Source of the DNA: Candidatus Poseidoniaceae archaeon
GTDB taxonomy: Archaea; Thermoplasmatota; Poseidoniia; Poseidoniales; Poseidoniaceae
Direction: 5' to 3'
Assembly: GCA_938075675.1 (NCBI GenBank)
Contig: CALJHE010000003.1
Location: 1-51,737, forward strand
DNA: 51,737 bases
Positions within the stretch are counted from its first letter, which is position 1. Each line of letters starts with the position of its first letter. Shown in pieces: positions 1 to 51,737 of this stretch. Position numbers and translations under genes: made by a program. The notes beneath the pieces are model-generated. The model was given only the letters and a program-made list of their open reading frames with translations, had not been told where the DNA came from and did no database searches.

Positions 1-1
1 C

Positions 2-934
2 ACAGGCGTTCACAACTCATTGGTTGCAGCAGTGATTCAAGCCGAACTCTTGGCAACGCTCCAAGGCGAAGGGCCGTTCACGCTCTTTGCTCCAACCGAC
101 CAAGCATTTGCTGATGCCGGTATCGACTTGGCAGCATTGGATACACCAGAAGGAAAGGCTGCATTGACGGATATTCTCCTCCACCATGTCTACTCTGGCG
201 CTGTCATGAGTGCAGACATCACCGACGGAATGGTTGTTCAGATGGTCAACGGCGACAACATTACGCTGACGGTAACGACTGGGATGAGCACTTCAGTTCT
301 CATTGGCAATGCAACGGTTACCGGTGCTGATGTGATGACCTCAAACGGAATTATTCATGTTATTGACAAGGTTTTGATGCCTCCTGTAGAGGATGCTATT
401 GACACGACCGATACAACCGACACAACCGGCCAAACCGACGGTGCAAGTGGCGATTCAGACGATGAAGGCGGATACCTTTGGATTTTCATCGTAGTGCTGT
501 TGATTCTTGGCGGCGGGGCAGGCGGACTGTTGTTCATGCGCAACCGAGGTGGAAACGATGATGATTCGAAGGAGTTCGGCCAAGGCGGTTTAGTGAACCA
601 ACTGCAACCGATTTCCACGACTTCATATGCCGGAACTCAAACTGCAGCTACAACCGCTTACGCAACTGAACCAGCTCAGCAATATCAATCCGTTCAACAA
701 ACCCAGCAATACCAACCTGCACAGCAAGTTGCTCAGGTAGCACAGCCGGCACAAGTTGCTGCAGTGGCACAAGTCGTCCAACCAATTCAGGCCGTCGAAG
801 TCATTCCACAACCTGCTGTGGCAGAACCTACAGTTCTGCGACAATGGACCGATGAAGCAGGTTACACCTGGAGAGCATTGGACGACGGTAACACCTACTG
901 GTGGACCGGAACCGAATGGCAAAAGTACTCTTGA
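2..934 (+). CDS. Fasciclin-domain membrane protein with Trp-rich C-terminal module (5' partial)
   Basis: The reading frame is open to the left edge, so the true start lies outside the window. The visible N-terminal part (about nt 2-390) reads as a fasciclin (FAS1) domain: it has the LVAAV opening, FTLFAPTDQAF, an LLHHV motif and NGIIHVIDKVLMP. FAS1 domains are extracellular adhesion modules. A Thr/Asp-rich linker follows, then one membrane segment (IFIVVLLILGGGAGGLLFM, about nt 480-540) with basic residues after it, so the fasciclin domain is probably outside and the rest inside. The inner part is Gln/Ala/Val-rich and low in complexity. It ends in a compact Trp/Tyr-rich module (WTDEAGYTWRA...WWTGTEWQKY). 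It converges on the next gene with a 6-base gap. The fasciclin call is firm; the role of the tail is unknown. Confidence 0.85.
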   Translation, partial: TGVHNSLVAAVIQAELLATLQGEGPFTLFAPTDQAFADAGIDLAALDTPEGKAALTDILLHHVYSGAVMSADITDGMVVQMVNGDNITLTVTTGMSTSVLIGNATVTGADVMTSNGIIHVIDKVLMPPVEDAIDTTDTTDTTGQTDGASGDSDDEGGYLWIFIVVLLILGGGAGGLLFMRNRGGNDDDSKEFGQGGLVNQLQPISTTSYAGTQTAATTAYATEPAQQYQSVQQTQQYQPAQQVAQVAQPAQVAAVAQVVQPIQAVEVIPQPAVAEPTVLRQWTDEAGYTWRALDDGNTYWWTGTEWQKYS

Positions 935-940
935 GTGAGT

Positions 941-1498
941 CTACAGGTTGTTCAGGATCTGACTGCAGGTCTTCACGGTGCAAAACTCACCGTGAAGGCT
1001 TGCCAGTGCAGTCGTATGGATGAGGTCGGCACCAATGATATCGCCATCCGGCGATTCTCGAGGGAACGTGGCGCAAGCATCAGAGACCAATACTACATCA
1101 AAGCCGAAGTTTCCCGCCATTCTCACCGTAGTGGAAACGCAGTGGTTGGTCGTGAGTCCAGCAATGACCAAACTTGTCATACCGTTTTCCCGCAGGTATG
1201 CTTCGAGTGTGGTGCCGATGAAACCGCTGTTGACGTTTTTAACGAACTCCTTTTCATCGTTCACTGGAATTGCCCAATCGTAGAACTCAAAGCCTGATGC
1301 GTCTGGTTGCAGTGGACTGCCCTCTTCGGTAGATGAATGGCGTACATGGACGATGTCTCGACCCTCATGTCTCCAATGGTGGATGAGCGATTGGGTATTT
1401 CCCTCAAAGTTTGGATTGTTACGAACTCCCCATTTAGGGTCATCGAATCCCTTTTGACAATCGATGAGCAACAGCGTTCGGTTTTTTGATGATTCCAT
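941..1498 (-). CDS. Isochorismatase-family cysteine hydrolase
   Basis: This is a 185-residue alpha/beta hydrolase of the isochorismatase-like family, which includes nicotinamidases, ureidoacrylate amidohydrolases and similar amidases. The expected catalytic triad is visible: Asp13 in LLLIDCQKGF, Lys87 in FVKNVNSGF and Cys120 in GLTTNHCVSTT, followed by the typical DVVLVSDACATF stretch. The frame extends 22 codons further upstream, but the start at 1498 (MESSKNRT) begins just before the first strand and has a GTGAG-like ribosome site. The substrate cannot be told from sequence. Upstream on the same strand is the DUF2752 gene, with a 13-base gap, so the two may be cotranscribed. Confidence 0.85.
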   Translation of the reverse strand: MESSKNRTLLLIDCQKGFDDPKWGVRNNPNFEGNTQSLIHHWRHEGRDIVHVRHSSTEEGSPLQPDASGFEFYDWAIPVNDEKEFVKNVNSGFIGTTLEAYLRENGMTSLVIAGLTTNHCVSTTVRMAGNFGFDVVLVSDACATFPRESPDGDIIGADLIHTTALASLHGEFCTVKTCSQILNNL

Positions 1499-1511
1499 GA
1501 TTCTCACGCCA

Positions 1512-1973
1512 TTACAAAATCCAAACATCAACAATTCGTACATAGAACATGTACGAGAAGACAAGTAGTGTTGGAAGAAGCCAGGCCAAATAGAGTGGCT
1601 TTGGGACTGGCTTCAATTGCGTTTCTCCGTTACGTAGTGCCTGAATGGATGTATACAAAAGGTAGACGAAGGATGCGTAGATGAGCGGTGAGCCCGGATT
1701 GAAATCCAGTGCACTGGGAATATCGAAGTGAGTTATGGCGACAAAACCACGTGACATACCGCAAAAAGGGCACTCATGGCCAGTTGCATGGAATATAGGA
1801 CACAACTTCATTCCGTCGACTCGGCCGTGCGGCAGGACTGCTGAAACCACGAGTGCGCCGCTGGTCACGGCGGCAGTGATGGATGCGGCATTGATTCCTG
1901 GCCACTTCATTGAAGCGAGGTTGAGTTTGCGGTTAATGTCCTTTTTGTCGGCATAATTATTATAATGCGACAT
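1512..1973 (-). CDS. DUF2752 family small membrane protein
   Basis: A 153-residue protein with about three hydrophobic segments (roughly residues 27-47, 92-112 and 126-147). Between the first two lies the hallmark of DUF2752: a cysteine-containing segment, LCPIFHATGHECPFCGMSRG, with Cys58, Cys68 and Cys71. The family is widespread in bacteria and archaea and has no established function; the paired cysteines suggest metal or thiol chemistry, which is inference. The first 21 residues are hydrophilic. A start at Met22 (nt 1910) would leave the AT-rich stretch near 1954-1967 as promoter instead of coding sequence. It is divergent from the TM2 gene, whose start is only 14 bases away; in bacteria these two families are often neighbours. 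Confidence 0.75.
   Translation of the reverse strand: MSHYNNYADKKDINRKLNLASMKWPGINAASITAAVTSGALVVSAVLPHGRVDGMKLCPIFHATGHECPFCGMSRGFVAITHFDIPSALDFNPGSPLIYASFVYLLYTSIQALRNGETQLKPVPKPLYLAWLLPTLLVFSYMFYVRIVDVWIL
1954..1967. promoter_or_regulatory. Candidate TATA-like promoter element in the 1973/1988 divergent junction
   Basis: An almost pure A/T run (AATTATTATAAT and flanks) stands out from surrounding mixed sequence. It lies 20-30 bases upstream of the TM2 start at 1988, the usual distance of an archaeal TATA box from a leaderless start. It overlaps the N-terminal codons of the annotated DUF2752 gene on the other strand. The call rests on composition and spacing only. Confidence 0.4.
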
Positions 1974-1987
1974 GCAGAGCGTAGGTT

Positions 1988-2230
1988 ATGCAAGCACAAG
2001 GCATGGAACAAGCAGCAATGACATCAGACAAAGATTGGACAGTACTACTGCTCCTCACTATTTTCCTCGGGGCATTGGGTGTGGACCACTTCTACACCGG
2101 CAAGATTGGAACTGGAATTCTCAAGCTCATCACTTTTGGTGGATGTGGAATTTGGGCTATTATCGACTTGATCATGGTCATCACTGGTGGATTCAAGGAC
2201 TCCAACGGCCTTCCAGTTACCAACAAGTGA
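1988..2230 (+). CDS. TM2 domain protein
   Basis: An 80-residue protein that is essentially one TM2 domain: a short hydrophilic N-terminus, a first hydrophobic helix (VLLLLTIFLGALGVDHFY), the conserved turn HFYTGKIGTGILKLITFGGCGIW and a second helix ending in Asp (IIDLIMVITGG). The GxHxFY-like and G-x-W-x-x-D features are diagnostic. TM2 proteins are small inner-membrane proteins of poorly known role. Starts at Met1 (1988), Met6 (2003) or Met11 (2018) are all possible; 1988 fits the A/T-rich element upstream. It is divergent from the DUF2752 gene. Confidence 0.85.
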   Translation: MQAQGMEQAAMTSDKDWTVLLLLTIFLGALGVDHFYTGKIGTGILKLITFGGCGIWAIIDLIMVITGGFKDSNGLPVTNK

Positions 2231-2431
2231 TTCGTTCTCTGAGCAACACTTCCCACGTTTGAACGATTCTACTGTGGCTTTGCCATAGCGCTCGGACTTG
2301 TCATTACCTCGAATTGGCTGGTTAACAGTCACATGCAATCATTCGTACAGCCACTCTCCTCTAGATTGAGATCTGGACTGAAAACATCCAACTGATGAAC
2401 ACTTATTCGTTCATTCAAACGAACACGGGGT

Positions 2432-3811
2432 TCAATCACGATCTGAACGATGATTTTGGTTGCTACGGTTGTTTTGGTTACCACGATCATTTCGAGAACG
2501 GTTGTTTCTACGTGGGCGGCTGGATTGCTCTCCACTCGATGAACGGTTGTTGTTTTGTCGAGAGTTGTTGTTCTGCCTTCCACGGTTTGAGTTTGACTTT
2601 TGATTCCGTGGGCGCTTTTTCGTTCCGGACTTCTCTTTGATCTTGCCAGGCTTTTGCCCAGGTTTGGGAATTGCTCCAATGAAATGGAATGGGTGCGAAC
2701 TCTCGACAGGAATCTCTTTTCCAATCAGTTGCTGAATGCCGACCAAGTATCCGCTTTCAGAATCGTCACAAAAGGCGTATGCAATGCCGCTGCGACCGGC
2801 ACGGGCTGTTCTTCCAATACGGTGAACATAACTTTCAGGTTCGTTCGGTAAATCGTAGTTGAAGACGTGGGTGATTCCATCGACATCAATTCCTCTGCTT
2901 GCAATATCTGTTGCCACAAGAATTGGAATTGAACCATCTTTGAATCCTGCTAATGCTCGGGTTCTGGCGCCTTGGCTCTTGTTGCCGTGAATCGCAGCCG
3001 CTGCGATGTTGCTCTGATCCAATTGCTTGACCAACCGGTTTGCACCGTGTTTTGTTCGGGTGAAAACAATACCACGCTTTACCCGTTCATCCTTGATGAG
3101 TTGAACCAGCAATCGTCGCTTGTCAGCTTTTCTCAAGAACATGATTTTCTGTTCTATTCGGTCGACGGTTATCTCTTTTGGACTGACATCGACCATGACT
3201 GCATTGTTCAAAAATGAGCCTGCGAGCTTGGCAATCGACTTTGGCATCGTTGCACTGAACAGCAGATTTTGGCGCTTGTTTGGGAGGAGCTTGAGAACTT
3301 TCTCAATGTCGCGAATGAATCCCATGTCAAGCATTCTGTCTGCTTCGTCAAGTACGAAGAATTCCACTTTAGTAATGTCAACAAAGCCTTGTCCAATGAG
3401 GTCAAGAAGCCGTCCGGGTGTAGCAACGAGAATGTCGAGTCCCTTTTGCAATGCCCGAACTTGGGGGTTTTGTTTGACACCGCCGAAGATTACTCGATGT
3501 CGAATATCCATGTGTTCACTGTATGCTGCAAAGCGTTCATCGATTTGTGCTGCCAGTTCGCGGGTCGGTGACAGAATAAGTGCACGAATGTTCCGCTTCC
3601 CTTGTGGCCTTTTCCGGCCCATGATTTGTAAAACGGGTAAGGCAAATGCTGCCGTTTTTCCTGTTCCAGTTTGAGCAACGCCGAGCACATCTCTGCCTTC
3701 AAGCAAAGGTGGAATGGATTGCTCTTGTACAGGTGTAGGCGAAGTATAGCCTTCTGAGGCCACAGCTTTGAGTAGTGTCTCGGAGAGCCCGAGTGATTGG
3801 AAATCGGTCAT
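2432..3811 (-). CDS. DEAD-box ATP-dependent RNA helicase, RhlE-like
   Basis: A 459-residue RNA helicase with the complete DEAD-box set: Q motif near residues 23-30, Walker A AQTGTGKT (46-53), PTRELA (82-87), DEAD (155-158), SAT (186-188) and HRIGRTAR (330-337). After about residue 395 the protein ends in a long, low-complexity basic tail rich in Arg, Asn and Ser, like the RNA-binding tails of bacterial RhlE/CsdA proteins. Such helicases remodel structured RNA in ribosome assembly and cold adaptation. Start 3811 (MTDFQSLG) is chosen over the upstream in-frame codon at 3847 because it begins right at the Q-motif region and follows a GGAGGG ribosome site. Downstream of the pheS stop there is a 125-base gap that probably holds its promoter. 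Confidence 0.93.
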   Translation of the reverse strand: MTDFQSLGLSETLLKAVASEGYTSPTPVQEQSIPPLLEGRDVLGVAQTGTGKTAAFALPVLQIMGRKRPQGKRNIRALILSPTRELAAQIDERFAAYSEHMDIRHRVIFGGVKQNPQVRALQKGLDILVATPGRLLDLIGQGFVDITKVEFFVLDEADRMLDMGFIRDIEKVLKLLPNKRQNLLFSATMPKSIAKLAGSFLNNAVMVDVSPKEITVDRIEQKIMFLRKADKRRLLVQLIKDERVKRGIVFTRTKHGANRLVKQLDQSNIAAAAIHGNKSQGARTRALAGFKDGSIPILVATDIASRGIDVDGITHVFNYDLPNEPESYVHRIGRTARAGRSGIAYAFCDDSESGYLVGIQQLIGKEIPVESSHPFHFIGAIPKPGQKPGKIKEKSGTKKRPRNQKSNSNRGRQNNNSRQNNNRSSSGEQSSRPRRNNRSRNDRGNQNNRSNQNHRSDRD

Positions 3812-3936
3812 ATTGTATCCCTCCAGTAAACCATCGTATCGGTCCACTGCATGCAGACCTCAATTCTCTTTGCCTAAATACCCGATTGAAGATATACGGG
3901 CCTCAACCCGAGAATGTCAGGATTCGGTATGCGCCG

Positions 3937-5421
3937 TCAAAGAATCGGCTGGTTTCGTAACCATTCCAAATCTGAAATGTAGAGTTGTCGAATGTCATCA
4001 AGTCCGAGAACAAGCATTGCAAGCCGTTCAAGCCCCATCCCCCATGCGAGTACCGGTGATGAGATGCCCAACGGTTCGGTGACTTCGGGTCGGAATATTC
4101 CTGCTCCACCCAGTTCCAGCCACTTTCCTCTCCACTTGACTTCAATTTCGAGGCTTGGTTCTGTGTAGGGGAAATAAGCGGGGCGTACGCGAACTTCTGG
4201 ATACCCCATCTTTGCATAAAACGTTTTTAGGGTCGTAACTAGCATCTGCAAGTTTGCTCCTTCTTCCATGATGATTCCTTCAATTTGGTGGAACTCAGGT
4301 AAATGGGTGCGATCAATTGCCTCCTTTCGGAAAACTCGGTCGACAGAAAAGACACGGCATGCCTCTGTTGGATTCTTAGCAAGGTATTGAATGGTGTTGA
4401 CTGTGGTATGTGTGCGCAACAAACCCTTCTCAGATGTTTTGGCAGAGAATGCGCCCCCCCATCCAACTGAACCAGTATCGCCTCCATGCTCGTGAATCGC
4501 ACCCCAGGCATCTGTCAAATGCTTTGGAAGTTCAATCGATTGGGGGTTGTCCAAGTAAAACGTGTCTTGCATTTCTCGAGCAGGGTGGTCCTGTGGAATG
4601 AACAGAGCATCCATGTTCCATCCTGCTGTTTGAACGTAGTCATCAACCAATTCAGAGAATCCCATTTCAAGGAAGATGCTTCGCACACGTTCAATCAAGG
4701 CTTGCATTGGATGGCTGCGTCCTGTTCTTGGCGTAGATGACTCAAGCGTCACATCGAATGGCCTGTATTCGGCATCTTTCCAGCCGTCCGATTGCAAGAG
4801 TTCAGTTGTTATTTCGGTAATGAATTGCTTTTCAACAAGTGCTTCCGAAGCAACCGACTTCCCTACAGCGGTGAGGGTCCACGTTCGTGTTGTTGATACT
4901 ACCGACTCAATGAGCCCTCGGCGTGATTTGAAATGCTCCAACAAGTCGCTGTCAAGCGAATGCTCAGGTTGTGGAAGCGATTGGATGAATGCAGTCCTTT
5001 GTTCGATGTTCGATGCGACCTGTTCAGGGTTTTCTGTAGTGAATGTGCCATTGGACATTTGAACACCCAATCGCTTCATCAGCCCAACACCCGGTCCTGC
5101 CTCATGGCGTTCAAATTCCGATTGGAGATTTGCCATGGTTGGCTCGGCATTTTTCGAAATCCAATTCCATAGCCTTGCCTCCAGTAATCCGCTGTCGTTG
5201 GCTTTCACACCTTCAGCAGCCAGTCGGACGAGAGAAGAACTTGACTCGTTGGTTTTCACAAATCCACTGTTGGTAAGCCCATGCCCAGCGCCAACAGCGA
5301 CCGCTTGGTCCTTCCATTCGCAGACCTCCAAGATTTCATCGAGGGTCCATTCATGCCCCGGCTTCTCCTGCATTCTACGCAGCATTCTGCGCTCGGGGTT
5401 GAGCAAGGAGTCTGCGTCCAT
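3937..5421 (-). CDS. pheS: Phenylalanine--tRNA ligase alpha subunit
   Basis: A class II aminoacyl-tRNA synthetase subunit of about 494 residues, the archaeal/eukaryotic long form, which charges tRNA-Phe together with a PheT beta subunit not present in this window. Visible are the N-terminal winged-helix-like region, motif 2 (VFRKEAIDRTHLPEFHQIEG), the HTTVNTIQYL segment and motif 3 (GMGLERLAMLVLGLDDIR) near the C-terminus. The frame is open to a TTG at 5493; the ATG at 5421 (MDADSLLNPERR) starts where the first helical domain begins, but the longer form is not excluded. The next gene on the same strand lies upstream and may share a transcript. Confidence 0.93.
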   Translation of the reverse strand: MDADSLLNPERRMLRRMQEKPGHEWTLDEILEVCEWKDQAVAVGAGHGLTNSGFVKTNESSSSLVRLAAEGVKANDSGLLEARLWNWISKNAEPTMANLQSEFERHEAGPGVGLMKRLGVQMSNGTFTTENPEQVASNIEQRTAFIQSLPQPEHSLDSDLLEHFKSRRGLIESVVSTTRTWTLTAVGKSVASEALVEKQFITEITTELLQSDGWKDAEYRPFDVTLESSTPRTGRSHPMQALIERVRSIFLEMGFSELVDDYVQTAGWNMDALFIPQDHPAREMQDTFYLDNPQSIELPKHLTDAWGAIHEHGGDTGSVGWGGAFSAKTSEKGLLRTHTTVNTIQYLAKNPTEACRVFSVDRVFRKEAIDRTHLPEFHQIEGIIMEEGANLQMLVTTLKTFYAKMGYPEVRVRPAYFPYTEPSLEIEVKWRGKWLELGGAGIFRPEVTEPLGISSPVLAWGMGLERLAMLVLGLDDIRQLYISDLEWLRNQPIL

Positions 5422-5507
5422 GATACATCGTGACAATTCATGCCCTTCAATTCTATGGAGTCTCAAGGTCTTTTTAGGGTGCTTTTGCGTCAACCTGATT
5501 TCGCCGC

Positions 5508-5882
5508 TTATTCTTCTTCATCCCAGAGGAATGTCGAGCATGCAGGGCAAGTGAATTGACTTGGTCGGTCGCCATCGACCAACTCGATGTGCCCGCAAGG
5601 CCCGCACATGACGGTGCATTTCTTCGGCTCATCGAGCGTGATGTCAACTCTGTACATGACGCGTCCAGCGTCAGGGAGTTGTGCCGAATCCGGTTTCCAA
5701 TTGGTGATCTCCTCATCGGACATGCCTTGTTCCGAACGAATTGACATCCCAAGTACGAACAAAATGATGCCACTTATTCCTACTGTTCCGGCGATTGACA
5801 TGATGTTCGCCACGGTGAAAAAAGCACCTGCTACGATGCATATCGCACCGGCAATCAGGAAATTCTCTCTTGTGCCGGGCAT
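5508..5882 (-). CDS. Small two-TM protein with C-terminal zinc-ribbon-like motif
   Basis: A 124-residue protein I do not recognise by name. Residues about 8-28 and 32-48 are hydrophobic and should form a hairpin in the membrane (FLIAGAICIVAGAFF..., GISGIILFVLGMSI). The rest is soluble and ends with two CxxC pairs (CGPCGHIELVDGDRPS...CPACSTFLWD), the layout of a rubredoxin-like or zinc-ribbon domain that probably binds one metal ion. It starts 9 bases after the end of the aminotransferase gene on the same strand, so the two are likely cotranscribed. No function can be given. Confidence 0.75.
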   Translation of the reverse strand: MPGTRENFLIAGAICIVAGAFFTVANIMSIAGTVGISGIILFVLGMSIRSEQGMSDEEITNWKPDSAQLPDAGRVMYRVDITLDEPKKCTVMCGPCGHIELVDGDRPSQFTCPACSTFLWDEEE

Positions 5883-5891
5883 TGTGATTCC

Positions 5892-7178
5892 TCACTTGAG
5901 TGCGTGTGCAAGTGCTTCTGCGACGCGAGGAATATGCTCCAATGGCACTGCACAGAGGCCAATACGAACGCCACCTGTAAGTGGCACGAGATAGACATCT
6001 TGTTCAGCACAGGCTTCAGCAATCTTTTGTGGTTCATCGTGTTCCAACCAAGCAAAGAAGCCATCGTGCGTTGGGTTGAGCGGGACGTTCAACTTCTCAC
6101 ATGATTCTTTGAGAAGGTTACGACGGTTCACAAGCAGAGACTGCAAGCGATCTCTCTCAAGACCCCAAGCTTCTCCCCCTTCACTGGATGCATGCATTTC
6201 ACTGACGGTATATTGTGCAACTCGAGGTGCTGCAGACCATGTCTGCCGCCCAGTAACTCCCATCACCGTGTCGATTTTTTCGGTAACTTCCGCATCGGGA
6301 TGGATACTGACAAGAGCACCTGTTCGTAGGCCGTAAATGGTATGTGATTTTGAAAGTGAAAGGGCGAAGGTAATCAGGAAGTTTTCAGTCCACGGCCAAC
6401 CTTCTTCAACAGACTCAAGAATGGTTTGACTCCACCCATGAGGCTCTTCAGCATACAGATGGTAGGCGGAATCCAAGAGCAAGGTGTGACCTACGTTTTC
6501 ATTTGCAGATGCACTTTCCATGACCGCTTCAAGGACCGCCATTCGTCCAGCAGGCGTCAAAGAAAGTCCAGTTGGATTGTGGGCAGGGTCATTGAGCCAA
6601 ATCATAACTTTATCTTGCTTTGAACAAAGTGAAGCAAGTTTTGCTTTGAAGTCTTCAATATTGACAAACGGATACGGTGAATCATCGTTTTTTGGCAACA
6701 GTGCATAGACTTCTGAGTCCAAGTCACAGCCCGACAGGAATCCTTTGTATGGACCCCAGTGTCGATTTCTGAGGAGAACTTTGTCTCCTCGGTTAGCGAA
6801 ATTAGCCGCAGCGAGGAACAGCGCACCAGAACCACCCGGAGTTGCGGTAGCAGTCATCGAGATTCCACATTCATCCATAGCGTCACGGTATTCGCCAAGT
6901 GCGAGCGTTTTTGCAAGGTCGAGAAATGCTGGAAGCCCTTTGAGCGGAGCATATGCTGCAATTTCAACAGGTGGTGCAGCACGAATGGCTTCATCGACAA
7001 CCTTGTTGATGGCGAGAGTCCCATCATCTTCGAGCAACGCTCCAATTGTTCCGTTTACGGCATCGGCACCGTTTTTGACGGCCTCTTGATATCGAGCCCA
7101 CCATCCGAATATTGTATCGTTGCCAACCTTTGACTGGGCATATGAGTTGAGTAATCCTGCACCGGCGTCATGGTTCAT
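5892..7178 (-). CDS. Class I aminotransferase (aspartate/aromatic type)
   Basis: A 428-residue PLP-dependent aminotransferase of fold type I. The PLP lysine sits in FALSLSKSHTIYGLRTGALVS, the pyridine-nitrogen aspartate in LLLDSAYHLY, the substrate-site Asn in WLNDPAHNPTGLSLT, and a glycine-rich cofactor loop in TATPGGSGALFLAA. Its overall pattern resembles AspC/TyrB, so transfer of amino groups between aspartate or aromatic amino acids and 2-oxoglutarate is the best guess; exact specificity is not visible. The start at 7178 (MNHDAGAG) has GGAGAG just upstream and avoids a basic 17-residue extension beginning at 7229. Confidence 0.88.
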   Translation of the reverse strand: MNHDAGAGLLNSYAQSKVGNDTIFGWWARYQEAVKNGADAVNGTIGALLEDDGTLAINKVVDEAIRAAPPVEIAAYAPLKGLPAFLDLAKTLALGEYRDAMDECGISMTATATPGGSGALFLAAANFANRGDKVLLRNRHWGPYKGFLSGCDLDSEVYALLPKNDDSPYPFVNIEDFKAKLASLCSKQDKVMIWLNDPAHNPTGLSLTPAGRMAVLEAVMESASANENVGHTLLLDSAYHLYAEEPHGWSQTILESVEEGWPWTENFLITFALSLSKSHTIYGLRTGALVSIHPDAEVTEKIDTVMGVTGRQTWSAAPRVAQYTVSEMHASSEGGEAWGLERDRLQSLLVNRRNLLKESCEKLNVPLNPTHDGFFAWLEHDEPQKIAEACAEQDVYLVPLTGGVRIGLCAVPLEHIPRVAEALAHALK

Positions 7179-7310
7179 GCCTCTCCGAATACGGCAGTGT
7201 TCTTTGACTTGCCTCTTCTTCTGGTTCAATGGAGAATCTGAGATTCATCGCATTTTCTTGGCGTTCTCTCCGTTTCATTCATCAAGGGTAAGTGTCTCGG
7301 GCAGTTTGTC

Positions 7311-7383
7311 GCCTGTGTAGCATAGCTGGTAGTGCATCGGATTTGTAATCCGAAGGCCGGGGGTTCGAGTCCCTCCGCAGGCT
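7311..7383 (+). tRNA. tRNA-Thr (anticodon TGT)
   Basis: The 73-base sequence folds as a full cloverleaf. The acceptor stem is GCCTGTG with CGCAGGC, the D stem GCAT/GTGC, the anticodon stem TCGGA/TCCGA around loop TTTGTAA (anticodon TGT, reads ACA), and the T stem GGGGG/CCCTC around TTCGAGT. The discriminator base is T and no CCA is encoded, as in many archaea. No intron is present. Confidence 0.95.
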
Positions 7384-7436
7384 CCTTTCATCCGTGCAAG
7401 CGATAAACCCGTAAGCCTCCATACTGACGGTATTCC

Positions 7437-7889
7437 ATGCGTCCTTTCCATCTCGCTTTCCCTGTAACGAATTTGCCCCGTACTGAGCGTTTCTACGTTG
7501 ATATCCTTGGATGTTCCATCGGCCGTCGTACTGAGAGAACCATCAACTTCAATTTCCACGGCCATCAAATCGTTTGTCATTTGGTTCAAGAGATGCCAGA
7601 CATGAGCGACAATGGTCGAGTGGATGGTAAACAAGTTCCTCCGTTTCATTTTGGACTTGTAATGGAATACACACAGTGGCATTCATTCCGAGACGAACTG
7701 CTTGCGAAGGATATCGATTTTCGCCTCAAGCCACATATTCGTTATCCAGGTAGAGTTGGTGAACAGGCAACCCTCTTTTTGAATGACCCATCGGGTAATG
7801 CGATTGAGTTCAAATCCTTCAAAGACGAAGAACGATTGTTCGCAACCGCTGATGGGGCCGAGCATGAAGCCGGCGGAGGGCTCTTGTAA
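7437..7889 (+). CDS. VOC (glyoxalase/dioxygenase) superfamily protein
   Basis: A 150-residue protein with the paired beta-alpha-beta-beta-beta layout of the vicinal oxygen chelate fold. Signs are the opening FHLAFPVTNLPRTERFYVDILGCS, the central strand PFHFGLVM and the closing ATLFLNDPSGNAIEFKSF. His and Glu at the usual metal-ligand places (FHLAF, FHFGL, IEFKSF) suggest a metal-dependent enzyme such as a dioxygenase or lyase-like VOC protein, but the reaction is not identifiable. It follows tRNA-Thr and precedes folD on the same strand by 36 bases. Confidence 0.85.
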   Translation: MRPFHLAFPVTNLPRTERFYVDILGCSIGRRTERTINFNFHGHQIVCHLVQEMPDMSDNGRVDGKQVPPFHFGLVMEYTQWHSFRDELLAKDIDFRLKPHIRYPGRVGEQATLFLNDPSGNAIEFKSFKDEERLFATADGAEHEAGGGLL

Positions 7890-7925
7890 GCGAATCCTCA
7901 AAGTCATGGATTCTTTGGGAGTGGT

Positions 7926-8804
7926 ATGGTGGCACAGAGGCTGGACGGAAAGGCTTGCGCTGCGAAGGTCGAAGAAGAACTTCTCGGGAGGATTGCCAAA
8001 TGTCGAGAGATGATGACTCAACCCCACCTTGCTGTCGTGATTGTGGGTGATGACCCCGCAAGCCATGTCTATGTCGGCTCTAAAGTCAGAGCGTGTGAAC
8101 GGCTTGGCATTCGCAGCACTCACATTGAATTGCCTGTGACTGCAACCGAAGATGAAGTTCGTAAGACCATTGAATCTCTCAACAATCAAGAAGATCTTCA
8201 CGGAATCCTTGTCCAATCACCTCTTCCAAACCATATGGATGAAGAAGGACTCACTGACCTCATTGACCCATCAAAGGATGTGGATGGATTCCATCCACAG
8301 AATCTCGGCCGTCTCGTTCAGGGAAGAATGGACGGTATGTTGCCATGTACTCCGAGTGGTGTTATGCGAATGCTGTCGTGGGCGGGAATTGAAACCGAAG
8401 GTAAAACCGCAGTCGTCCTCGGAAGATCACGCATTGTTGGGATGCCGCAATCGCTACTTCTTGGTGCAAAAGGAGTCGATTCAACCGTCACTGTTGCACA
8501 TTCAAGAACCAAGGATGCGCAATCACTCTGTGCCAATGCTGACATCATTATCGCCGCCGTCGGCCGTCCTGAGATGGTTACCGCTGACTGGGTCAAAGAA
8601 GGTGCAGTCGTCGTTGATGTTGGTATCAATCGTGTTGAAGATGACAGCAGAGAGCGTGGATGGCGTCTTGCGGGTGATGTTCACCCAGATGTAGGCCAAA
8701 AGGCAGCATGGCTTTCGCCAGTTCCTGGAGGTGTTGGGCCGATGACAATTGCAATGCTCATGGAAAATACCGTTCGTGCTGCTGAACTTTCAATTTCTTT
8801 TTGA
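7926..8804 (+). CDS. folD: Methylenetetrahydrofolate dehydrogenase / methenyltetrahydrofolate cyclohydrolase
   Basis: A 292-residue FolD, which interconverts methylene-, methenyl- and formyl-tetrahydrofolate with NAD(P). The catalytic region is intact: YVGSKVRACERLGI carries the key Lys, GILVQSPLP the substrate-contacting Gln, and DPSKDVDGFHPQN the Asp. The Rossmann domain shows AVVLGRSRIVGMP, then DIIIAAVGRPEMV and a C-terminal PGGVGPMTIAML, all family signatures. Length is normal. A bacterial-type FolD fits use of tetrahydrofolate rather than methanopterin for one-carbon metabolism. It sits in a plus-strand run with the VOC gene upstream and a membrane protein downstream. Confidence 0.96.
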   Translation: MVAQRLDGKACAAKVEEELLGRIAKCREMMTQPHLAVVIVGDDPASHVYVGSKVRACERLGIRSTHIELPVTATEDEVRKTIESLNNQEDLHGILVQSPLPNHMDEEGLTDLIDPSKDVDGFHPQNLGRLVQGRMDGMLPCTPSGVMRMLSWAGIETEGKTAVVLGRSRIVGMPQSLLLGAKGVDSTVTVAHSRTKDAQSLCANADIIIAAVGRPEMVTADWVKEGAVVVDVGINRVEDDSRERGWRLAGDVHPDVGQKAAWLSPVPGGVGPMTIAMLMENTVRAAELSISF

Positions 8805-8838
8805 CAACGCTCATAGGTCGGCAACGATAGCGACATGC

Positions 8839-9681
8839 ATGGACCCGATAGCACCTCGGCTTGCAACAGGCACGCTTGTGTTGGGATTGATAGCATCCGT
8901 CGGTGCCATCGTTAGTTCAGTGCTCGAACTCGGCTTAACACAGGGGTTTGGAACGGAAGAAGTAGTGATGATTTCTATTGCGGGAGTGCTCCTCATTGTC
9001 TCTTTTTTTGCTTCAAGGGAACGGCAGCAAATGGAAATGATTTCGACACCAACACTGGAAGAGCAATTTTCGGCTATCGAATCCATGCCAACGCAATACC
9101 GTTCTTCATCGACTGAAACCGATTCGCTCGGTTTTGAAACTCGATCCGCAGAACCGACCCAATCACAAGCGATCATCACTTCTATACTTGGCCAATCCAG
9201 TGACGTTGAACCAACCAGTGTTTCAGATGCCTTTGCTGCATTATCAACGGGTATGAACTCTGTCGGCAGACAACAAGTCGAGATGAATCCCGCACCCCAT
9301 CGTCACACTCAGCAAGACCGTGAAGTGTTCAAATCATCCCGTTCGACAGAGGATGCATTTGAGAGAATCGAAGTACAGAGCATCCCACTTCCTGGCCAAA
9401 CGAAAGTGAAAGAAACTCCTGATTTACCATGGCTTTCTTCAAAAACTGAGTTCCAAACCGACGGTGCTGCTCATGTGCCCCTCCCAACAATACCTTACGA
9501 CGAGCCAGTGAACTCACAAGAATCAACACCTGAACCTGTCGTATCTGCAATACAAGTCCCCAGCATGCCGAATCTTGATGATTTGTTCGATACTCATCCT
9601 CCAACAACTTCATCCACAGCGCCGTCGCCAACGAATGTTTCTTCTCTCCCGGATTTGCCGAACCTCGACGACTTGTTTTGA
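8839..9681 (+). CDS. Two-TM protein with disordered tail bearing repeated NLDDLF motif
   Basis: A 280-residue protein of unknown function. Two hydrophobic segments lie near the N-terminus (about residues 8-30, LATGTLVLGLIASVGAIV, and 39-56, VVMISIAGVLLIVSFFA). The remaining 220 residues are rich in Ser, Thr, Pro, Glu and Gln and look disordered. The tail holds the same short acidic-hydrophobic motif twice, MPNLDDLF at 243-250 and LPNLDDLF at the very C-terminus (273-280). Such short linear motifs usually bind a partner protein. The frame continues upstream, but ATG 8839 begins cleanly before the first helix. It lies between folD and the PHP gene, 34 bases after the former. Confidence 0.7.
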   Translation: MDPIAPRLATGTLVLGLIASVGAIVSSVLELGLTQGFGTEEVVMISIAGVLLIVSFFASRERQQMEMISTPTLEEQFSAIESMPTQYRSSSTETDSLGFETRSAEPTQSQAIITSILGQSSDVEPTSVSDAFAALSTGMNSVGRQQVEMNPAPHRHTQQDREVFKSSRSTEDAFERIEVQSIPLPGQTKVKETPDLPWLSSKTEFQTDGAAHVPLPTIPYDEPVNSQESTPEPVVSAIQVPSMPNLDDLFDTHPPTTSSTAPSPTNVSSLPDLPNLDDLF

Positions 9682-9722
9682 CGTTCCATAGTTCAATAGA
9701 GGTTGGCCTGCTGGATTGGACC

Positions 9723-10634
9723 ATGTGGACCGAAGCGTTCGACCTTCACAGTCATTCCACCAACAGCGATGGTGAGCATCCAGTCGCTGATGTTGCTAAA
9801 ATGATGGCAGAATCGAAGGTAAAGTTTTGGTCGCTTACTGACCACGACACCATCTCGGGTTGGTCTTCGGCGAAATCTGCGGCGGAATCTGAAGGAATGA
9901 GGTTCATCCCAGGTGTCGAAATAACCTGCATGCCAGGACTGAAGGCTGATTCCAAAGTTATGGAAGCAAGACAACGTGACCGAGCCTCTGATTCGTGGCA
10001 TCTCTTGGCGTACTTTCCAGAAATGGAGTTTAAGAGTCACCAACACGATGGATTTGAAGCTTGGTTGGCGCCGTTAGGTCAAGGCCGCATACCACGCATG
10101 AAGACGATGGTCGAAAGGCTTGGTGAACTTGGTATGCCAGTCGATTTTGATGCCGTCGTTGCCCGTGCAGGAGATTCTGTAGGCCGCCCACATTTAGCGG
10201 ATGAAATGGTTGCTGCTGGTTATGTGGAAACAAGGCAACAAGCGTTTGATGAATGGATTGGTGACGGTAAGCCTGTTCACATCACTCGTCCAAAGCCGAG
10301 TATTGCCGAGGCTTGCAAGGCCGTGCATGATGCTGGAGGATTCACTTCCCTCGCTCACCCACTCTACTACTGCATTGGTACACCTGAACTCATTGCCTTC
10401 TGCATGGAGGCCGGAGTTGATGCCATTGAGTGCTTTCACCGCAGCCATACTGATACTTATCGCTATGAACTTTGGAACGCTGCGAAGAATGCCGGTCTCG
10501 GTGTGACGTGTGGTTCGGACTTCCATGGTCGAATGTACAACCAAGCACCTGGGCGAATGGCAGTTCCCATTTCGACGTTGCCATCTGCATTCAGTGAGAT
10601 GACGCTCTCTCTTGTCGAGTCAATGCATCAATGA
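9723..10634 (+). CDS. PHP-domain phosphoesterase
   Basis: A 303-residue metal-dependent phosphoesterase of the PHP superfamily. Motifs in order are DLHSHSTNSDGEHP near the N-terminus, WSLTDHDTISGW, FIPGVEITC, a central SLAHPLYY and a late VTCGSDFHG; together these supply the His/Asp/Glu ligands for a two- or three-metal site. Size and motif spacing match the TrpH/YciV group, whose characterised members act on nucleotide 3',5'-bisphosphates or as 5'-3' exoribonucleases. The exact substrate is inference. ATG 9723 is preferred because only a short hydrophobic-poor stretch precedes it. The last 44 bases overlap the 3' end of tatC on the other strand. Confidence 0.87.
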   Translation: MWTEAFDLHSHSTNSDGEHPVADVAKMMAESKVKFWSLTDHDTISGWSSAKSAAESEGMRFIPGVEITCMPGLKADSKVMEARQRDRASDSWHLLAYFPEMEFKSHQHDGFEAWLAPLGQGRIPRMKTMVERLGELGMPVDFDAVVARAGDSVGRPHLADEMVAAGYVETRQQAFDEWIGDGKPVHITRPKPSIAEACKAVHDAGGFTSLAHPLYYCIGTPELIAFCMEAGVDAIECFHRSHTDTYRYELWNAAKNAGLGVTCGSDFHGRMYNQAPGRMAVPISTLPSAFSEMTLSLVESMHQ

Positions 10635-11400
10635 TCAGAGCAACTTCAAACAGAATCACAACCGGCATGGCCACGAGAAACAGTGAGAGTGGGTCTGGAG
10701 GAGATAAGAACGCTCCGAGAATAAAGGCACTAAACCAGATATGCCTTCGGTAAGAGCGAACCGTTGCTCGACGGACCAGTTCCATTCGCAAGATCAGAAG
10801 CGTGACAAGCGGGGCTTGGAAGCCTATGGCTGAAGCAAGTGCCAAGTTGGCGACAAATCCAGTATAACTTGACAATCTCCATTCTGTTGACAGTCCAGCA
10901 CTCTGCGCATCTGTAGTGAGGTATTCCAGTAACATCGGCGTAAGCCAGTTCCATGAATAGTAGGTGCCAGCACCCATCAAAATGAGCGCTGTGAGGACGG
11001 TTACCATCATTGTCCTATTTGGACGAGGTGCTTTGAATTGCAGTTCAGCAAGTCTCTGTCGAACTGCGAAATGCTTGCTGGCTCTCCAACTCCCTTCGGA
11101 CACAAAGACGAGAATCATGAACATCAACCCGACATGTGCCGCTAATCGAACTTGAAGCAGAATAAATTCGACCGGTGAAATGACAATGATGTCAACATCA
11201 TTGGGAAGACGTTGCGGCTCAATCAACCATGAAATGAATGTTCGAGTGAGTGGGAAGGTGGCGATAAAACCAACTGCAAACACGATGCCGAGCATCTTGA
11301 CTCTCTTTCGTAGATGCGTGCGAAAATCGGAGAGCATTTCGCCGCCGGGTGAATCAAGCAGTTCATCCACTGCACTGACCAATCGCTCGGCACCTGCCAT
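10591..11400 (-). CDS. tatC: Sec-independent (twin-arginine) protein translocase subunit TatC
   Basis: A 269-residue polytopic membrane protein with the pattern of TatC, the signal-recognition subunit that exports folded proteins with twin-arginine signals. The N-terminal cytoplasmic segment has DFRTHLRKRVKM, matching the conserved H-x-x-E-L-R-x-R region although the Glu is replaced. The C-terminal part shows GAFLSPPDPLSLFLVAMPVVILFEVAL, the very typical TatC P-P-D and F-E motif. About six hydrophobic helices can be drawn. No tatA is in the window. ATG 11400 is chosen; further starts up to 11436 are possible. Its 3' end overlaps the PHP gene by 44 bases. Confidence 0.88.
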   Translation of the reverse strand: MAGAERLVSAVDELLDSPGGEMLSDFRTHLRKRVKMLGIVFAVGFIATFPLTRTFISWLIEPQRLPNDVDIIVISPVEFILLQVRLAAHVGLMFMILVFVSEGSWRASKHFAVRQRLAELQFKAPRPNRTMMVTVLTALILMGAGTYYSWNWLTPMLLEYLTTDAQSAGLSTEWRLSSYTGFVANLALASAIGFQAPLVTLLILRMELVRRATVRSYRRHIWFSAFILGAFLSPPDPLSLFLVAMPVVILFEVALIIDALTRQERASSH

Positions 11401-11448
11401 TGTTGTGAGGATGAGGCTGACCCTCATAACACACACTCATCGAGAGCA

Positions 11449-12882
11449 TCATTCTTGCTCCCAAAGGTGGGACGGTGTTGAGTCGTAGAATTTTCTGTTG
11501 TATTTCTTCAACCGGCGGATACGATTAATGACAAAGCCAGTCATCCAAAGTGATGCCAGTGAAAGAGCAATGGCTTGCCCCATCAACTCTTCATGATAGT
11601 CGTTCAATACACGAACTTGGATGACATCACCTGACGAGTTTTGACTCGGATTGTGCATCATGATGTAGTGGAACACCATTGGTGACTCAATGACCACTTC
11701 AAGAGTGGCCTGAGGCGCAACATACTGTACTTCACCCAGCGTTTTCACAATGTCCCAATCAATTGTTCCCTCTTCCATCGCTGGCGGAGCAATGTCCACC
11801 ATGAGGACAACCACTTCCATTGTTATGGAATCATCGAGATTCGTTATGTTCGAGTGGACATTCATACCAGGGTCGAATCTCTGAATAATTTCAAAACGAG
11901 AATCATCTGGTCCGAGTTGATACGATATCCGTTCTTCGACCTGAGCTTCTTGGTACTGCACAGCCATGAGGATAGTGGTGAGCATCAAGAGCGCCACAAT
12001 GCCTTCAACAAGCAGGTGTTGTCGGATTTTCTTACTTGTGAATCCTTTGAAGAAACTGCCGTAATCGTTTCTTAGCCGCGGTTGAAGGTGATGAATGAAC
12101 AGCGCTCCTACACCACCGATGAGCATGCCAAGAGGTATGTCGATGAACCAATGAATACCGAGGTAAAGAATGGTAAATACAAACAATGCAGTGTTCAATA
12201 ACACGAACATGTGGTAACGGAAATGCCGCCACTCTCGAAGAGTTCCTCCATTCTCTCTCACATGCAGGTAATTGAGCAGCAGGATTCCGAACGGTATCGC
12301 GACGTGCAGCGAAGGGACTGCATTATCCAGCGGGTCATGCGTTGCATAGAACACGCTGTACCATCCTTCATGGTACAACAACGATTCCATGCCAGGTATC
12401 CATGATGAGGTGACTTCAACATTGAAAAACAAGTAGTAAGGCACTGCAAGAGCGTAAATGAGTAAATAATTTAGGGCAACCTTGTCCGTCATGTCCCGAT
12501 CACCAGTGTAGGCGAAGTACACAGTAGTAACATAAATCAAGAACAGGTAAATGAACAGATAATGGAAGTTAAGAATGGCAGTTAGGGTGTCGTTGAGGAA
12601 GAATTCTTGGACATGTTGAGTCAAATTCCCTTCCAAAGAATACACGGCTTCCGTCCAATGCCCAGTGCGCAACTTAATCGGTTCATTGAGCGTATCTGTA
12701 ATGGATTTCCACTTGATGATAACAATATAGCCCATTGCGTGGAGATAATATCGCTGGTCGTGAAAAACTTGTAACCAGCGTTTCATTGGAATACGCATAT
12801 CTGAGCGATGGGCGGTGAAAGCCCAGCATATGATTGGCGTTAAAACCAAAATGAGCCCCATCATAATTCCATAGGGGTCCAT
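11449..12882 (-). CDS. PAP2-superfamily membrane phosphatase/phosphotransferase with extracytoplasmic domain
   Basis: A 477-residue integral membrane protein. The catalytic PAP2 signatures are DNAVPSLHVAIPFG (PSLH at 190-193) and YLGIHWFIDIPLGMLIGG (His244, Asp248), typical of the Aur1/inositolphosphotransferase-like branch of lipid phosphatases and phosphotransferases. Several helices precede these motifs. After the catalytic core come a further helix near residue 290-305, a beta-rich hydrophilic region of about 120 residues, and a last helix near 445-460 followed by a basic tail. The extra domain is unusual for simple phosphatases. A role in membrane-lipid head-group transfer is inference. 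It is divergent from the glycerophosphodiesterase-like gene, which also concerns phospholipid head groups. Confidence 0.83.
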   Translation of the reverse strand: MDPYGIMMGLILVLTPIICWAFTAHRSDMRIPMKRWLQVFHDQRYYLHAMGYIVIIKWKSITDTLNEPIKLRTGHWTEAVYSLEGNLTQHVQEFFLNDTLTAILNFHYLFIYLFLIYVTTVYFAYTGDRDMTDKVALNYLLIYALAVPYYLFFNVEVTSSWIPGMESLLYHEGWYSVFYATHDPLDNAVPSLHVAIPFGILLLNYLHVRENGGTLREWRHFRYHMFVLLNTALFVFTILYLGIHWFIDIPLGMLIGGVGALFIHHLQPRLRNDYGSFFKGFTSKKIRQHLLVEGIVALLMLTTILMAVQYQEAQVEERISYQLGPDDSRFEIIQRFDPGMNVHSNITNLDDSITMEVVVLMVDIAPPAMEEGTIDWDIVKTLGEVQYVAPQATLEVVIESPMVFHYIMMHNPSQNSSGDVIQVRVLNDYHEELMGQAIALSLASLWMTGFVINRIRRLKKYNRKFYDSTPSHLWEQE

Positions 12883-13009
12883 ATCTTGACGGGCAATGGG
12901 ATTTGATATAGGTATTATGACGAAGATGACGAGGAAATGGGCTTCCAGCCACCCTCGTTGTGCAACACAGAATGATTAGTCTTAGAAAGGAGTTCTTTGT
13001 GGAGATAAC

Positions 13010-14167
13010 ATGGTGCAAAAATGGAAGCAAGCACCAGAGAACACATTGGAGAGTCTTCAGCATGCCATTCGAGTTAACGATGGTATCGAATTTGACCTGC
13101 GACTGACCAGTGATCAAGAACTTGTTCTGCATCACGATGCTGACATTTCAGTGCCAGCATCGAAACGACCACATTCAGTGAAATGGACAGAAAACCATAC
13201 GCTCGATGAATTGACATCGTTCGGTTTTCTATCGTTCAAGGCAATGCTTGCAGATCCGATTCTTCGTTCGGAGTGGCGCGATAAGGGCAAGATGGGCTGC
13301 ATCGAGTTGAAACGTCCTCATCCGAATGCCCTCTACGGTGGTGGTATTTTTGGTAAAAAACAACACATTTCACATGTTCGTAACATGATTGTCAAAGCTG
13401 ATGCAATGCTTGATGAATACGACATTCCTCATGAAAACACGGTATACTATGCATTCCATAACGGAATGAAAGCCTCTGCGAAATTATCCAAAACAAAGCG
13501 CCCTTGGTCGAATTTGACACCCTACATACCGCCTTTTGGAACATACTATACCAAAAGGATGCGAGGGACTCCACATTTTGTGACAACACCTTTGGCCCGC
13601 CTAATCCGTACCAATCGAAATGCAGGTGCATCGATGGCACCGTGTGCCGTCGAATACTTTCTTCCTCCACAGAATTGGATGACTATGGGTCGGCGAGGTA
13701 GCCTGAAGGGCGATCGTATTCGGCGTGTGAATGCACATCAGGGTGGATTTCCGATTTATGTATGGCCTGCAAACCTTGGCACAGAACATGACATACTCGA
13801 AGCCGGTCTAACTGGTCTTACCGATTGTTCAGACCCAAACATGACTTGGTTGCCGTCCAGGCACTTGAGATGGACCCGACCTGCAACTTTGCCCCTTGAT
13901 GCTCAGCAATGCAAGGTTCTGAAATCGGCGACCCAGTCAAATCACCAAGACATCTTGAATCAGCTCCATGAGGAAGTTGTTCCTTGGTCGGAATGCGATA
14001 CTGCGCGTAAGACTGCTCTCGTTGAAATGTGGAAAACGAAATGGCAGTGGAGTGATTCGACAGCTTCCATCCTTGAGCGTTCCAGTAATGCTTCTCCCCC
14101 TTGGGAGGCAATACGGCTAATCGGACATCGTGGTTCAGGCAAGACTTCTCGGCCTGTGCTTAAGTGA
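13010..14167 (+). CDS. Glycerophosphodiester phosphodiesterase-like protein, apparently circularly permuted
   Basis: A 385-residue protein whose start resembles a glycerophosphodiester phosphodiesterase from just after its usual first motif: APENTLESL at 8-16, then GIEFDLRLT (Glu27, Asp29 as metal ligands) and VLHHDADI (His42 as second catalytic His). A third metal Glu is likely Glu99 in GCIELKRP. The normal final barrel strands are seen near 245-275 (PIYVWPAN, GLTGLTDCSDP). The first strand and HRG motif that should open the family are absent at the N-terminus but occur at the extreme C-terminus (IRLIGHRGSGKTSRP, His373-Arg374-Gly375). The start is well set: an in-frame stop lies at 12983 and a GGAG site at 13001-13004. 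Expected role is cleavage of glycerophosphodiesters. Confidence 0.8.
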   Translation: MVQKWKQAPENTLESLQHAIRVNDGIEFDLRLTSDQELVLHHDADISVPASKRPHSVKWTENHTLDELTSFGFLSFKAMLADPILRSEWRDKGKMGCIELKRPHPNALYGGGIFGKKQHISHVRNMIVKADAMLDEYDIPHENTVYYAFHNGMKASAKLSKTKRPWSNLTPYIPPFGTYYTKRMRGTPHFVTTPLARLIRTNRNAGASMAPCAVEYFLPPQNWMTMGRRGSLKGDRIRRVNAHQGGFPIYVWPANLGTEHDILEAGLTGLTDCSDPNMTWLPSRHLRWTRPATLPLDAQQCKVLKSATQSNHQDILNQLHEEVVPWSECDTARKTALVEMWKTKWQWSDSTASILERSSNASPPWEAIRLIGHRGSGKTSRPVLK

Positions 14168-14170
14168 AAT

Positions 14171-15337
14171 TCACTCGATGTGGCGTAGAGATTGTGCTTC
14201 AGCGATGTACTTTGGACGATAGATAGGTGTTCCCTTTCCGTCTCGTAACACAGCCCGTTCATCGACAATTTGAGCGCCAATTCCTGCAACTCGAGCCCAA
14301 CCGAAGAAGGTGGTGTAGTAGGTTGGGTCTGTAAACCCGATGTGGTGAAGAAGTGCACCACTTGCAATGTCTACATTGGCGTTTGGATTGCTGATTTTTG
14401 GGTTCTCGCTGAGTACACGTGGTGCGACTTCCCGCAATGTTGTCACGATTTTGAAGTTTTCATCTTCAGGGCAAATCTCTGCGCCCAGTAGGAATTGGGC
14501 GGTTGCTCGTGGGTCTTCAGCACGGAGGACTGCGTGACCGAAGCCAAAGATTGGGCGCTTTGCTTCAAGTTCGGCTCGAACAAAGGCTTCGACTTCATCA
14601 GGATCACTGGTTCCAACCTTCAAGACGAATTCGAGACATGATTGGTTCGCACGTCCATGAAGGGGGCCGGAAAGTGCGTTCATTGCACCTGCCATTGACG
14701 AATATACAGTAGCCTTTCCGGACGCGATTGCCTTACCTGAGAAGGTCGAAAGATTGCCGCCGCCATGGTCCATGTGGAGTACAAGGTAAGTGGAAATGAC
14801 TCGCTTCATTTTTTCCTTGTCTACACCTTCAAAATCGAGGGCGTGAACGAAACGGTCAACGAGATTCATCGATGCGTCGTCAGCGGGAATGTCGTTTTCT
14901 CGACCTTCTCGGATTCTGAAAATAAGGCCCATCAAACGAGGCATTCGGGCGATGAGATTGAGTGCGTCCTCCTTCCAGTCTTCAGTGGTTTCCAACATTC
15001 CCAAGGTGTGGATACCGATGCTCAACCAATCCATTGGGTGTCCAAACTTTGGTAGAGTTTTGAGGACGGATTCGACATCTCCGGGGATTTCTGCACGAGC
15101 CGCAAGGTCTTGGCGGAATGAGGTCGATTGTTCAGGCGTTGGTAGTTCTTTATTGAACAAGAGGTAAACGATATCCTCGGGGTCAAATTGTGCGAGTTCG
15201 GAAATCGGATAGCCGCAATAGTGAACGCCTTCTGTTGGCGTGACATACGAGGTTCGGCAAGTGCCCACTGGAACGCCACGTAGGCCAGTGTTGAGGTGGT
15301 TCTCAGTCACTTCCAAAAGTACCTTGTTGTCTGCCAA
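14171..15337 (-). CDS. gltA: Citrate synthase
   Basis: A 388-residue citrate synthase, which condenses acetyl-CoA with oxaloacetate to start the citric acid cycle. The catalytic set is present: HMDHGGGNLSTF, then NALSGPLHGRANQ with the first active His, RPIFGFGHAVLRAEDPRA with the oxaloacetate-binding His and Arg, and NANVDIASGALLHHIGF with the catalytic Asp. The C-terminal IYRPKYI resembles the usual CoA and Arg region. Length fits the short archaeal/Gram-positive type rather than the long proteobacterial type. A 2-methylcitrate synthase role cannot be excluded. Its 3' end abuts the glycerophosphodiesterase gene (3-base gap, convergent). Confidence 0.95.
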   Translation of the reverse strand: MADNKVLLEVTENHLNTGLRGVPVGTCRTSYVTPTEGVHYCGYPISELAQFDPEDIVYLLFNKELPTPEQSTSFRQDLAARAEIPGDVESVLKTLPKFGHPMDWLSIGIHTLGMLETTEDWKEDALNLIARMPRLMGLIFRIREGRENDIPADDASMNLVDRFVHALDFEGVDKEKMKRVISTYLVLHMDHGGGNLSTFSGKAIASGKATVYSSMAGAMNALSGPLHGRANQSCLEFVLKVGTSDPDEVEAFVRAELEAKRPIFGFGHAVLRAEDPRATAQFLLGAEICPEDENFKIVTTLREVAPRVLSENPKISNPNANVDIASGALLHHIGFTDPTYYTTFFGWARVAGIGAQIVDERAVLRDGKGTPIYRPKYIAEAQSLRHIE

Positions 15338-15424
15338 TTGCTCCCCTCGGAACTCTCCACATACCTCTTTCGTATAAAGGCGGCTCTTCGATATTCAACT
15401 GTGAACGTACGGTTCAGTACTCGC

Positions 15425-15898
15425 TCAACGCACTTTCCTATTCCAAGGCGGCCAAGAACGGAATCCTTTGGTCGACTCTCGATCTGCAAAGACGTGAATA
15501 CGAATTGCTTCACCATCGATGATGAGAGCATCATCCGCAGTAAGTCCGGGGCATGTCTCTTTGACTTCCCTCCATGCTCTGTCGGTTGCAAGGTTTTCTG
15601 ACCACCATGGAAAGGCTGCACATTGCTGTGGACGGACTGTATAGATGGTGCATTGTTTGTTCTGGTCAAGATAGATGCAAACATCATCAACTTCACGGCT
15701 TTTGAGTACATAACGTCCGTCGAGAGTTTGACGGCAGTCCCTTTCAAGCCATTCTTCGACTTCCATACCGTGGTGCTTGGAGATGCGTTCCGCATCAGTG
15801 ATTGAGAGGTACACAATTCCACCCGGCTCATCACAGCATTTCCCGCAATTCGCTTGACATGAGAAGGCTACACCTTCCATCCACCATGGTGGCCTCAT
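15425..15898 (-). CDS. YkgJ-family cysteine-cluster protein
   Basis: A 157-residue protein of the YkgJ/CxxCxxCC family. Near the N-terminus Cys14, Cys18, Cys21 and Cys22 form the hallmark FSCQANCGKCCDEPGG, followed by a central CIYLDQNKQCTIYTVRPQQCAAFPWW, which carries the second cysteine group and the typical RPxxC element. The family is predicted to bind a metal or iron-sulfur cluster; functions are mostly unproven. Its start overlaps the stop of the DnaA-like gene by 4 bases, so it is the third gene of an operon with the DUF835 and DnaA-like genes. Citrate synthase starts 87 bases downstream on the same strand. Confidence 0.85.
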   Translation of the reverse strand: MRPPWWMEGVAFSCQANCGKCCDEPGGIVYLSITDAERISKHHGMEVEEWLERDCRQTLDGRYVLKSREVDDVCIYLDQNKQCTIYTVRPQQCAAFPWWSENLATDRAWREVKETCPGLTADDALIIDGEAIRIHVFADRESTKGFRSWPPWNRKVR

Positions 15899-17928
15899 TC
15901 TTCTTCACCCATCACCATAGTTTGAACAGGACGAATTCGCCCCAAACGGATTTTACGAGGTTGCTGAGAATCGCTTAGCAAATCCATCATATCAACGCTG
16001 CCTGAATCAACATTCCATTCCCCGTCGGGTTCGTGACTGTCGAGTGGGTCTGCGACTTTGCTTGGCTTCCTGCGGTTTGCTTTTCGCCTCTCCTTGCGAA
16101 CACTGTCTTCTTCCATTTCAGGCCAAGGTTCTCGGTCGGGGTCAAACTCAGTGAGGTTACTCTCCATTTTTCGCAATTCGTCTGCGATGCCGATCAATTC
16201 CTCAATTGATGCTTCAGAGGTACGCTCTGAGAGGTCATGAAGTTGAGATTCAAGGTTTCCAAGTTGGATGGAACTCTCGATCAAGTCACGTTCAAACGAG
16301 TTGATTCGATGATCAAATGCTTCATCCAACTCTGTCAACACATCCGCAGCCAAACCGTAGTCTCGCTCTTCAATACGGCCTTGGCGAGCGATGAGGTGTT
16401 GTTCTCTCTCATTGAGGTCAAGGACGGAACGTGCAGCAGGAGCAGTGTCTTCCAGTGCGATTTTCAGATATTCTGCATGCCTGCGTTGACCGGATGCTGC
16501 GAGCTCGTAGGCATCGAGTTCAGGTGGCATGTACTCGTCGTCGCCGATTTCTGGTAATTTCGAATAGAGGTCGATTCCTCCATGTACTTCATCGCTGTAA
16601 ACGGTGTCGACTGCCGTATTGATGAGACGCATAGCAATGTCTTCCACTTTTTCACGTTGGAGCGATTGATCGGCAGTCGTCCTTTTGAGTTGGTTTGACA
16701 ACAAGGCAGTGACATCTTCTCCATCCAGTACTTCATCGCCGGACTGGAGTGCAAGGGCAACCAAATCGAAATTTGCCTTGGTTGAATGCCATCCAATGGT
16801 ATCTTTGAGCACCAGGCTGGCCAACTGACTGTCGTTCATCATCAGTCCTTTCTTGATGGCAAGGTGGCGGGCATACAAGACCATGCTCGAGGATTGAGGT
16901 ACCTCAAGATGAACCGATGCAGCATGTCGGGTGAGTTCCCACAGCCGTGAAGTCGGCCAATCGTCGGGAGTGCTTTTGGAAGTGATTAATACATGCACGC
17001 CAAGATTCAGAGCGTAGTCGATCATGAGTCCAAGTTCATGTGCAAGTTCCGGATGGGCAACGCTTGAATCAATGTCGTCAATGGCAAGCAGCCTTGCATT
17101 CACCAACGAGTCTTGCCATCCATCCGGTAGCCGTTCCAAGCCTGCTAATTCAGCGCTGGTAAGCATGTACACATCCCCCTCTTGTCGACGGAGTACTGCT
17201 TGTGCAGTTGCGTGGAGCAGATGCGTCCTTCCAGTTTGCGAGGCGCCAATAAAGAGAAGGGGGTTGAGTTGGCCTCCAGGTGAATCAACAACAGCCTCTG
17301 CTGCCTGTGTCGCACGGGTGTTTTCCGGGACGTTGAACCATTGTTTGAAACTCTTGCGAACTTCTGGGCGAAGTCTCAGAGGCCATGCTCCTCCGGTTGG
17401 CAAAACCACGCTGTGATGAAACGGTGAGGTTTCTTCAGGTGGTGCCAACTCTTCAGAGAGGGTATGAGTCGCTCGGCCACGGTGGCCATCGAGTACGGAT
17501 TTCCATACGGGGCTTCCATCGTGTTCCATTCCCAAGTAGGTGTCTTCGACAGGATCGATTTGCTGTTCTATGGATTCGAAAGTTCGCTGCCGCAGAGAGC
17601 GAATACGGCGTGCTGCAATGTCAGCGAGTGAATCGCCATTGGACTGAAGTTCAATTGCAGGTTTTCTTTGCTTGCTTTGTTTACCAAGTACACCATCAGC
17701 GACCAAGTCAAAGGTTGGCCGCTCAACGATTCCAGTTCTTTGCAGTAGAGTTCCTTGGCGACGATCGATAACGTCGTTTTTACCCAACAATCGGTTGAGT
17801 TTGGAGTTTGATGTTTCAGAATTTGAGTCCTTCTTCGGGGTGACTCGTTCGATACCGGTGCCGCTGTAGTCGATTTTTTGTCGAGCCAGCTCAAGTGCTA
17901 GGGCGAGTTTCTCACGGCGAACGCTCAT
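15895..17928 (-). CDS. DnaA-like AAA+ protein with Lys-to-Arg P-loop and no DNA-binding domain IV
   Basis: A 677-residue protein. Residues about 193-400 resemble the ATPase domain III of bacterial DnaA: FNVPENTRATQAAEAVVDSPGG, then NPLLFIGASQTGRTHLLHATAQ, a Walker B LLAIDDID (280-287), a sensor-1-like LITSKSTPDDW and an Arg-rich ELTRH. The P-loop reads GASQTGRT (228-235), with Arg234 where Lys is expected, which should weaken nucleotide hydrolysis. The first 170 residues look disordered and the C-terminal 250 residues are charged and partly coiled-coil; no DnaA-type helix-turn-helix signature is seen. It overlaps the DUF835 gene and the YkgJ gene by 4 bases each. Family membership is clear; a role in replication is not. 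Confidence 0.75.
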   Translation of the reverse strand: MSVRREKLALALELARQKIDYSGTGIERVTPKKDSNSETSNSKLNRLLGKNDVIDRRQGTLLQRTGIVERPTFDLVADGVLGKQSKQRKPAIELQSNGDSLADIAARRIRSLRQRTFESIEQQIDPVEDTYLGMEHDGSPVWKSVLDGHRGRATHTLSEELAPPEETSPFHHSVVLPTGGAWPLRLRPEVRKSFKQWFNVPENTRATQAAEAVVDSPGGQLNPLLFIGASQTGRTHLLHATAQAVLRRQEGDVYMLTSAELAGLERLPDGWQDSLVNARLLAIDDIDSSVAHPELAHELGLMIDYALNLGVHVLITSKSTPDDWPTSRLWELTRHAASVHLEVPQSSSMVLYARHLAIKKGLMMNDSQLASLVLKDTIGWHSTKANFDLVALALQSGDEVLDGEDVTALLSNQLKRTTADQSLQREKVEDIAMRLINTAVDTVYSDEVHGGIDLYSKLPEIGDDEYMPPELDAYELAASGQRRHAEYLKIALEDTAPAARSVLDLNEREQHLIARQGRIEERDYGLAADVLTELDEAFDHRINSFERDLIESSIQLGNLESQLHDLSERTSEASIEELIGIADELRKMESNLTEFDPDREPWPEMEEDSVRKERRKANRRKPSKVADPLDSHEPDGEWNVDSGSVDMMDLLSDSQQPRKIRLGRIRPVQTMVMGEEE

Positions 17929-19898
17929 TTCTCCTTCGCCTCCATATCCTTGCGAAGCCGTTCTCTGTCTTCAACTTCCCACACGCTGAGTTTGTCTTCA
18001 AGCGAAGGTTTTGATTGCCGACGAAACGCACCTTCTCTGCTTGGCTTATCACCTTGGCTTTGTGCCATGGCGCCTGGTCGGGCCATGTGTGGAGTCAGTG
18101 AGGTTTCCGTATCGACTGGCATCCTGTCCTTGACCGCTTCAAGTGGTCTGTTGGCAAGAGGAGTTTCTGGAAGCCTGTGTTCTCGTGAATTGACATGTTG
18201 CCGAGTAGCATCCAATACCGATGAGTTCATTCGTGGGATAACTGTCATTTTTTCTACCGCTTTTTCTTGGCGGTTGGCATACGTGCTAAGGCTTGAGGAT
18301 ATTGCTTGTGGAGGTTGTCTCTTCCCTTTGTCGATATCGCTGAGTTCCTTCGCTTCTGGTGCATTGCGGACTGCTGCAAACAGTGCGAGTTGTTTCTTGC
18401 GATTGGGCCGTACAATGGCCTTCTTCTTTTTTCTGCGAACTTTTTGTGCTCGCCGTGGGGCAGCGGGTGGAGCGATGTACGGTTGTTGCTTACTTACTTG
18501 AGCCGGTACACTTTCCTTCACGTCCATCTCGATTTCGGTTGCATCGGATGCGTGTGATATGGATGCTGTGGCAGATGTTTGGTATGTTGTAGATTCCTGT
18601 TGCGTCGGTTCCTGAAGGGGATTGTTTTGAATTGAAACTTCATCCGATTCTGGTTCTACAGTATCTTTTTTACTTTCAGTGTTCCATTCCTGCACTACGG
18701 AATGAAGGGATTCTGTAGCGGCTTGTACCTCTTCGGATTCTGGGGCATCCAACCCACCTTCCATTGTCCCGAACACACTTGATTGCGGTGCGATTGGTCC
18801 ACCGCTTGAAGAAGAAATCGCTTGTTGGAGTTGTTGTTCAATCCACTGCCTCTCTTCTTCACTGGCAGGAGCGCAAAGTGGGTGGTCTAACAGAAGGTCA
18901 GGTTCAAGATTCCAGTGTTCCAATACCGATGCATCGAGGTCAGTCATGTAGCGCGAGAGGTGCTGACGGGTGGTCAAGGAGAAGGCATTGAAGTCAGCAG
19001 TTGTGAGGAACAAGTGGTCTTCTAATCGAACTCCGTCAACAATATCTCGCAGGAAATTGACGATTCGGTCGTCACCGTGCAGGCTGGAGAGATATTCTAT
19101 CCCTTCGAGAACCACAACTGCACGAAGGTTTTCCCAGAGGAAAGCGTCAATCCTTCGACGAATGTTGTCCAGACTCGGCTCGATGGATTTCTTTCCGTTG
19201 CTTTGTGATAGCCAACTGCTGGATGCGATAGGGATATTGTGCTGGACATTGAGTGATTCAACATCGTGCCGGGCAAGAACAAGTAACGGTCGTCCGTGCA
19301 CAGCCAATTGGCCAGCGAGGTCGAAAAGCGGTGATGGGTCTGCAGAGTCAAAGAAGTAGGCATCACCTGGTCGAATCATTTTTTCCAGCCCCTCGAACCG
19401 TTGCACCATTGCTCGACTGCGATGCCGAAGTGCTTCTGGTGCTTCGACAACCGATTCCATTTCAGGGAGTCGTTCTTCTCGACGCCAACTGCTCGTCCGA
19501 TACCTTGCCTTCGACCACCATTGGTGATTTTCTTGCTTTGTATTCGTATTTGGATCGGATTGAAAGTGGGCCTCAGGATAGAGATTGAGTACTCTGTCCA
19601 TGTCTGAAAGTGGTAATTCGTGTACTGCAATCAAAGAGTCGAGTAAGGCACAATCGCTCTCGATGTCAAGTAATGCCTCGAGGGCCATACTGATTGAGTC
19701 GGTTTCGTGAAGAGCCATCATAGGCGTCCCATCTTTGAACGCAATGTGACCTATTCGTGGCATCTCATCCTTTGGCCGGCGCTCAATTCGCAGGTAACCC
19801 GTTGTGGATAGCCGTGCAATGTCTGACGACAGAAGTTGCAACGAATCTGGTCCTCCGCGTCGGACTTCCGTAACATCTCCTTGCGGTAATTCCACCAT
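17925..19898 (-). CDS. DUF835-type multidomain protein
   Basis: About 657 residues from ATG 19898; a GTG at 19904 is the alternative. An N-terminal domain (about 1-115; GYLRIERR..., IGHIAFKDGTPMMALHE) resembles the DUF2226/DUF4388 class of regulatory modules. The middle (about 178-330) fits DUF835: DAYFFDSADP, PLLVLARHDVES, a short IDAFLWENLRAVVVLEGIEYLSSL-like strand/helix with the VLxGxEYL signature, and HLFLTTADFNAF. DUF835 domains occur in archaeal signalling proteins. The remaining 330 residues are disordered, with a Lys/Arg-rich patch near 470-500 that may bind nucleic acid or membrane. It is first in the operon with the DnaA-like and YkgJ genes; a hairpin covers its ribosome site. Confidence 0.7.
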   Translation of the reverse strand: MVELPQGDVTEVRRGGPDSLQLLSSDIARLSTTGYLRIERRPKDEMPRIGHIAFKDGTPMMALHETDSISMALEALLDIESDCALLDSLIAVHELPLSDMDRVLNLYPEAHFQSDPNTNTKQENHQWWSKARYRTSSWRREERLPEMESVVEAPEALRHRSRAMVQRFEGLEKMIRPGDAYFFDSADPSPLFDLAGQLAVHGRPLLVLARHDVESLNVQHNIPIASSSWLSQSNGKKSIEPSLDNIRRRIDAFLWENLRAVVVLEGIEYLSSLHGDDRIVNFLRDIVDGVRLEDHLFLTTADFNAFSLTTRQHLSRYMTDLDASVLEHWNLEPDLLLDHPLCAPASEEERQWIEQQLQQAISSSSGGPIAPQSSVFGTMEGGLDAPESEEVQAATESLHSVVQEWNTESKKDTVEPESDEVSIQNNPLQEPTQQESTTYQTSATASISHASDATEIEMDVKESVPAQVSKQQPYIAPPAAPRRAQKVRRKKKKAIVRPNRKKQLALFAAVRNAPEAKELSDIDKGKRQPPQAISSSLSTYANRQEKAVEKMTVIPRMNSSVLDATRQHVNSREHRLPETPLANRPLEAVKDRMPVDTETSLTPHMARPGAMAQSQGDKPSREGAFRRQSKPSLEDKLSVWEVEDRERLRKDMEAKEK

Positions 19899-19905
19899 GT
19901 TCACT

Positions 19906-19920
19906 CACCCCTTCGGGGTG
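19906..19920. promoter_or_regulatory. Perfect hairpin over the ribosome site of the DUF835 gene
   Basis: The 15-base palindrome CACCCC-TTC-GGGGTG has a six-pair stem and three-base loop. On the minus strand it contains the GGGGTGA that serves as the ribosome site of the gene starting at 19898. A folded leader would hide this site, so translational control is possible. Structure is seen; function is inferred. Confidence 0.45.
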
Positions 19921-20069
19921 ATGCTTACGAGACACTTCTTGAAAGGTCCGGCTCGTTTCATTCATCCGATGTGATTTACTCACTCCGATGTTCGAGCCGA
20001 TAATCAAGTTGACACGGTTCTCTGGACGAATTACCGTGAAGTTGAAGGAGTACACACAGATGGTTCATT

Positions 20070-20723
20070 ATGAGCGAGCGTCACGAGGAATTGTCCTTGG
20101 AAATGCGGCGGTTTAACGCTCTTCCAATTGCGAAACCTTTCACGATTCGCTTTTACGTTTCTCTTGTCGTGTATGAACTTGCTGTACTGCTGTTGTTCCG
20201 CCTACTGCTTCCTATCGTTGAGTACCATTTCCTTCTGTTCCTCTTCATCATCGGTCTTTCCATAGGTGGCGGTTTCTACATCCGCCATCGTTCTCCAATG
20301 CTCAATGTTCCCTTGGCAGTGAATATGAACCATCCATTCATGAGCGATGCAGAACTTGGCAACGCGATGGTGATGGTCCAATTCTCTGATGGAACATGGG
20401 CCGACATCGGTGTTGGTAGAGTACGTTTGACGACGGATGAGTTGATGGGAGGCGCGTTGCTCATACGAGACGACGACAACTACACCGGTATTGGCCATTT
20501 TAGTAACCTTGAGCCATCACATCCTTGGCTGAAGCGCTATGTGATTCTCATCAATCAAGCCATTGCATTGAGAGACGCAGTTAACGGCGATGAAGACACC
20601 ATTGAAGATGCTCGTAAACGTGAAAGCATTGACTATGGCTTGCTCGAACGCTCTTGGTTAGAAGTCGATGAGAGTTTAGAAATTGAACCGGACGGCATCT
20701 TCAGCAAACTGCGAAGAGACTAA
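20070..20723 (+). CDS. Unknown two-TM protein with soluble C-terminal region
   Basis: A 217-residue protein that I do not recognise. Two hydrophobic helices lie near residues 27-48 and 52-70 (FYVSLVVYELAVLLLFRLLLP and FLLFLFIIGLSIGGGFYI). The rest is soluble, with a beta-rich stretch (AMVMVQFSDGTWADIGVGRVRL, short strands around 110-150) and an acidic helical end. It lies divergent from the DUF835 gene and 61 bases before another membrane protein on the same strand, so the two probably form an operon. No catalytic motif is visible. Confidence 0.65.
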   Translation: MSERHEELSLEMRRFNALPIAKPFTIRFYVSLVVYELAVLLLFRLLLPIVEYHFLLFLFIIGLSIGGGFYIRHRSPMLNVPLAVNMNHPFMSDAELGNAMVMVQFSDGTWADIGVGRVRLTTDELMGGALLIRDDDNYTGIGHFSNLEPSHPWLKRYVILINQAIALRDAVNGDEDTIEDARKRESIDYGLLERSWLEVDESLEIEPDGIFSKLRRD

Positions 20724-20784
20724 ATCGGTATTTCTGAGGTCTCATAGGCCTTTACATTGAAAACCTCTACTCTCTCGGAGAAGC

Positions 20785-21396
20785 GTGGAAACATCATTAC
20801 GATGGCAGGGGCACCTCGATGCTTTGGGCTCAAAGGAGCGTGAAACCCTGCTCGGGACCTCCCTTTCCCGTCGCTTCACTCGCTTGCCATTATGGCTCTC
20901 TCATCCATCAAATATTTCCGCATTTTACGGCTTCCTGATTTCACTTGCGTTGGTTTTGCCCTATCGCTTTGCTCAGGAATCAGACAGCTGGCTCACCAAC
21001 TGGATTTTCCATTCCGCTTTGATAATGGTGGCATGTCTGCTGCTCGGGATGCTTTCACTCATCATTATTCGAATTACAAAGCGGTTTCCAGTAACACCTC
21101 CACGATACATTCTCTATCCCATGCCGTTTATTGGCCTTGCATTGCTCACCATCTCCTTAACTGGGATGCTGGAACTTCCTTCAAGCCTCATTTGGCTTCT
21201 TCTCCTTCTCCCTGGTCCGATGTATGTTCACCTTTCATGGGCGCCGCGTTGGCGACTTTTATGCCAACTTGAGGATGATATTAATCCATTTGAGGGCCTT
21301 GAATCTGATTACAACGAGCAGTTGAACGACGCAGAAGAAATTGCAGACGGAGATGAGGAACTCCTCTCTGTCGTCAATGCACTGGAAGATGAGTGA
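20785..21396 (+). CDS. Unknown four-TM protein with acidic C-terminus
   Basis: A 203-residue protein beginning with GTG. Four hydrophobic segments can be drawn (about residues 47-64, 72-95, 109-127 and 129-147), then a short amphipathic stretch and an acidic tail of about 40 residues (DDINPFEGLE..., DAEEIADGDEELL). No known family motif is seen. It follows the previous membrane protein on the same strand; the shared layout of membrane helices plus an acidic cytoplasmic end suggests they act together, which is inference. It converges on the thioesterase gene with an 11-base gap. Confidence 0.6.
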   Translation: METSLRWQGHLDALGSKERETLLGTSLSRRFTRLPLWLSHPSNISAFYGFLISLALVLPYRFAQESDSWLTNWIFHSALIMVACLLLGMLSLIIIRITKRFPVTPPRYILYPMPFIGLALLTISLTGMLELPSSLIWLLLLLPGPMYVHLSWAPRWRLLCQLEDDINPFEGLESDYNEQLNDAEEIADGDEELLSVVNALEDE

Positions 21397-21407
21397 ATCG
21401 CCGCAGC

Positions 21408-21830
21408 CTAGGCTTGCAGCCGAATGTAATTCACTTGGCTAACGGCGACCAATTTCCCATTGGTATCGTACAAATCAGCATGGGCGAGGCACATCGTTCG
21501 TCCAATCCGGACCACGTGGGCTTTGCAAACGACGTCGGTGTGGCACGGTCGTAGAAATCGGATGTTGAAATCTGTAGTTGCAACAAGTGAATCGGCACCG
21601 ATTTCAGTCAAAATAGACCAGCATGTGACGGTATCTGCGATTGTTCCGAGCATACCTCCATGGAACGTTTCGTAGATTCCATCCCATTGCGTGTGACGCG
21701 GGACCATTGCTTCACAGCTGCCCTTTTCTAGTTTGAGAATCTTCATTTTGAGGGTCTCTACAATCGGAATTGATTGAATCCTTTGGTCGAGCGCCAGTAG
21801 TTGTTCGTCGCTCAGTGTCTCACTTTCCAC
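21408..21830 (-). CDS. PaaI-type hotdog-fold thioesterase
   Basis: A 140-residue single-domain hotdog protein. The diagnostic stretch is YETFHGGMLGTIADTVTCWSIL, in which HGG and the following Asp form the active site of PaaI/YbgC-related acyl-CoA thioesterases. The second half (ATTDFNIRFLRPC..., VVRIGRTMCLAHADLYDTNGKLVAVSQVNY) is the usual pair of long strands. It hydrolyses an acyl-CoA of unknown type. The upstream gene encodes glycine C-acetyltransferase, with only 9 bases between them, so both may deal with CoA-linked acetyl or acyl groups. Confidence 0.88.
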   Translation of the reverse strand: MESETLSDEQLLALDQRIQSIPIVETLKMKILKLEKGSCEAMVPRHTQWDGIYETFHGGMLGTIADTVTCWSILTEIGADSLVATTDFNIRFLRPCHTDVVCKAHVVRIGRTMCLAHADLYDTNGKLVAVSQVNYIRLQA

Positions 21831-21839
21831 AGTATCACC

Positions 21840-23021
21840 TCAGATGAGATCCAGTGTCGGTCCAACTTTTTCAAACAAACGAAGAACTTCATCAAGGTCT
21901 TCACGGGTAAGTCCTGCAGACATTTGGGTACGGATACGAGCCTTGTCTCTAGCGACCATTGGGAACACGATGGCACCTGCCATGACACCCTCTTCTCCAA
22001 GTGCTTTGGTCATCGCCTTCGCAACGCTTGAATCTCCACACATTACTGGGATGATTGGTGTGACTGAATCGCCAGTGTCGAAACCGAGCGATTGCAGTTC
22101 CTTGCGGAAATAATCGGTGTTCTCCCACAGCCGAGCATGGTGCTCAGGCTCGTCCATGAGGACTTCAATCGCAGCTTTTTGCGCAGCAGCGACGCCTGGC
22201 GGTTGAGAACCCGAAAGAAGCCATGAGCGTGAATGGTTGAGGGCGTGGGTGCGTGTCATTTCAGTGCCAGCAAGGATACCCCCTTGGACACCCAAGGCTT
22301 TGGAGAAGGAACCTGTTTCAAAATCGACCTTGCCTTGCAAGTTGAAATGAGCAACAATCCCTGCTCCTTTCTCACCGAGAACACCTTCACCGTGGCAATC
22401 GTCAACATAGACCATAGCGCCGTATTCTTCAGCCAATTTATTCACTTCATCGAGCGGAGCAATATCTCCATCCATAGAGAACACGCCATCGGTAATAATC
22501 AGTTTACGGTCTGAACTTTCGTGCGCTTTCAGTACTGCTTCAAGTTCGCCCATGTCGTTGTGTGCATAGACTCCTCGGCTGGCTTTTGTAAGTCGGACGC
22601 CATCAATAATCGAGCCGTGATTCAATGCATCACTGATGATGACATCTTGTGGTCCTGCGACCAATGTTGGTATGAGTCCGACGTTGACGGTATAGCCTGC
22701 AGAATAAATCAGTGAGGCTTCGACTCCCTTGAATTCAGCAACTTTCTTTTCAGCCTCAAGGTGTATGTCCATTGTTCCAGCAATGGCTCGAACACTTCCG
22801 CTTCCAGCACCGTATTTTTGTGTTGCATCAAGCATAGCCTGTTTGACTTTGGGATGGGTCGTGAGGTTGAGATAATTATTCGCAGACAGCATTATTGTAG
22901 GTTTTCCGTCCATTTGACACCGGGGTTCGTTTGGGCTTTCCAAAGTGGGTGGTTCCCAAAGCAGCGATTTTTCTGACAATTCGTCAAAACGTGTTTTCAT
23001 CCAAGACATGTCTCCGGGCAT
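21840..23021 (-). CDS. kbl: Glycine C-acetyltransferase / 2-amino-3-ketobutyrate CoA ligase-like
   Basis: A 393-residue alpha-oxoamine synthase of PLP fold type I. Seen are SANNYLNLTTHPKV, GAGSGSVRAIAGT, the SDALNHGSIIDG cofactor loop, VYVDDCHGEGVLGEKGAG with the cofactor Asp, and ETGSFSKALGVQGG with PLP-binding Lys241. The family joins an acyl-CoA with an amino acid: glycine plus acetyl-CoA in Kbl, alanine plus pimeloyl-CoA in BioF. Kbl-like threonine breakdown is preferred because no biotin genes are nearby, but the symbol is a best guess. It is divergent from ribK and cotranscribed with the thioesterase gene. Confidence 0.85.
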   Translation of the reverse strand: MPGDMSWMKTRFDELSEKSLLWEPPTLESPNEPRCQMDGKPTIMLSANNYLNLTTHPKVKQAMLDATQKYGAGSGSVRAIAGTMDIHLEAEKKVAEFKGVEASLIYSAGYTVNVGLIPTLVAGPQDVIISDALNHGSIIDGVRLTKASRGVYAHNDMGELEAVLKAHESSDRKLIITDGVFSMDGDIAPLDEVNKLAEEYGAMVYVDDCHGEGVLGEKGAGIVAHFNLQGKVDFETGSFSKALGVQGGILAGTEMTRTHALNHSRSWLLSGSQPPGVAAAQKAAIEVLMDEPEHHARLWENTDYFRKELQSLGFDTGDSVTPIIPVMCGDSSVAKAMTKALGEEGVMAGAIVFPMVARDKARIRTQMSAGLTREDLDEVLRLFEKVGPTLDLI

Positions 23022-23133
23022 ATGCTCTCCTCATACCAATGCAATACCTCGACATTCAAGTTCTTTCGGGCTTGAAGTTCTCATGCCGTGCACACAACCA
23101 TGCACTCAAAAAGGAAGTGCCGTTGGGCGTGTT

Positions 23134-23601
23134 ATGCGCCTTACGGGTTCGGTGAGCAGTGGATTGGGGCGAGCCCACATTTTCATGGCCCAACCTCACT
23201 ATCAAGAACAGTTCAAACAACTTCTCGGTGGCACTGCTTGGCCTGGCACGCTGAATCTTACGATTGAAGGTCAAGACCTCATCAATTATATCGCCCTGCG
23301 TAAAAAATCTGGTATTGATACTCTTGATGCGAGCGATAGCGATCGAGAAGCAGCATCATCGGTCGATGTTAGTATGCATGAATCCCACAGAATTCGTGGT
23401 TTCTTGCGAGATGGTGTGTCGTTTGGTGGTGCAACTGCTTTTTTGGCCGTACTTGAGTCAGGTGATTCCACCGTTGAATGTGCTTTACTCATTCCAGACT
23501 TAACACGGCATACGGATGTTGTTGAAGTGATTGCATGCTCGTTCTTGCGCGAAAAGCTTGCCCTTGTAGATAACGACATCATTCAAGTTCTTCTGAAGTG
23601 A
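23134..23601 (+). CDS. ribK: CTP-dependent riboflavin kinase (archaeal type)
   Basis: About 155 residues of the archaeal RibK (DUF120) family, which makes FMN from riboflavin using CTP. Features are MRLTGSVSSGLGRAHIFM at the start, YQEQFKQLLGGTAWPGTLNLTIE with the family's P-G-T-L-N motif, a central RGFLRDGVSFGG, CALLIPDLTRHTDVVEVIA and an end of LREKLALVDNDIIQVLL. ATG 23134 matches the known N-terminus of the family; an upstream ATG at 23083 would add 17 residues. It is divergent from kbl. Its last 23 bases overlap truA on the opposite strand. Confidence 0.88.
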   Translation: MRLTGSVSSGLGRAHIFMAQPHYQEQFKQLLGGTAWPGTLNLTIEGQDLINYIALRKKSGIDTLDASDSDREAASSVDVSMHESHRIRGFLRDGVSFGGATAFLAVLESGDSTVECALLIPDLTRHTDVVEVIACSFLREKLALVDNDIIQVLLK

Positions 23602-24514
23602 ATGACTTGTGCTTAACAATTGGTAACTCGCCAAGATCTGCCCATTCGTGGTAAAGAAGACTCTTCATTTCATGGCGAGCACCGTCTCTCCAGCGTTTTC
23701 TCATCGTTCGTTCTACAGCAGGACCGGATGGAGGTGCGGTAAAGCAGTGAATCTCACTTTTTGATGAAGGAAGTTTCATTTCATCCCAGTCCACACCCCA
23801 AAGGATGAGCCAGTCAGCTGGAGCTACTCCAAAATCAGCTTCAATCTCGGGATTCTCAATCGCTTGTTTAACGTCATGAGGTGATATTTCTCCTATGCTC
23901 ATTCTGTGCAGTGCCATTGCCGTCCGACGAACTTGATTCCATAGGAATGCCTCGCCAATGATCTCGAATCCAACCGTTCTGCCATCGACCACCCATGGTT
24001 TGCATGACAGGATTGTTCGCATTGGATTCTTTCCTTCTTCGAGGCGAGCAAAATTAGTAGCGTTGTATGTTCCTTCAAACATTTGAAGCCATTCCGTAAA
24101 CACCTCGCCGGGGTACTTCCAAAACTCGAGCCCCTCAAGTCTGTAGCGATACACACGGTGATTTGCCATACGTGGATTCCAATCTTCGTCAACTTGTTTC
24201 ACATCAAGGAAGGCAATGTCCTTTGGCAGTCGGTCATCCAATGCCCGTATCATTTTTCGCGGTGTTAGGGCGCTCCATAACTCCTCATCGATATGAACTA
24301 CTCCGCCGTTGAGGCGAACGTGAACGCCTGCATCGGTTCTGCTTGACAACACTAAATTGTGTTCTTTCGATGCTGAGTCAAGCCATTTTAGGCTACGAAA
24401 AACACGAATCAGTTCGCCTTGAACTGTAATCACATCAGGTTGGACTTGACTGCCGTGGTAACCGTCACCTAGGTAACCGATGCGGAATGCAAGACGAACA
24501 CTTTGGTTCGTCAT
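23579..24514 (-). CDS. truA: tRNA pseudouridine synthase TruA
   Basis: A 311-residue TruA, which converts uridines 38-40 of the tRNA anticodon arm to pseudouridine. Catalytic Asp sits in LSSRTDAGVHVRLNG, the N-terminal strand is FRIGYLGDGYHGSQVQ, the central region has NPRMANHRVYRYRL, and the C-terminal half holds EIIGEAFLWNQVRRTAMAL. Length is somewhat above the bacterial norm, with a C-terminal extension of about 60 residues, as in other archaea. The helical-repeat protein gene lies 9 bases upstream on the same strand, so the two are probably cotranscribed. Confidence 0.95.
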   Translation of the reverse strand: MTNQSVRLAFRIGYLGDGYHGSQVQPDVITVQGELIRVFRSLKWLDSASKEHNLVLSSRTDAGVHVRLNGGVVHIDEELWSALTPRKMIRALDDRLPKDIAFLDVKQVDEDWNPRMANHRVYRYRLEGLEFWKYPGEVFTEWLQMFEGTYNATNFARLEEGKNPMRTILSCKPWVVDGRTVGFEIIGEAFLWNQVRRTAMALHRMSIGEISPHDVKQAIENPEIEADFGVAPADWLILWGVDWDEMKLPSSKSEIHCFTAPPSGPAVERTMRKRWRDGARHEMKSLLYHEWADLGELPIVKHKSFTSEELE

Positions 24515-24523
24515 TTCCTCGCC

Positions 24524-25045
24524 TCACTCTTCACGTAGTAGCATTTCTGCTGCATCTTCGGGGGAGTATCCCAATCCGCCAACGGACCAAATGAGAGCCT
24601 GCTTCAACCATGGTTGAACCATTGGGTTCTTCTTGGTCGGGTCCATTACTTCGATGGCATCGACAATGTTACGACTTGCGGTAAACAAGACTTCATCGAC
24701 TGGAATATCTTCAATCTCAAGACGTCGTGCATAGCGTTGGAATTCTTTAACGGCGACAGGGATTCTACGGCATTCGAGTGCGAATGTAGCGAAGTCTCCG
24801 ATGTATTCCATGTTTTCTTCGTCCAATTGCATGGCCTTTTTGTAAGCCATCATTATTTTTCCACCGGGGATGACATCGTCTTGCGCTTCTGCGTTCTTCA
24901 TGTTTGCAAACTCTGCGTACATGTGGTGAACTTGAGCGTTGGTTTTGTTGCTGCCCATCAAAGCATCGAGTTCTTCGAGGGCGCCATCTAGGTCGCCACC
25001 ACGCAATTTTTCAATAGGTCCTTGCAGTACTTCTTCGTCGCTCAT
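24524..25045 (-). CDS. TPR-like helical-repeat protein
   Basis: A 173-residue soluble protein made almost wholly of amphipathic helices. Spacing of small and aromatic residues (AQVHHMYAEFANMKNAEA, KIMMAYKKAMQLDEENMEYIGDFATFALEC, VAVKEFQRYARRLE) looks like two or three degenerate tetratricopeptide repeats, which act as protein-binding scaffolds. No enzyme motif is seen. It precedes truA by 9 bases on the same strand. The fold call is by pattern only and a named family is not recognised. Confidence 0.6.
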   Translation of the reverse strand: MSDEEVLQGPIEKLRGGDLDGALEELDALMGSNKTNAQVHHMYAEFANMKNAEAQDDVIPGGKIMMAYKKAMQLDEENMEYIGDFATFALECRRIPVAVKEFQRYARRLEIEDIPVDEVLFTASRNIVDAIEVMDPTKKNPMVQPWLKQALIWSVGGLGYSPEDAAEMLLREE

Positions 25046-25111
25046 TGTTTCGCCTCAAGTAGATGGAGTGGCAAACACTTTTTGAAACGCTCGCCGAATC
25101 AAATTGATTGT

Positions 25112-26152
25112 TCAATCTTCAGATGAGGCCACAATGGTGTCCTTTAGGTCACGAAGTAGGTTTGATTGGCTGTGTTCCTTGTGCTTTTCGTTAAGGAGTG
25201 CCTTTGCATTTGCCCAGTTGCGAATATTGTACATGCAATGTTTTGGGTCTGCACGAACGGTGCGAATTGTTCGCTGGTAGGTGAGCAGTCCAATCATGGA
25301 GCGCAAAATCCCTTTGCCAGCTTTCTCGGCGACTGAATCTCCTTCTTTTTCAGTCGTCCCTGGTATGGCGCCTGCGATACCAGGTCCTGTGTTTTCTTCG
25401 ACAATTCCGACTCCAGAATCCGTCAATATCGTGACGGTAGCAAATCCGAGGAGTGTACCGGTGGGAGTTCGTTCAACCAAAACTTCAGAGATACGGTCGA
25501 AAAGAATACGTCGGTGGGATCTGGAAAGCAGGAAACTGTGTTCGAAGATTACTGCATCAGTGGTGACTGCGTAGTGAAAACTTCGCTGATAATAGTAGGT
25601 GAGTGCCATGTAAATGGAGACAAATGCCAGGCCAAAGAGGCTGTAACTGTATTGGCCGATTGGTATGAAGTCACCTATTGGCTCATCCATCCACAGGTCA
25701 GTAATCCAATACAGTACATCATCCATTTGAATAACCAACGGCGTTAGAGAAATGATGAGTAGGCCAATGGTGACCCAGCGGCCAGATGTTGAAACATTGA
25801 CTAACCTGTTCATCCAAGTGATAAACAGCATAACAAAAACAAAGCCAAATGGATATTTTTCGCCACCCGTAATATCAATCATGAACAGAGCAAACTTGGC
25901 AAAACCACTGGAATCTTCACTCGACAAGGAATTCGCGTTGTCGAAGATGAAGTGCACTGCGAGGACTAAAATCCCAAGGAGGTACATTCCAAGGAACGCA
26001 AAAGTACTCGGGCGCTTGGTAAGAAGAACTTCCTCGCCAGCAATGAGGCGGAATGTCTTGGCAAGCCGCGCTTGTTCTGCTTCTTTCTTGGCCTCATCCG
26101 TTGTGTGAACATCGGCTGGGGGCGTACCTGCGGCATCGGATTCTTCGCTCAT
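25112..26152 (-). CDS. Membrane protein with bacterial PH-like (DUF304) domain
   Basis: A 346-residue protein. After an acidic, disordered 30-residue start come several hydrophobic helices (about residues 50-70, 90-110, 115-135 and 165-190). The cytoplasmic part after AVTTDAVIFEHSFLLSRSHRRILFDRISEVLVERTPTGTLLGFATVTILT has the strand pattern and R-I-x-x-x-x-I-S-x-V element of the bPH2/DUF304 domain, a pleckstrin-like fold. A charged helical tail follows. The frame is open 94 codons further upstream, but ATG 26152 is preceded by GGAGAG at the right distance. Function is unknown; such proteins are often linked to membrane homeostasis. Confidence 0.72.
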   Translation of the reverse strand: MSEESDAAGTPPADVHTTDEAKKEAEQARLAKTFRLIAGEEVLLTKRPSTFAFLGMYLLGILVLAVHFIFDNANSLSSEDSSGFAKFALFMIDITGGEKYPFGFVFVMLFITWMNRLVNVSTSGRWVTIGLLIISLTPLVIQMDDVLYWITDLWMDEPIGDFIPIGQYSYSLFGLAFVSIYMALTYYYQRSFHYAVTTDAVIFEHSFLLSRSHRRILFDRISEVLVERTPTGTLLGFATVTILTDSGVGIVEENTGPGIAGAIPGTTEKEGDSVAEKAGKGILRSMIGLLTYQRTIRTVRADPKHCMYNIRNWANAKALLNEKHKEHSQSNLLRDLKDTIVASSED

Positions 26153-26249
26153 TGCAATCTCTCCTCTTTCATGTCTATCGCTCCTCGCACATAATACCTT
26201 GCCCATTGTAATGTGGTACGGAATGGAATCCGCTTCGTACGTGACGGTG

Positions 26250-27455
26250 TCAGTGGAGTAATCCCCAAGAGTGCTCAGCGTTTCCTCGAGCCCACTCATA
26301 GTCTGATTCCTTGCGAACGCCAAATTCGTCACGAATGCGTAAAAATTCCATTTCCAGAGGATATTCGTTGTATGTGAGGTGGGATTTGAGACCTCCCCTT
26401 GTTGGTTGGTTGAAGGTCCAATGTGCTCTTTCAATCGCTTTCACTCGTAACTCAATTGTTGTCCTACCGTTCCACATCTTGATTTCAAAAACTGGAAGCG
26501 GCGCTCCAGGAGAGTGTCCGTGTTCACCTTCGGTGAGGTTTGAAGCGGTCTTCAATATCGTTACATTTGTGAATTTCTCACTCCGTTTGTTCACCGGGTC
26601 ATGGAAAAGACCGCCTTGAGAGAGCCCAATATGTCCAAGATCTCGTCTCTTCCATGGCCGATTGTCCCTAGCACTTACGGTAAACGATACGTGCGGCAAG
26701 AACCAATCGATGTACGACCCATCGTTTAGATGCAGCATTCCCCAATACCACGGCACTGAGGGCGCTTGGACACAGACCTTCTGGAAGTATGCAGTTCCAG
26801 TAACCTCCTCGTCGTCCAGTTTCCCATGTACTTTGGTGCCGTGCAGACGAAGAATGTCATAGCCCATGTTCGCTGCATACGTCGCAGAGGCTTGTCGGGC
26901 TGTTGACATCGCAGCGTTCCATGGTGTGAGAGATAGGTCGAATTTTTTCGGGACTTTTGGATGATCTGCTGAATCATCTGTAAGCAGGTGAACCCAGAAT
27001 GAACGAAGGTCGCTCTTGAGGCCCATCGAGAGGTCGTTGTCAAGGAGAGGGACAACTGCGCCACCGCCCTTTCCAGAATTTTTTGAATCTCCTGGCCACA
27101 TTGGATGGGTATCCGGCATAGCAATCATTCGGCATATTTGTTGAATCACAGGTTCGTGCATGCGTTGTCCATCAAACCACCAAGCGCAGACCATCCCGTC
27201 GAGGGCCAATCCACGCTCAGCATCGTAACTTGGCCGACCTGCTGGAGTCCAAGGCATGCCGTTCACTTCGACCAGTTCGTTGTCTTTCGTCGACCACAAA
27301 ACCATCAGTTGTCTACCGCTGGGCCTTCCATCGGGGTCATCGAGCATTATCAGCCACCACCACCAGTCCCATGTGAGGTGGTGAAGTGGCTCCCTGTCTT
27401 GGAGTGACCACATCTTGGAAAGGTCGCCAGAGAATGAATCCATATTCGAGGTCAT
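26250..27455 (-). CDS. CrtC/AttH lipocalin-like protein (tentative)
   Basis: A 401-residue soluble protein without a signal peptide, rich in Trp and in beta strands. Two related-looking sections start with DWWWWLIMLDDPDGR and WYWGMLHLNDGSYIDWFLPH. The second follows a TGTAYFQKVCV strand and resembles the W-x-W-x-x-x-x-L-x-D-G core of the CrtC/AttH family (double lipocalin-like hydrolases or hydratases). It is the last gene of a five-gene operon with two ABC exporters; its start overlaps the permease stop by 4 bases. AttH genes in bacteria likewise sit beside ABC exporters, which supports the call. Substrate and reaction are unknown. Confidence 0.5.
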   Translation of the reverse strand: MTSNMDSFSGDLSKMWSLQDREPLHHLTWDWWWWLIMLDDPDGRPSGRQLMVLWSTKDNELVEVNGMPWTPAGRPSYDAERGLALDGMVCAWWFDGQRMHEPVIQQICRMIAMPDTHPMWPGDSKNSGKGGGAVVPLLDNDLSMGLKSDLRSFWVHLLTDDSADHPKVPKKFDLSLTPWNAAMSTARQASATYAANMGYDILRLHGTKVHGKLDDEEVTGTAYFQKVCVQAPSVPWYWGMLHLNDGSYIDWFLPHVSFTVSARDNRPWKRRDLGHIGLSQGGLFHDPVNKRSEKFTNVTILKTASNLTEGEHGHSPGAPLPVFEIKMWNGRTTIELRVKAIERAHWTFNQPTRGGLKSHLTYNEYPLEMEFLRIRDEFGVRKESDYEWARGNAEHSWGLLH

Positions 27456-28789
27456 TGAATCTCCTTACCCTTGAACAGTACACCGCCGATGAACCAAAAC
27501 ACAACAGCTTGTACGAGCAGTACAAGTGTTGCGACAATCGTTGATGCAAAGGCTGAAAGACCAAGTCCAGGCTTGGAGGTGAAGAAACTCAACGGAACTG
27601 AGCCACGAAGTGACGATGAACCGAATATATCAGAACCGGTTCCGCCTCCACCCCAGTCTCCCATGAGGATGAACATGTCCAGACTCGGCCATACAAGCAT
27701 TGCTGCTGAGTCGACAATCATCAGCGCCCACCCAATCACTGAAAACCGCAAAATGGTTGCGTCCGGTACACCCATCGAGAGCAACGCCATACCGAGTTCC
27801 CATGCTGCAAACGGTATGGCGAGGATAATTCCGTACTTCCACAAAACGCCCAATGCATTGAACATCATTCCGTATACCAGCGTCGCCATCATTGTTGCGA
27901 ATATAATAGCGAGCCACACTCCAAGGTCTGCGAATCTGAAGAACTCGTCGCCGGAGCCTACAAATCCAGATACCAACGCTCCAAGTATTCCTAGAACGAT
28001 GATATAGGGCCACACAATACCAAGATACCCGAGGACACGGTAGAGGAAAATCTCCGAACGTGCAATCGGTTTTGCAATCATGAAATGCATGGTGCCGGAT
28101 GTCATTTCTTCCCGAATGAGGCCAGTAGCCATGAAAAGGGGTAAGAAAATTCCTAGCAGCAGGACAAATCCAAGTTTACCAATGGCCAGAACAAATGCGA
28201 TGTGAGTGGCTTCTCGAGAATAAGCGTCCTCGTCAGGGTCTTCGTCAACACCGTCGTCTGCGATGACATTGAAGGACATTTGACCGGTTGGTGATGTCGT
28301 TATTTGGATGATGATGTCACACGGAATTCCGTTGTCATTCGTATCTTTCTGAGAAGCAGTTTTATCTGAATTGAGGCAATCGCCATCATTGTCATAACCT
28401 GTAGTTTGCTCACCGATTGATGCAGTGACATCCCAGTCAAAACCGTCTTCGTTGATGTAATTGGAAGCGGGCTCAGGGTTGATGGGAGGGTTAAACATTC
28501 CCGGGTGCGATTCATCCGAGAAGGGGTCCGTGCCCAATCGTAATTCTTGACCGGTAGGATACCCGTCCCCATCGTAGTCGAACGAATCTCCATCGTTATC
28601 GACTGACTCAAATTCTGAGCCCATGACGTCGATGTAAATCATGAATATAAGTGCAAGTGCCGTAAATCCAACCCCTAACACTACCCAAGTGGAGGTTCGT
28701 GTGCGGTACTGGCGTAACGTGAACTCGACGATGGCTGCAGCCTTACGATCCAACGAACGAAAGACGGTATCTGGTTTGGTTGCCATCAA
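27452..28789 (-). CDS. ABC-2 type exporter permease with Ca-binding-type extracytoplasmic loop
   Basis: A 445-residue permease. One helix lies at about 34-54, then a 140-residue hydrophilic loop, then five to six helices from about 195 with the ABC-2 cytoplasmic element REEMTSGTMHFMIAKPIARSEIFL. The loop has two acidic calcium-binding-like blocks: residues 64-94 (DNDGDSFDYDGDGYPTGQE, then GTDPF), like thrombospondin type 3 or dockerin repeats, and 133-158 (DNDGDCLN..., DTNDNGIPCD), like an Excalibur repeat with two Cys. It probably works with the ATPase encoded at 28786-29778, whose gene it overlaps by 4 bases. What is exported is unknown. Confidence 0.82.
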   Translation of the reverse strand: MMATKPDTVFRSLDRKAAAIVEFTLRQYRTRTSTWVVLGVGFTALALIFMIYIDVMGSEFESVDNDGDSFDYDGDGYPTGQELRLGTDPFSDESHPGMFNPPINPEPASNYINEDGFDWDVTASIGEQTTGYDNDGDCLNSDKTASQKDTNDNGIPCDIIIQITTSPTGQMSFNVIADDGVDEDPDEDAYSREATHIAFVLAIGKLGFVLLLGIFLPLFMATGLIREEMTSGTMHFMIAKPIARSEIFLYRVLGYLGIVWPYIIVLGILGALVSGFVGSGDEFFRFADLGVWLAIIFATMMATLVYGMMFNALGVLWKYGIILAIPFAAWELGMALLSMGVPDATILRFSVIGWALMIVDSAAMLVWPSLDMFILMGDWGGGGTGSDIFGSSSLRGSVPLSFFTSKPGLGLSAFASTIVATLVLLVQAVVFWFIGGVLFKGKEIQ

Positions 28790-29778
28790 ACACGGCCTCC
28801 AGAAGTGAGGTATCCTAGGATGGATGCTAAATCGTCATCGGGATTATCAATTGATGAAACTTTGTGGTTGTTATCGACGATAATTTTTGGGAGTCTTGAA
28901 TGAATCGCACCGAGGTTGTGGGTTTGGATGGAAACATTTTGACCACCTGGGAACGAAATTCCAAACACTTCGTCAATATCGATGATGTCCTTTGCCAGCG
29001 CCTTTGGATTCTCTGATTCGATTGAAATACGGTGAGGGATTTGGTCAAGCCGTTCTCGAATGGAGTGTAGGTTTCCGAGCGCGAGAAGTCGCCCCTGATG
29101 CAAGATTACAATCTGTTCAGTTATTCTTTCAATCTCTTGCAAAATGTGGCTGCTGACCAAGACCGTACGCCCCATCTTTCCGAGTTCACGTATGACATTC
29201 ATGATTGTCGTCCTTGCCAATGGGTCGCATCCCTGTAGTGGTTCGTCAAGAATAATCAATTCTGGATCGTTGACAAGTGCGTGAGCGATTTTGACTCGTT
29301 GACGCATTCCTTTGGAGAATTGACCGATTTTCTTGTATGCCACATCTGTGAGTCCAACGAAATCCAATACCCTGTCGGCTTCAATGCCGGCTTCATCCCG
29401 TGTTAGTCCATTGAGACGGGCAAAAGTCGAAACAAAACCGTGCGCAGTCATCCAATCGTACATCTTTTCATGCTCAGGGACAAATCCTACACGTGCATAG
29501 GGTGCAGGGTTTTTCCATGGATTCGTTCCAAACAATTTGACACTCCCTTGACTCACCTTGATTTTACCCATGAGGATGTTGAACAACGTCGACTTACCAG
29601 CTCCGTTCATACCAAGAATCCCTGTTACACCGCCGTTTAGTGCGAGTGTGATGTTGGAAAGGGCGAAGATACGTCCGTAACTCTTTGAGACGTTTTCAAG
29701 AAGAATTGCAGGTGCTTGAACATCCGGCGTCCATTCTTTCGTCTGTGCTTTTCCTTGTTGGTCGAAATCGGGAATCAT
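28786..29778 (-). CDS. ABC exporter ATP-binding subunit
   Basis: A 330-residue ABC ATPase. Visible are Walker A GMNGAGKST, Q-loop region VGFVPEHEKMYDWMT, signature FSKGMRQRVKIA, Walker B ELIILDEPLQGCDP and the switch His in VLVSSHILQEIE. The C-terminal 90 residues form the extra domain common in ABC-2 drug/lipid exporter ATPases (CcmA/NatA type). The frame is open 51 codons upstream, but ATG 29778 overlaps the stop of the preceding permease gene by 4 bases, the pattern used throughout this operon. It likely powers the permease encoded directly downstream. Confidence 0.92.
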   Translation of the reverse strand: MIPDFDQQGKAQTKEWTPDVQAPAILLENVSKSYGRIFALSNITLALNGGVTGILGMNGAGKSTLFNILMGKIKVSQGSVKLFGTNPWKNPAPYARVGFVPEHEKMYDWMTAHGFVSTFARLNGLTRDEAGIEADRVLDFVGLTDVAYKKIGQFSKGMRQRVKIAHALVNDPELIILDEPLQGCDPLARTTIMNVIRELGKMGRTVLVSSHILQEIERITEQIVILHQGRLLALGNLHSIRERLDQIPHRISIESENPKALAKDIIDIDEVFGISFPGGQNVSIQTHNLGAIHSRLPKIIVDNNHKVSSIDNPDDDLASILGYLTSGGRV

Positions 29779-30824
29779 TCTCGAGTCACCTCCATTGAAG
29801 AGACACGAGAACTCAATGTGAACAGCGCAAGTGCATTCATTGCAGCCAGAGAGGCGAGTGACCACGTCCACGAGTATTGGTCGTAGGTAGGTTGTGTCCC
29901 AATGATGGCTTGGCCGACGTGTGCCAAACAATCGTAGGGCGAAAGAAGGTAGAGAATCTCACGGTCAAACAAGTTGGATACAATGAAAGCGAGGACCTTT
30001 GTTCCCAGAACAATGGACAACAGCGCGATCCCGGGGAAGAACTTCCCCTTCGAAACACTCGACAATGCAAGCCCAATGCTGGTGTAGGTGAATATCAGCA
30101 ATACGCCGCTGATAACGGTTGCCAAAAACATTGGAAACGTGTCTAAAATCCATGCCCATCCTCGACCCATGCTCACAATCTCAGCGAAATAGTACAATCC
30201 GAGGGTAACTAGGATGATCAATGCTTGAATGACTGCAACCGATATGAATTTCATCGAGACATAGTCGAACCGTGTAATTGGTCTTGAAAAGTACATTGCT
30301 GAAGTGCCATGTTGACGATCTTCTGAGATGACTCCACCGACTAAAAGGGCCGCAACGACAGGATAGTAGAGCATGTTTCGTGGAAGAAATCCGAGTACGT
30401 GGCCGTAGAGATTATCTCTGCTTACCCCCCAAACCGAGTGGAGGCCGGAATCTCCGATAAGTCCGGACACGATGACCATGGCGACGTCTGTGAGGGATGC
30501 GACAAAAACGACCAGTAGAAACAGACGTATTGGGACACCCCAAGGGCGATGCCCTTTCTTGAAAATACCAAGTAAGTGGTGTCGTAATATTGCCCAATTT
30601 CTCATCCACCGAGGGTTGAGTTGACCGTTCCATGGTTTGTATTGCTGTTTGAATACATGACCTTCATTTCTCGGAGCTGTGTTCTCTGTCACAGAGAGGT
30701 CTTCATCCCCTTCTGTAGAGCCCCATGCCGCTTCAAGACGGACCTTCCCGGTAACCGGTGCTTCAGGTTCATGATCCGGTTCAGTCAATACCTCTGGTAT
30801 TGTTTGCTCGAACTCTTCGGTCAT
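29775..30824 (-). CDS. ABC-2 type exporter permease
   Basis: A 349-residue membrane protein. The N-terminal 70 residues are acidic and cytoplasmic, followed by a basic WAILRHHLLGIFKKGHRPW stretch and six hydrophobic helices. Between the second and third lies GGVISEDRQHGTSAMYFSRPITRFDYVSMKF, the coupling element typical of ABC-2 permeases (E-D-R-x-x-G-T-x-x-x-x-x-S-R-P-I). It overlaps the genes on both sides by 4 bases and likely pairs with the ATPase encoded at 30821-31831. Unlike the second permease of this operon it has no large extracytoplasmic insert. Confidence 0.88.
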   Translation of the reverse strand: MTEEFEQTIPEVLTEPDHEPEAPVTGKVRLEAAWGSTEGDEDLSVTENTAPRNEGHVFKQQYKPWNGQLNPRWMRNWAILRHHLLGIFKKGHRPWGVPIRLFLLVVFVASLTDVAMVIVSGLIGDSGLHSVWGVSRDNLYGHVLGFLPRNMLYYPVVAALLVGGVISEDRQHGTSAMYFSRPITRFDYVSMKFISVAVIQALIILVTLGLYYFAEIVSMGRGWAWILDTFPMFLATVISGVLLIFTYTSIGLALSSVSKGKFFPGIALLSIVLGTKVLAFIVSNLFDREILYLLSPYDCLAHVGQAIIGTQPTYDQYSWTWSLASLAAMNALALFTLSSRVSSMEVTRE

Positions 30825-31831
30825 GCTGCTCCACCACCCATATGTTCTGGTGCATCGACTTTTCGTGCTTCAATCGGAGAGGCGAGCAAGTCTTCGCTTG
30901 ATTTTACTTCGTAGCCTAAGTTCTCCATGATGGACAAAAACAAGTCCTCAAGCGATGCTTCATATTCATGCATCCGCCGGATTTGGGCTCCAACATCAGC
31001 AGCGCAACCAAGGATAAGGGATGTTGTGTCTTCTTGTTCGTGAAGTACACGCATGACGCGTCCCTCGCGACGAACACTCAATCCTTTCATTGTCATTGCT
31101 TCATACAATTTGGTAGCACCTCCCCAAACATGAATTTCTATTTCGCGGTCGAAGCCTTTCAGATCTTCAATGCGTCCTTGGGCTGCAAGTTTCCCTTTGT
31201 GCAAGAGGATGAAATTGTCACAAACACGCTCGACATCATCCATGAGATGGGATGCCATGAGCACTGAACGGTTTCCGTTCTTCACCGTATTGGTGAGTGT
31301 TTCAATCATGTAGTCTCGTGCAGTAATGTCGAGCCCGTTTGATGGTTCATCAGCAATAATCAGTTCGGGGTCATGAATCAATGCACAAGCGAGTTTTGTC
31401 GCCTGCTTCATACCGGTGGAATAACTGCCAATGTTGCGATACCGTTGTTCTCCGAGTCCAACATACTGTAACGTTTCATGCGCTCTTGCTTGAGCGACGA
31501 CTGGGTTCATGCCAAGCAGTTCTCCTGAGTATCGGACTTGATGGATTGCCTCCATATCCGGATTGAGTGAATCGTACTCTGGCATGTAACCAATCCTCGA
31601 GCGAATATCGTCTCCTTGAGTTCGTACATCCAACCCAAGAACTCGCCCCTCTCCATCTGTAGCCTGTATCAACCCGAGAATTGTTTTCAGGAACGTTGAC
31701 TTACCTGCGCCGTTCGGTCCAAGGAGGCCAGTTGCGCCTCTCGGAATTGAAATATTCAGTTTGTTTAACGCTACATGGGGTCCATACGACTTGGTTAAAT
31801 CAGTCGTCTTGATGATGAGGTCGTCGTCCAT
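30821..31831 (-). CDS. ABC exporter ATP-binding subunit
   Basis: A 336-residue ABC ATPase and the first gene of the exporter operon. Motifs are Walker A GPNGAGKST, Q-loop IGYMPEYDSL, signature YSTGMKQATKLA, Walker B ELIIADEPSNGLD and switch VLMASHLMDDVE. The Walker B reads IADEP where ILDEP is usual, a harmless change. The C-terminal domain is that of NatA-type exporter ATPases. It lies 76 bases downstream of the tgtA stop on the same strand, so it either has its own promoter in that gap or is read through from tgtA. Confidence 0.92.
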   Translation of the reverse strand: MDDDLIIKTTDLTKSYGPHVALNKLNISIPRGATGLLGPNGAGKSTFLKTILGLIQATDGEGRVLGLDVRTQGDDIRSRIGYMPEYDSLNPDMEAIHQVRYSGELLGMNPVVAQARAHETLQYVGLGEQRYRNIGSYSTGMKQATKLACALIHDPELIIADEPSNGLDITARDYMIETLTNTVKNGNRSVLMASHLMDDVERVCDNFILLHKGKLAAQGRIEDLKGFDREIEIHVWGGATKLYEAMTMKGLSVRREGRVMRVLHEQEDTTSLILGCAADVGAQIRRMHEYEASLEDLFLSIMENLGYEVKSSEDLLASPIEARKVDAPEHMGGGAA

Positions 31832-31907
31832 TTAACCTCCCCCTTAACGGTAGAGATGATGGGCACTCTTTGAACTATGCCACGGCATTCTTCATGAGGT
31901 CGTGCAG

Positions 31908-34172
31908 TTATTGCTTCATTCCGCCGCGGGTTTTCACTGCCACGCCTTTTTGGAACGACTTCATGTCTGCGAGTGTCCCGTTCGATACGCCATGACCGAG
32001 AAGTTCGCCCTTGATGTTGACAATCAGGCATGTTTTGCCGGGTGAAATCCAATCGTCACATGCTTCGATGAAGCCGTGGAATACGTTACGCCCTTGGCGG
32101 ACAAACGGCTCAGCATCGGCATTGACGACGACCCATGGAGGTCCCTTCGACACATGGCTCTCGCTCGAGAAGGTAAATCCTGATGGTGCAGGAATTGTTC
32201 GTGCTGAATGTACTGCGATTGCTCCGCCGTCGGTGAGTGAAAGTCCACCATCGGTCAGACGGGGACTAACAATGTGAGTGCCATCTTTCAGCATGGCGTT
32301 TTTCACTCGGCCAAGACGGTTTACGACACAAGTAGATTCTTCAAGAAGATTGTTCACCCATTGTTGTTCAAGATTAAGCAAGAGTACCATCTTATCAGCA
32401 ACGTGTCGTCGTTGCAAATGTTCCTTCGCCTTCATCCTGTCATCGGGTTCGAGGGTATGCTCACTCGCATCCGAGTCCGTAACGCCGTTGAGAACTCCTG
32501 CTTGGTGAAGAGCAGTCATTGCTCGTGATTGGATGCCATCTCCCAGCAGGTCGACGAGAATGATTTGGCGCCCTTCCATGCCATAGTGCTCCAATTCTTG
32601 TCGAACGAGTAGGGGGTTTGGTCTACGACGCCAAAGCCACTGAGGTCCGTCAACATGGGTGAAAGGGTTGAGGTCTTCCAGCGAGTAAGGCAGTAACCCA
32701 ATCGGCGTTTGAATCATGACTTCAAGACCCGGACAATGGTGCTGCAGTCGAACCATCAAATCGCTCAATCTCTCTCGCCAAGGGCCTGAACTACCATAGG
32801 CCACGAGAACAGCATCACTTCCTTTCGCTTGTAGGCCGTAAGGTTTCCAGTGTGATTGAAGTGCTTTTTTGGCAGCATCAACGTGTGGTCGAACAAGCGT
32901 ATCGTCGCCACCCCATGGTTCTCCGCCTTTGCGTGGAGTCTCTTGTGAATCGACAATCCAGTTCCAAGCACCTTCCCATGTCCCAGCATTTCTATCAAGG
33001 TCGCGAGCCGCATCTCTGTCATCCAGTACCATCTCTTCGAGGAATTGCATGTCGAGCTTGGCGTTGTGTGGACTTGTGGAAAGCCAAAGGAATGCTTCTC
33101 TCAAAGCGGGGTGTTGGTGACTACGTCGTTCAGCAAGTCTCCAAATTGTGCCATCACGGATCGCTTGTTTGCAGCGGTCGAGTTCCGCGAGCGTAACTTC
33201 AAGATTGTACCGTGCCAGATGAGCGGTCATTTCTTTCTTTCCAAGCGAACGTATTTCCGCAGGCGTGTGTCCCGCAACACAAGGCATTCTTTCTGGCCAT
33301 TCAGTGAGCGTCTGTATCTTTTGAGTACCCCAAGGAGTAAGCAATCGACCATCTCGTGCGAAAAGGGCGTATGCTGCTGAATCGAACAGGTCTGCACCAA
33401 GAGCAATTGACATCGGGAAAAGCATTGGATGCCCACAACCGAACATATGTACGGGTCTGTTTGGCGGGAGATGAGGTAGAGAGGCGAGCATGATTTTGGC
33501 GTAGTCTTTGTACATGTGCCGTTCCATCACAGGGACAATTCCCCCGATTGGATGGACTGCGAAGTCAAACCGCCCCATCCCTTGAGCAGATTCTGTCCGT
33601 AGATGTTTGAACAGCCCTCCCTGTATCGGGCCATTGAGCATTGTTGTTCCAGCAGCCTGAATACTGGCCGGTGCTCGCTTGAGAGTTTCTCGAACGCATT
33701 CAGCAACTTGTTCCTCGTTCATGTCCGGGCGTGAAAAAACATCTAACATGGTCGCAATGTCGACGCCAATACTTCGCTGGAACTGAACAATTTCTTCAAC
33801 TCCAACTTCAACATCGCCGTAAATATACGACTGGAAGGTTCCAGAATCCGTCATAACCACGCCGGGGAAATCGAGAAGCGCATGCACACCTTGTTCCGTT
33901 GCTGTCTCCTTGAGGCCTTCGTGTTTCCAAATGATGTATGAATTGGTAATGAGCGCGCCGATGCCGTACCTGTCCCACATTTCACGTGGTTCTATCGTTC
34001 GGATATTTGGATTGATGACTGGAAGCAGTGCCGGTGTTTCCAATATGCCGTGTTGCGTATGCAATCGGCCAAGGCGTCCACGACCATCTCGTGCAGTGAT
34101 TTCAAACAAGCCTTGATCCGCCTCTCTGCAAGGAACGGGGTCTTCGCGTCGGCCTTCGGTCCATGCGCCCAT
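31908..34172 (-). CDS. tgtA: Archaeosine tRNA-guanine transglycosylase lacking zinc ligands
   Basis: A 754-residue archaeal TgtA, which puts preQ0 in place of G15 of tRNA as the first step to archaeosine. The catalytic barrel has VVMTDSGTFQSYIYGDVEV and GADLFDSAAYALFARDG with both active-site Asp residues. The zinc site expected before TPAEI is missing: the family's CxCxxC is replaced by ERMPCVAGH (one Cys, Cys298, out of register), and the ligand His of the H-N-L motif is Tyr322 (RYNLEV). A C1/C2 linker region (DUF5591-like; DAVLVAYGSSGPWRERL) and a C-terminal PUA domain (PPWVVVNADAEPFVRQGRNVF) follow. ATG 34172 is preceded by GGAGG/GAGGG. It follows the NifU-like gene by 55 bases. Confidence 0.92.
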   Translation of the reverse strand: MGAWTEGRREDPVPCREADQGLFEITARDGRGRLGRLHTQHGILETPALLPVINPNIRTIEPREMWDRYGIGALITNSYIIWKHEGLKETATEQGVHALLDFPGVVMTDSGTFQSYIYGDVEVGVEEIVQFQRSIGVDIATMLDVFSRPDMNEEQVAECVRETLKRAPASIQAAGTTMLNGPIQGGLFKHLRTESAQGMGRFDFAVHPIGGIVPVMERHMYKDYAKIMLASLPHLPPNRPVHMFGCGHPMLFPMSIALGADLFDSAAYALFARDGRLLTPWGTQKIQTLTEWPERMPCVAGHTPAEIRSLGKKEMTAHLARYNLEVTLAELDRCKQAIRDGTIWRLAERRSHQHPALREAFLWLSTSPHNAKLDMQFLEEMVLDDRDAARDLDRNAGTWEGAWNWIVDSQETPRKGGEPWGGDDTLVRPHVDAAKKALQSHWKPYGLQAKGSDAVLVAYGSSGPWRERLSDLMVRLQHHCPGLEVMIQTPIGLLPYSLEDLNPFTHVDGPQWLWRRRPNPLLVRQELEHYGMEGRQIILVDLLGDGIQSRAMTALHQAGVLNGVTDSDASEHTLEPDDRMKAKEHLQRRHVADKMVLLLNLEQQWVNNLLEESTCVVNRLGRVKNAMLKDGTHIVSPRLTDGGLSLTDGGAIAVHSARTIPAPSGFTFSSESHVSKGPPWVVVNADAEPFVRQGRNVFHGFIEACDDWISPGKTCLIVNIKGELLGHGVSNGTLADMKSFQKGVAVKTRGGMKQ

Positions 34173-34227
34173 ACAGCAACCCTCTCCTCCGTGTGTTTCA
34201 ATCCATCCATCAAAACGAAAGGAAAAA

Positions 34228-34692
34228 TCAAACAAATTCGACAGCACCATGTGCCAGAATGAATTCTCTGCCAAGTTCATCGAACGTGTCGAGTAGGGCA
34301 GAAGAGAAACGAATGCGAGATATTTCATCATCACCTTCGAGGTCTGTTTTCACTCCTTCCAGAGTGCCTGGGGCTGCGCCACACGACAGACAAGCTCCGG
34401 TAAGATCCAACACAAGGTCCAGTTGAGTGCCGTCATCTTCCGCCCAGTCAAGAGAGGTGACAGCAATACCGCCGCCGTGGCCATCAAGTGCTGCCCGAAC
34501 ATCTCCAAGGCGAGACAGAAGAGCGGGTACGAACTCATTTCCTCCGATGAAATTGAGGAGTGGTGTTGTCCGCAGGCGTTCTTCTACAACAGGGTCGGTC
34601 ATCTCATCAATGCGACGGCTGGCTTCCGCTGACATCGCTGCTTTGGCTTCGGCTGCGTATCTGGCCACCAAATCGTCGTCGGTCATGTTCAA
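34228..34692 (-). CDS. NifU C-terminal-domain (Nfu-like) iron-sulfur scaffold
   Basis: A 154-residue protein. An N-terminal helical part of about 60 residues is followed by a NifU/Nfu domain: LGDVRAALDGHGGGIAV, strands LDLVLDLTGAC, and CLSC (Cys101, Cys104), the CxxC that holds a bridging Fe-S cluster in Nfu carriers. The usual DGGD is HGGG here. Nfu proteins pass clusters to target enzymes. It is divergent from the suf operon, about 110 bases away, so the two could be controlled together. It precedes tgtA on the same strand. Confidence 0.83.
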   Translation of the reverse strand: MNMTDDDLVARYAAEAKAAMSAEASRRIDEMTDPVVEERLRTTPLLNFIGGNEFVPALLSRLGDVRAALDGHGGGIAVTSLDWAEDDGTQLDLVLDLTGACLSCGAAPGTLEGVKTDLEGDDEISRIRFSSALLDTFDELGREFILAHGAVEFV

Positions 34693-34790
34693 GCCTCTCC
34701 TCCCTTCTTCTTCAACTATGGCTTAACCTGGTATCATCGCAGTGACCGGTATCTGAGGTGATTACACCACTTGATAAAGGAGTTCTGCGA

Positions 34791-34801
34791 GGAGGGTACA
34801 G
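34791..34801 (+). promoter_or_regulatory. Ribosome binding site of sufC
   Basis: GGAGGG at 34791-34796 lies 6 bases before GTG 34802 and 12 before ATG 34808. Its spacing favours the GTG start of sufC, though the GGTGAGG just before the ATG could serve that codon. The site supports SD-led translation of the suf operon. Confidence 0.45.
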
Positions 34802-35554
34802 GTGAGGATGTTGTCGGATGAAATCTTACGAGTTGAAAATCTCTATGTCAGCGTCGAAGGAACTCCTATTCTCAAGGGTCTAAGCCTTACGATTCACCGC
34901 GGTGAAATCCATGCCATCATGGGTCGAAACGGTGCAGGAAAATCGACTCTCGCTAATGTGGTAATGGGTCACCCAGCCTATGAAATTACATCTGGCAACA
35001 TCTTTTACAAAGGCGAGCCACTTGAAGATCTCGAAGTTTTCCAGCGTGCAAGAGCGGGAATGTTCCTCTCTTTCCAGTACCCTGCGGTTATACCTGGTGT
35101 ACAAGTCGGTACTTTCCTGAAGAAGTCCGTGGCTTCGGTCCGCGACGATCCCCCCAAGGGTCGTGCATTTCGTAAAGAACTCACTGCGGCCATGGAGAAA
35201 TTGTCAATGGACAAGAGTTTCCTCTCACGATATGTGAACGATGGATTCAGTGGTGGAGAAAAGAAGCGCCTAGAAATCCTTCAGATGCTGCTGCTCCAGC
35301 CACATCTGGCTCTGCTCGATGAGACCGATTCTGGACTTGATATTGATGCTCTCCGCATTGTGGCTCAAGGAATCAATGAAGTTGCTGCAGACTCTGCTTG
35401 CCTCATCATTACTCACTACCAACGCTTGCTTGACTTGGTCAAGCCGCACTATGTTCATGCAATGATGGACGGTGCTATCGTTCGAACCGGTGGCCCCGAG
35501 TTGGCCCTCGAACTTGAGGACCGAGGATACGATTGGCTTGAGGTCACTGCTTGA
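34802..35554 (+). CDS. sufC: Fe-S cluster assembly ATPase SufC
   Basis: A 250-residue ABC-type ATPase that drives the SufBCD scaffold. Motifs are Walker A MGRNGAGKST, the SufC-type Q-loop FLSFQYPAVIPGV, signature GFSGGEKKRLEILQMLLL, Walker B ALLDETDSGLDIDAL (SufC has E-T-D where transporters have E-P) and ACLIITHYQRLL with the switch His. These are specific to SufC. It is first in a six-gene operon, with SufB starting 9 bases later. GTG 34802 or ATG 34808 could start the protein. Confidence 0.97.
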   Translation: MRMLSDEILRVENLYVSVEGTPILKGLSLTIHRGEIHAIMGRNGAGKSTLANVVMGHPAYEITSGNIFYKGEPLEDLEVFQRARAGMFLSFQYPAVIPGVQVGTFLKKSVASVRDDPPKGRAFRKELTAAMEKLSMDKSFLSRYVNDGFSGGEKKRLEILQMLLLQPHLALLDETDSGLDIDALRIVAQGINEVAADSACLIITHYQRLLDLVKPHYVHAMMDGAIVRTGGPELALELEDRGYDWLEVTA

Positions 35555-35563
35555 GGTGTTACT

Positions 35564-36970
35564 ATGTCGGATGATGCACAAGAAATTATTGGAGACTACA
35601 AGTACGGATTTCACGATCCGGAGAACTCAACCATTCGTTTCGATAAGGGACTCTCCGAGCAGGTTGTACGCGACATCTCCGAATTGAAAAACGAGCCACA
35701 ATGGATGACTGACATTCGTGTCAAAGCCTATCGGCACTTCGTCGAACGTGTTATGCCAGAATGGGGTAACTGTTCTTTGCTCAACATGATTGATTTCGAG
35801 AACGTCACTTATTTCCTGCGTTCCTCGAACAAAACCGAGAAATCATGGGATGATGTTCCTGATGACATCAAAAACACATTCGATCGACTTGGCATTCCTG
35901 AAGCCGAGCAAAAATGGCTCGGTGGCGTAACCGCTCAGTATGAATCCGAAGCGGTTTACCATTCGATTCGTGAGGACCTTGAGGAACAGGGAGTTATATT
36001 CCTCGACATGGACTCGGGTCTCAAACAGTACCCGGAGATTGTCAAGAAGTACTTCGGAACGGTCATCCCCCACAGCGATAACAAATTCTCTGCTCTCAAC
36101 ACTGCAGTATGGTCTGGCGGTTCGTTCCTCTACATCCCCAAGGGTGTTCATGTTGAAATGCCTGTTCAAGCCTACTTCCGCATCAATGCCAAAAACATGG
36201 GTCAGTTCGAACGCACCCTCATCATCGCCGATGAAGGAAGTTCTGTGCACTATGTCGAGGGATGTACTGCGCCGAGTTATTCAACCGACTCCCTGCATTC
36301 TGCGGTCGTCGAACTTATCGCAATGGATGGTGCCAAAATCCGCTATTCAACGGTTCAAAACTGGTCAAGCAATGTCTACAACCTGGTGACCAAGAGAGCG
36401 GTAGCTCACCGTAACGCAACCGTCGAATGGGTTGATGGTAACATCGGTTCAAAGTTGACAATGAAGTATCCATCTGTATTGCTCAAAGGCGAAGGTGCAC
36501 ACGCTGAAGTCATCTCAGTTGCTTACGCAGGCAAGGGTCAGCATCAAGACACTGGTGCCAAAGTTCACCATTTAGCGCCCAATACAACCTCGAACATTCT
36601 TTCCAAGTCTATCTCGAAAGGCGGGGGTCGCTCCTCTTACCGTGGTCTTCTCCAAGTTACACCAAAGTCGACTGGATGCCGCTCAAAGGTTGTTTGTGAT
36701 GCATTGATTCTGGATGAAGATTCACGCTCGGATACATACCCCACAATGGAAATTGGAAATTCGACTGCGGACCTTGAACACGAAGCAAGCGTTTCGAAAG
36801 TATCCAATGACCAACTGTTCTATCTCATGAGCCGTGGATTCAGTGAGGAGGAAGCAATGGGACTCATTGTCAACGGGTTCTTTGAACCGTTCACCCGTGA
36901 ACTGCCAATGGAATATGCCGTAGAACTGAACAAACTCCTTGAGTTGGAAATGGAGGGTTCGATTGGATGA
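35564..36970 (+). CDS. sufB: Fe-S cluster assembly scaffold SufB
   Basis: A 468-residue SufB. The family pattern is complete: [11 protein letters not shown] and [11 protein letters not shown] at the start, [20 protein letters not shown], the [34 protein letters not shown] core, [15 protein letters not shown] with the conserved Cys, and the beta-helix end [22 protein letters not shown] with [26 protein letters not shown]. SufB builds new clusters together with SufC and SufD. The length is close to the bacterial norm. Its stop overlaps the sufD start. Confidence 0.97.
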
Positions 36971-38007
36971 TGTACCATCAAATGCCAATTCCCTCCCGAT
37001 CTGAACATCTTTGGCGCTACACACCTTGGCCTCGGATTCACCCATCAAAGCCTGATACTGTGCCCAAGGCTGACGAAGTGATTTTTAGCATCAACGGGCC
37101 TCAAGAATTGACTGCAGAACCTCACTCGCAGAAACCTCAGGGCGACATTGCTCGGGCCTTCCTTCAAGCAGCCGGAGGCTCCTCATCACGGATTCGCCTC
37201 AACGACGAAATGGAGGCTGTTCACATCAACGCACGAGCCTCAGGCCATGTGTCAGTTGGGCATCTCCATCTCGAGGTAAAGGGCTCTGCAGTGGTGTTCC
37301 TACACATCTCTGGCGAACCGGAATGGGTTGGACTTCATATTACGGGAACCATTCACCCAAATTCGCATCTTGCATTTGGCTTCATCAACGAACTCGATTC
37401 CAACACGAAGTTTCTCCGATGTGAGGACTGGGGGTTGGAGCGCGATTCATCGCTTGAACACGCCTCGCTTTCTGTGGGCGGATTCCGTTGTAAATCAGAT
37501 TTGAGAACCTCACTCAACGGCACTGGTTCATCTATTCGCCAATCAATCACGGTAAATGCTGATGGCTCACGTCATGATGACGAGCATGTTGAAATCCACC
37601 ATCACCACGGCCACACTCAATCGGATTTGGTAATGAATTCCGCTTGCGGTGGAAGCAGCCACTTCATTGGAACTGGTTTATTGACGATTGCTGAAGGGGC
37701 GAACAAGTCCAATGCATCTCAAGTGTTCCGTAATCTCCTTCTTTCACCAAATGCACGTGCTGAAGCAATACCTGAACTTGAGGTCTTGGCTGATGATGTG
37801 TCTGCTGCTCACGGTGCTGCCAGTGCGCCTGTTGACAACAACCAACTGCACTATCTTATGTCTCGAGGCTTGGACCCTCAAGAAGCAGAATCGGTTATCG
37901 TGAATGGATTCCTTTACGATGCTTTTTCAAACCTTACAAACAAAGAATTGCTTGAGGAAATGCGAACACGGCTCACAGTACATCTCGAATGTGAACTCAA
38001 AAGGTGA
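36967..38007 (+). CDS. sufD: Fe-S cluster assembly protein SufD
   Basis: A 346-residue SufD, the SufB-like partner. The N-terminal part is short and diverged ([18 protein letters not shown]). The beta-helix end is clear: [38 protein letters not shown], then [47 protein letters not shown], which carries the conserved His that binds iron at the SufB-SufD interface, and [11 protein letters not shown]. It starts inside the sufB stop (ATGATG) and its own stop overlaps sufS, so subunit output is coupled. Confidence 0.95.
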
Positions 38008-39206
38008 TGTTTGTGGCGCTACGTGATGATTTTCCAATACTCAAAAGAGAGGTCAACGGTTATCCGCTGATTTATTTGGATAATGCTGCAACAACTCAGA
38101 AGCCACAGGTTGTTCTCGATGCAATGAACGAATACTACACCTCCTCAAACTCCAATGTTCACCGGGCAGTTCACACTCTTGCAGGTGAAGCAACAGAAGG
38201 CTACGAATCCTGTCGCAGCCAACTCAAGGAATGGTTCAATGCAGAACGAGCAGTAATCACCAGCGGAACAACAGAAGCGATTAATTTGGTCGCTCATGCT
38301 TGGGGTCGTGCGAATTTGAGCGAGGGTGACGCAATCGTATTGACCGAAATGGAGCATCATTCGGATATTGTTCCTTGGCAGATGCTTGCCGAAGAACGAG
38401 GCATTGAGTTGAGGTATGTCCCCGTGCTGGAAGATTTCACACTCGATATGGAAGTCTATGCTGCTTCATTGGAAAATGCAAAGTTGGTCTGTGTGGTTCA
38501 CACATCCAATGTACTTGGTGTTCGAAACCCACTCGAAGCAATCACCGAACTTGCTCACTCCAACGGTGCGTTGGTGTTGATTGACGCTGCTCAAGGCGTT
38601 CCCCATGAGCGCATTGATTTCCAACAATCAGATGCAGACTTCATGGCTTTTTCAGCCCACAAAATGTGTGGCCCGACCGGAATTGGTGCTCTTTTGGTTC
38701 GTCCTGAAGTGTTTGAGACGATGCAACCGTTCATGGGTGGTGGCGACATGATTGAAACGGTTACAATCAACGGCTCTACCTACCAAACAAACGAACACAA
38801 GTTTGAGGCCGGCACGCCGAGAATTGCTGAAGCAATCGGTTGGTGCGCTGCATTTGAATGGATGTCTAAGCTTGACCTTCGTAAGGAGCACCAGCGCCTC
38901 ATTGGCATCGCTCAATGGGTCGCCAGTGAGTTGCGCTCACTGGGCATTTCAGTCTATGGGCGACATGATGCTGCTGACAGTGCCGTTGTTTCGTTCCTGC
39001 ACCCTTCAATTCAAAGCGAAGACTTGGCACATCTGCTTGATGCAAGAGGTATTGCCGTTCGAACTGGTCATCACTGTGCTCAACCACTTTTGCATCGACT
39101 CGGAATTTCAGGAACTGTTCGTGCTTCTTTTTACCTCTACAATACCATGGATGAAGCAGAAAAATTCATCGAGCAACTGAAATACATCACGGAGCGATTT
39201 GGATGA
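38004..39206 (+). CDS. sufS: Cysteine desulfurase SufS
   Basis: A 400-residue group II cysteine desulfurase that takes sulfur from cysteine and hands it to SufE. Seen are YLDNAATTQKPQ, the TSGTTEAINLVAHAW cofactor loop, EMEHHSDIVPWQ with the His stacking on PLP, LIDAAQGVPH with the cofactor Asp, PLP Lys220 in FSAHKMCGPTGIG, and active Cys358 in VRTGHHCAQPLLHRLG, the R-x-G-H-H-C-A-x-P signature of SufS/CsdA. It starts in the sufD stop and ends overlapping the sufE start by 4 bases. Confidence 0.97.
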   Translation: MMFVALRDDFPILKREVNGYPLIYLDNAATTQKPQVVLDAMNEYYTSSNSNVHRAVHTLAGEATEGYESCRSQLKEWFNAERAVITSGTTEAINLVAHAWGRANLSEGDAIVLTEMEHHSDIVPWQMLAEERGIELRYVPVLEDFTLDMEVYAASLENAKLVCVVHTSNVLGVRNPLEAITELAHSNGALVLIDAAQGVPHERIDFQQSDADFMAFSAHKMCGPTGIGALLVRPEVFETMQPFMGGGDMIETVTINGSTYQTNEHKFEAGTPRIAEAIGWCAAFEWMSKLDLRKEHQRLIGIAQWVASELRSLGISVYGRHDAADSAVVSFLHPSIQSEDLAHLLDARGIAVRTGHHCAQPLLHRLGISGTVRASFYLYNTMDEAEKFIEQLKYITERFG

Positions 39207-39613
39207 CTTACCCTCAAGAACTCGCTGAGTTGATTGAAGAGTTCCAGGATATTGATGACAAAATGGAACGTTTGGAAATGGTTTTCGATATGGCTGATGA
39301 AGTCATTCCGTTCCCTCCAGAACATTGGACACAAACCACAAAGGTACAAGGTTGCCAATCTGAAGCACATGTGAAAGTCGAACTACAAGATGGAAAGATC
39401 TTGCTGCTATCTGGAGCAGATGCCAAACTCGTCCAAGGTTTGATGGGGATTTTATCCATTGCCATAAATGGAAGCGCACCGGCACAAGCCCTCCTTCTTT
39501 CGCCAAACTTTGCCGAAGAGATGGGCATTCTCAATTCACTCTCTCCGAGCCGTTCCAACGGCTTCCGAAACATGTTCGACAAGGTCATGAAGGAGATTCG
39601 TATTCTCGAATGA
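39203..39613 (+). CDS. sufE: Cysteine desulfuration protein SufE
   Basis: A 136-residue SufE, which accepts persulfide sulfur from SufS and passes it to SufB. The opening ELIEEFQDIDDKMERLEMVFDMADEV and the active loop VQGCQSEAHVKVE with Cys51 are diagnostic, followed by a strand of GDAKL-like sequence (SGADAKLVQGLMGILSI) and FAEEMGILNSLSPSRSNGFRNM. The presence of SufE together with group II SufS shows that the bacterial-style sulfur relay is complete here. It overlaps sufS by 4 bases; the DUF59 gene follows 9 bases later. Confidence 0.96.
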   Translation: MTYPQELAELIEEFQDIDDKMERLEMVFDMADEVIPFPPEHWTQTTKVQGCQSEAHVKVELQDGKILLLSGADAKLVQGLMGILSIAINGSAPAQALLLSPNFAEEMGILNSLSPSRSNGFRNMFDKVMKEIRILE

Positions 39614-39622
39614 GGTGGATGA

Positions 39623-39940
39623 ATGGTAGAAAAGCAAGACGTGATGACAAAATTAGACGAAGTCGAAGATCCGGAATTGGAACTTTCCATTGTCGAGTTA
39701 GGGCTGGTTTATGATGTCCGTTTTGAAGAGAAACCTGAAGGCCTTCATGCAGAGGTTGACTTGACTTTGACCTCGCCCGGTTGTCCGGCAGCTCCCGAAA
39801 TAATGGCTGCGGCTCACCGTGCTGCACTGCTCACTGAAGGACTTGATTCTGTTCACATCAATTTGGTTTGGACTCCCCGATGGGATCCTAAAATACACGC
39901 TACAGAAGATGCAAGAATGGATATGGGCATCTGGGATTGA
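39623..39940 (+). CDS. DUF59/MIP18-family Fe-S assembly factor (SufT-like)
   Basis: A 105-residue protein of the MIP18 (DUF59, PaaD-like) family. VEDPELELSIVELGLVYDV is the family's D-P-E-x-x-x-x-I-x-x-L-G-L-V signature, and LTLTSPGCPAAPEI contains the conserved Cys54. Members help late steps of iron-sulfur cluster maturation or transfer to targets. As the last gene of the suf operon it is best called SufT-like. The frame ends at 39940, and the DRG gene on the other strand ends on the next base, so the two genes meet tail to tail with no gap. Confidence 0.9.
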   Translation: MVEKQDVMTKLDEVEDPELELSIVELGLVYDVRFEEKPEGLHAEVDLTLTSPGCPAAPEIMAAAHRAALLTEGLDSVHINLVWTPRWDPKIHATEDARMDMGIWD

Positions 39941-41056
39941 TTATCTTCGTACAACGATGGTTAGGACATCGCCGTCCTTGAGTAAATGGTCGAGACCGAC
40001 ACGTTGCCAGTCGAATTTTGCACTTGGTCCTTTGACGCGGGCATAACGGAATTTCCTCACGAAGTCACGGTGCAGTTTGTTGCATATGTGTTGGACGGTC
40101 GAGTCGTCTTTGACGATCAATGGCTCTTCCATGTCGGCTTCTTGGCCCTGTGGTTTGAGAAATACCCGCATGAAACCCAAGTTGTCGTAGATGAAATCTT
40201 TGAGTTCATCCAATCCGATATCCTTGAAAGCAGAAATTCGCATTACAGGCCAGTTCTCAGGCAATGCCTTTCGTGAACGAACCAGGTCTTCTTCGGTCGC
40301 GATATCGATTTTGTTAATGGCGATGACTGCTTTTTCATAAATCCGGTTTTCAGCAAGACAATCGACAATTTGTTCAGCAGTCGTATCGTTACGTAGAGTG
40401 ACGATAGCGGATGTGTAGCCGAATGAGCGGATGATATCGCTCATCTCTTCATGGGAAAGATGGGTTTGCTCTACCGTCGTTCGAACGTCGATTCCACCAC
40501 GCTCTGTACGCTTGATGAACACCGGTGGCTTGGTCTCATTCAGTCTCAATCCTGCATTGTGAAGTTCTCTGTGAAGGACGTTAAAGTGAGCGTCTTGGAA
40601 CGGGTCGACGATGTACAACACCATGTCGGCGCTGCGAATGACGTTGAGAATTTCACGGCCTCGACCTTTGCCTTCTGCAGCACCTTTGATGAGTCCGGGT
40701 AAATCCAGAATCTGGATTTTTGCTCCACGGTGTTCCATGACACCCGGGATACATGTGAGGGTCGTAAAGGCGTAACCGGCTGCCTCTGAGTGTGCATCGG
40801 TGACTTTTGAGATGAGCGTGGATTTTCCAACGGATGGGAAACCAACCAGAGCAACGGTTGCGTCACCGGACTTTTTGACTTCAAAACCCTTGCCTCCACC
40901 GCTTGCTTTAGAGTGCGCATGGGCCTTTTCTTCTTTGATTTTTAACTGGGCGATTTTTGCCTTCAGTTTGCCGATGTGAGCGTTGGTTGCCTTGTTCTTT
41001 TGGGTCTTATCAATCTCAGCGCGGATCAATTCGATCTGCTCCTTGATTGTCGCCAT
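39941..41056 (-). CDS. DRG/OBG-family GTP-binding protein with TGS domain
   Basis: A 371-residue GTPase of the archaeal/eukaryotic DRG (developmentally regulated GTP-binding) family. A basic coiled-coil N-terminus (1-50) precedes Walker A GFPSVGKST (72-80), switch I-II region FTTLTCIPGVMEHRGAKIQILDLPG (broken here into FTTLTCIPGV and ILDLPGLIKGAAEGKGRG), the NKID specificity motif, an SAF-like motif, and a C-terminal TGS domain (MRVFLKPQG through DGDVLTIV). DRG proteins bind ribosomes and aid translation under stress. No partner (DFRP) gene is seen nearby. Confidence 0.94.
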   Translation of the reverse strand: MATIKEQIELIRAEIDKTQKNKATNAHIGKLKAKIAQLKIKEEKAHAHSKASGGGKGFEVKKSGDATVALVGFPSVGKSTLISKVTDAHSEAAGYAFTTLTCIPGVMEHRGAKIQILDLPGLIKGAAEGKGRGREILNVIRSADMVLYIVDPFQDAHFNVLHRELHNAGLRLNETKPPVFIKRTERGGIDVRTTVEQTHLSHEEMSDIIRSFGYTSAIVTLRNDTTAEQIVDCLAENRIYEKAVIAINKIDIATEEDLVRSRKALPENWPVMRISAFKDIGLDELKDFIYDNLGFMRVFLKPQGQEADMEEPLIVKDDSTVQHICNKLHRDFVRKFRYARVKGPSAKFDWQRVGLDHLLKDGDVLTIVVRR

Positions 41057-41187
41057 AACAAAGCCTCTGCTTCCATCGGAGCAATCGTTCTTCTTGAATG
41101 CTCTTCTCAGCCTTCGGTGGATAATTGCGTTTCAAATCATCTCCCTTCGGCCGATGACATCAAACGAGACGGCGTTTTGGATTCACT

Positions 41188-41868
41188 ATGGGCATCGAGT
41201 TGGTTCTGTTGCTGGTAGACCAAACCTCGCTTGAACTGCTGCTTCAAAAACCTTGGAATGAACTGTACAACGGTATGGAGGGCGGTGTTTTTCGTGACGA
41301 ACGCCCATCATCCGACCATCGACTCAAGCGCTCGTTCGATATCGATTGTGAGGCAGAACTGTTGGACTGGATGGACAGTACCAAGAAGAAAAGCGATGAA
41401 CCAGTCGTCCAAGTTCTCAAAGAGTTGGATGACGGTTGTGAAGGCCTTCTCCATCTCATGAACTGGGCAAGTCCCGGGGCTTGGGAAGTTTGGGAAGGTC
41501 GAGCCTTTCTCTATCTTGATGTCGCACTCAATCGCGTCATTGAGAGCAGCGAAGACCTGTATTCTGAATCCACTTGGGACGATGTGCGCTCACGGCTCAC
41601 AGGAATTCCTGAGGACGAGTTTGCCGAATCAGTATGCATGGATTGGATGGAACGGAGAAAGGTACTTGGAGAAACCCTTGACGAAAAGGAAGACCCGAAA
41701 ATAGTTCCAACCTATGAGGCTCACGATCGTGCAACACGACTGCTCATTCATGCCCTCTCTGTACTCAGTTCCAATTCACATTTGGTCGGCGTTCTTGGGC
41801 GTGAGCATCTCAAGGCTGAACTTTGGGGTCATGGCGATTGGAATCTCAAGCACTACCTGCATGGTTAG
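41188..41868 (+). CDS. Unknown acidic soluble protein
   Basis: A 226-residue protein that I do not recognise. It is acidic and mostly helical by pattern, with many Trp residues in the middle and end (MNWASPGAWEVWEGRAFLYLDVAL, split here, and ELWGHGDWNLKHYLHG). There is no signal peptide, membrane helix or catalytic motif. It lies divergent from the DRG gene and 39 bases before grpE on the same strand, so it may belong to the same transcript. ATG 41188 is the first Met of the frame. Confidence 0.6.
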   Translation: MGIELVLLLVDQTSLELLLQKPWNELYNGMEGGVFRDERPSSDHRLKRSFDIDCEAELLDWMDSTKKKSDEPVVQVLKELDDGCEGLLHLMNWASPGAWEVWEGRAFLYLDVALNRVIESSEDLYSESTWDDVRSRLTGIPEDEFAESVCMDWMERRKVLGETLDEKEDPKIVPTYEAHDRATRLLIHALSVLSSNSHLVGVLGREHLKAELWGHGDWNLKHYLHG

Positions 41869-41907
41869 TCGTGGGGTTCAAAGACCACTTCGAAGACGCG
41901 GGTTACA

Positions 41908-42486
41908 ATGAGCGAAGAGACACCGCCGGTTGACCCGGATGATTCCGTGGTAGATGCTGATGACAATGTTCCCGTTCTCGAAGAAGGAATGGAAACAATT
42001 GACTTGGCTGATTCGATTGAAATAGAGGTCGTTGACCCTCTGGAAGAAGCCAATCTCCGTGCTGAAAAGGCTGAAAAAGAAATCGCATACAAGGATGCTG
42101 AAATTCAGAATGTTCGTAAGCGATTGATGGCTGAAAAAGCAGAATTGATTCAGTACAGTGGCATGGGTCTTGCCCGAAGAATGCTCACTGTCCTTGGAGA
42201 TGTTGACCGAGCGATTGCTAACTTGGATGACGAGGACACCTCTGCAGTTGCCCAAGGCCTACGCTTGTTGAGAAACAAAATGTGGCATGAACTTGCTGCG
42301 GATGGTGTTGTTGCTATCGAGGCAAAAGAGCAACCTTTCGATCCGGCGAAGATGGAAGCCATCACGACAATTCCCGCATCAGATGCCTTTCCAGCTGGCA
42401 AAGTTGTCGATGTACTTGAAGCAGGTTACATGTACAAGCAAAGGGTTCTGATGGCTGCACGTGTCGTCGTGGCCTCAGACGAATGA
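41908..42486 (+). CDS. grpE: Nucleotide exchange factor GrpE
   Basis: A 192-residue GrpE, the exchange factor of Hsp70 (DnaK). An acidic disordered start of about 45 residues precedes a long coiled coil (EEANLRAEKAEKEIAYKDAEIQNVRKRLMAEK), a four-helix region (ARRMLTVLGDVDRAI), and the C-terminal beta wing QPFDPAKMEAITTIPAS, then GKVVDVLEAGYMYKQRVLMAARVVVA, in which the P-x-x-x-E-A-I and G-Y-x-x-x-x-R-V-L-R-x-A-x-V elements are diagnostic. Neither dnaK nor dnaJ is in the window, so this copy is apart from its partners or they lie elsewhere. Confidence 0.94.
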   Translation: MSEETPPVDPDDSVVDADDNVPVLEEGMETIDLADSIEIEVVDPLEEANLRAEKAEKEIAYKDAEIQNVRKRLMAEKAELIQYSGMGLARRMLTVLGDVDRAIANLDDEDTSAVAQGLRLLRNKMWHELAADGVVAIEAKEQPFDPAKMEAITTIPASDAFPAGKVVDVLEAGYMYKQRVLMAARVVVASDE

Positions 42487-42525
42487 CGGCGTAAGGTTCT
42501 TGTTTCGTTGGGTATTCTCGCAATC

Positions 42526-42771
42526 ATGAAGAAACTCGCAGGCAAAGTCGCCGGCAAAGCAGGGCAAGCCGCAAAGAGTGCTGCTAAATCTGCTGCTGAA
42601 AGTGCTAAGAGACAAGTTATCGATGAGGTGACTCGTCCGATGAAAGACAAGGCGAAAGAGAAGATTTCTGAGGCTGCAGATGGCTTGAAGGCGAAGGCAC
42701 AGGAAAAGATTCAAGCTGCTGCTAAAGAGCAGATGAAGAAGGAAGTCAAGAAAAAACTCTTCCGTAAGTAA
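42526..42771 (+). CDS. Small Lys/Ala-rich amphipathic helix protein
   Basis: An 81-residue protein consisting almost entirely of Ala, Lys, Glu, Gln and Ser in repeating 11-residue-like blocks (GKAGQAAKSAAKSAAESAKR, AKEKISEAADGLKAKAQEK). It should form long amphipathic helices like LEA or YtxH-type proteins, which cover membranes or protect proteins. ATG 42526 begins the protein; a TTG at 42508 would add six residues. It follows grpE by 39 bases, which fits a stress role, but this is inference. Its stop is followed directly by the nadM stop on the other strand. Confidence 0.6.
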   Translation: MKKLAGKVAGKAGQAAKSAAKSAAESAKRQVIDEVTRPMKDKAKEKISEAADGLKAKAQEKIQAAAKEQMKKEVKKKLFRK

Positions 42772-43323
42772 TCATCCAGCGTGAACGCCAGTTTCAAACG
42801 TCGATAAGCGAAACAGTCCATCGTTTTCGATAAGCCATTCGATGACGCTGTGTGGTATACTTGCTTTGAGGACTTCTCGAACTGCATCATCATCATAGAC
42901 TGTTGAAAGCATTTTCGCAGTCTGCCGAATGCGCCAACCTTCAAGCCGTTCACGCTCATTCATCTCTACTACTGAAACCATGAAGTTCGAGTCTTGATAC
43001 AAACTTGCAGTCGCTTCGTCAGTCGTTACTAAAATGCCAACACCGTGTGTTTTACTCGCATGCTCGACCCAATTCGGTGGGTCATTGATGTCGTCAATGG
43101 AAACGATGTTGCAGGCAATTCCCTGAGCATCAGCCCACGCTTGAATCATTGCATGTCGTTCCTCAGAAGTCCATGGATTATTCGGCTCCCATTCTGCTTG
43201 CTTCGAGCCAATTGCTACAACCAATTCATCGTTGCTTGACAGCATCTCATGTGCTTTCGATACCAAGTGTGCATGGCCCTTGTGAAAGGGTTGGAAACGA
43301 CCGAGTACGATGTATGCGGTCAT
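42772..43323 (-). CDS. nadM: Nicotinamide-nucleotide adenylyltransferase, archaeal NadM type
   Basis: A 183-residue nucleotidyltransferase that joins NMN and ATP to NAD. The N-terminal LGRFQPFHKGHAHLVSKA is the (H/T)xGH signature of the superfamily in its archaeal NadM form, followed by VVAIGSKQAEWEPNNPWTSEERHAMI, which is the G-S-x-Q...N-P-F-T-x-x-E-R element. The C-terminal S-G-T-x-I-R-x motif expected in NadM is reduced to LEGWRIRQ, keeping only the Ile-Arg end. Its start lies close downstream of the class V aminotransferase stop (9 bases), so the two are probably cotranscribed. Confidence 0.82.
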   Translation of the reverse strand: MTAYIVLGRFQPFHKGHAHLVSKAHEMLSSNDELVVAIGSKQAEWEPNNPWTSEERHAMIQAWADAQGIACNIVSIDDINDPPNWVEHASKTHGVGILVTTDEATASLYQDSNFMVSVVEMNERERLEGWRIRQTAKMLSTVYDDDAVREVLKASIPHSVIEWLIENDGLFRLSTFETGVHAG

Positions 43324-43332
43324 TCTCATCCC

Positions 43333-44517
43333 TCAAGCGAAGTACGACTCAACATCGAGTTGAGGGAGTTCAACATTAAACGTCGCAAAGCATTGAATCA
43401 TCCGTTTGCAGCCTTCAACCATTTCTGCGACGGGCGTTTCCCCCATCGATCCAACACGGAACATTTTGCCTTTGAGGTGGTCTTGGCCTCCTATAACTTG
43501 CGTGTTGAAATCTTCCTTGAGCCGTGTTCTCCATGCATCGTTAATTCCTTCAGGGTACAAAATCGCAGTCACCGTATCGCTGCGTTGTTCGGCGTCTGCG
43601 AGCAGTTCGAATCCAAGGTCAGTGAACAGGTTTCTTACGCCATTTGCCATGGTTTGACACCGTTTCCAACGACCTTCATTTGTCTCGACTTTGAGAACGT
43701 CAAGAGCGGCTCCCCAACCCATTGCTAGATTGATTGCAGGAGTCCATGGGGTTTGGTCGTCGTCACCTTTTTTCAGTGCTGAGACCATGTCGAAGTAATA
43801 ATTCGGATTTGAGTCACCCTGTTCTCGGATTGCATGAACCCGTTCGATGAAGTGAGAGTTTACTGCGATGGCTGCGATTCCCGAAGGCCCTGCTGTGCAT
43901 TTTTGAGCCCCAGTGACGACGGCTTCAGCCTTCCATTCCTCTGGGTGGACTGCTGTTCCACCAACCGAGGTGATTCCATCAAGAATAAACGAAGTGTTGT
44001 GTCGGGCGCACATCTCTGCAATAGCTGCTGCATCTTGCGTGATTCCAGTGCTTGTCTCGTTGTGGCAAATGAGCAGCGATTCATAGCAACCCCGTTCCAG
44101 TTGTTGCTCCAGTTCGTACAGGTCGAATGCACGGCCCCATTCATACTTGAGGTGTTTCACATTACAGAATCGCTTGCACATCTCAGCGACCCGCTCACCA
44201 AACTTTCCATTGGTCGGCACGAGTACGAGGTCATTACTCCGGAAGCGGTTTGCAATCACCATCTCCATGGCTGCCGTTCCGCTACCAGACACCACGATGA
44301 CCTTGTAATCATCGTCTCCTGCCCATGACTGGATACCTCGTACCGGTTCGGATGGTGCAAGATTGAATGCGTGTCGAAGACCTGAGTTTAGACGAGCCAT
44401 GACATCTCGAAATTCAGTTCCTCGGGCTGTCATTACGGGTGTTGCAAGTGCTTGTAGACATTCATCTCCCATTCGGACAGGCCCGGGGACAAGGAAACAA
44501 TCATTGTTGATGTCCAT
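43333..44517 (-). CDS. Class V aminotransferase (alanine-glyoxylate / serine-pyruvate type)
   Basis: A 394-residue PLP enzyme. FLVPGPVRMGDECLQALA and PVMTARGTEFRDVM at the start are typical of alanine-glyoxylate and phosphoserine-like class V transaminases. VVSGSGTAAMEMVI is the cofactor loop, LICHNETSTGITQD the substrate loop, FILDGITSVGGTAVH holds the cofactor Asp, and VTGAQKCTAGPSGIA the PLP Lys. The end FRVGSMGETPVAEM has the Arg that binds carboxylate. ATG 44517 is preferred because the family starts there; upstream residues look non-coding. It is divergent from pdxT. A purine- or serine-linked role is possible but not shown. Confidence 0.87.
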   Translation of the reverse strand: MDINNDCFLVPGPVRMGDECLQALATPVMTARGTEFRDVMARLNSGLRHAFNLAPSEPVRGIQSWAGDDDYKVIVVSGSGTAAMEMVIANRFRSNDLVLVPTNGKFGERVAEMCKRFCNVKHLKYEWGRAFDLYELEQQLERGCYESLLICHNETSTGITQDAAAIAEMCARHNTSFILDGITSVGGTAVHPEEWKAEAVVTGAQKCTAGPSGIAAIAVNSHFIERVHAIREQGDSNPNYYFDMVSALKKGDDDQTPWTPAINLAMGWGAALDVLKVETNEGRWKRCQTMANGVRNLFTDLGFELLADAEQRSDTVTAILYPEGINDAWRTRLKEDFNTQVIGGQDHLKGKMFRVGSMGETPVAEMVEGCKRMIQCFATFNVELPQLDVESYFA

Positions 44518-44633
44518 GGTTATCGCAACGGCTGGAGGCTTTTCAATTCGGTGGGTACAACATCTGCTCGCATGCAGTTCTTTCAACCGAATCTTGTCGT
44601 TGAACTCTTAGGGAAGGGCTCCTACCGTAAGTC

Positions 44634-45320
44634 ATGGTGAGGGTTGGTCTAGCGATGCTTCAGGGCGCTCGGTATGAGCATGCTGAAGCAATCAAAGCAG
44701 CATCTCTTCAACTGGGAGTGGAAGTTGAAATCATTCACCTCAAAATGGGTAAGCAAGTAAACGCTGAACTCGATTGTTTGATTTTGCCAGGTGGTGAATC
44801 AACTGCAATGCGAAAGGCAAGTCAAAGTGAATCTCTCCTTGAAGCGATTTATGCTTGGATGAGTGAGCACCCAACACGCCCTGTTCTTGGGACATGTGCC
44901 GGTGCTATTTTGCTTGCACAACCCGATTCCACCCATGAACCGTTCATTCGTACAGGAATCTCTCGAAACGCTTGGGGTCGTCAACGTGATTCTTTTGAGG
45001 CCATGTTGGAAGTGCGCTTGGAGGTGCCAGTTGGTAAAGATGTAGAGTTGAGTGCTGACGAACGTAATCAATTCAACCATCAGCCGCTACCGGTCCAACC
45101 ATCAGGCTCTGAATCTTCTGCTCAACAATTTCATGGCGTGTTCATTCGAGCACCGCGTTTTGAACAATCCAGCATCAAGTGTAATCCAATCGTATCCCTT
45201 GGGGAGGAAACCGTTGGTGTTCTGGACGGTGCACGGCTTGCTTTGACGTTCCATCCTGAGCTTACCGGTGATTACCGCTTTCATCGATGGCTGCTCCATC
45301 GTGCAAGCAATGCGGATTAG
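44634..45320 (+). CDS. pdxT: Pyridoxal 5'-phosphate synthase glutaminase subunit PdxT
   Basis: A 228-residue class I glutaminase that supplies ammonia to PdxS for de novo pyridoxal phosphate. Matching features are VGLAMLQGARYEHAEAI at the start, LILPGGESTAMRK (Gly-Gly-Glu-Ser at 53-56), VLGTCAGAILLA with nucleophile Cys88, NAWGRQRDSFEA, FHGVFIRAPRFE and LTFHPELTGDYRFHRW with His207 and Glu209. About 30 residues longer than the bacterial norm, due to an insert near residue 150. PdxS is not in the window. The product would serve the several PLP enzymes encoded around it. Confidence 0.94.
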   Translation: MVRVGLAMLQGARYEHAEAIKAASLQLGVEVEIIHLKMGKQVNAELDCLILPGGESTAMRKASQSESLLEAIYAWMSEHPTRPVLGTCAGAILLAQPDSTHEPFIRTGISRNAWGRQRDSFEAMLEVRLEVPVGKDVELSADERNQFNHQPLPVQPSGSESSAQQFHGVFIRAPRFEQSSIKCNPIVSLGEETVGVLDGARLALTFHPELTGDYRFHRWLLHRASNAD

Positions 45321-45358
45321 GTTTGTCAAAGCGAGAGTTTGAAACCATCGGAGTTCTC

Positions 45359-45363
45359 GGAGG
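45359..45363 (+). promoter_or_regulatory. Ribosome binding site deciding the radical SAM gene start
   Basis: GGAGG at 45359-45363 lies 10 bases before ATG 45374. It supports that start over the upstream in-frame ATG at 45287, which would overlap the end of pdxT by 34 bases. Confidence 0.55.
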
Positions 45364-45373
45364 TTTGAGTTCA

Positions 45374-46459
45374 ATGACCGTCTCTTTGCCAATGGCGACT
45401 GAAATCCTCCCCGCTGAAGACGGCGAGGCTGAAGGTTGTGTCCAGTGCCAACGAGGTAGCAAATTGGTTTTGTTCGTCACCGGAAAATGCCACTGGGGGT
45501 GTGATTATTGTCCCCTCTCAGACAATCGCAGAGAATCACCGGACATGTTTGCAAATGAGCGTCGGTGCTCAACATGGGATGAAGTCATCGAAGAAGGCCA
45601 TGCCATGAGGGCTACCGGTACTGGGATTACCGGTGGTGATCCGATGTTGGACATGGAGAAATCCTTGGAAGCAGTTCGTCAATTGAAGTCTGCTTTTGGC
45701 CCAGAGCACCACATACATCTCTACACATCGATTCCTTTCCAAGTTGAACGAGCGGCTGACTTTGGAGAGGCTGGCTTGGATGAAATTCGTTTCCATCTTC
45801 TTGACGGGACACTTTCCAAGTACCTTCCAGTTATTCAGGCATGTGCTGATGCTGGAATTTATGTTGGCATTGAGTTACCCTGTGAGCCTGACAAAGAAGA
45901 GCAACTTTTTTCGCTTCTGGAAGCACTTCACACTTCCCCAGTCCAATTTCTCAACCTTAACGAATTGGAAATTACGGTCGGAAATCAAGAGAACATGGAT
46001 GTTCGTGGTTTCAACCTCAGTGGAGGAATAACTGCAGCCGCAGAGGGTTCTGCTGACCTTGCACTGCGGCTTAAAGAAGCATCTACTGAACTTGACTTCC
46101 ATCTCAAGTTTTGTTCCGCTCGGTACAAAGATGCCGGGCAACTTCGTGCACGTTTCAAACGCAGAGGACAAGCCAACCTTCGACCATATGAGGTGTTGAG
46201 CGATGATGATACCATTGTTTTTGGAGCGATTCCAACTTCACTTGAGGACGCTCAAGACGACATTGAAGAATTGCGTCAAGAACTTGGAATTGCTGATGGA
46301 TGGATTCGATATGATGCTCAACATCGACGGATAGAACTCCCGCTCTCATTAGCAGAAGAATTGGCAGATGCGGTATCCGTTCCAGTTCATTTGGTGGAAG
46401 TCCACCCGACTCATGACCGCCTTGAAGTTGGCATGGTCCATCTGAACACTCACCGCTGA
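45374..46459 (+). CDS. Radical SAM protein of unknown function
   Basis: A 361-residue radical SAM enzyme. The cluster motif CHWGCDYCPL (Cys39, Cys43, Cys46, a CX3CX2C) follows strand KLVLFVTGK; GITGGDPML is the SAM-binding GGE-like motif, and later strands (HHIHLYTS, DEIRFHLL, IYVGIELPC) complete the barrel. A CxxC at 22-25 precedes the core. The pattern resembles archaeal PflA-like oxidoreductases whose substrates are unknown. The frame also runs upstream to 45287, but a GGAGG site favours 45374. It follows pdxT by 53 bases and precedes tRNA-Val. Confidence 0.82.
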   Translation: MTVSLPMATEILPAEDGEAEGCVQCQRGSKLVLFVTGKCHWGCDYCPLSDNRRESPDMFANERRCSTWDEVIEEGHAMRATGTGITGGDPMLDMEKSLEAVRQLKSAFGPEHHIHLYTSIPFQVERAADFGEAGLDEIRFHLLDGTLSKYLPVIQACADAGIYVGIELPCEPDKEEQLFSLLEALHTSPVQFLNLNELEITVGNQENMDVRGFNLSGGITAAAEGSADLALRLKEASTELDFHLKFCSARYKDAGQLRARFKRRGQANLRPYEVLSDDDTIVFGAIPTSLEDAQDDIEELRQELGIADGWIRYDAQHRRIELPLSLAEELADAVSVPVHLVEVHPTHDRLEVGMVHLNTHR

Positions 46460-46510
46460 AACCGTCAACGGGAGACTTATAGCAACGAGTCTTCACGACC
46501 GACTACCTTA

Positions 46511-46583
46511 GGGCTCGTGGTCTAGGGGTTATGATGTCGCCTTCACATGGCGAAGATCGAGAGTTCGATTCTCTCCGAGCCCA
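46511..46583 (+). tRNA. tRNA-Val (anticodon CAC)
   Basis: A 73-base cloverleaf: acceptor GGGCTCG with CGAGCCC, anticodon stem TCGCC/GGCGA around TTCACAT (anticodon CAC, reads GTG), T stem GAGAG/CTCTC around TTCGATT, discriminator A. No CCA is encoded and there is no intron. Confidence 0.95.
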
Positions 46584-46718
46584 CTCCTCCAACTGTATCG
46601 ACGCCAAATCAACCCTCTTGATGATTCGATGAACTCTCTGTCGGTGTTTACGAACTCCATACATCTCCATGGGCATAGCCCCGCTACCTTGAATAAGCAA
46701 TTTGGCACATCGCCAAAT

Positions 46719-48239
46719 ATGGGCGCTCTCTCCGCAGTGAAAGAGTACACCTTCGGCATACCCGGTGCCGTACTGGCAACACTCAAGCAAGCCGATTTCG
46801 GGGTTTTCAAGCAGGCAGAAACCTGGAAAGCATTTGTTATTGCTGCTCTCATGTTTGTTACCATTTCATTCGCAGCATTATCGATGTTTGACAGTATGGA
46901 TGAGATTTTTGAATCGGATGCTGAACCTATTCCAATCCCAAATCTCGTTTTTGAATCACTGAACCGAACCGGTATTGAATCGGTTGTAGCCAACGAGACC
47001 GGCTGGATAAATCTGAGCGATCACCGAGGGGACATCATTATCCTTGATTTCATGGCTCACGATTGCAGCAACTGTCACAAGGTACAAGAGCACATTGAAG
47101 AGAACATGGCTTATTGGATGGAAATGGCTAACGCCTCAGGAAAAAACCTCTCGATTTTTGGCTATGGTGCTTGGTACGAAGAACCACTAGAGTACCTCAA
47201 TGAAACCTCTGGAGGATATCACGTCCCAGCCTATCCAACAGGTTTGGGAAGCCTGAATGCAGCACAAATTACAAACAATTCAACAACTGACCCTGTCCGC
47301 CTTTTCACCACGGGTGGAACCGGTCAAATTCCAATCGTAATGGTACTTGATTCAGAGGGCTATATCATCGCAAAACAAGCAACGGGTACACCCAAAGACA
47401 AATGGTCGAAATTTGACGGAACCCTCGAAAAGGCGCTCACTGGAACAATTGAAGATACCATGGATTCACGCATTGCGTGGGAAGAACCAGGTACATCCTA
47501 TGTTGCTGTTTTCGTTCTCGGTATGGTGCTCTCGATTCTCGTGTACTTCTCTCCATGTGCTTTCCCAGTTTTACCAGGCTTCATATCCTATTATCTTTCA
47601 TTGGGGGCGCGAGAGGATGAACTGATTGCCGAGGGGAAGTTGAAAACCAAAATGCCGTCTTCATGGGTCATCGGTTTGCTGTCTGGAGTTGGAATGTGGA
47701 CTTTCTTTGCCATCATAGGAATTCTTGCCATTGTTATGGGTGAAGCCTTTGCCGCCTCAGGTTTGATTCATTGGATTGCAATTTTCATTGCTGTACTTTT
47801 GATCGTATTGGGCTGCATGATGTTGATTGGAATCACATCCAAGTTGATGGGCTTTGTTGATAATTTCGTGCGCAAATACAGTACCACTGAAGCTGACGAA
47901 ACCTTCACTCCTCGCAGAAACATGTATCTCTATGGATTTGGATATGCTGCGGCATCCATCGATTGTACCGCCGCAGCAGTTCTGCCTTTCGTCCTCTACT
48001 TGAGCACGCTTGGTAGCTCGGCCATTGGTGTTGGAATTGGCGGCTTGATGCTGGGCTTGTTGGTGCTCATGATCTTCGTCACCGTTACGGTCGGTATGGG
48101 GCGCCAAGTAATGATTAATTTCTTACGTCGCTCAACAGGTATGATCAAAATGGTCGGCTCGTGGATGATGATTATGGCAGGAATCAGCCTTACCTTGTAT
48201 CTCACAAATTCCCCTGTGGTTAGTCTTGTATTCGGTTAA
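46719..48239 (+). CDS. Thioredoxin-like / DsbD-CcdA fusion membrane protein
   Basis: A 506-residue protein. One N-terminal helix (about residues 38-56) leads to an extracytoplasmic thioredoxin-like domain with FMAHDCSNCHKVQEH (Cys116, Cys119). From about residue 265 it has six to eight helices in the CcdA/DsbD pattern, with YFSPCAFPVLPGFISYYL and SIDCTAAAVLPFVLYL, the paired cysteines that carry electrons across the membrane. It likely passes reducing power from the cytoplasm to exported thiols or to cytochrome c maturation. A longer start at 46629 is possible but looks less natural. It follows tRNA-Val. Confidence 0.85.
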   Translation: MGALSAVKEYTFGIPGAVLATLKQADFGVFKQAETWKAFVIAALMFVTISFAALSMFDSMDEIFESDAEPIPIPNLVFESLNRTGIESVVANETGWINLSDHRGDIIILDFMAHDCSNCHKVQEHIEENMAYWMEMANASGKNLSIFGYGAWYEEPLEYLNETSGGYHVPAYPTGLGSLNAAQITNNSTTDPVRLFTTGGTGQIPIVMVLDSEGYIIAKQATGTPKDKWSKFDGTLEKALTGTIEDTMDSRIAWEEPGTSYVAVFVLGMVLSILVYFSPCAFPVLPGFISYYLSLGAREDELIAEGKLKTKMPSSWVIGLLSGVGMWTFFAIIGILAIVMGEAFAASGLIHWIAIFIAVLLIVLGCMMLIGITSKLMGFVDNFVRKYSTTEADETFTPRRNMYLYGFGYAAASIDCTAAAVLPFVLYLSTLGSSAIGVGIGGLMLGLLVLMIFVTVTVGMGRQVMINFLRRSTGMIKMVGSWMMIMAGISLTLYLTNSPVVSLVFG

Positions 48240-48994
48240 TCTGCGAGCATGAGTTCATCGAACTGTTTGTCGACATCCTCAGTTTTCAAGCGTTCAAGGT
48301 TTGGCTTCATCCAGTAAACCCATCCAAGCGCTGTGAGCACTAATGCTGTTACAACATCCCAGATATAGTGCTGCTTAATCACCATCGTTGACAACACAAG
48401 AAGAACCCACATGACAAGTAATGCGGCATGAAGTGCTCGACGTTTGGTAGTGGTTGATGGATACCAATATCGAAGAATAAGTACGACTTGGGTGCTTTGA
48501 ACAATGTGCAAAGATGGCCAAGAATTCCAGGGCTCATCAGCATCATGCAAAAAATCGTACCATGGCTCCCAGTTTGTTCCTTCAACTCCAACGATAAGGT
48601 GTCTCAAATCAATTTCAACGGGCAAGAGAATGAAAACAAGATTCACCCACCAACATGTAATGAGCATCATTTGATGAAAGATGAGATTTTGCTTCCACAT
48701 TGTTTCGTTTGCACTACCAAGCCATGCTGCTGCGGGATAGTAGAGGTACAATGTGAGGTATGGTAAAATCATCCACGCAATAAAGGGCATGTCAATATCG
48801 AGTTGGATTGTAGGGTCAAAAGCAACCAAATCACGATGGTTTGCCAGCCGATTAACGGCGGTGTAAGGGAGTGCTGCGAAAAACGTCAAACCGACGAGAA
48901 TGGCGTACGTTATTCGCCTTCCTCCTAAAGTGTGGCGGTTCTGCCAGTGCGGTCTCCATACCTTCCAAGGAAGAGACCCCCATGTAAGGCGCAT
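48236..48994 (-). CDS. PAP2-superfamily membrane protein
   Basis: A 252-residue polytopic protein with five or six helices. PNSWPSLHIVQS-like sequence (WNSWPSLHIVQST) and KQHYIWDVVTALVL give the P-S-L-H and H-x-x-x-D signatures of PAP2 phosphatases and inositol-phosphoceramide-synthase-like enzymes. The first basic 28 residues are cytoplasmic. Like the longer protein encoded at 11449-12882, it probably acts on lipid phosphate head groups, but substrate is unknown. It converges on the thioredoxin/DsbD-like gene, with the last 4 bases of the two overlapping. Confidence 0.82.
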   Translation of the reverse strand: MRLTWGSLPWKVWRPHWQNRHTLGGRRITYAILVGLTFFAALPYTAVNRLANHRDLVAFDPTIQLDIDMPFIAWMILPYLTLYLYYPAAAWLGSANETMWKQNLIFHQMMLITCWWVNLVFILLPVEIDLRHLIVGVEGTNWEPWYDFLHDADEPWNSWPSLHIVQSTQVVLILRYWYPSTTTKRRALHAALLVMWVLLVLSTMVIKQHYIWDVVTALVLTALGWVYWMKPNLERLKTEDVDKQFDELMLAD

Positions 48995-49053
48995 GAGGTT
49001 TGCTGCACGAAGCCGAAAATAAATCTATTTCCATTTCAACCGCTGATGCTGTG

Positions 49054-50268
49054 TCATTGTACAGCGCCACAATGTGGGCATGCTTTCCAATCGGCCATCA
49101 ATGCGGCGTCGCATTGTTTGCATGATGTAGACATTGGGGGTGTGGGTTCACTACTCGATTCGCTACCATCGATTGCTTTCTGAGCGGTTTGCTGCCGAAG
49201 GAATTCTTGCATCACTTCAGGAGTAAGGGCACCTTGAGCAGCAGCCATTTCCATCATTTTCATCTGAATATCATTTTGTTTTTCCATTCGTTGATCTTGA
49301 TGTTCTTGACTTTGCTGGACTCGGTCTCGCTTACGGGCTTGTACTTGTTCAAACAGTTCCATTGCTTGTGCAGTCTTGTGAGAAGATTCTTTCATGCGCA
49401 GGTCAGCCTTCCCTTGGTCTCTGGCTAATTCTGCTTCCCAAACCGCTTCTTGCTTTCGAAGTTCGAGCAATTCTGATTCTGCTTGTATGGTGACTTCACC
49501 GTGCTTCTTCGCACGCTCAACGTTCACTTCGCATTCAATTCTACGGAGAGTTGCTGCTTCGCGAATCGCAATTCGTTCCATCAGAGCATCTGCATTGGCG
49601 CCCTCAGTTTGTGTCGCCATGTCGAGGTCAGCCCGGAGTTTCTGCAATTTTTCTTGGTCGGTCTTGTCCGTCGAGATATATGCTCGAAGGAATGTGAATC
49701 CGAGGTTGGAAAAGGTTTGACGCATTTCAACTTCGGTATGCATCTCAAGATGCTCTTGGAATTCTGGGCTTCGGAGTTCCTCGGCGTTTGAGCAATTGGC
49801 CATTGCTGGCGCAATGCACCGTGTCGCAATTTCATTGGAAATGAGCCCAACCAATGCATTTCGGTCAAGAAGTGGGGCACTGTTGGCAAAGACATTCAAG
49901 AGTTTAGGAATGTCTTCTTTTCGGAGTTGCACCTTCAAATGCATAAGTCCAGTTGCTGTCGAACCATTTTTCATGGCCGCATTGAAAGGTATTCCAAGGT
50001 CCACTGGGCCAGTAATTGCAAACAACATTCGTCGGTCAGTGGCGGTACCACCCATCAAATCAGCAATGTGCCGTCCAATGCCTCCTCCGATGTTTCGAAC
50101 AATTTTTTCCGACACGATATCTCCGATACGTCCATCGATGATGAATGCACAAGCTTCGTTTGGCTTCAATACCACTTGCCTAGCTTTCCAAGTTTTGATA
50201 TCGTTACCATCGACTAACCTTGCTATAATGTTTGGATTACTTCGCCACTTATAATTCGTCATATTCAC
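49054..50268 (-). CDS. SPFH/band-7-type protein with C-terminal zinc ribbon
   Basis: About 404 residues. The N-terminal 200 residues (RQVVLKPNEACAFIIDGRIGDIVSEK, here in parts, and DLGIPFNAAMKNGSTATGLMHLKVQL) follow the SPFH-like domain of the YdjI/virion-core-protein group. A long charged coiled coil (about 215-335) and a C-terminal zinc ribbon, SCKQCDAALMADWKACPHCGAV, complete it. Such proteins form membrane- or polymer-associated assemblies. GTG 50268 overlaps the stop of the upstream gene in a GTGA; ATG 50262 is the alternative. Function is unknown. Confidence 0.7.
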   Translation of the reverse strand: MNMTNYKWRSNPNIIARLVDGNDIKTWKARQVVLKPNEACAFIIDGRIGDIVSEKIVRNIGGGIGRHIADLMGGTATDRRMLFAITGPVDLGIPFNAAMKNGSTATGLMHLKVQLRKEDIPKLLNVFANSAPLLDRNALVGLISNEIATRCIAPAMANCSNAEELRSPEFQEHLEMHTEVEMRQTFSNLGFTFLRAYISTDKTDQEKLQKLRADLDMATQTEGANADALMERIAIREAATLRRIECEVNVERAKKHGEVTIQAESELLELRKQEAVWEAELARDQGKADLRMKESSHKTAQAMELFEQVQARKRDRVQQSQEHQDQRMEKQNDIQMKMMEMAAAQGALTPEVMQEFLRQQTAQKAIDGSESSSEPTPPMSTSCKQCDAALMADWKACPHCGAVQ

Positions 50269-50813
50269 ACCTTCTTCTTTTGTCTGAGTCCATCAAGGAC
50301 AGTTGCACGAGCGCTAAAGTATCCTCTCGAACTTGTCATCATTTGCTCGCATTGGCGAATGAGTGATTTGATCTCATCCTCTTCTTTACCAGCAGAAAAG
50401 GCGTGTTCCACACTGTTTGATATGTTGACTCCTTTGGTCATCATTTCAATGACATCGTGGTCGTGTTTGATGAGCTTCTTTAGTACCGAAATGGAAGCAG
50501 AACTTTGGCCGGAAAAGAAAGCATGAGACATTCCAGTTGGAGATTTGTCAACATCTTCGATGAGTTGGTCAATGGTGTTGCAACACGCTTTGGCAGCCTT
50601 GGCTATGGCTATTTTCTTTTCACGGAAAGCATTGTCATGAACATTGAGCAAATGGTTTCGAGCACGAGTCCCACACCGCTGAATTTCTTCACGAATTGCG
50701 AGGTCTGCAGCACGTCGCTTTCCTTTCGTATAACCTTCGTATCCTGAAAGTACCATTTGAATTCCCCTCACATAAGGGAGCACATCGAGCGGGGTTCCTA
50801 CCATGTTGACCAA
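50265..50813 (-). CDS. Unknown helical protein, partner of SPFH gene
   Basis: A 182-residue protein of helical, charged composition (KGKRRAADLAIREEIQRCG, KIAIAKAAKACCNTIDQLIED, KEEDEIKSLIRQCEQMM). No signal, membrane helix or enzyme motif is evident. Its stop overlaps the start of the SPFH gene by 4 bases, so the two are translationally coupled and their products likely interact. It begins at 50813, with Met4 (50804) as an option. No family is recognised. Confidence 0.6.
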   Translation of the reverse strand: MVNMVGTPLDVLPYVRGIQMVLSGYEGYTKGKRRAADLAIREEIQRCGTRARNHLLNVHDNAFREKKIAIAKAAKACCNTIDQLIEDVDKSPTGMSHAFFSGQSSASISVLKKLIKHDHDVIEMMTKGVNISNSVEHAFSAGKEEDEIKSLIRQCEQMMTSSRGYFSARATVLDGLRQKKKV

Positions 50814-50878
50814 TTGTTAATAGCACTGACCCACTTATTATGCTATCCATGGGGGTACTCGGGTCTCCCACATCCTCT

Positions 50879-51511
50879 TCACTCGTTTGAGTGTGTAATC
50901 TCACTCCATAGCAAAACTCTGTCTGCGATGGTTTCAGCCTCTTCCGGATCATGTGTCACATGTATTGCAGCGATGTTTTTTGAACGTAGTATCTCTCGGG
51001 TATCTATGGCGATTTTTCTACGGCTTGCGAGGTCAAGTGCTGAGAAAGGTTCATCGAGAAGTAAGAGGCTTGGTTGATTCAAAAGTGCCCGCACTACTGC
51101 GACTCTTTGTGCTTCACCGCCAGACAGTTTCTCGATTTTCCGAGATGAAAACCCTCCCAATCCAACGAGACGGAGTTCATCTTGAATGATTTGTTTACGT
51201 TCTTTTCGAGACATTTTGCTTTCCAATCCCAATGCCACATTTCCCTCTACGTCGAGATGGGGATAGAGAATCGGCTTTTGAAACACATACCCGATGGATT
51301 GTCGGCCTTCGTTGGAATGAACTATTTCGCCATTTTCAACCGATTCAAGACCAGCAATCATTCGTAGCAGCGTTGATTTTCCACAGCCACTGGGGCCGAG
51401 AAGAGCCACGATTTCGCCTTCTTTGACATTAAAGCTGAGACGTTCGAAAACTTTCACGTCTGCAAATCTTTTTCCAAGTTCTTTGACATCTAAGACACAT
51501 TTCTTTTTCAT
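50879..51511 (-). CDS. ABC importer ATP-binding subunit (iron/thiamine/molybdate-type)
   Basis: A 210-residue ATPase of the binding-protein-dependent importer class. Walker A GPSGCGKST, Q-loop IGYVFQKPILYPHLDVEGNVALGL, signature LSGGEAQRVAVVRALL, Walker B LLLLDEPFSALD and switch HVTHDPEEAETIADR are all intact. It is short, lacking the C-terminal regulatory domain seen in many PotA or FbpC proteins, as in ThiQ. It starts inside the stop codon of the permease gene (TAATG), so both are one operon. Substrate cannot be decided between iron(III), thiamine and similar. Confidence 0.9.
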   Translation of the reverse strand: MKKKCVLDVKELGKRFADVKVFERLSFNVKEGEIVALLGPSGCGKSTLLRMIAGLESVENGEIVHSNEGRQSIGYVFQKPILYPHLDVEGNVALGLESKMSRKERKQIIQDELRLVGLGGFSSRKIEKLSGGEAQRVAVVRALLNQPSLLLLDEPFSALDLASRRKIAIDTREILRSKNIAAIHVTHDPEEAETIADRVLLWSEITHSNE

Positions 51512-51737
51512 TAGAATCCACTCCTATCACTCGATTCTCGAAACCTTTCAGCAAGGAAAAACAAACCGAAGGTCAGGAGCATCAGCATGGTCGATGCTGC
51601 CATTGCGGTTGGGTATATGCTCGGGTCGAACATCGGCCGACCCATGAGTTGGTCAATGACGATGGAAAGTGTGTCCCATGAACCTGAACGAACGAGAAGC
51701 CATGAGGCACCAAACTCACCAAGGGAAAAAGCGAGCG
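51511..51737 (-). CDS. ABC importer permease, C-terminal part (5' truncated by window)
   Basis: The minus-strand frame from the right edge to the TAA at 51511-51513 encodes about 75 residues ending ...AERFRESSDRSGF. It begins LAFSLGEFGASWLLV, the typical L-x-F-x-x-x-x-G-E-F-G-A of FbpB/ThiP/PotB-type permeases, then a loop (GSWDTLSIVIDQLMG, FDPSIYPTAMAA) and one last hydrophobic helix (STMLMLLTFGLFFLAE). The rest of the gene lies outside the window. It pairs with the ATPase that starts in its stop codon. Confidence 0.85.
   Translation of the reverse strand, partial: LAFSLGEFGASWLLVRSGSWDTLSIVIDQLMGRPMFDPSIYPTAMAASTMLMLLTFGLFFLAERFRESSDRSGF

Follow-up and report, generated by a model that had tools for sequence, protein, structure and literature searches.

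Glycerophosphodiester phosphodiesterases (GDPDs, PF03009) act through two histidines, one of them that of the HRG motif, which form an acid/base pair, with acidic residues binding the metal. Barrel strand 8 is the last strand of an ordinary GDPD, whose PENT motif comes after HRG. The motif list of the GDPD domain, in the part of PMC3482391 available, comprises HRG, E, ExD, D and H. An example with a known structure is the Thermoanaerobacter tengcongensis enzyme (2pz0). Natural permutations of TIM barrels are, to our knowledge, few. One such case is transaldolase and class I aldolase, whose (β/α)8 barrels are, in the available part of PMC2213659, rotated in order relative to each other by a shift of two α/β units, the two enzymes differing in function. 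The gene described here very probably encodes a GDPD whose (β/α)8 barrel is naturally circularly permuted, with strand 1 closing the barrel from the C-terminal end and with catalysis predicted. Such a protein would share with the transaldolase/aldolase pair the rotated barrel order but differ from it, as far as the same part of PMC2213659 describes that pair, in that one strand moves, the cut lies inside an active-site loop and family membership can still be read from the sequence.

Motif order in the window protein

The window is the whole stretch of DNA that was analysed, 51,737 nucleotides of contig CALJHE010000003.1 from a Candidatus Poseidoniaceae archaeon, whose genome (1.89 Mb, 44 contigs, 90% complete) has Poseidoniales as its nearest named relatives. 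A preliminary description of this DNA, made from the letters alone, had reported a 385-residue open reading frame with rearranged GDPD motifs, an in-frame stop upstream and a GGAG ahead of the ATG; the frame and motifs are seen in the translation, and both upstream signals are present in the sequence. The features of the locus are as follows.

11449..12882, − strand: PAP2-superfamily protein (PF01569), 477 aa, divergent neighbour
12983–12985, + strand: in-frame stop TAG upstream of the ATG at 13010
13001..13004, + strand: GGAG, possible ribosome binding site before the ATG at 13010
13010..14167, + strand: putative permuted GDPD gene, 385 aa plus stop (translation; PF03009, 48.1 bits)
13034..13045, + strand: PENT motif, residues 9–12, start of helix 1; N11 invariant in 31 and 52 aligned sequences
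13088..13096, + strand: ExD motif, Glu27 and Asp29, invariant, on barrel strand 2 (residues 25–32)
13130..13138, + strand: HHD, with invariant His42 as second catalytic histidine by homology
13304..13312, + strand: Glu99-x-Lys101, invariant, at the end of barrel strand 3 (95–100, a strand in the model)
13811..13822, + strand: barrel strand 8, residues 268–271 (model; matches the C-terminal part of normal GDPDs in the alignment)
13823..14116, + strand: residues 272–369, connector between strand 8 and the presumed relocated strand 1 (model)
14117..14128, + strand: predicted relocated barrel strand 1, residues 370–373 (LIGH; strand in the model)
14126..14134, + strand: HRG (His373, Arg374, Gly375), first catalytic motif, at a conserved C-terminal position
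14171..15337, − strand: citrate synthase (PF00285), convergent neighbour

The Pfam score of the protein is above the PF03009 cut-off of 23.6 bits, and the match spans residues 7–72 only. It starts at profile position 7, without the HRG strand, so the HRG-bearing first strand is missing where the profile expects a strand. The motif residues of GDPDs are all in the protein: E10 within APENT (residues 8–12), E27 and D29 within GIEFDLRLT (25–33), H42 and D43 within VLHHD (39–43), and H373-R374-G375; CIELK occupies residues 97–101. We read D43 as the single D of the motif list in the available part of PMC3482391. The HRG lies 10 residues before the C-terminus, in the terminal region IRLIGHRGSGKT, which holds His373, and no opening HRG strand is found on the N-terminal side. 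Residues 368–382 read IRLIGHRGSGKTSRP, and the C-terminal end of the protein reads PPWEAIRLIGHRGSGKTSRPVLK. Thus, whereas in ordinary GDPDs HRG precedes ENT, ExD and HD, here PENT stands near the N-terminus and HRG at residues 373–375 of 385; because HRG ends the chain instead of opening it, we class the protein as a permuted variant and not as an ordinary member of the family.

Compared with GDPDs of the 2pz0 type, ENT, ExD and HD align residue by residue (in the 2pz0 chain, Glu27, Asp29 and His42 fall on positions 44, 46 and 59), and the HRG motif and barrel fold are shared, the fold of the window protein being taken from a model. The window protein differs in that its HRG strand comes last, after strand 8, its chain starts just before helix 1, and a 98-residue helical connector follows strand 8. 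The enzyme chemistry would be expected to be that of ordinary GDPDs, in an order of chain elements that we did not find described for the GDPD family.

Conservation and selection across Poseidoniales

Relatives of the protein were found in 55 of 59 genomes, its own included, and the same search gave none in G024, G034, G042 and G050. The C-terminus was readable in 54 of the 55 (the contig of G009 ends first and was left out), and 53 of these carry a C-terminal HRG, the exception being G037. A second scan, of genome contigs, used the best 80 of 355 confirmed relatives: 76 loci span the full length and carry HRG at the C-terminus, two (L107 and L116) have the C-terminal HRG with a broken or partial 5′ part, and two (L080 and L138) run off their contigs, giving 78 of 78 readable loci. 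In a third set of 20 loci, mostly from further genera, 19 show HRG at the C-terminus and the remaining one is truncated by the end of its contig. Some species are shared among the three sets, whose loci were not selected for HRG. At least one case was seen in each of the 21 genera labelled within the order Poseidoniales (g1–g21). The motif order, whose conservation in other Poseidoniales the preliminary description had proposed as a check, is thus kept, and this conservation excludes chance as the source of the C-terminal HRG. The permuted order is also carried by a 2.06-Mb chromosome record (CM001443.1, locus L073) and by AG-333-I22 and AH-273-O19 (L067 and L084), which from their naming convention we take to be single-cell genomes.

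The gene in G037 (L050) stops before HRG and is followed by the end of the citrate synthase gene, reflecting either a deletion or an assembly fault; this genome also has a second GDPD-like open reading frame (G037:C26:42951-43292). Members of genus g13 have a connector about 40 residues shorter with the HRG strand kept (L202–L204, L217 and L218; open frames of 343–367 aa), the shortest permuted form among the full-length frames of the relatives search and the 20-locus set.

Two alignments, of 31 (A1) and 52 (A2) sequences, show N11, E27, D29, H42, E99, K101, R369 and G377 as invariant, together with W326 and W347, with E10 and D43 nearly invariant in A1 and invariant in A2. H373-R374-G375 is invariant in both, but the choice of rows favoured HRG, since A2 rows were chosen for a C-terminal HRG and A1 excludes L015 (contig end) and L050 (no HRG), so the counts of genomes and loci, not the alignments, are the evidence for HRG itself.

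The gene is under strong purifying selection. Nine relatives were each paired with the window gene, and synonymous sites were unsaturated in three pairs (L059, L060 and L061), in which whole-gene dN/dS was 0.068–0.090. Values for residues 361–385 in the three closest pairs were 0.195, 0.067 and 0.111, on few changes, and in two of the three they are not below the whole-gene value. Non-synonymous difference across all nine pairs was 0.000–0.056 in residues 361–385 and up to 0.338 in residues 280–360.

Genomic context and distribution

Of the best 80 of 355 loci, 78 have citrate synthase downstream of the gene, in every case on the opposite strand, and the contigs of the other two end; in the 76 loci measured among these 80, the distance from the GDPD stop to the aligned end of citrate synthase ranges from −9 to 97 nt. 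The retention of this convergent neighbour indicates that the loci are the same. The divergent neighbour in the window has its PAP2 domain at residues 182–269 of 477 and a long extra part besides. A PAP2 relative occurs in 67 of the best 80 of 355 loci, 66 times on the opposite strand, and among the 13 without one, L062 and L120 lie at contig ends. Given this association, the PAP2 protein and the putative permuted GDPD may share regulation or a lipid pathway. Elsewhere in the window, a 677-aa open reading frame (15895–17928, −) has a match to a bacterial DnaA ATPase domain (PF00308, 2.4e-9, residues 192–322), in an archaeon, and adjoins a 659-aa frame (17925–19904, −).

The preliminary description had named relatives with an N-terminal HRG at the same locus as evidence against a permutation; none is found among the 76 full-length loci in the best 80 of 355. 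An in-frame stop lies within 10 codons upstream of the residue-1 equivalent in 39 of these 76 and within three codons in 13, where it leaves no space for an N-terminal HRG. L098 alone shows an HRG in frame, roughly 11 codons upstream. It adjoins an unread base, precedes the likely start codon and is missing from the related L113 and L120. When the three plus-strand frames were read over 400 nt upstream of the same 76 loci, strings of a hydrophobic residue plus HRG occurred 12 times, once each in 12 loci, at 132–221 nt from the gene, where they adjoin stops and fall within the PAP2 gene of the opposite strand. A missed N-terminal HRG is rejected by the upstream stops and the position of these stray strings. 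An internal HRG near residue 150 of some orthologues falls in the variable strand-4 region and was discounted.

Across 389 genomes of the phylum, matches reaching the C-terminal end were confined, among the matches listed, to families f1 and f2, and those outside f1 and f2 cover at most residues 6–104. NCBI names two families in Poseidoniales, Poseidoniaceae and Thalassarchaeaceae, to which we infer that f1 and f2 correspond. The restriction to Poseidoniales is drawn from the matches listed for the 389 genomes and from the best 80 of 355 relatives. The only other family of the class sampled, f3, is probably Marine Group III; PF03009 matches were seen in 17 of its 21 genomes, all starting at profile position 1. 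HRG is on the N-terminal side in all 18 normal GDPDs that were read. Several f2 genomes have, beside the permuted gene, a second GDPD-like open reading frame of about 190–236 aa, matching PF03009 from position 2 or 3 and apparently in normal order (for example G399:C5:20866-21198 and G053:C8:3870-4202). The window's own genome has no second PF03009 match, the permuted gene being the only one. Viral contigs, plasmids and phages gave no relatives at the limits used, and PHROGs gave weak matches only, to residues 6–48.

Comparison with normally ordered GDPDs

The normal-order GDPDs of f3 (L171–L186) belong to the same fold family but carry HRG no further than residue 87 of the open frame (16 of 16), in contrast to residues 373–375 in the window protein, and their open frames of 230–309 aa are too short to hold the connector. 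We aligned a profile of 52 permuted sequences with hhalign against a profile of 18 normal archaeal GDPDs (the 16 from f3 and two from f2). The native order scored 89.1 (P 6.8e-12) and aligned from template column 13. With the C-terminal strand put first, the score was 103.9 (P 4.5e-14), the alignment began at column 2 with HRG on HRG, and 221 columns were covered. None of the controls reached this score: another piece of the linker in front gave 88.4, removal of the C-terminus 89.2 and a scrambled piece in front 89.0, the last also starting at template column 2 without a gain in score. On their own, the last ~43 residues line up with the HRG-bearing start of the normal profile (columns 2–17, P 4.6e-4).

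Rotation of single sequences raised the Pfam score by 2.8 bits for the window protein, 1.6 for L073, 5.7 for L118 and 6.0 for L131, against 0.5 and 0.4 bits in two controls; three of the four rotated sequences match PF03009 from position 1, and L073 from position 9. Against single PDB sequences rotation hardly helps (2pz0, E 0.0046 to 0.0024), and the matches still begin after HRG, a result that neither helps nor hurts the permutation reading. As judged by the profiles, the rotated order fits unpermuted homologues better than do the native order and the controls, in line with the earlier proposal that joining the C- and N-terminus restores a normal GDPD opening.

Fold model

The AlphaFold2 model of the window protein, built with 52 sequences, has a pLDDT of 93.1 and a pTM of 0.92. 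Its strands are at residues 25–32, 95–100, 144–148, 166–168, 210–213, 249–252, 268–271 and 370–373, plus a short one at 38–40. The blocks 361–370 and 371–380 have pLDDT values of 93 and 94, and the last five residues 73. The preliminary description had counted a model that leaves the terminal HRG outside the barrel as evidence against a permutation; in this model, as had been anticipated for the terminal residues, 370–373 form a strand, and there are only seven other barrel strands. We assign these seven, between residues 25 and 271, to the part of the barrel before the connector and the terminal strand as the probable eighth, which the strand count would place between strands 8 and 2. The linker before the terminal HRG, put at 80 residues in the preliminary description, is longer: 98 residues with four helices (298–305, 312–322, 331–345 and 351–357) separate strands 268–271 and 370–373 in the model.

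A Foldseek search of the PDB returned a list led by GDPDs (5t91, E 1.2e-7; 2pz0, 1.5e-7), and among the 50 best matches, at 12–18% identity, the only titles that are not GDPDs are 7wwc and 7ww4, a beta-1,3(4)-glucanase. The modelled fold is consistent with an eight-stranded TIM barrel of the GDPD type, with the presumed placement of strand 1 taken from the strand count. The model of a distant orthologue (L131, 10 sequences) is poor, with a pLDDT of 67.5 and residues 356–374 below 50, though a strand is drawn at 360–363, so the terminal strand is confidently modelled in the window protein only. Coevolution analysis, at an effective number of 26 sequences, gave a weak signal: it placed the pair T12–S376 about 46th of 72,010, and other high-ranking pairs do not fit.

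Alternative explanations

The reading as a circular permutation, first put forward from the motif order, is supported by the conservation of that order, the rotation test and one confident fold model. The same terminal strand might instead complete the barrel of a neighbouring subunit, making an obligate oligomer with a two-chain active site. The strand does end a long connector of variable length, which is a usual setting for a swap, but the model of one chain alone already forms the strand with high confidence, and the g13 proteins keep the strand on a connector shorter by about 40 residues, which leans towards closure within one chain; we regard the swap as unlikely. It is very unlikely that the protein is a barrel without strand 1 that is no longer a GDPD, plugged by an HRG tail with a non-catalytic role. 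The activity of the window protein is a prediction, and its identity to known structures is low, as this proposal would have it, but the residues for catalysis and metal binding do not vary in the alignments, and purifying selection on the gene is strong.

We give almost no credence to an origin of the terminal HRG in a misassembly or in the remnant of a tandem duplication, in which HRG would belong to a second GDPD copy and the true N-terminus would have been missed. Tandem duplication is a textbook route to permutation, and G037 does hold a truncated form; against this, the same order recurs in many separate assemblies, including the chromosome record and the two presumed single-cell genomes, 13 of the 76 complete loci among the best 80 of 355 have an in-frame stop no more than three codons upstream, the convergent citrate synthase follows in 78 of those 80, and the window's own genome has no second PF03009 match. 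This explanation is largely refuted. Equally improbable in the extreme is a Walker A (P-loop) nucleotide-binding motif with an accidental likeness to HRG. GHRGSGKT fits [AG]x4GK[ST], and the pattern recurs within the final 45 residues in 79 of 102 sequences, which were chosen for HRG near the end, so that HRG itself is no evidence there. In the same sequences the residues kept are R369 and G377 (102 of 102) and G372 (101 of 102), but K378 is lysine in only 87 and otherwise R, E, S, D or V. Pfam found no P-loop domain at E values up to 10, and the C-terminal residues match the HRG opening of the GDPD profile. A P-loop protein was rejected, as the Lys and Ser/Thr of GK[ST] are not conserved.

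Predicted function and origin

Under the permutation reading, the chain would be cut after HRG and before ENT, in the loop that links strand 1 to helix 1 and lies at the active-site mouth, and both termini should therefore sit there. The helical connector would bridge the old ends by linking strand 8 to strand 1, leaving strand 1 with HRG as the last element of the chain, where it would complete the barrel by taking the place between strands 8 and 2. The predicted acid/base pair consists of His42 and the C-terminal His373, and Glu27, Asp29 and Glu99 would hold the metal, as in ordinary GDPDs. The predicted products are glycerol phosphate and an alcohol. Inspection by eye shows neither a signal peptide nor a membrane segment at the N-terminus, so the protein is probably cytosolic, with a predicted role in recycling glycerophosphodiesters to glycerol phosphate in the cytosol.

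The permutation probably arose once, before the two Poseidoniales families split, and would have been passed on by vertical descent. Circular permutations usually arise when a gene is duplicated in tandem and the outer parts are then lost, a route that probably operated here; no intermediate was found among the loci examined.

Implications

The preliminary description knew of no permuted GDPD, and we found no report of one in the open-access literature, where absence is no proof. It is likely that this is a natural GDPD permutation fixed across Poseidoniales and cut in the β1–α1 catalytic loop, possibly the first in the PLC-like phosphodiesterase superfamily, with both chain ends flanking the active site and one catalytic histidine supplied by the last dozen or so residues. 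The linear order of motifs misleads annotation, as Pfam sees residues 7–72 only, in a genome without another PF03009 match. The g13 forms with their short connector are a good choice for structure work. This seems to be a barrel enzyme re-cut by nature inside its own active site, and because the parent family is evident, the catalytic residues have stayed the same and relatives in normal order occur in the same class, the survival of a barrel after a cut in its active-site loop is directly testable.
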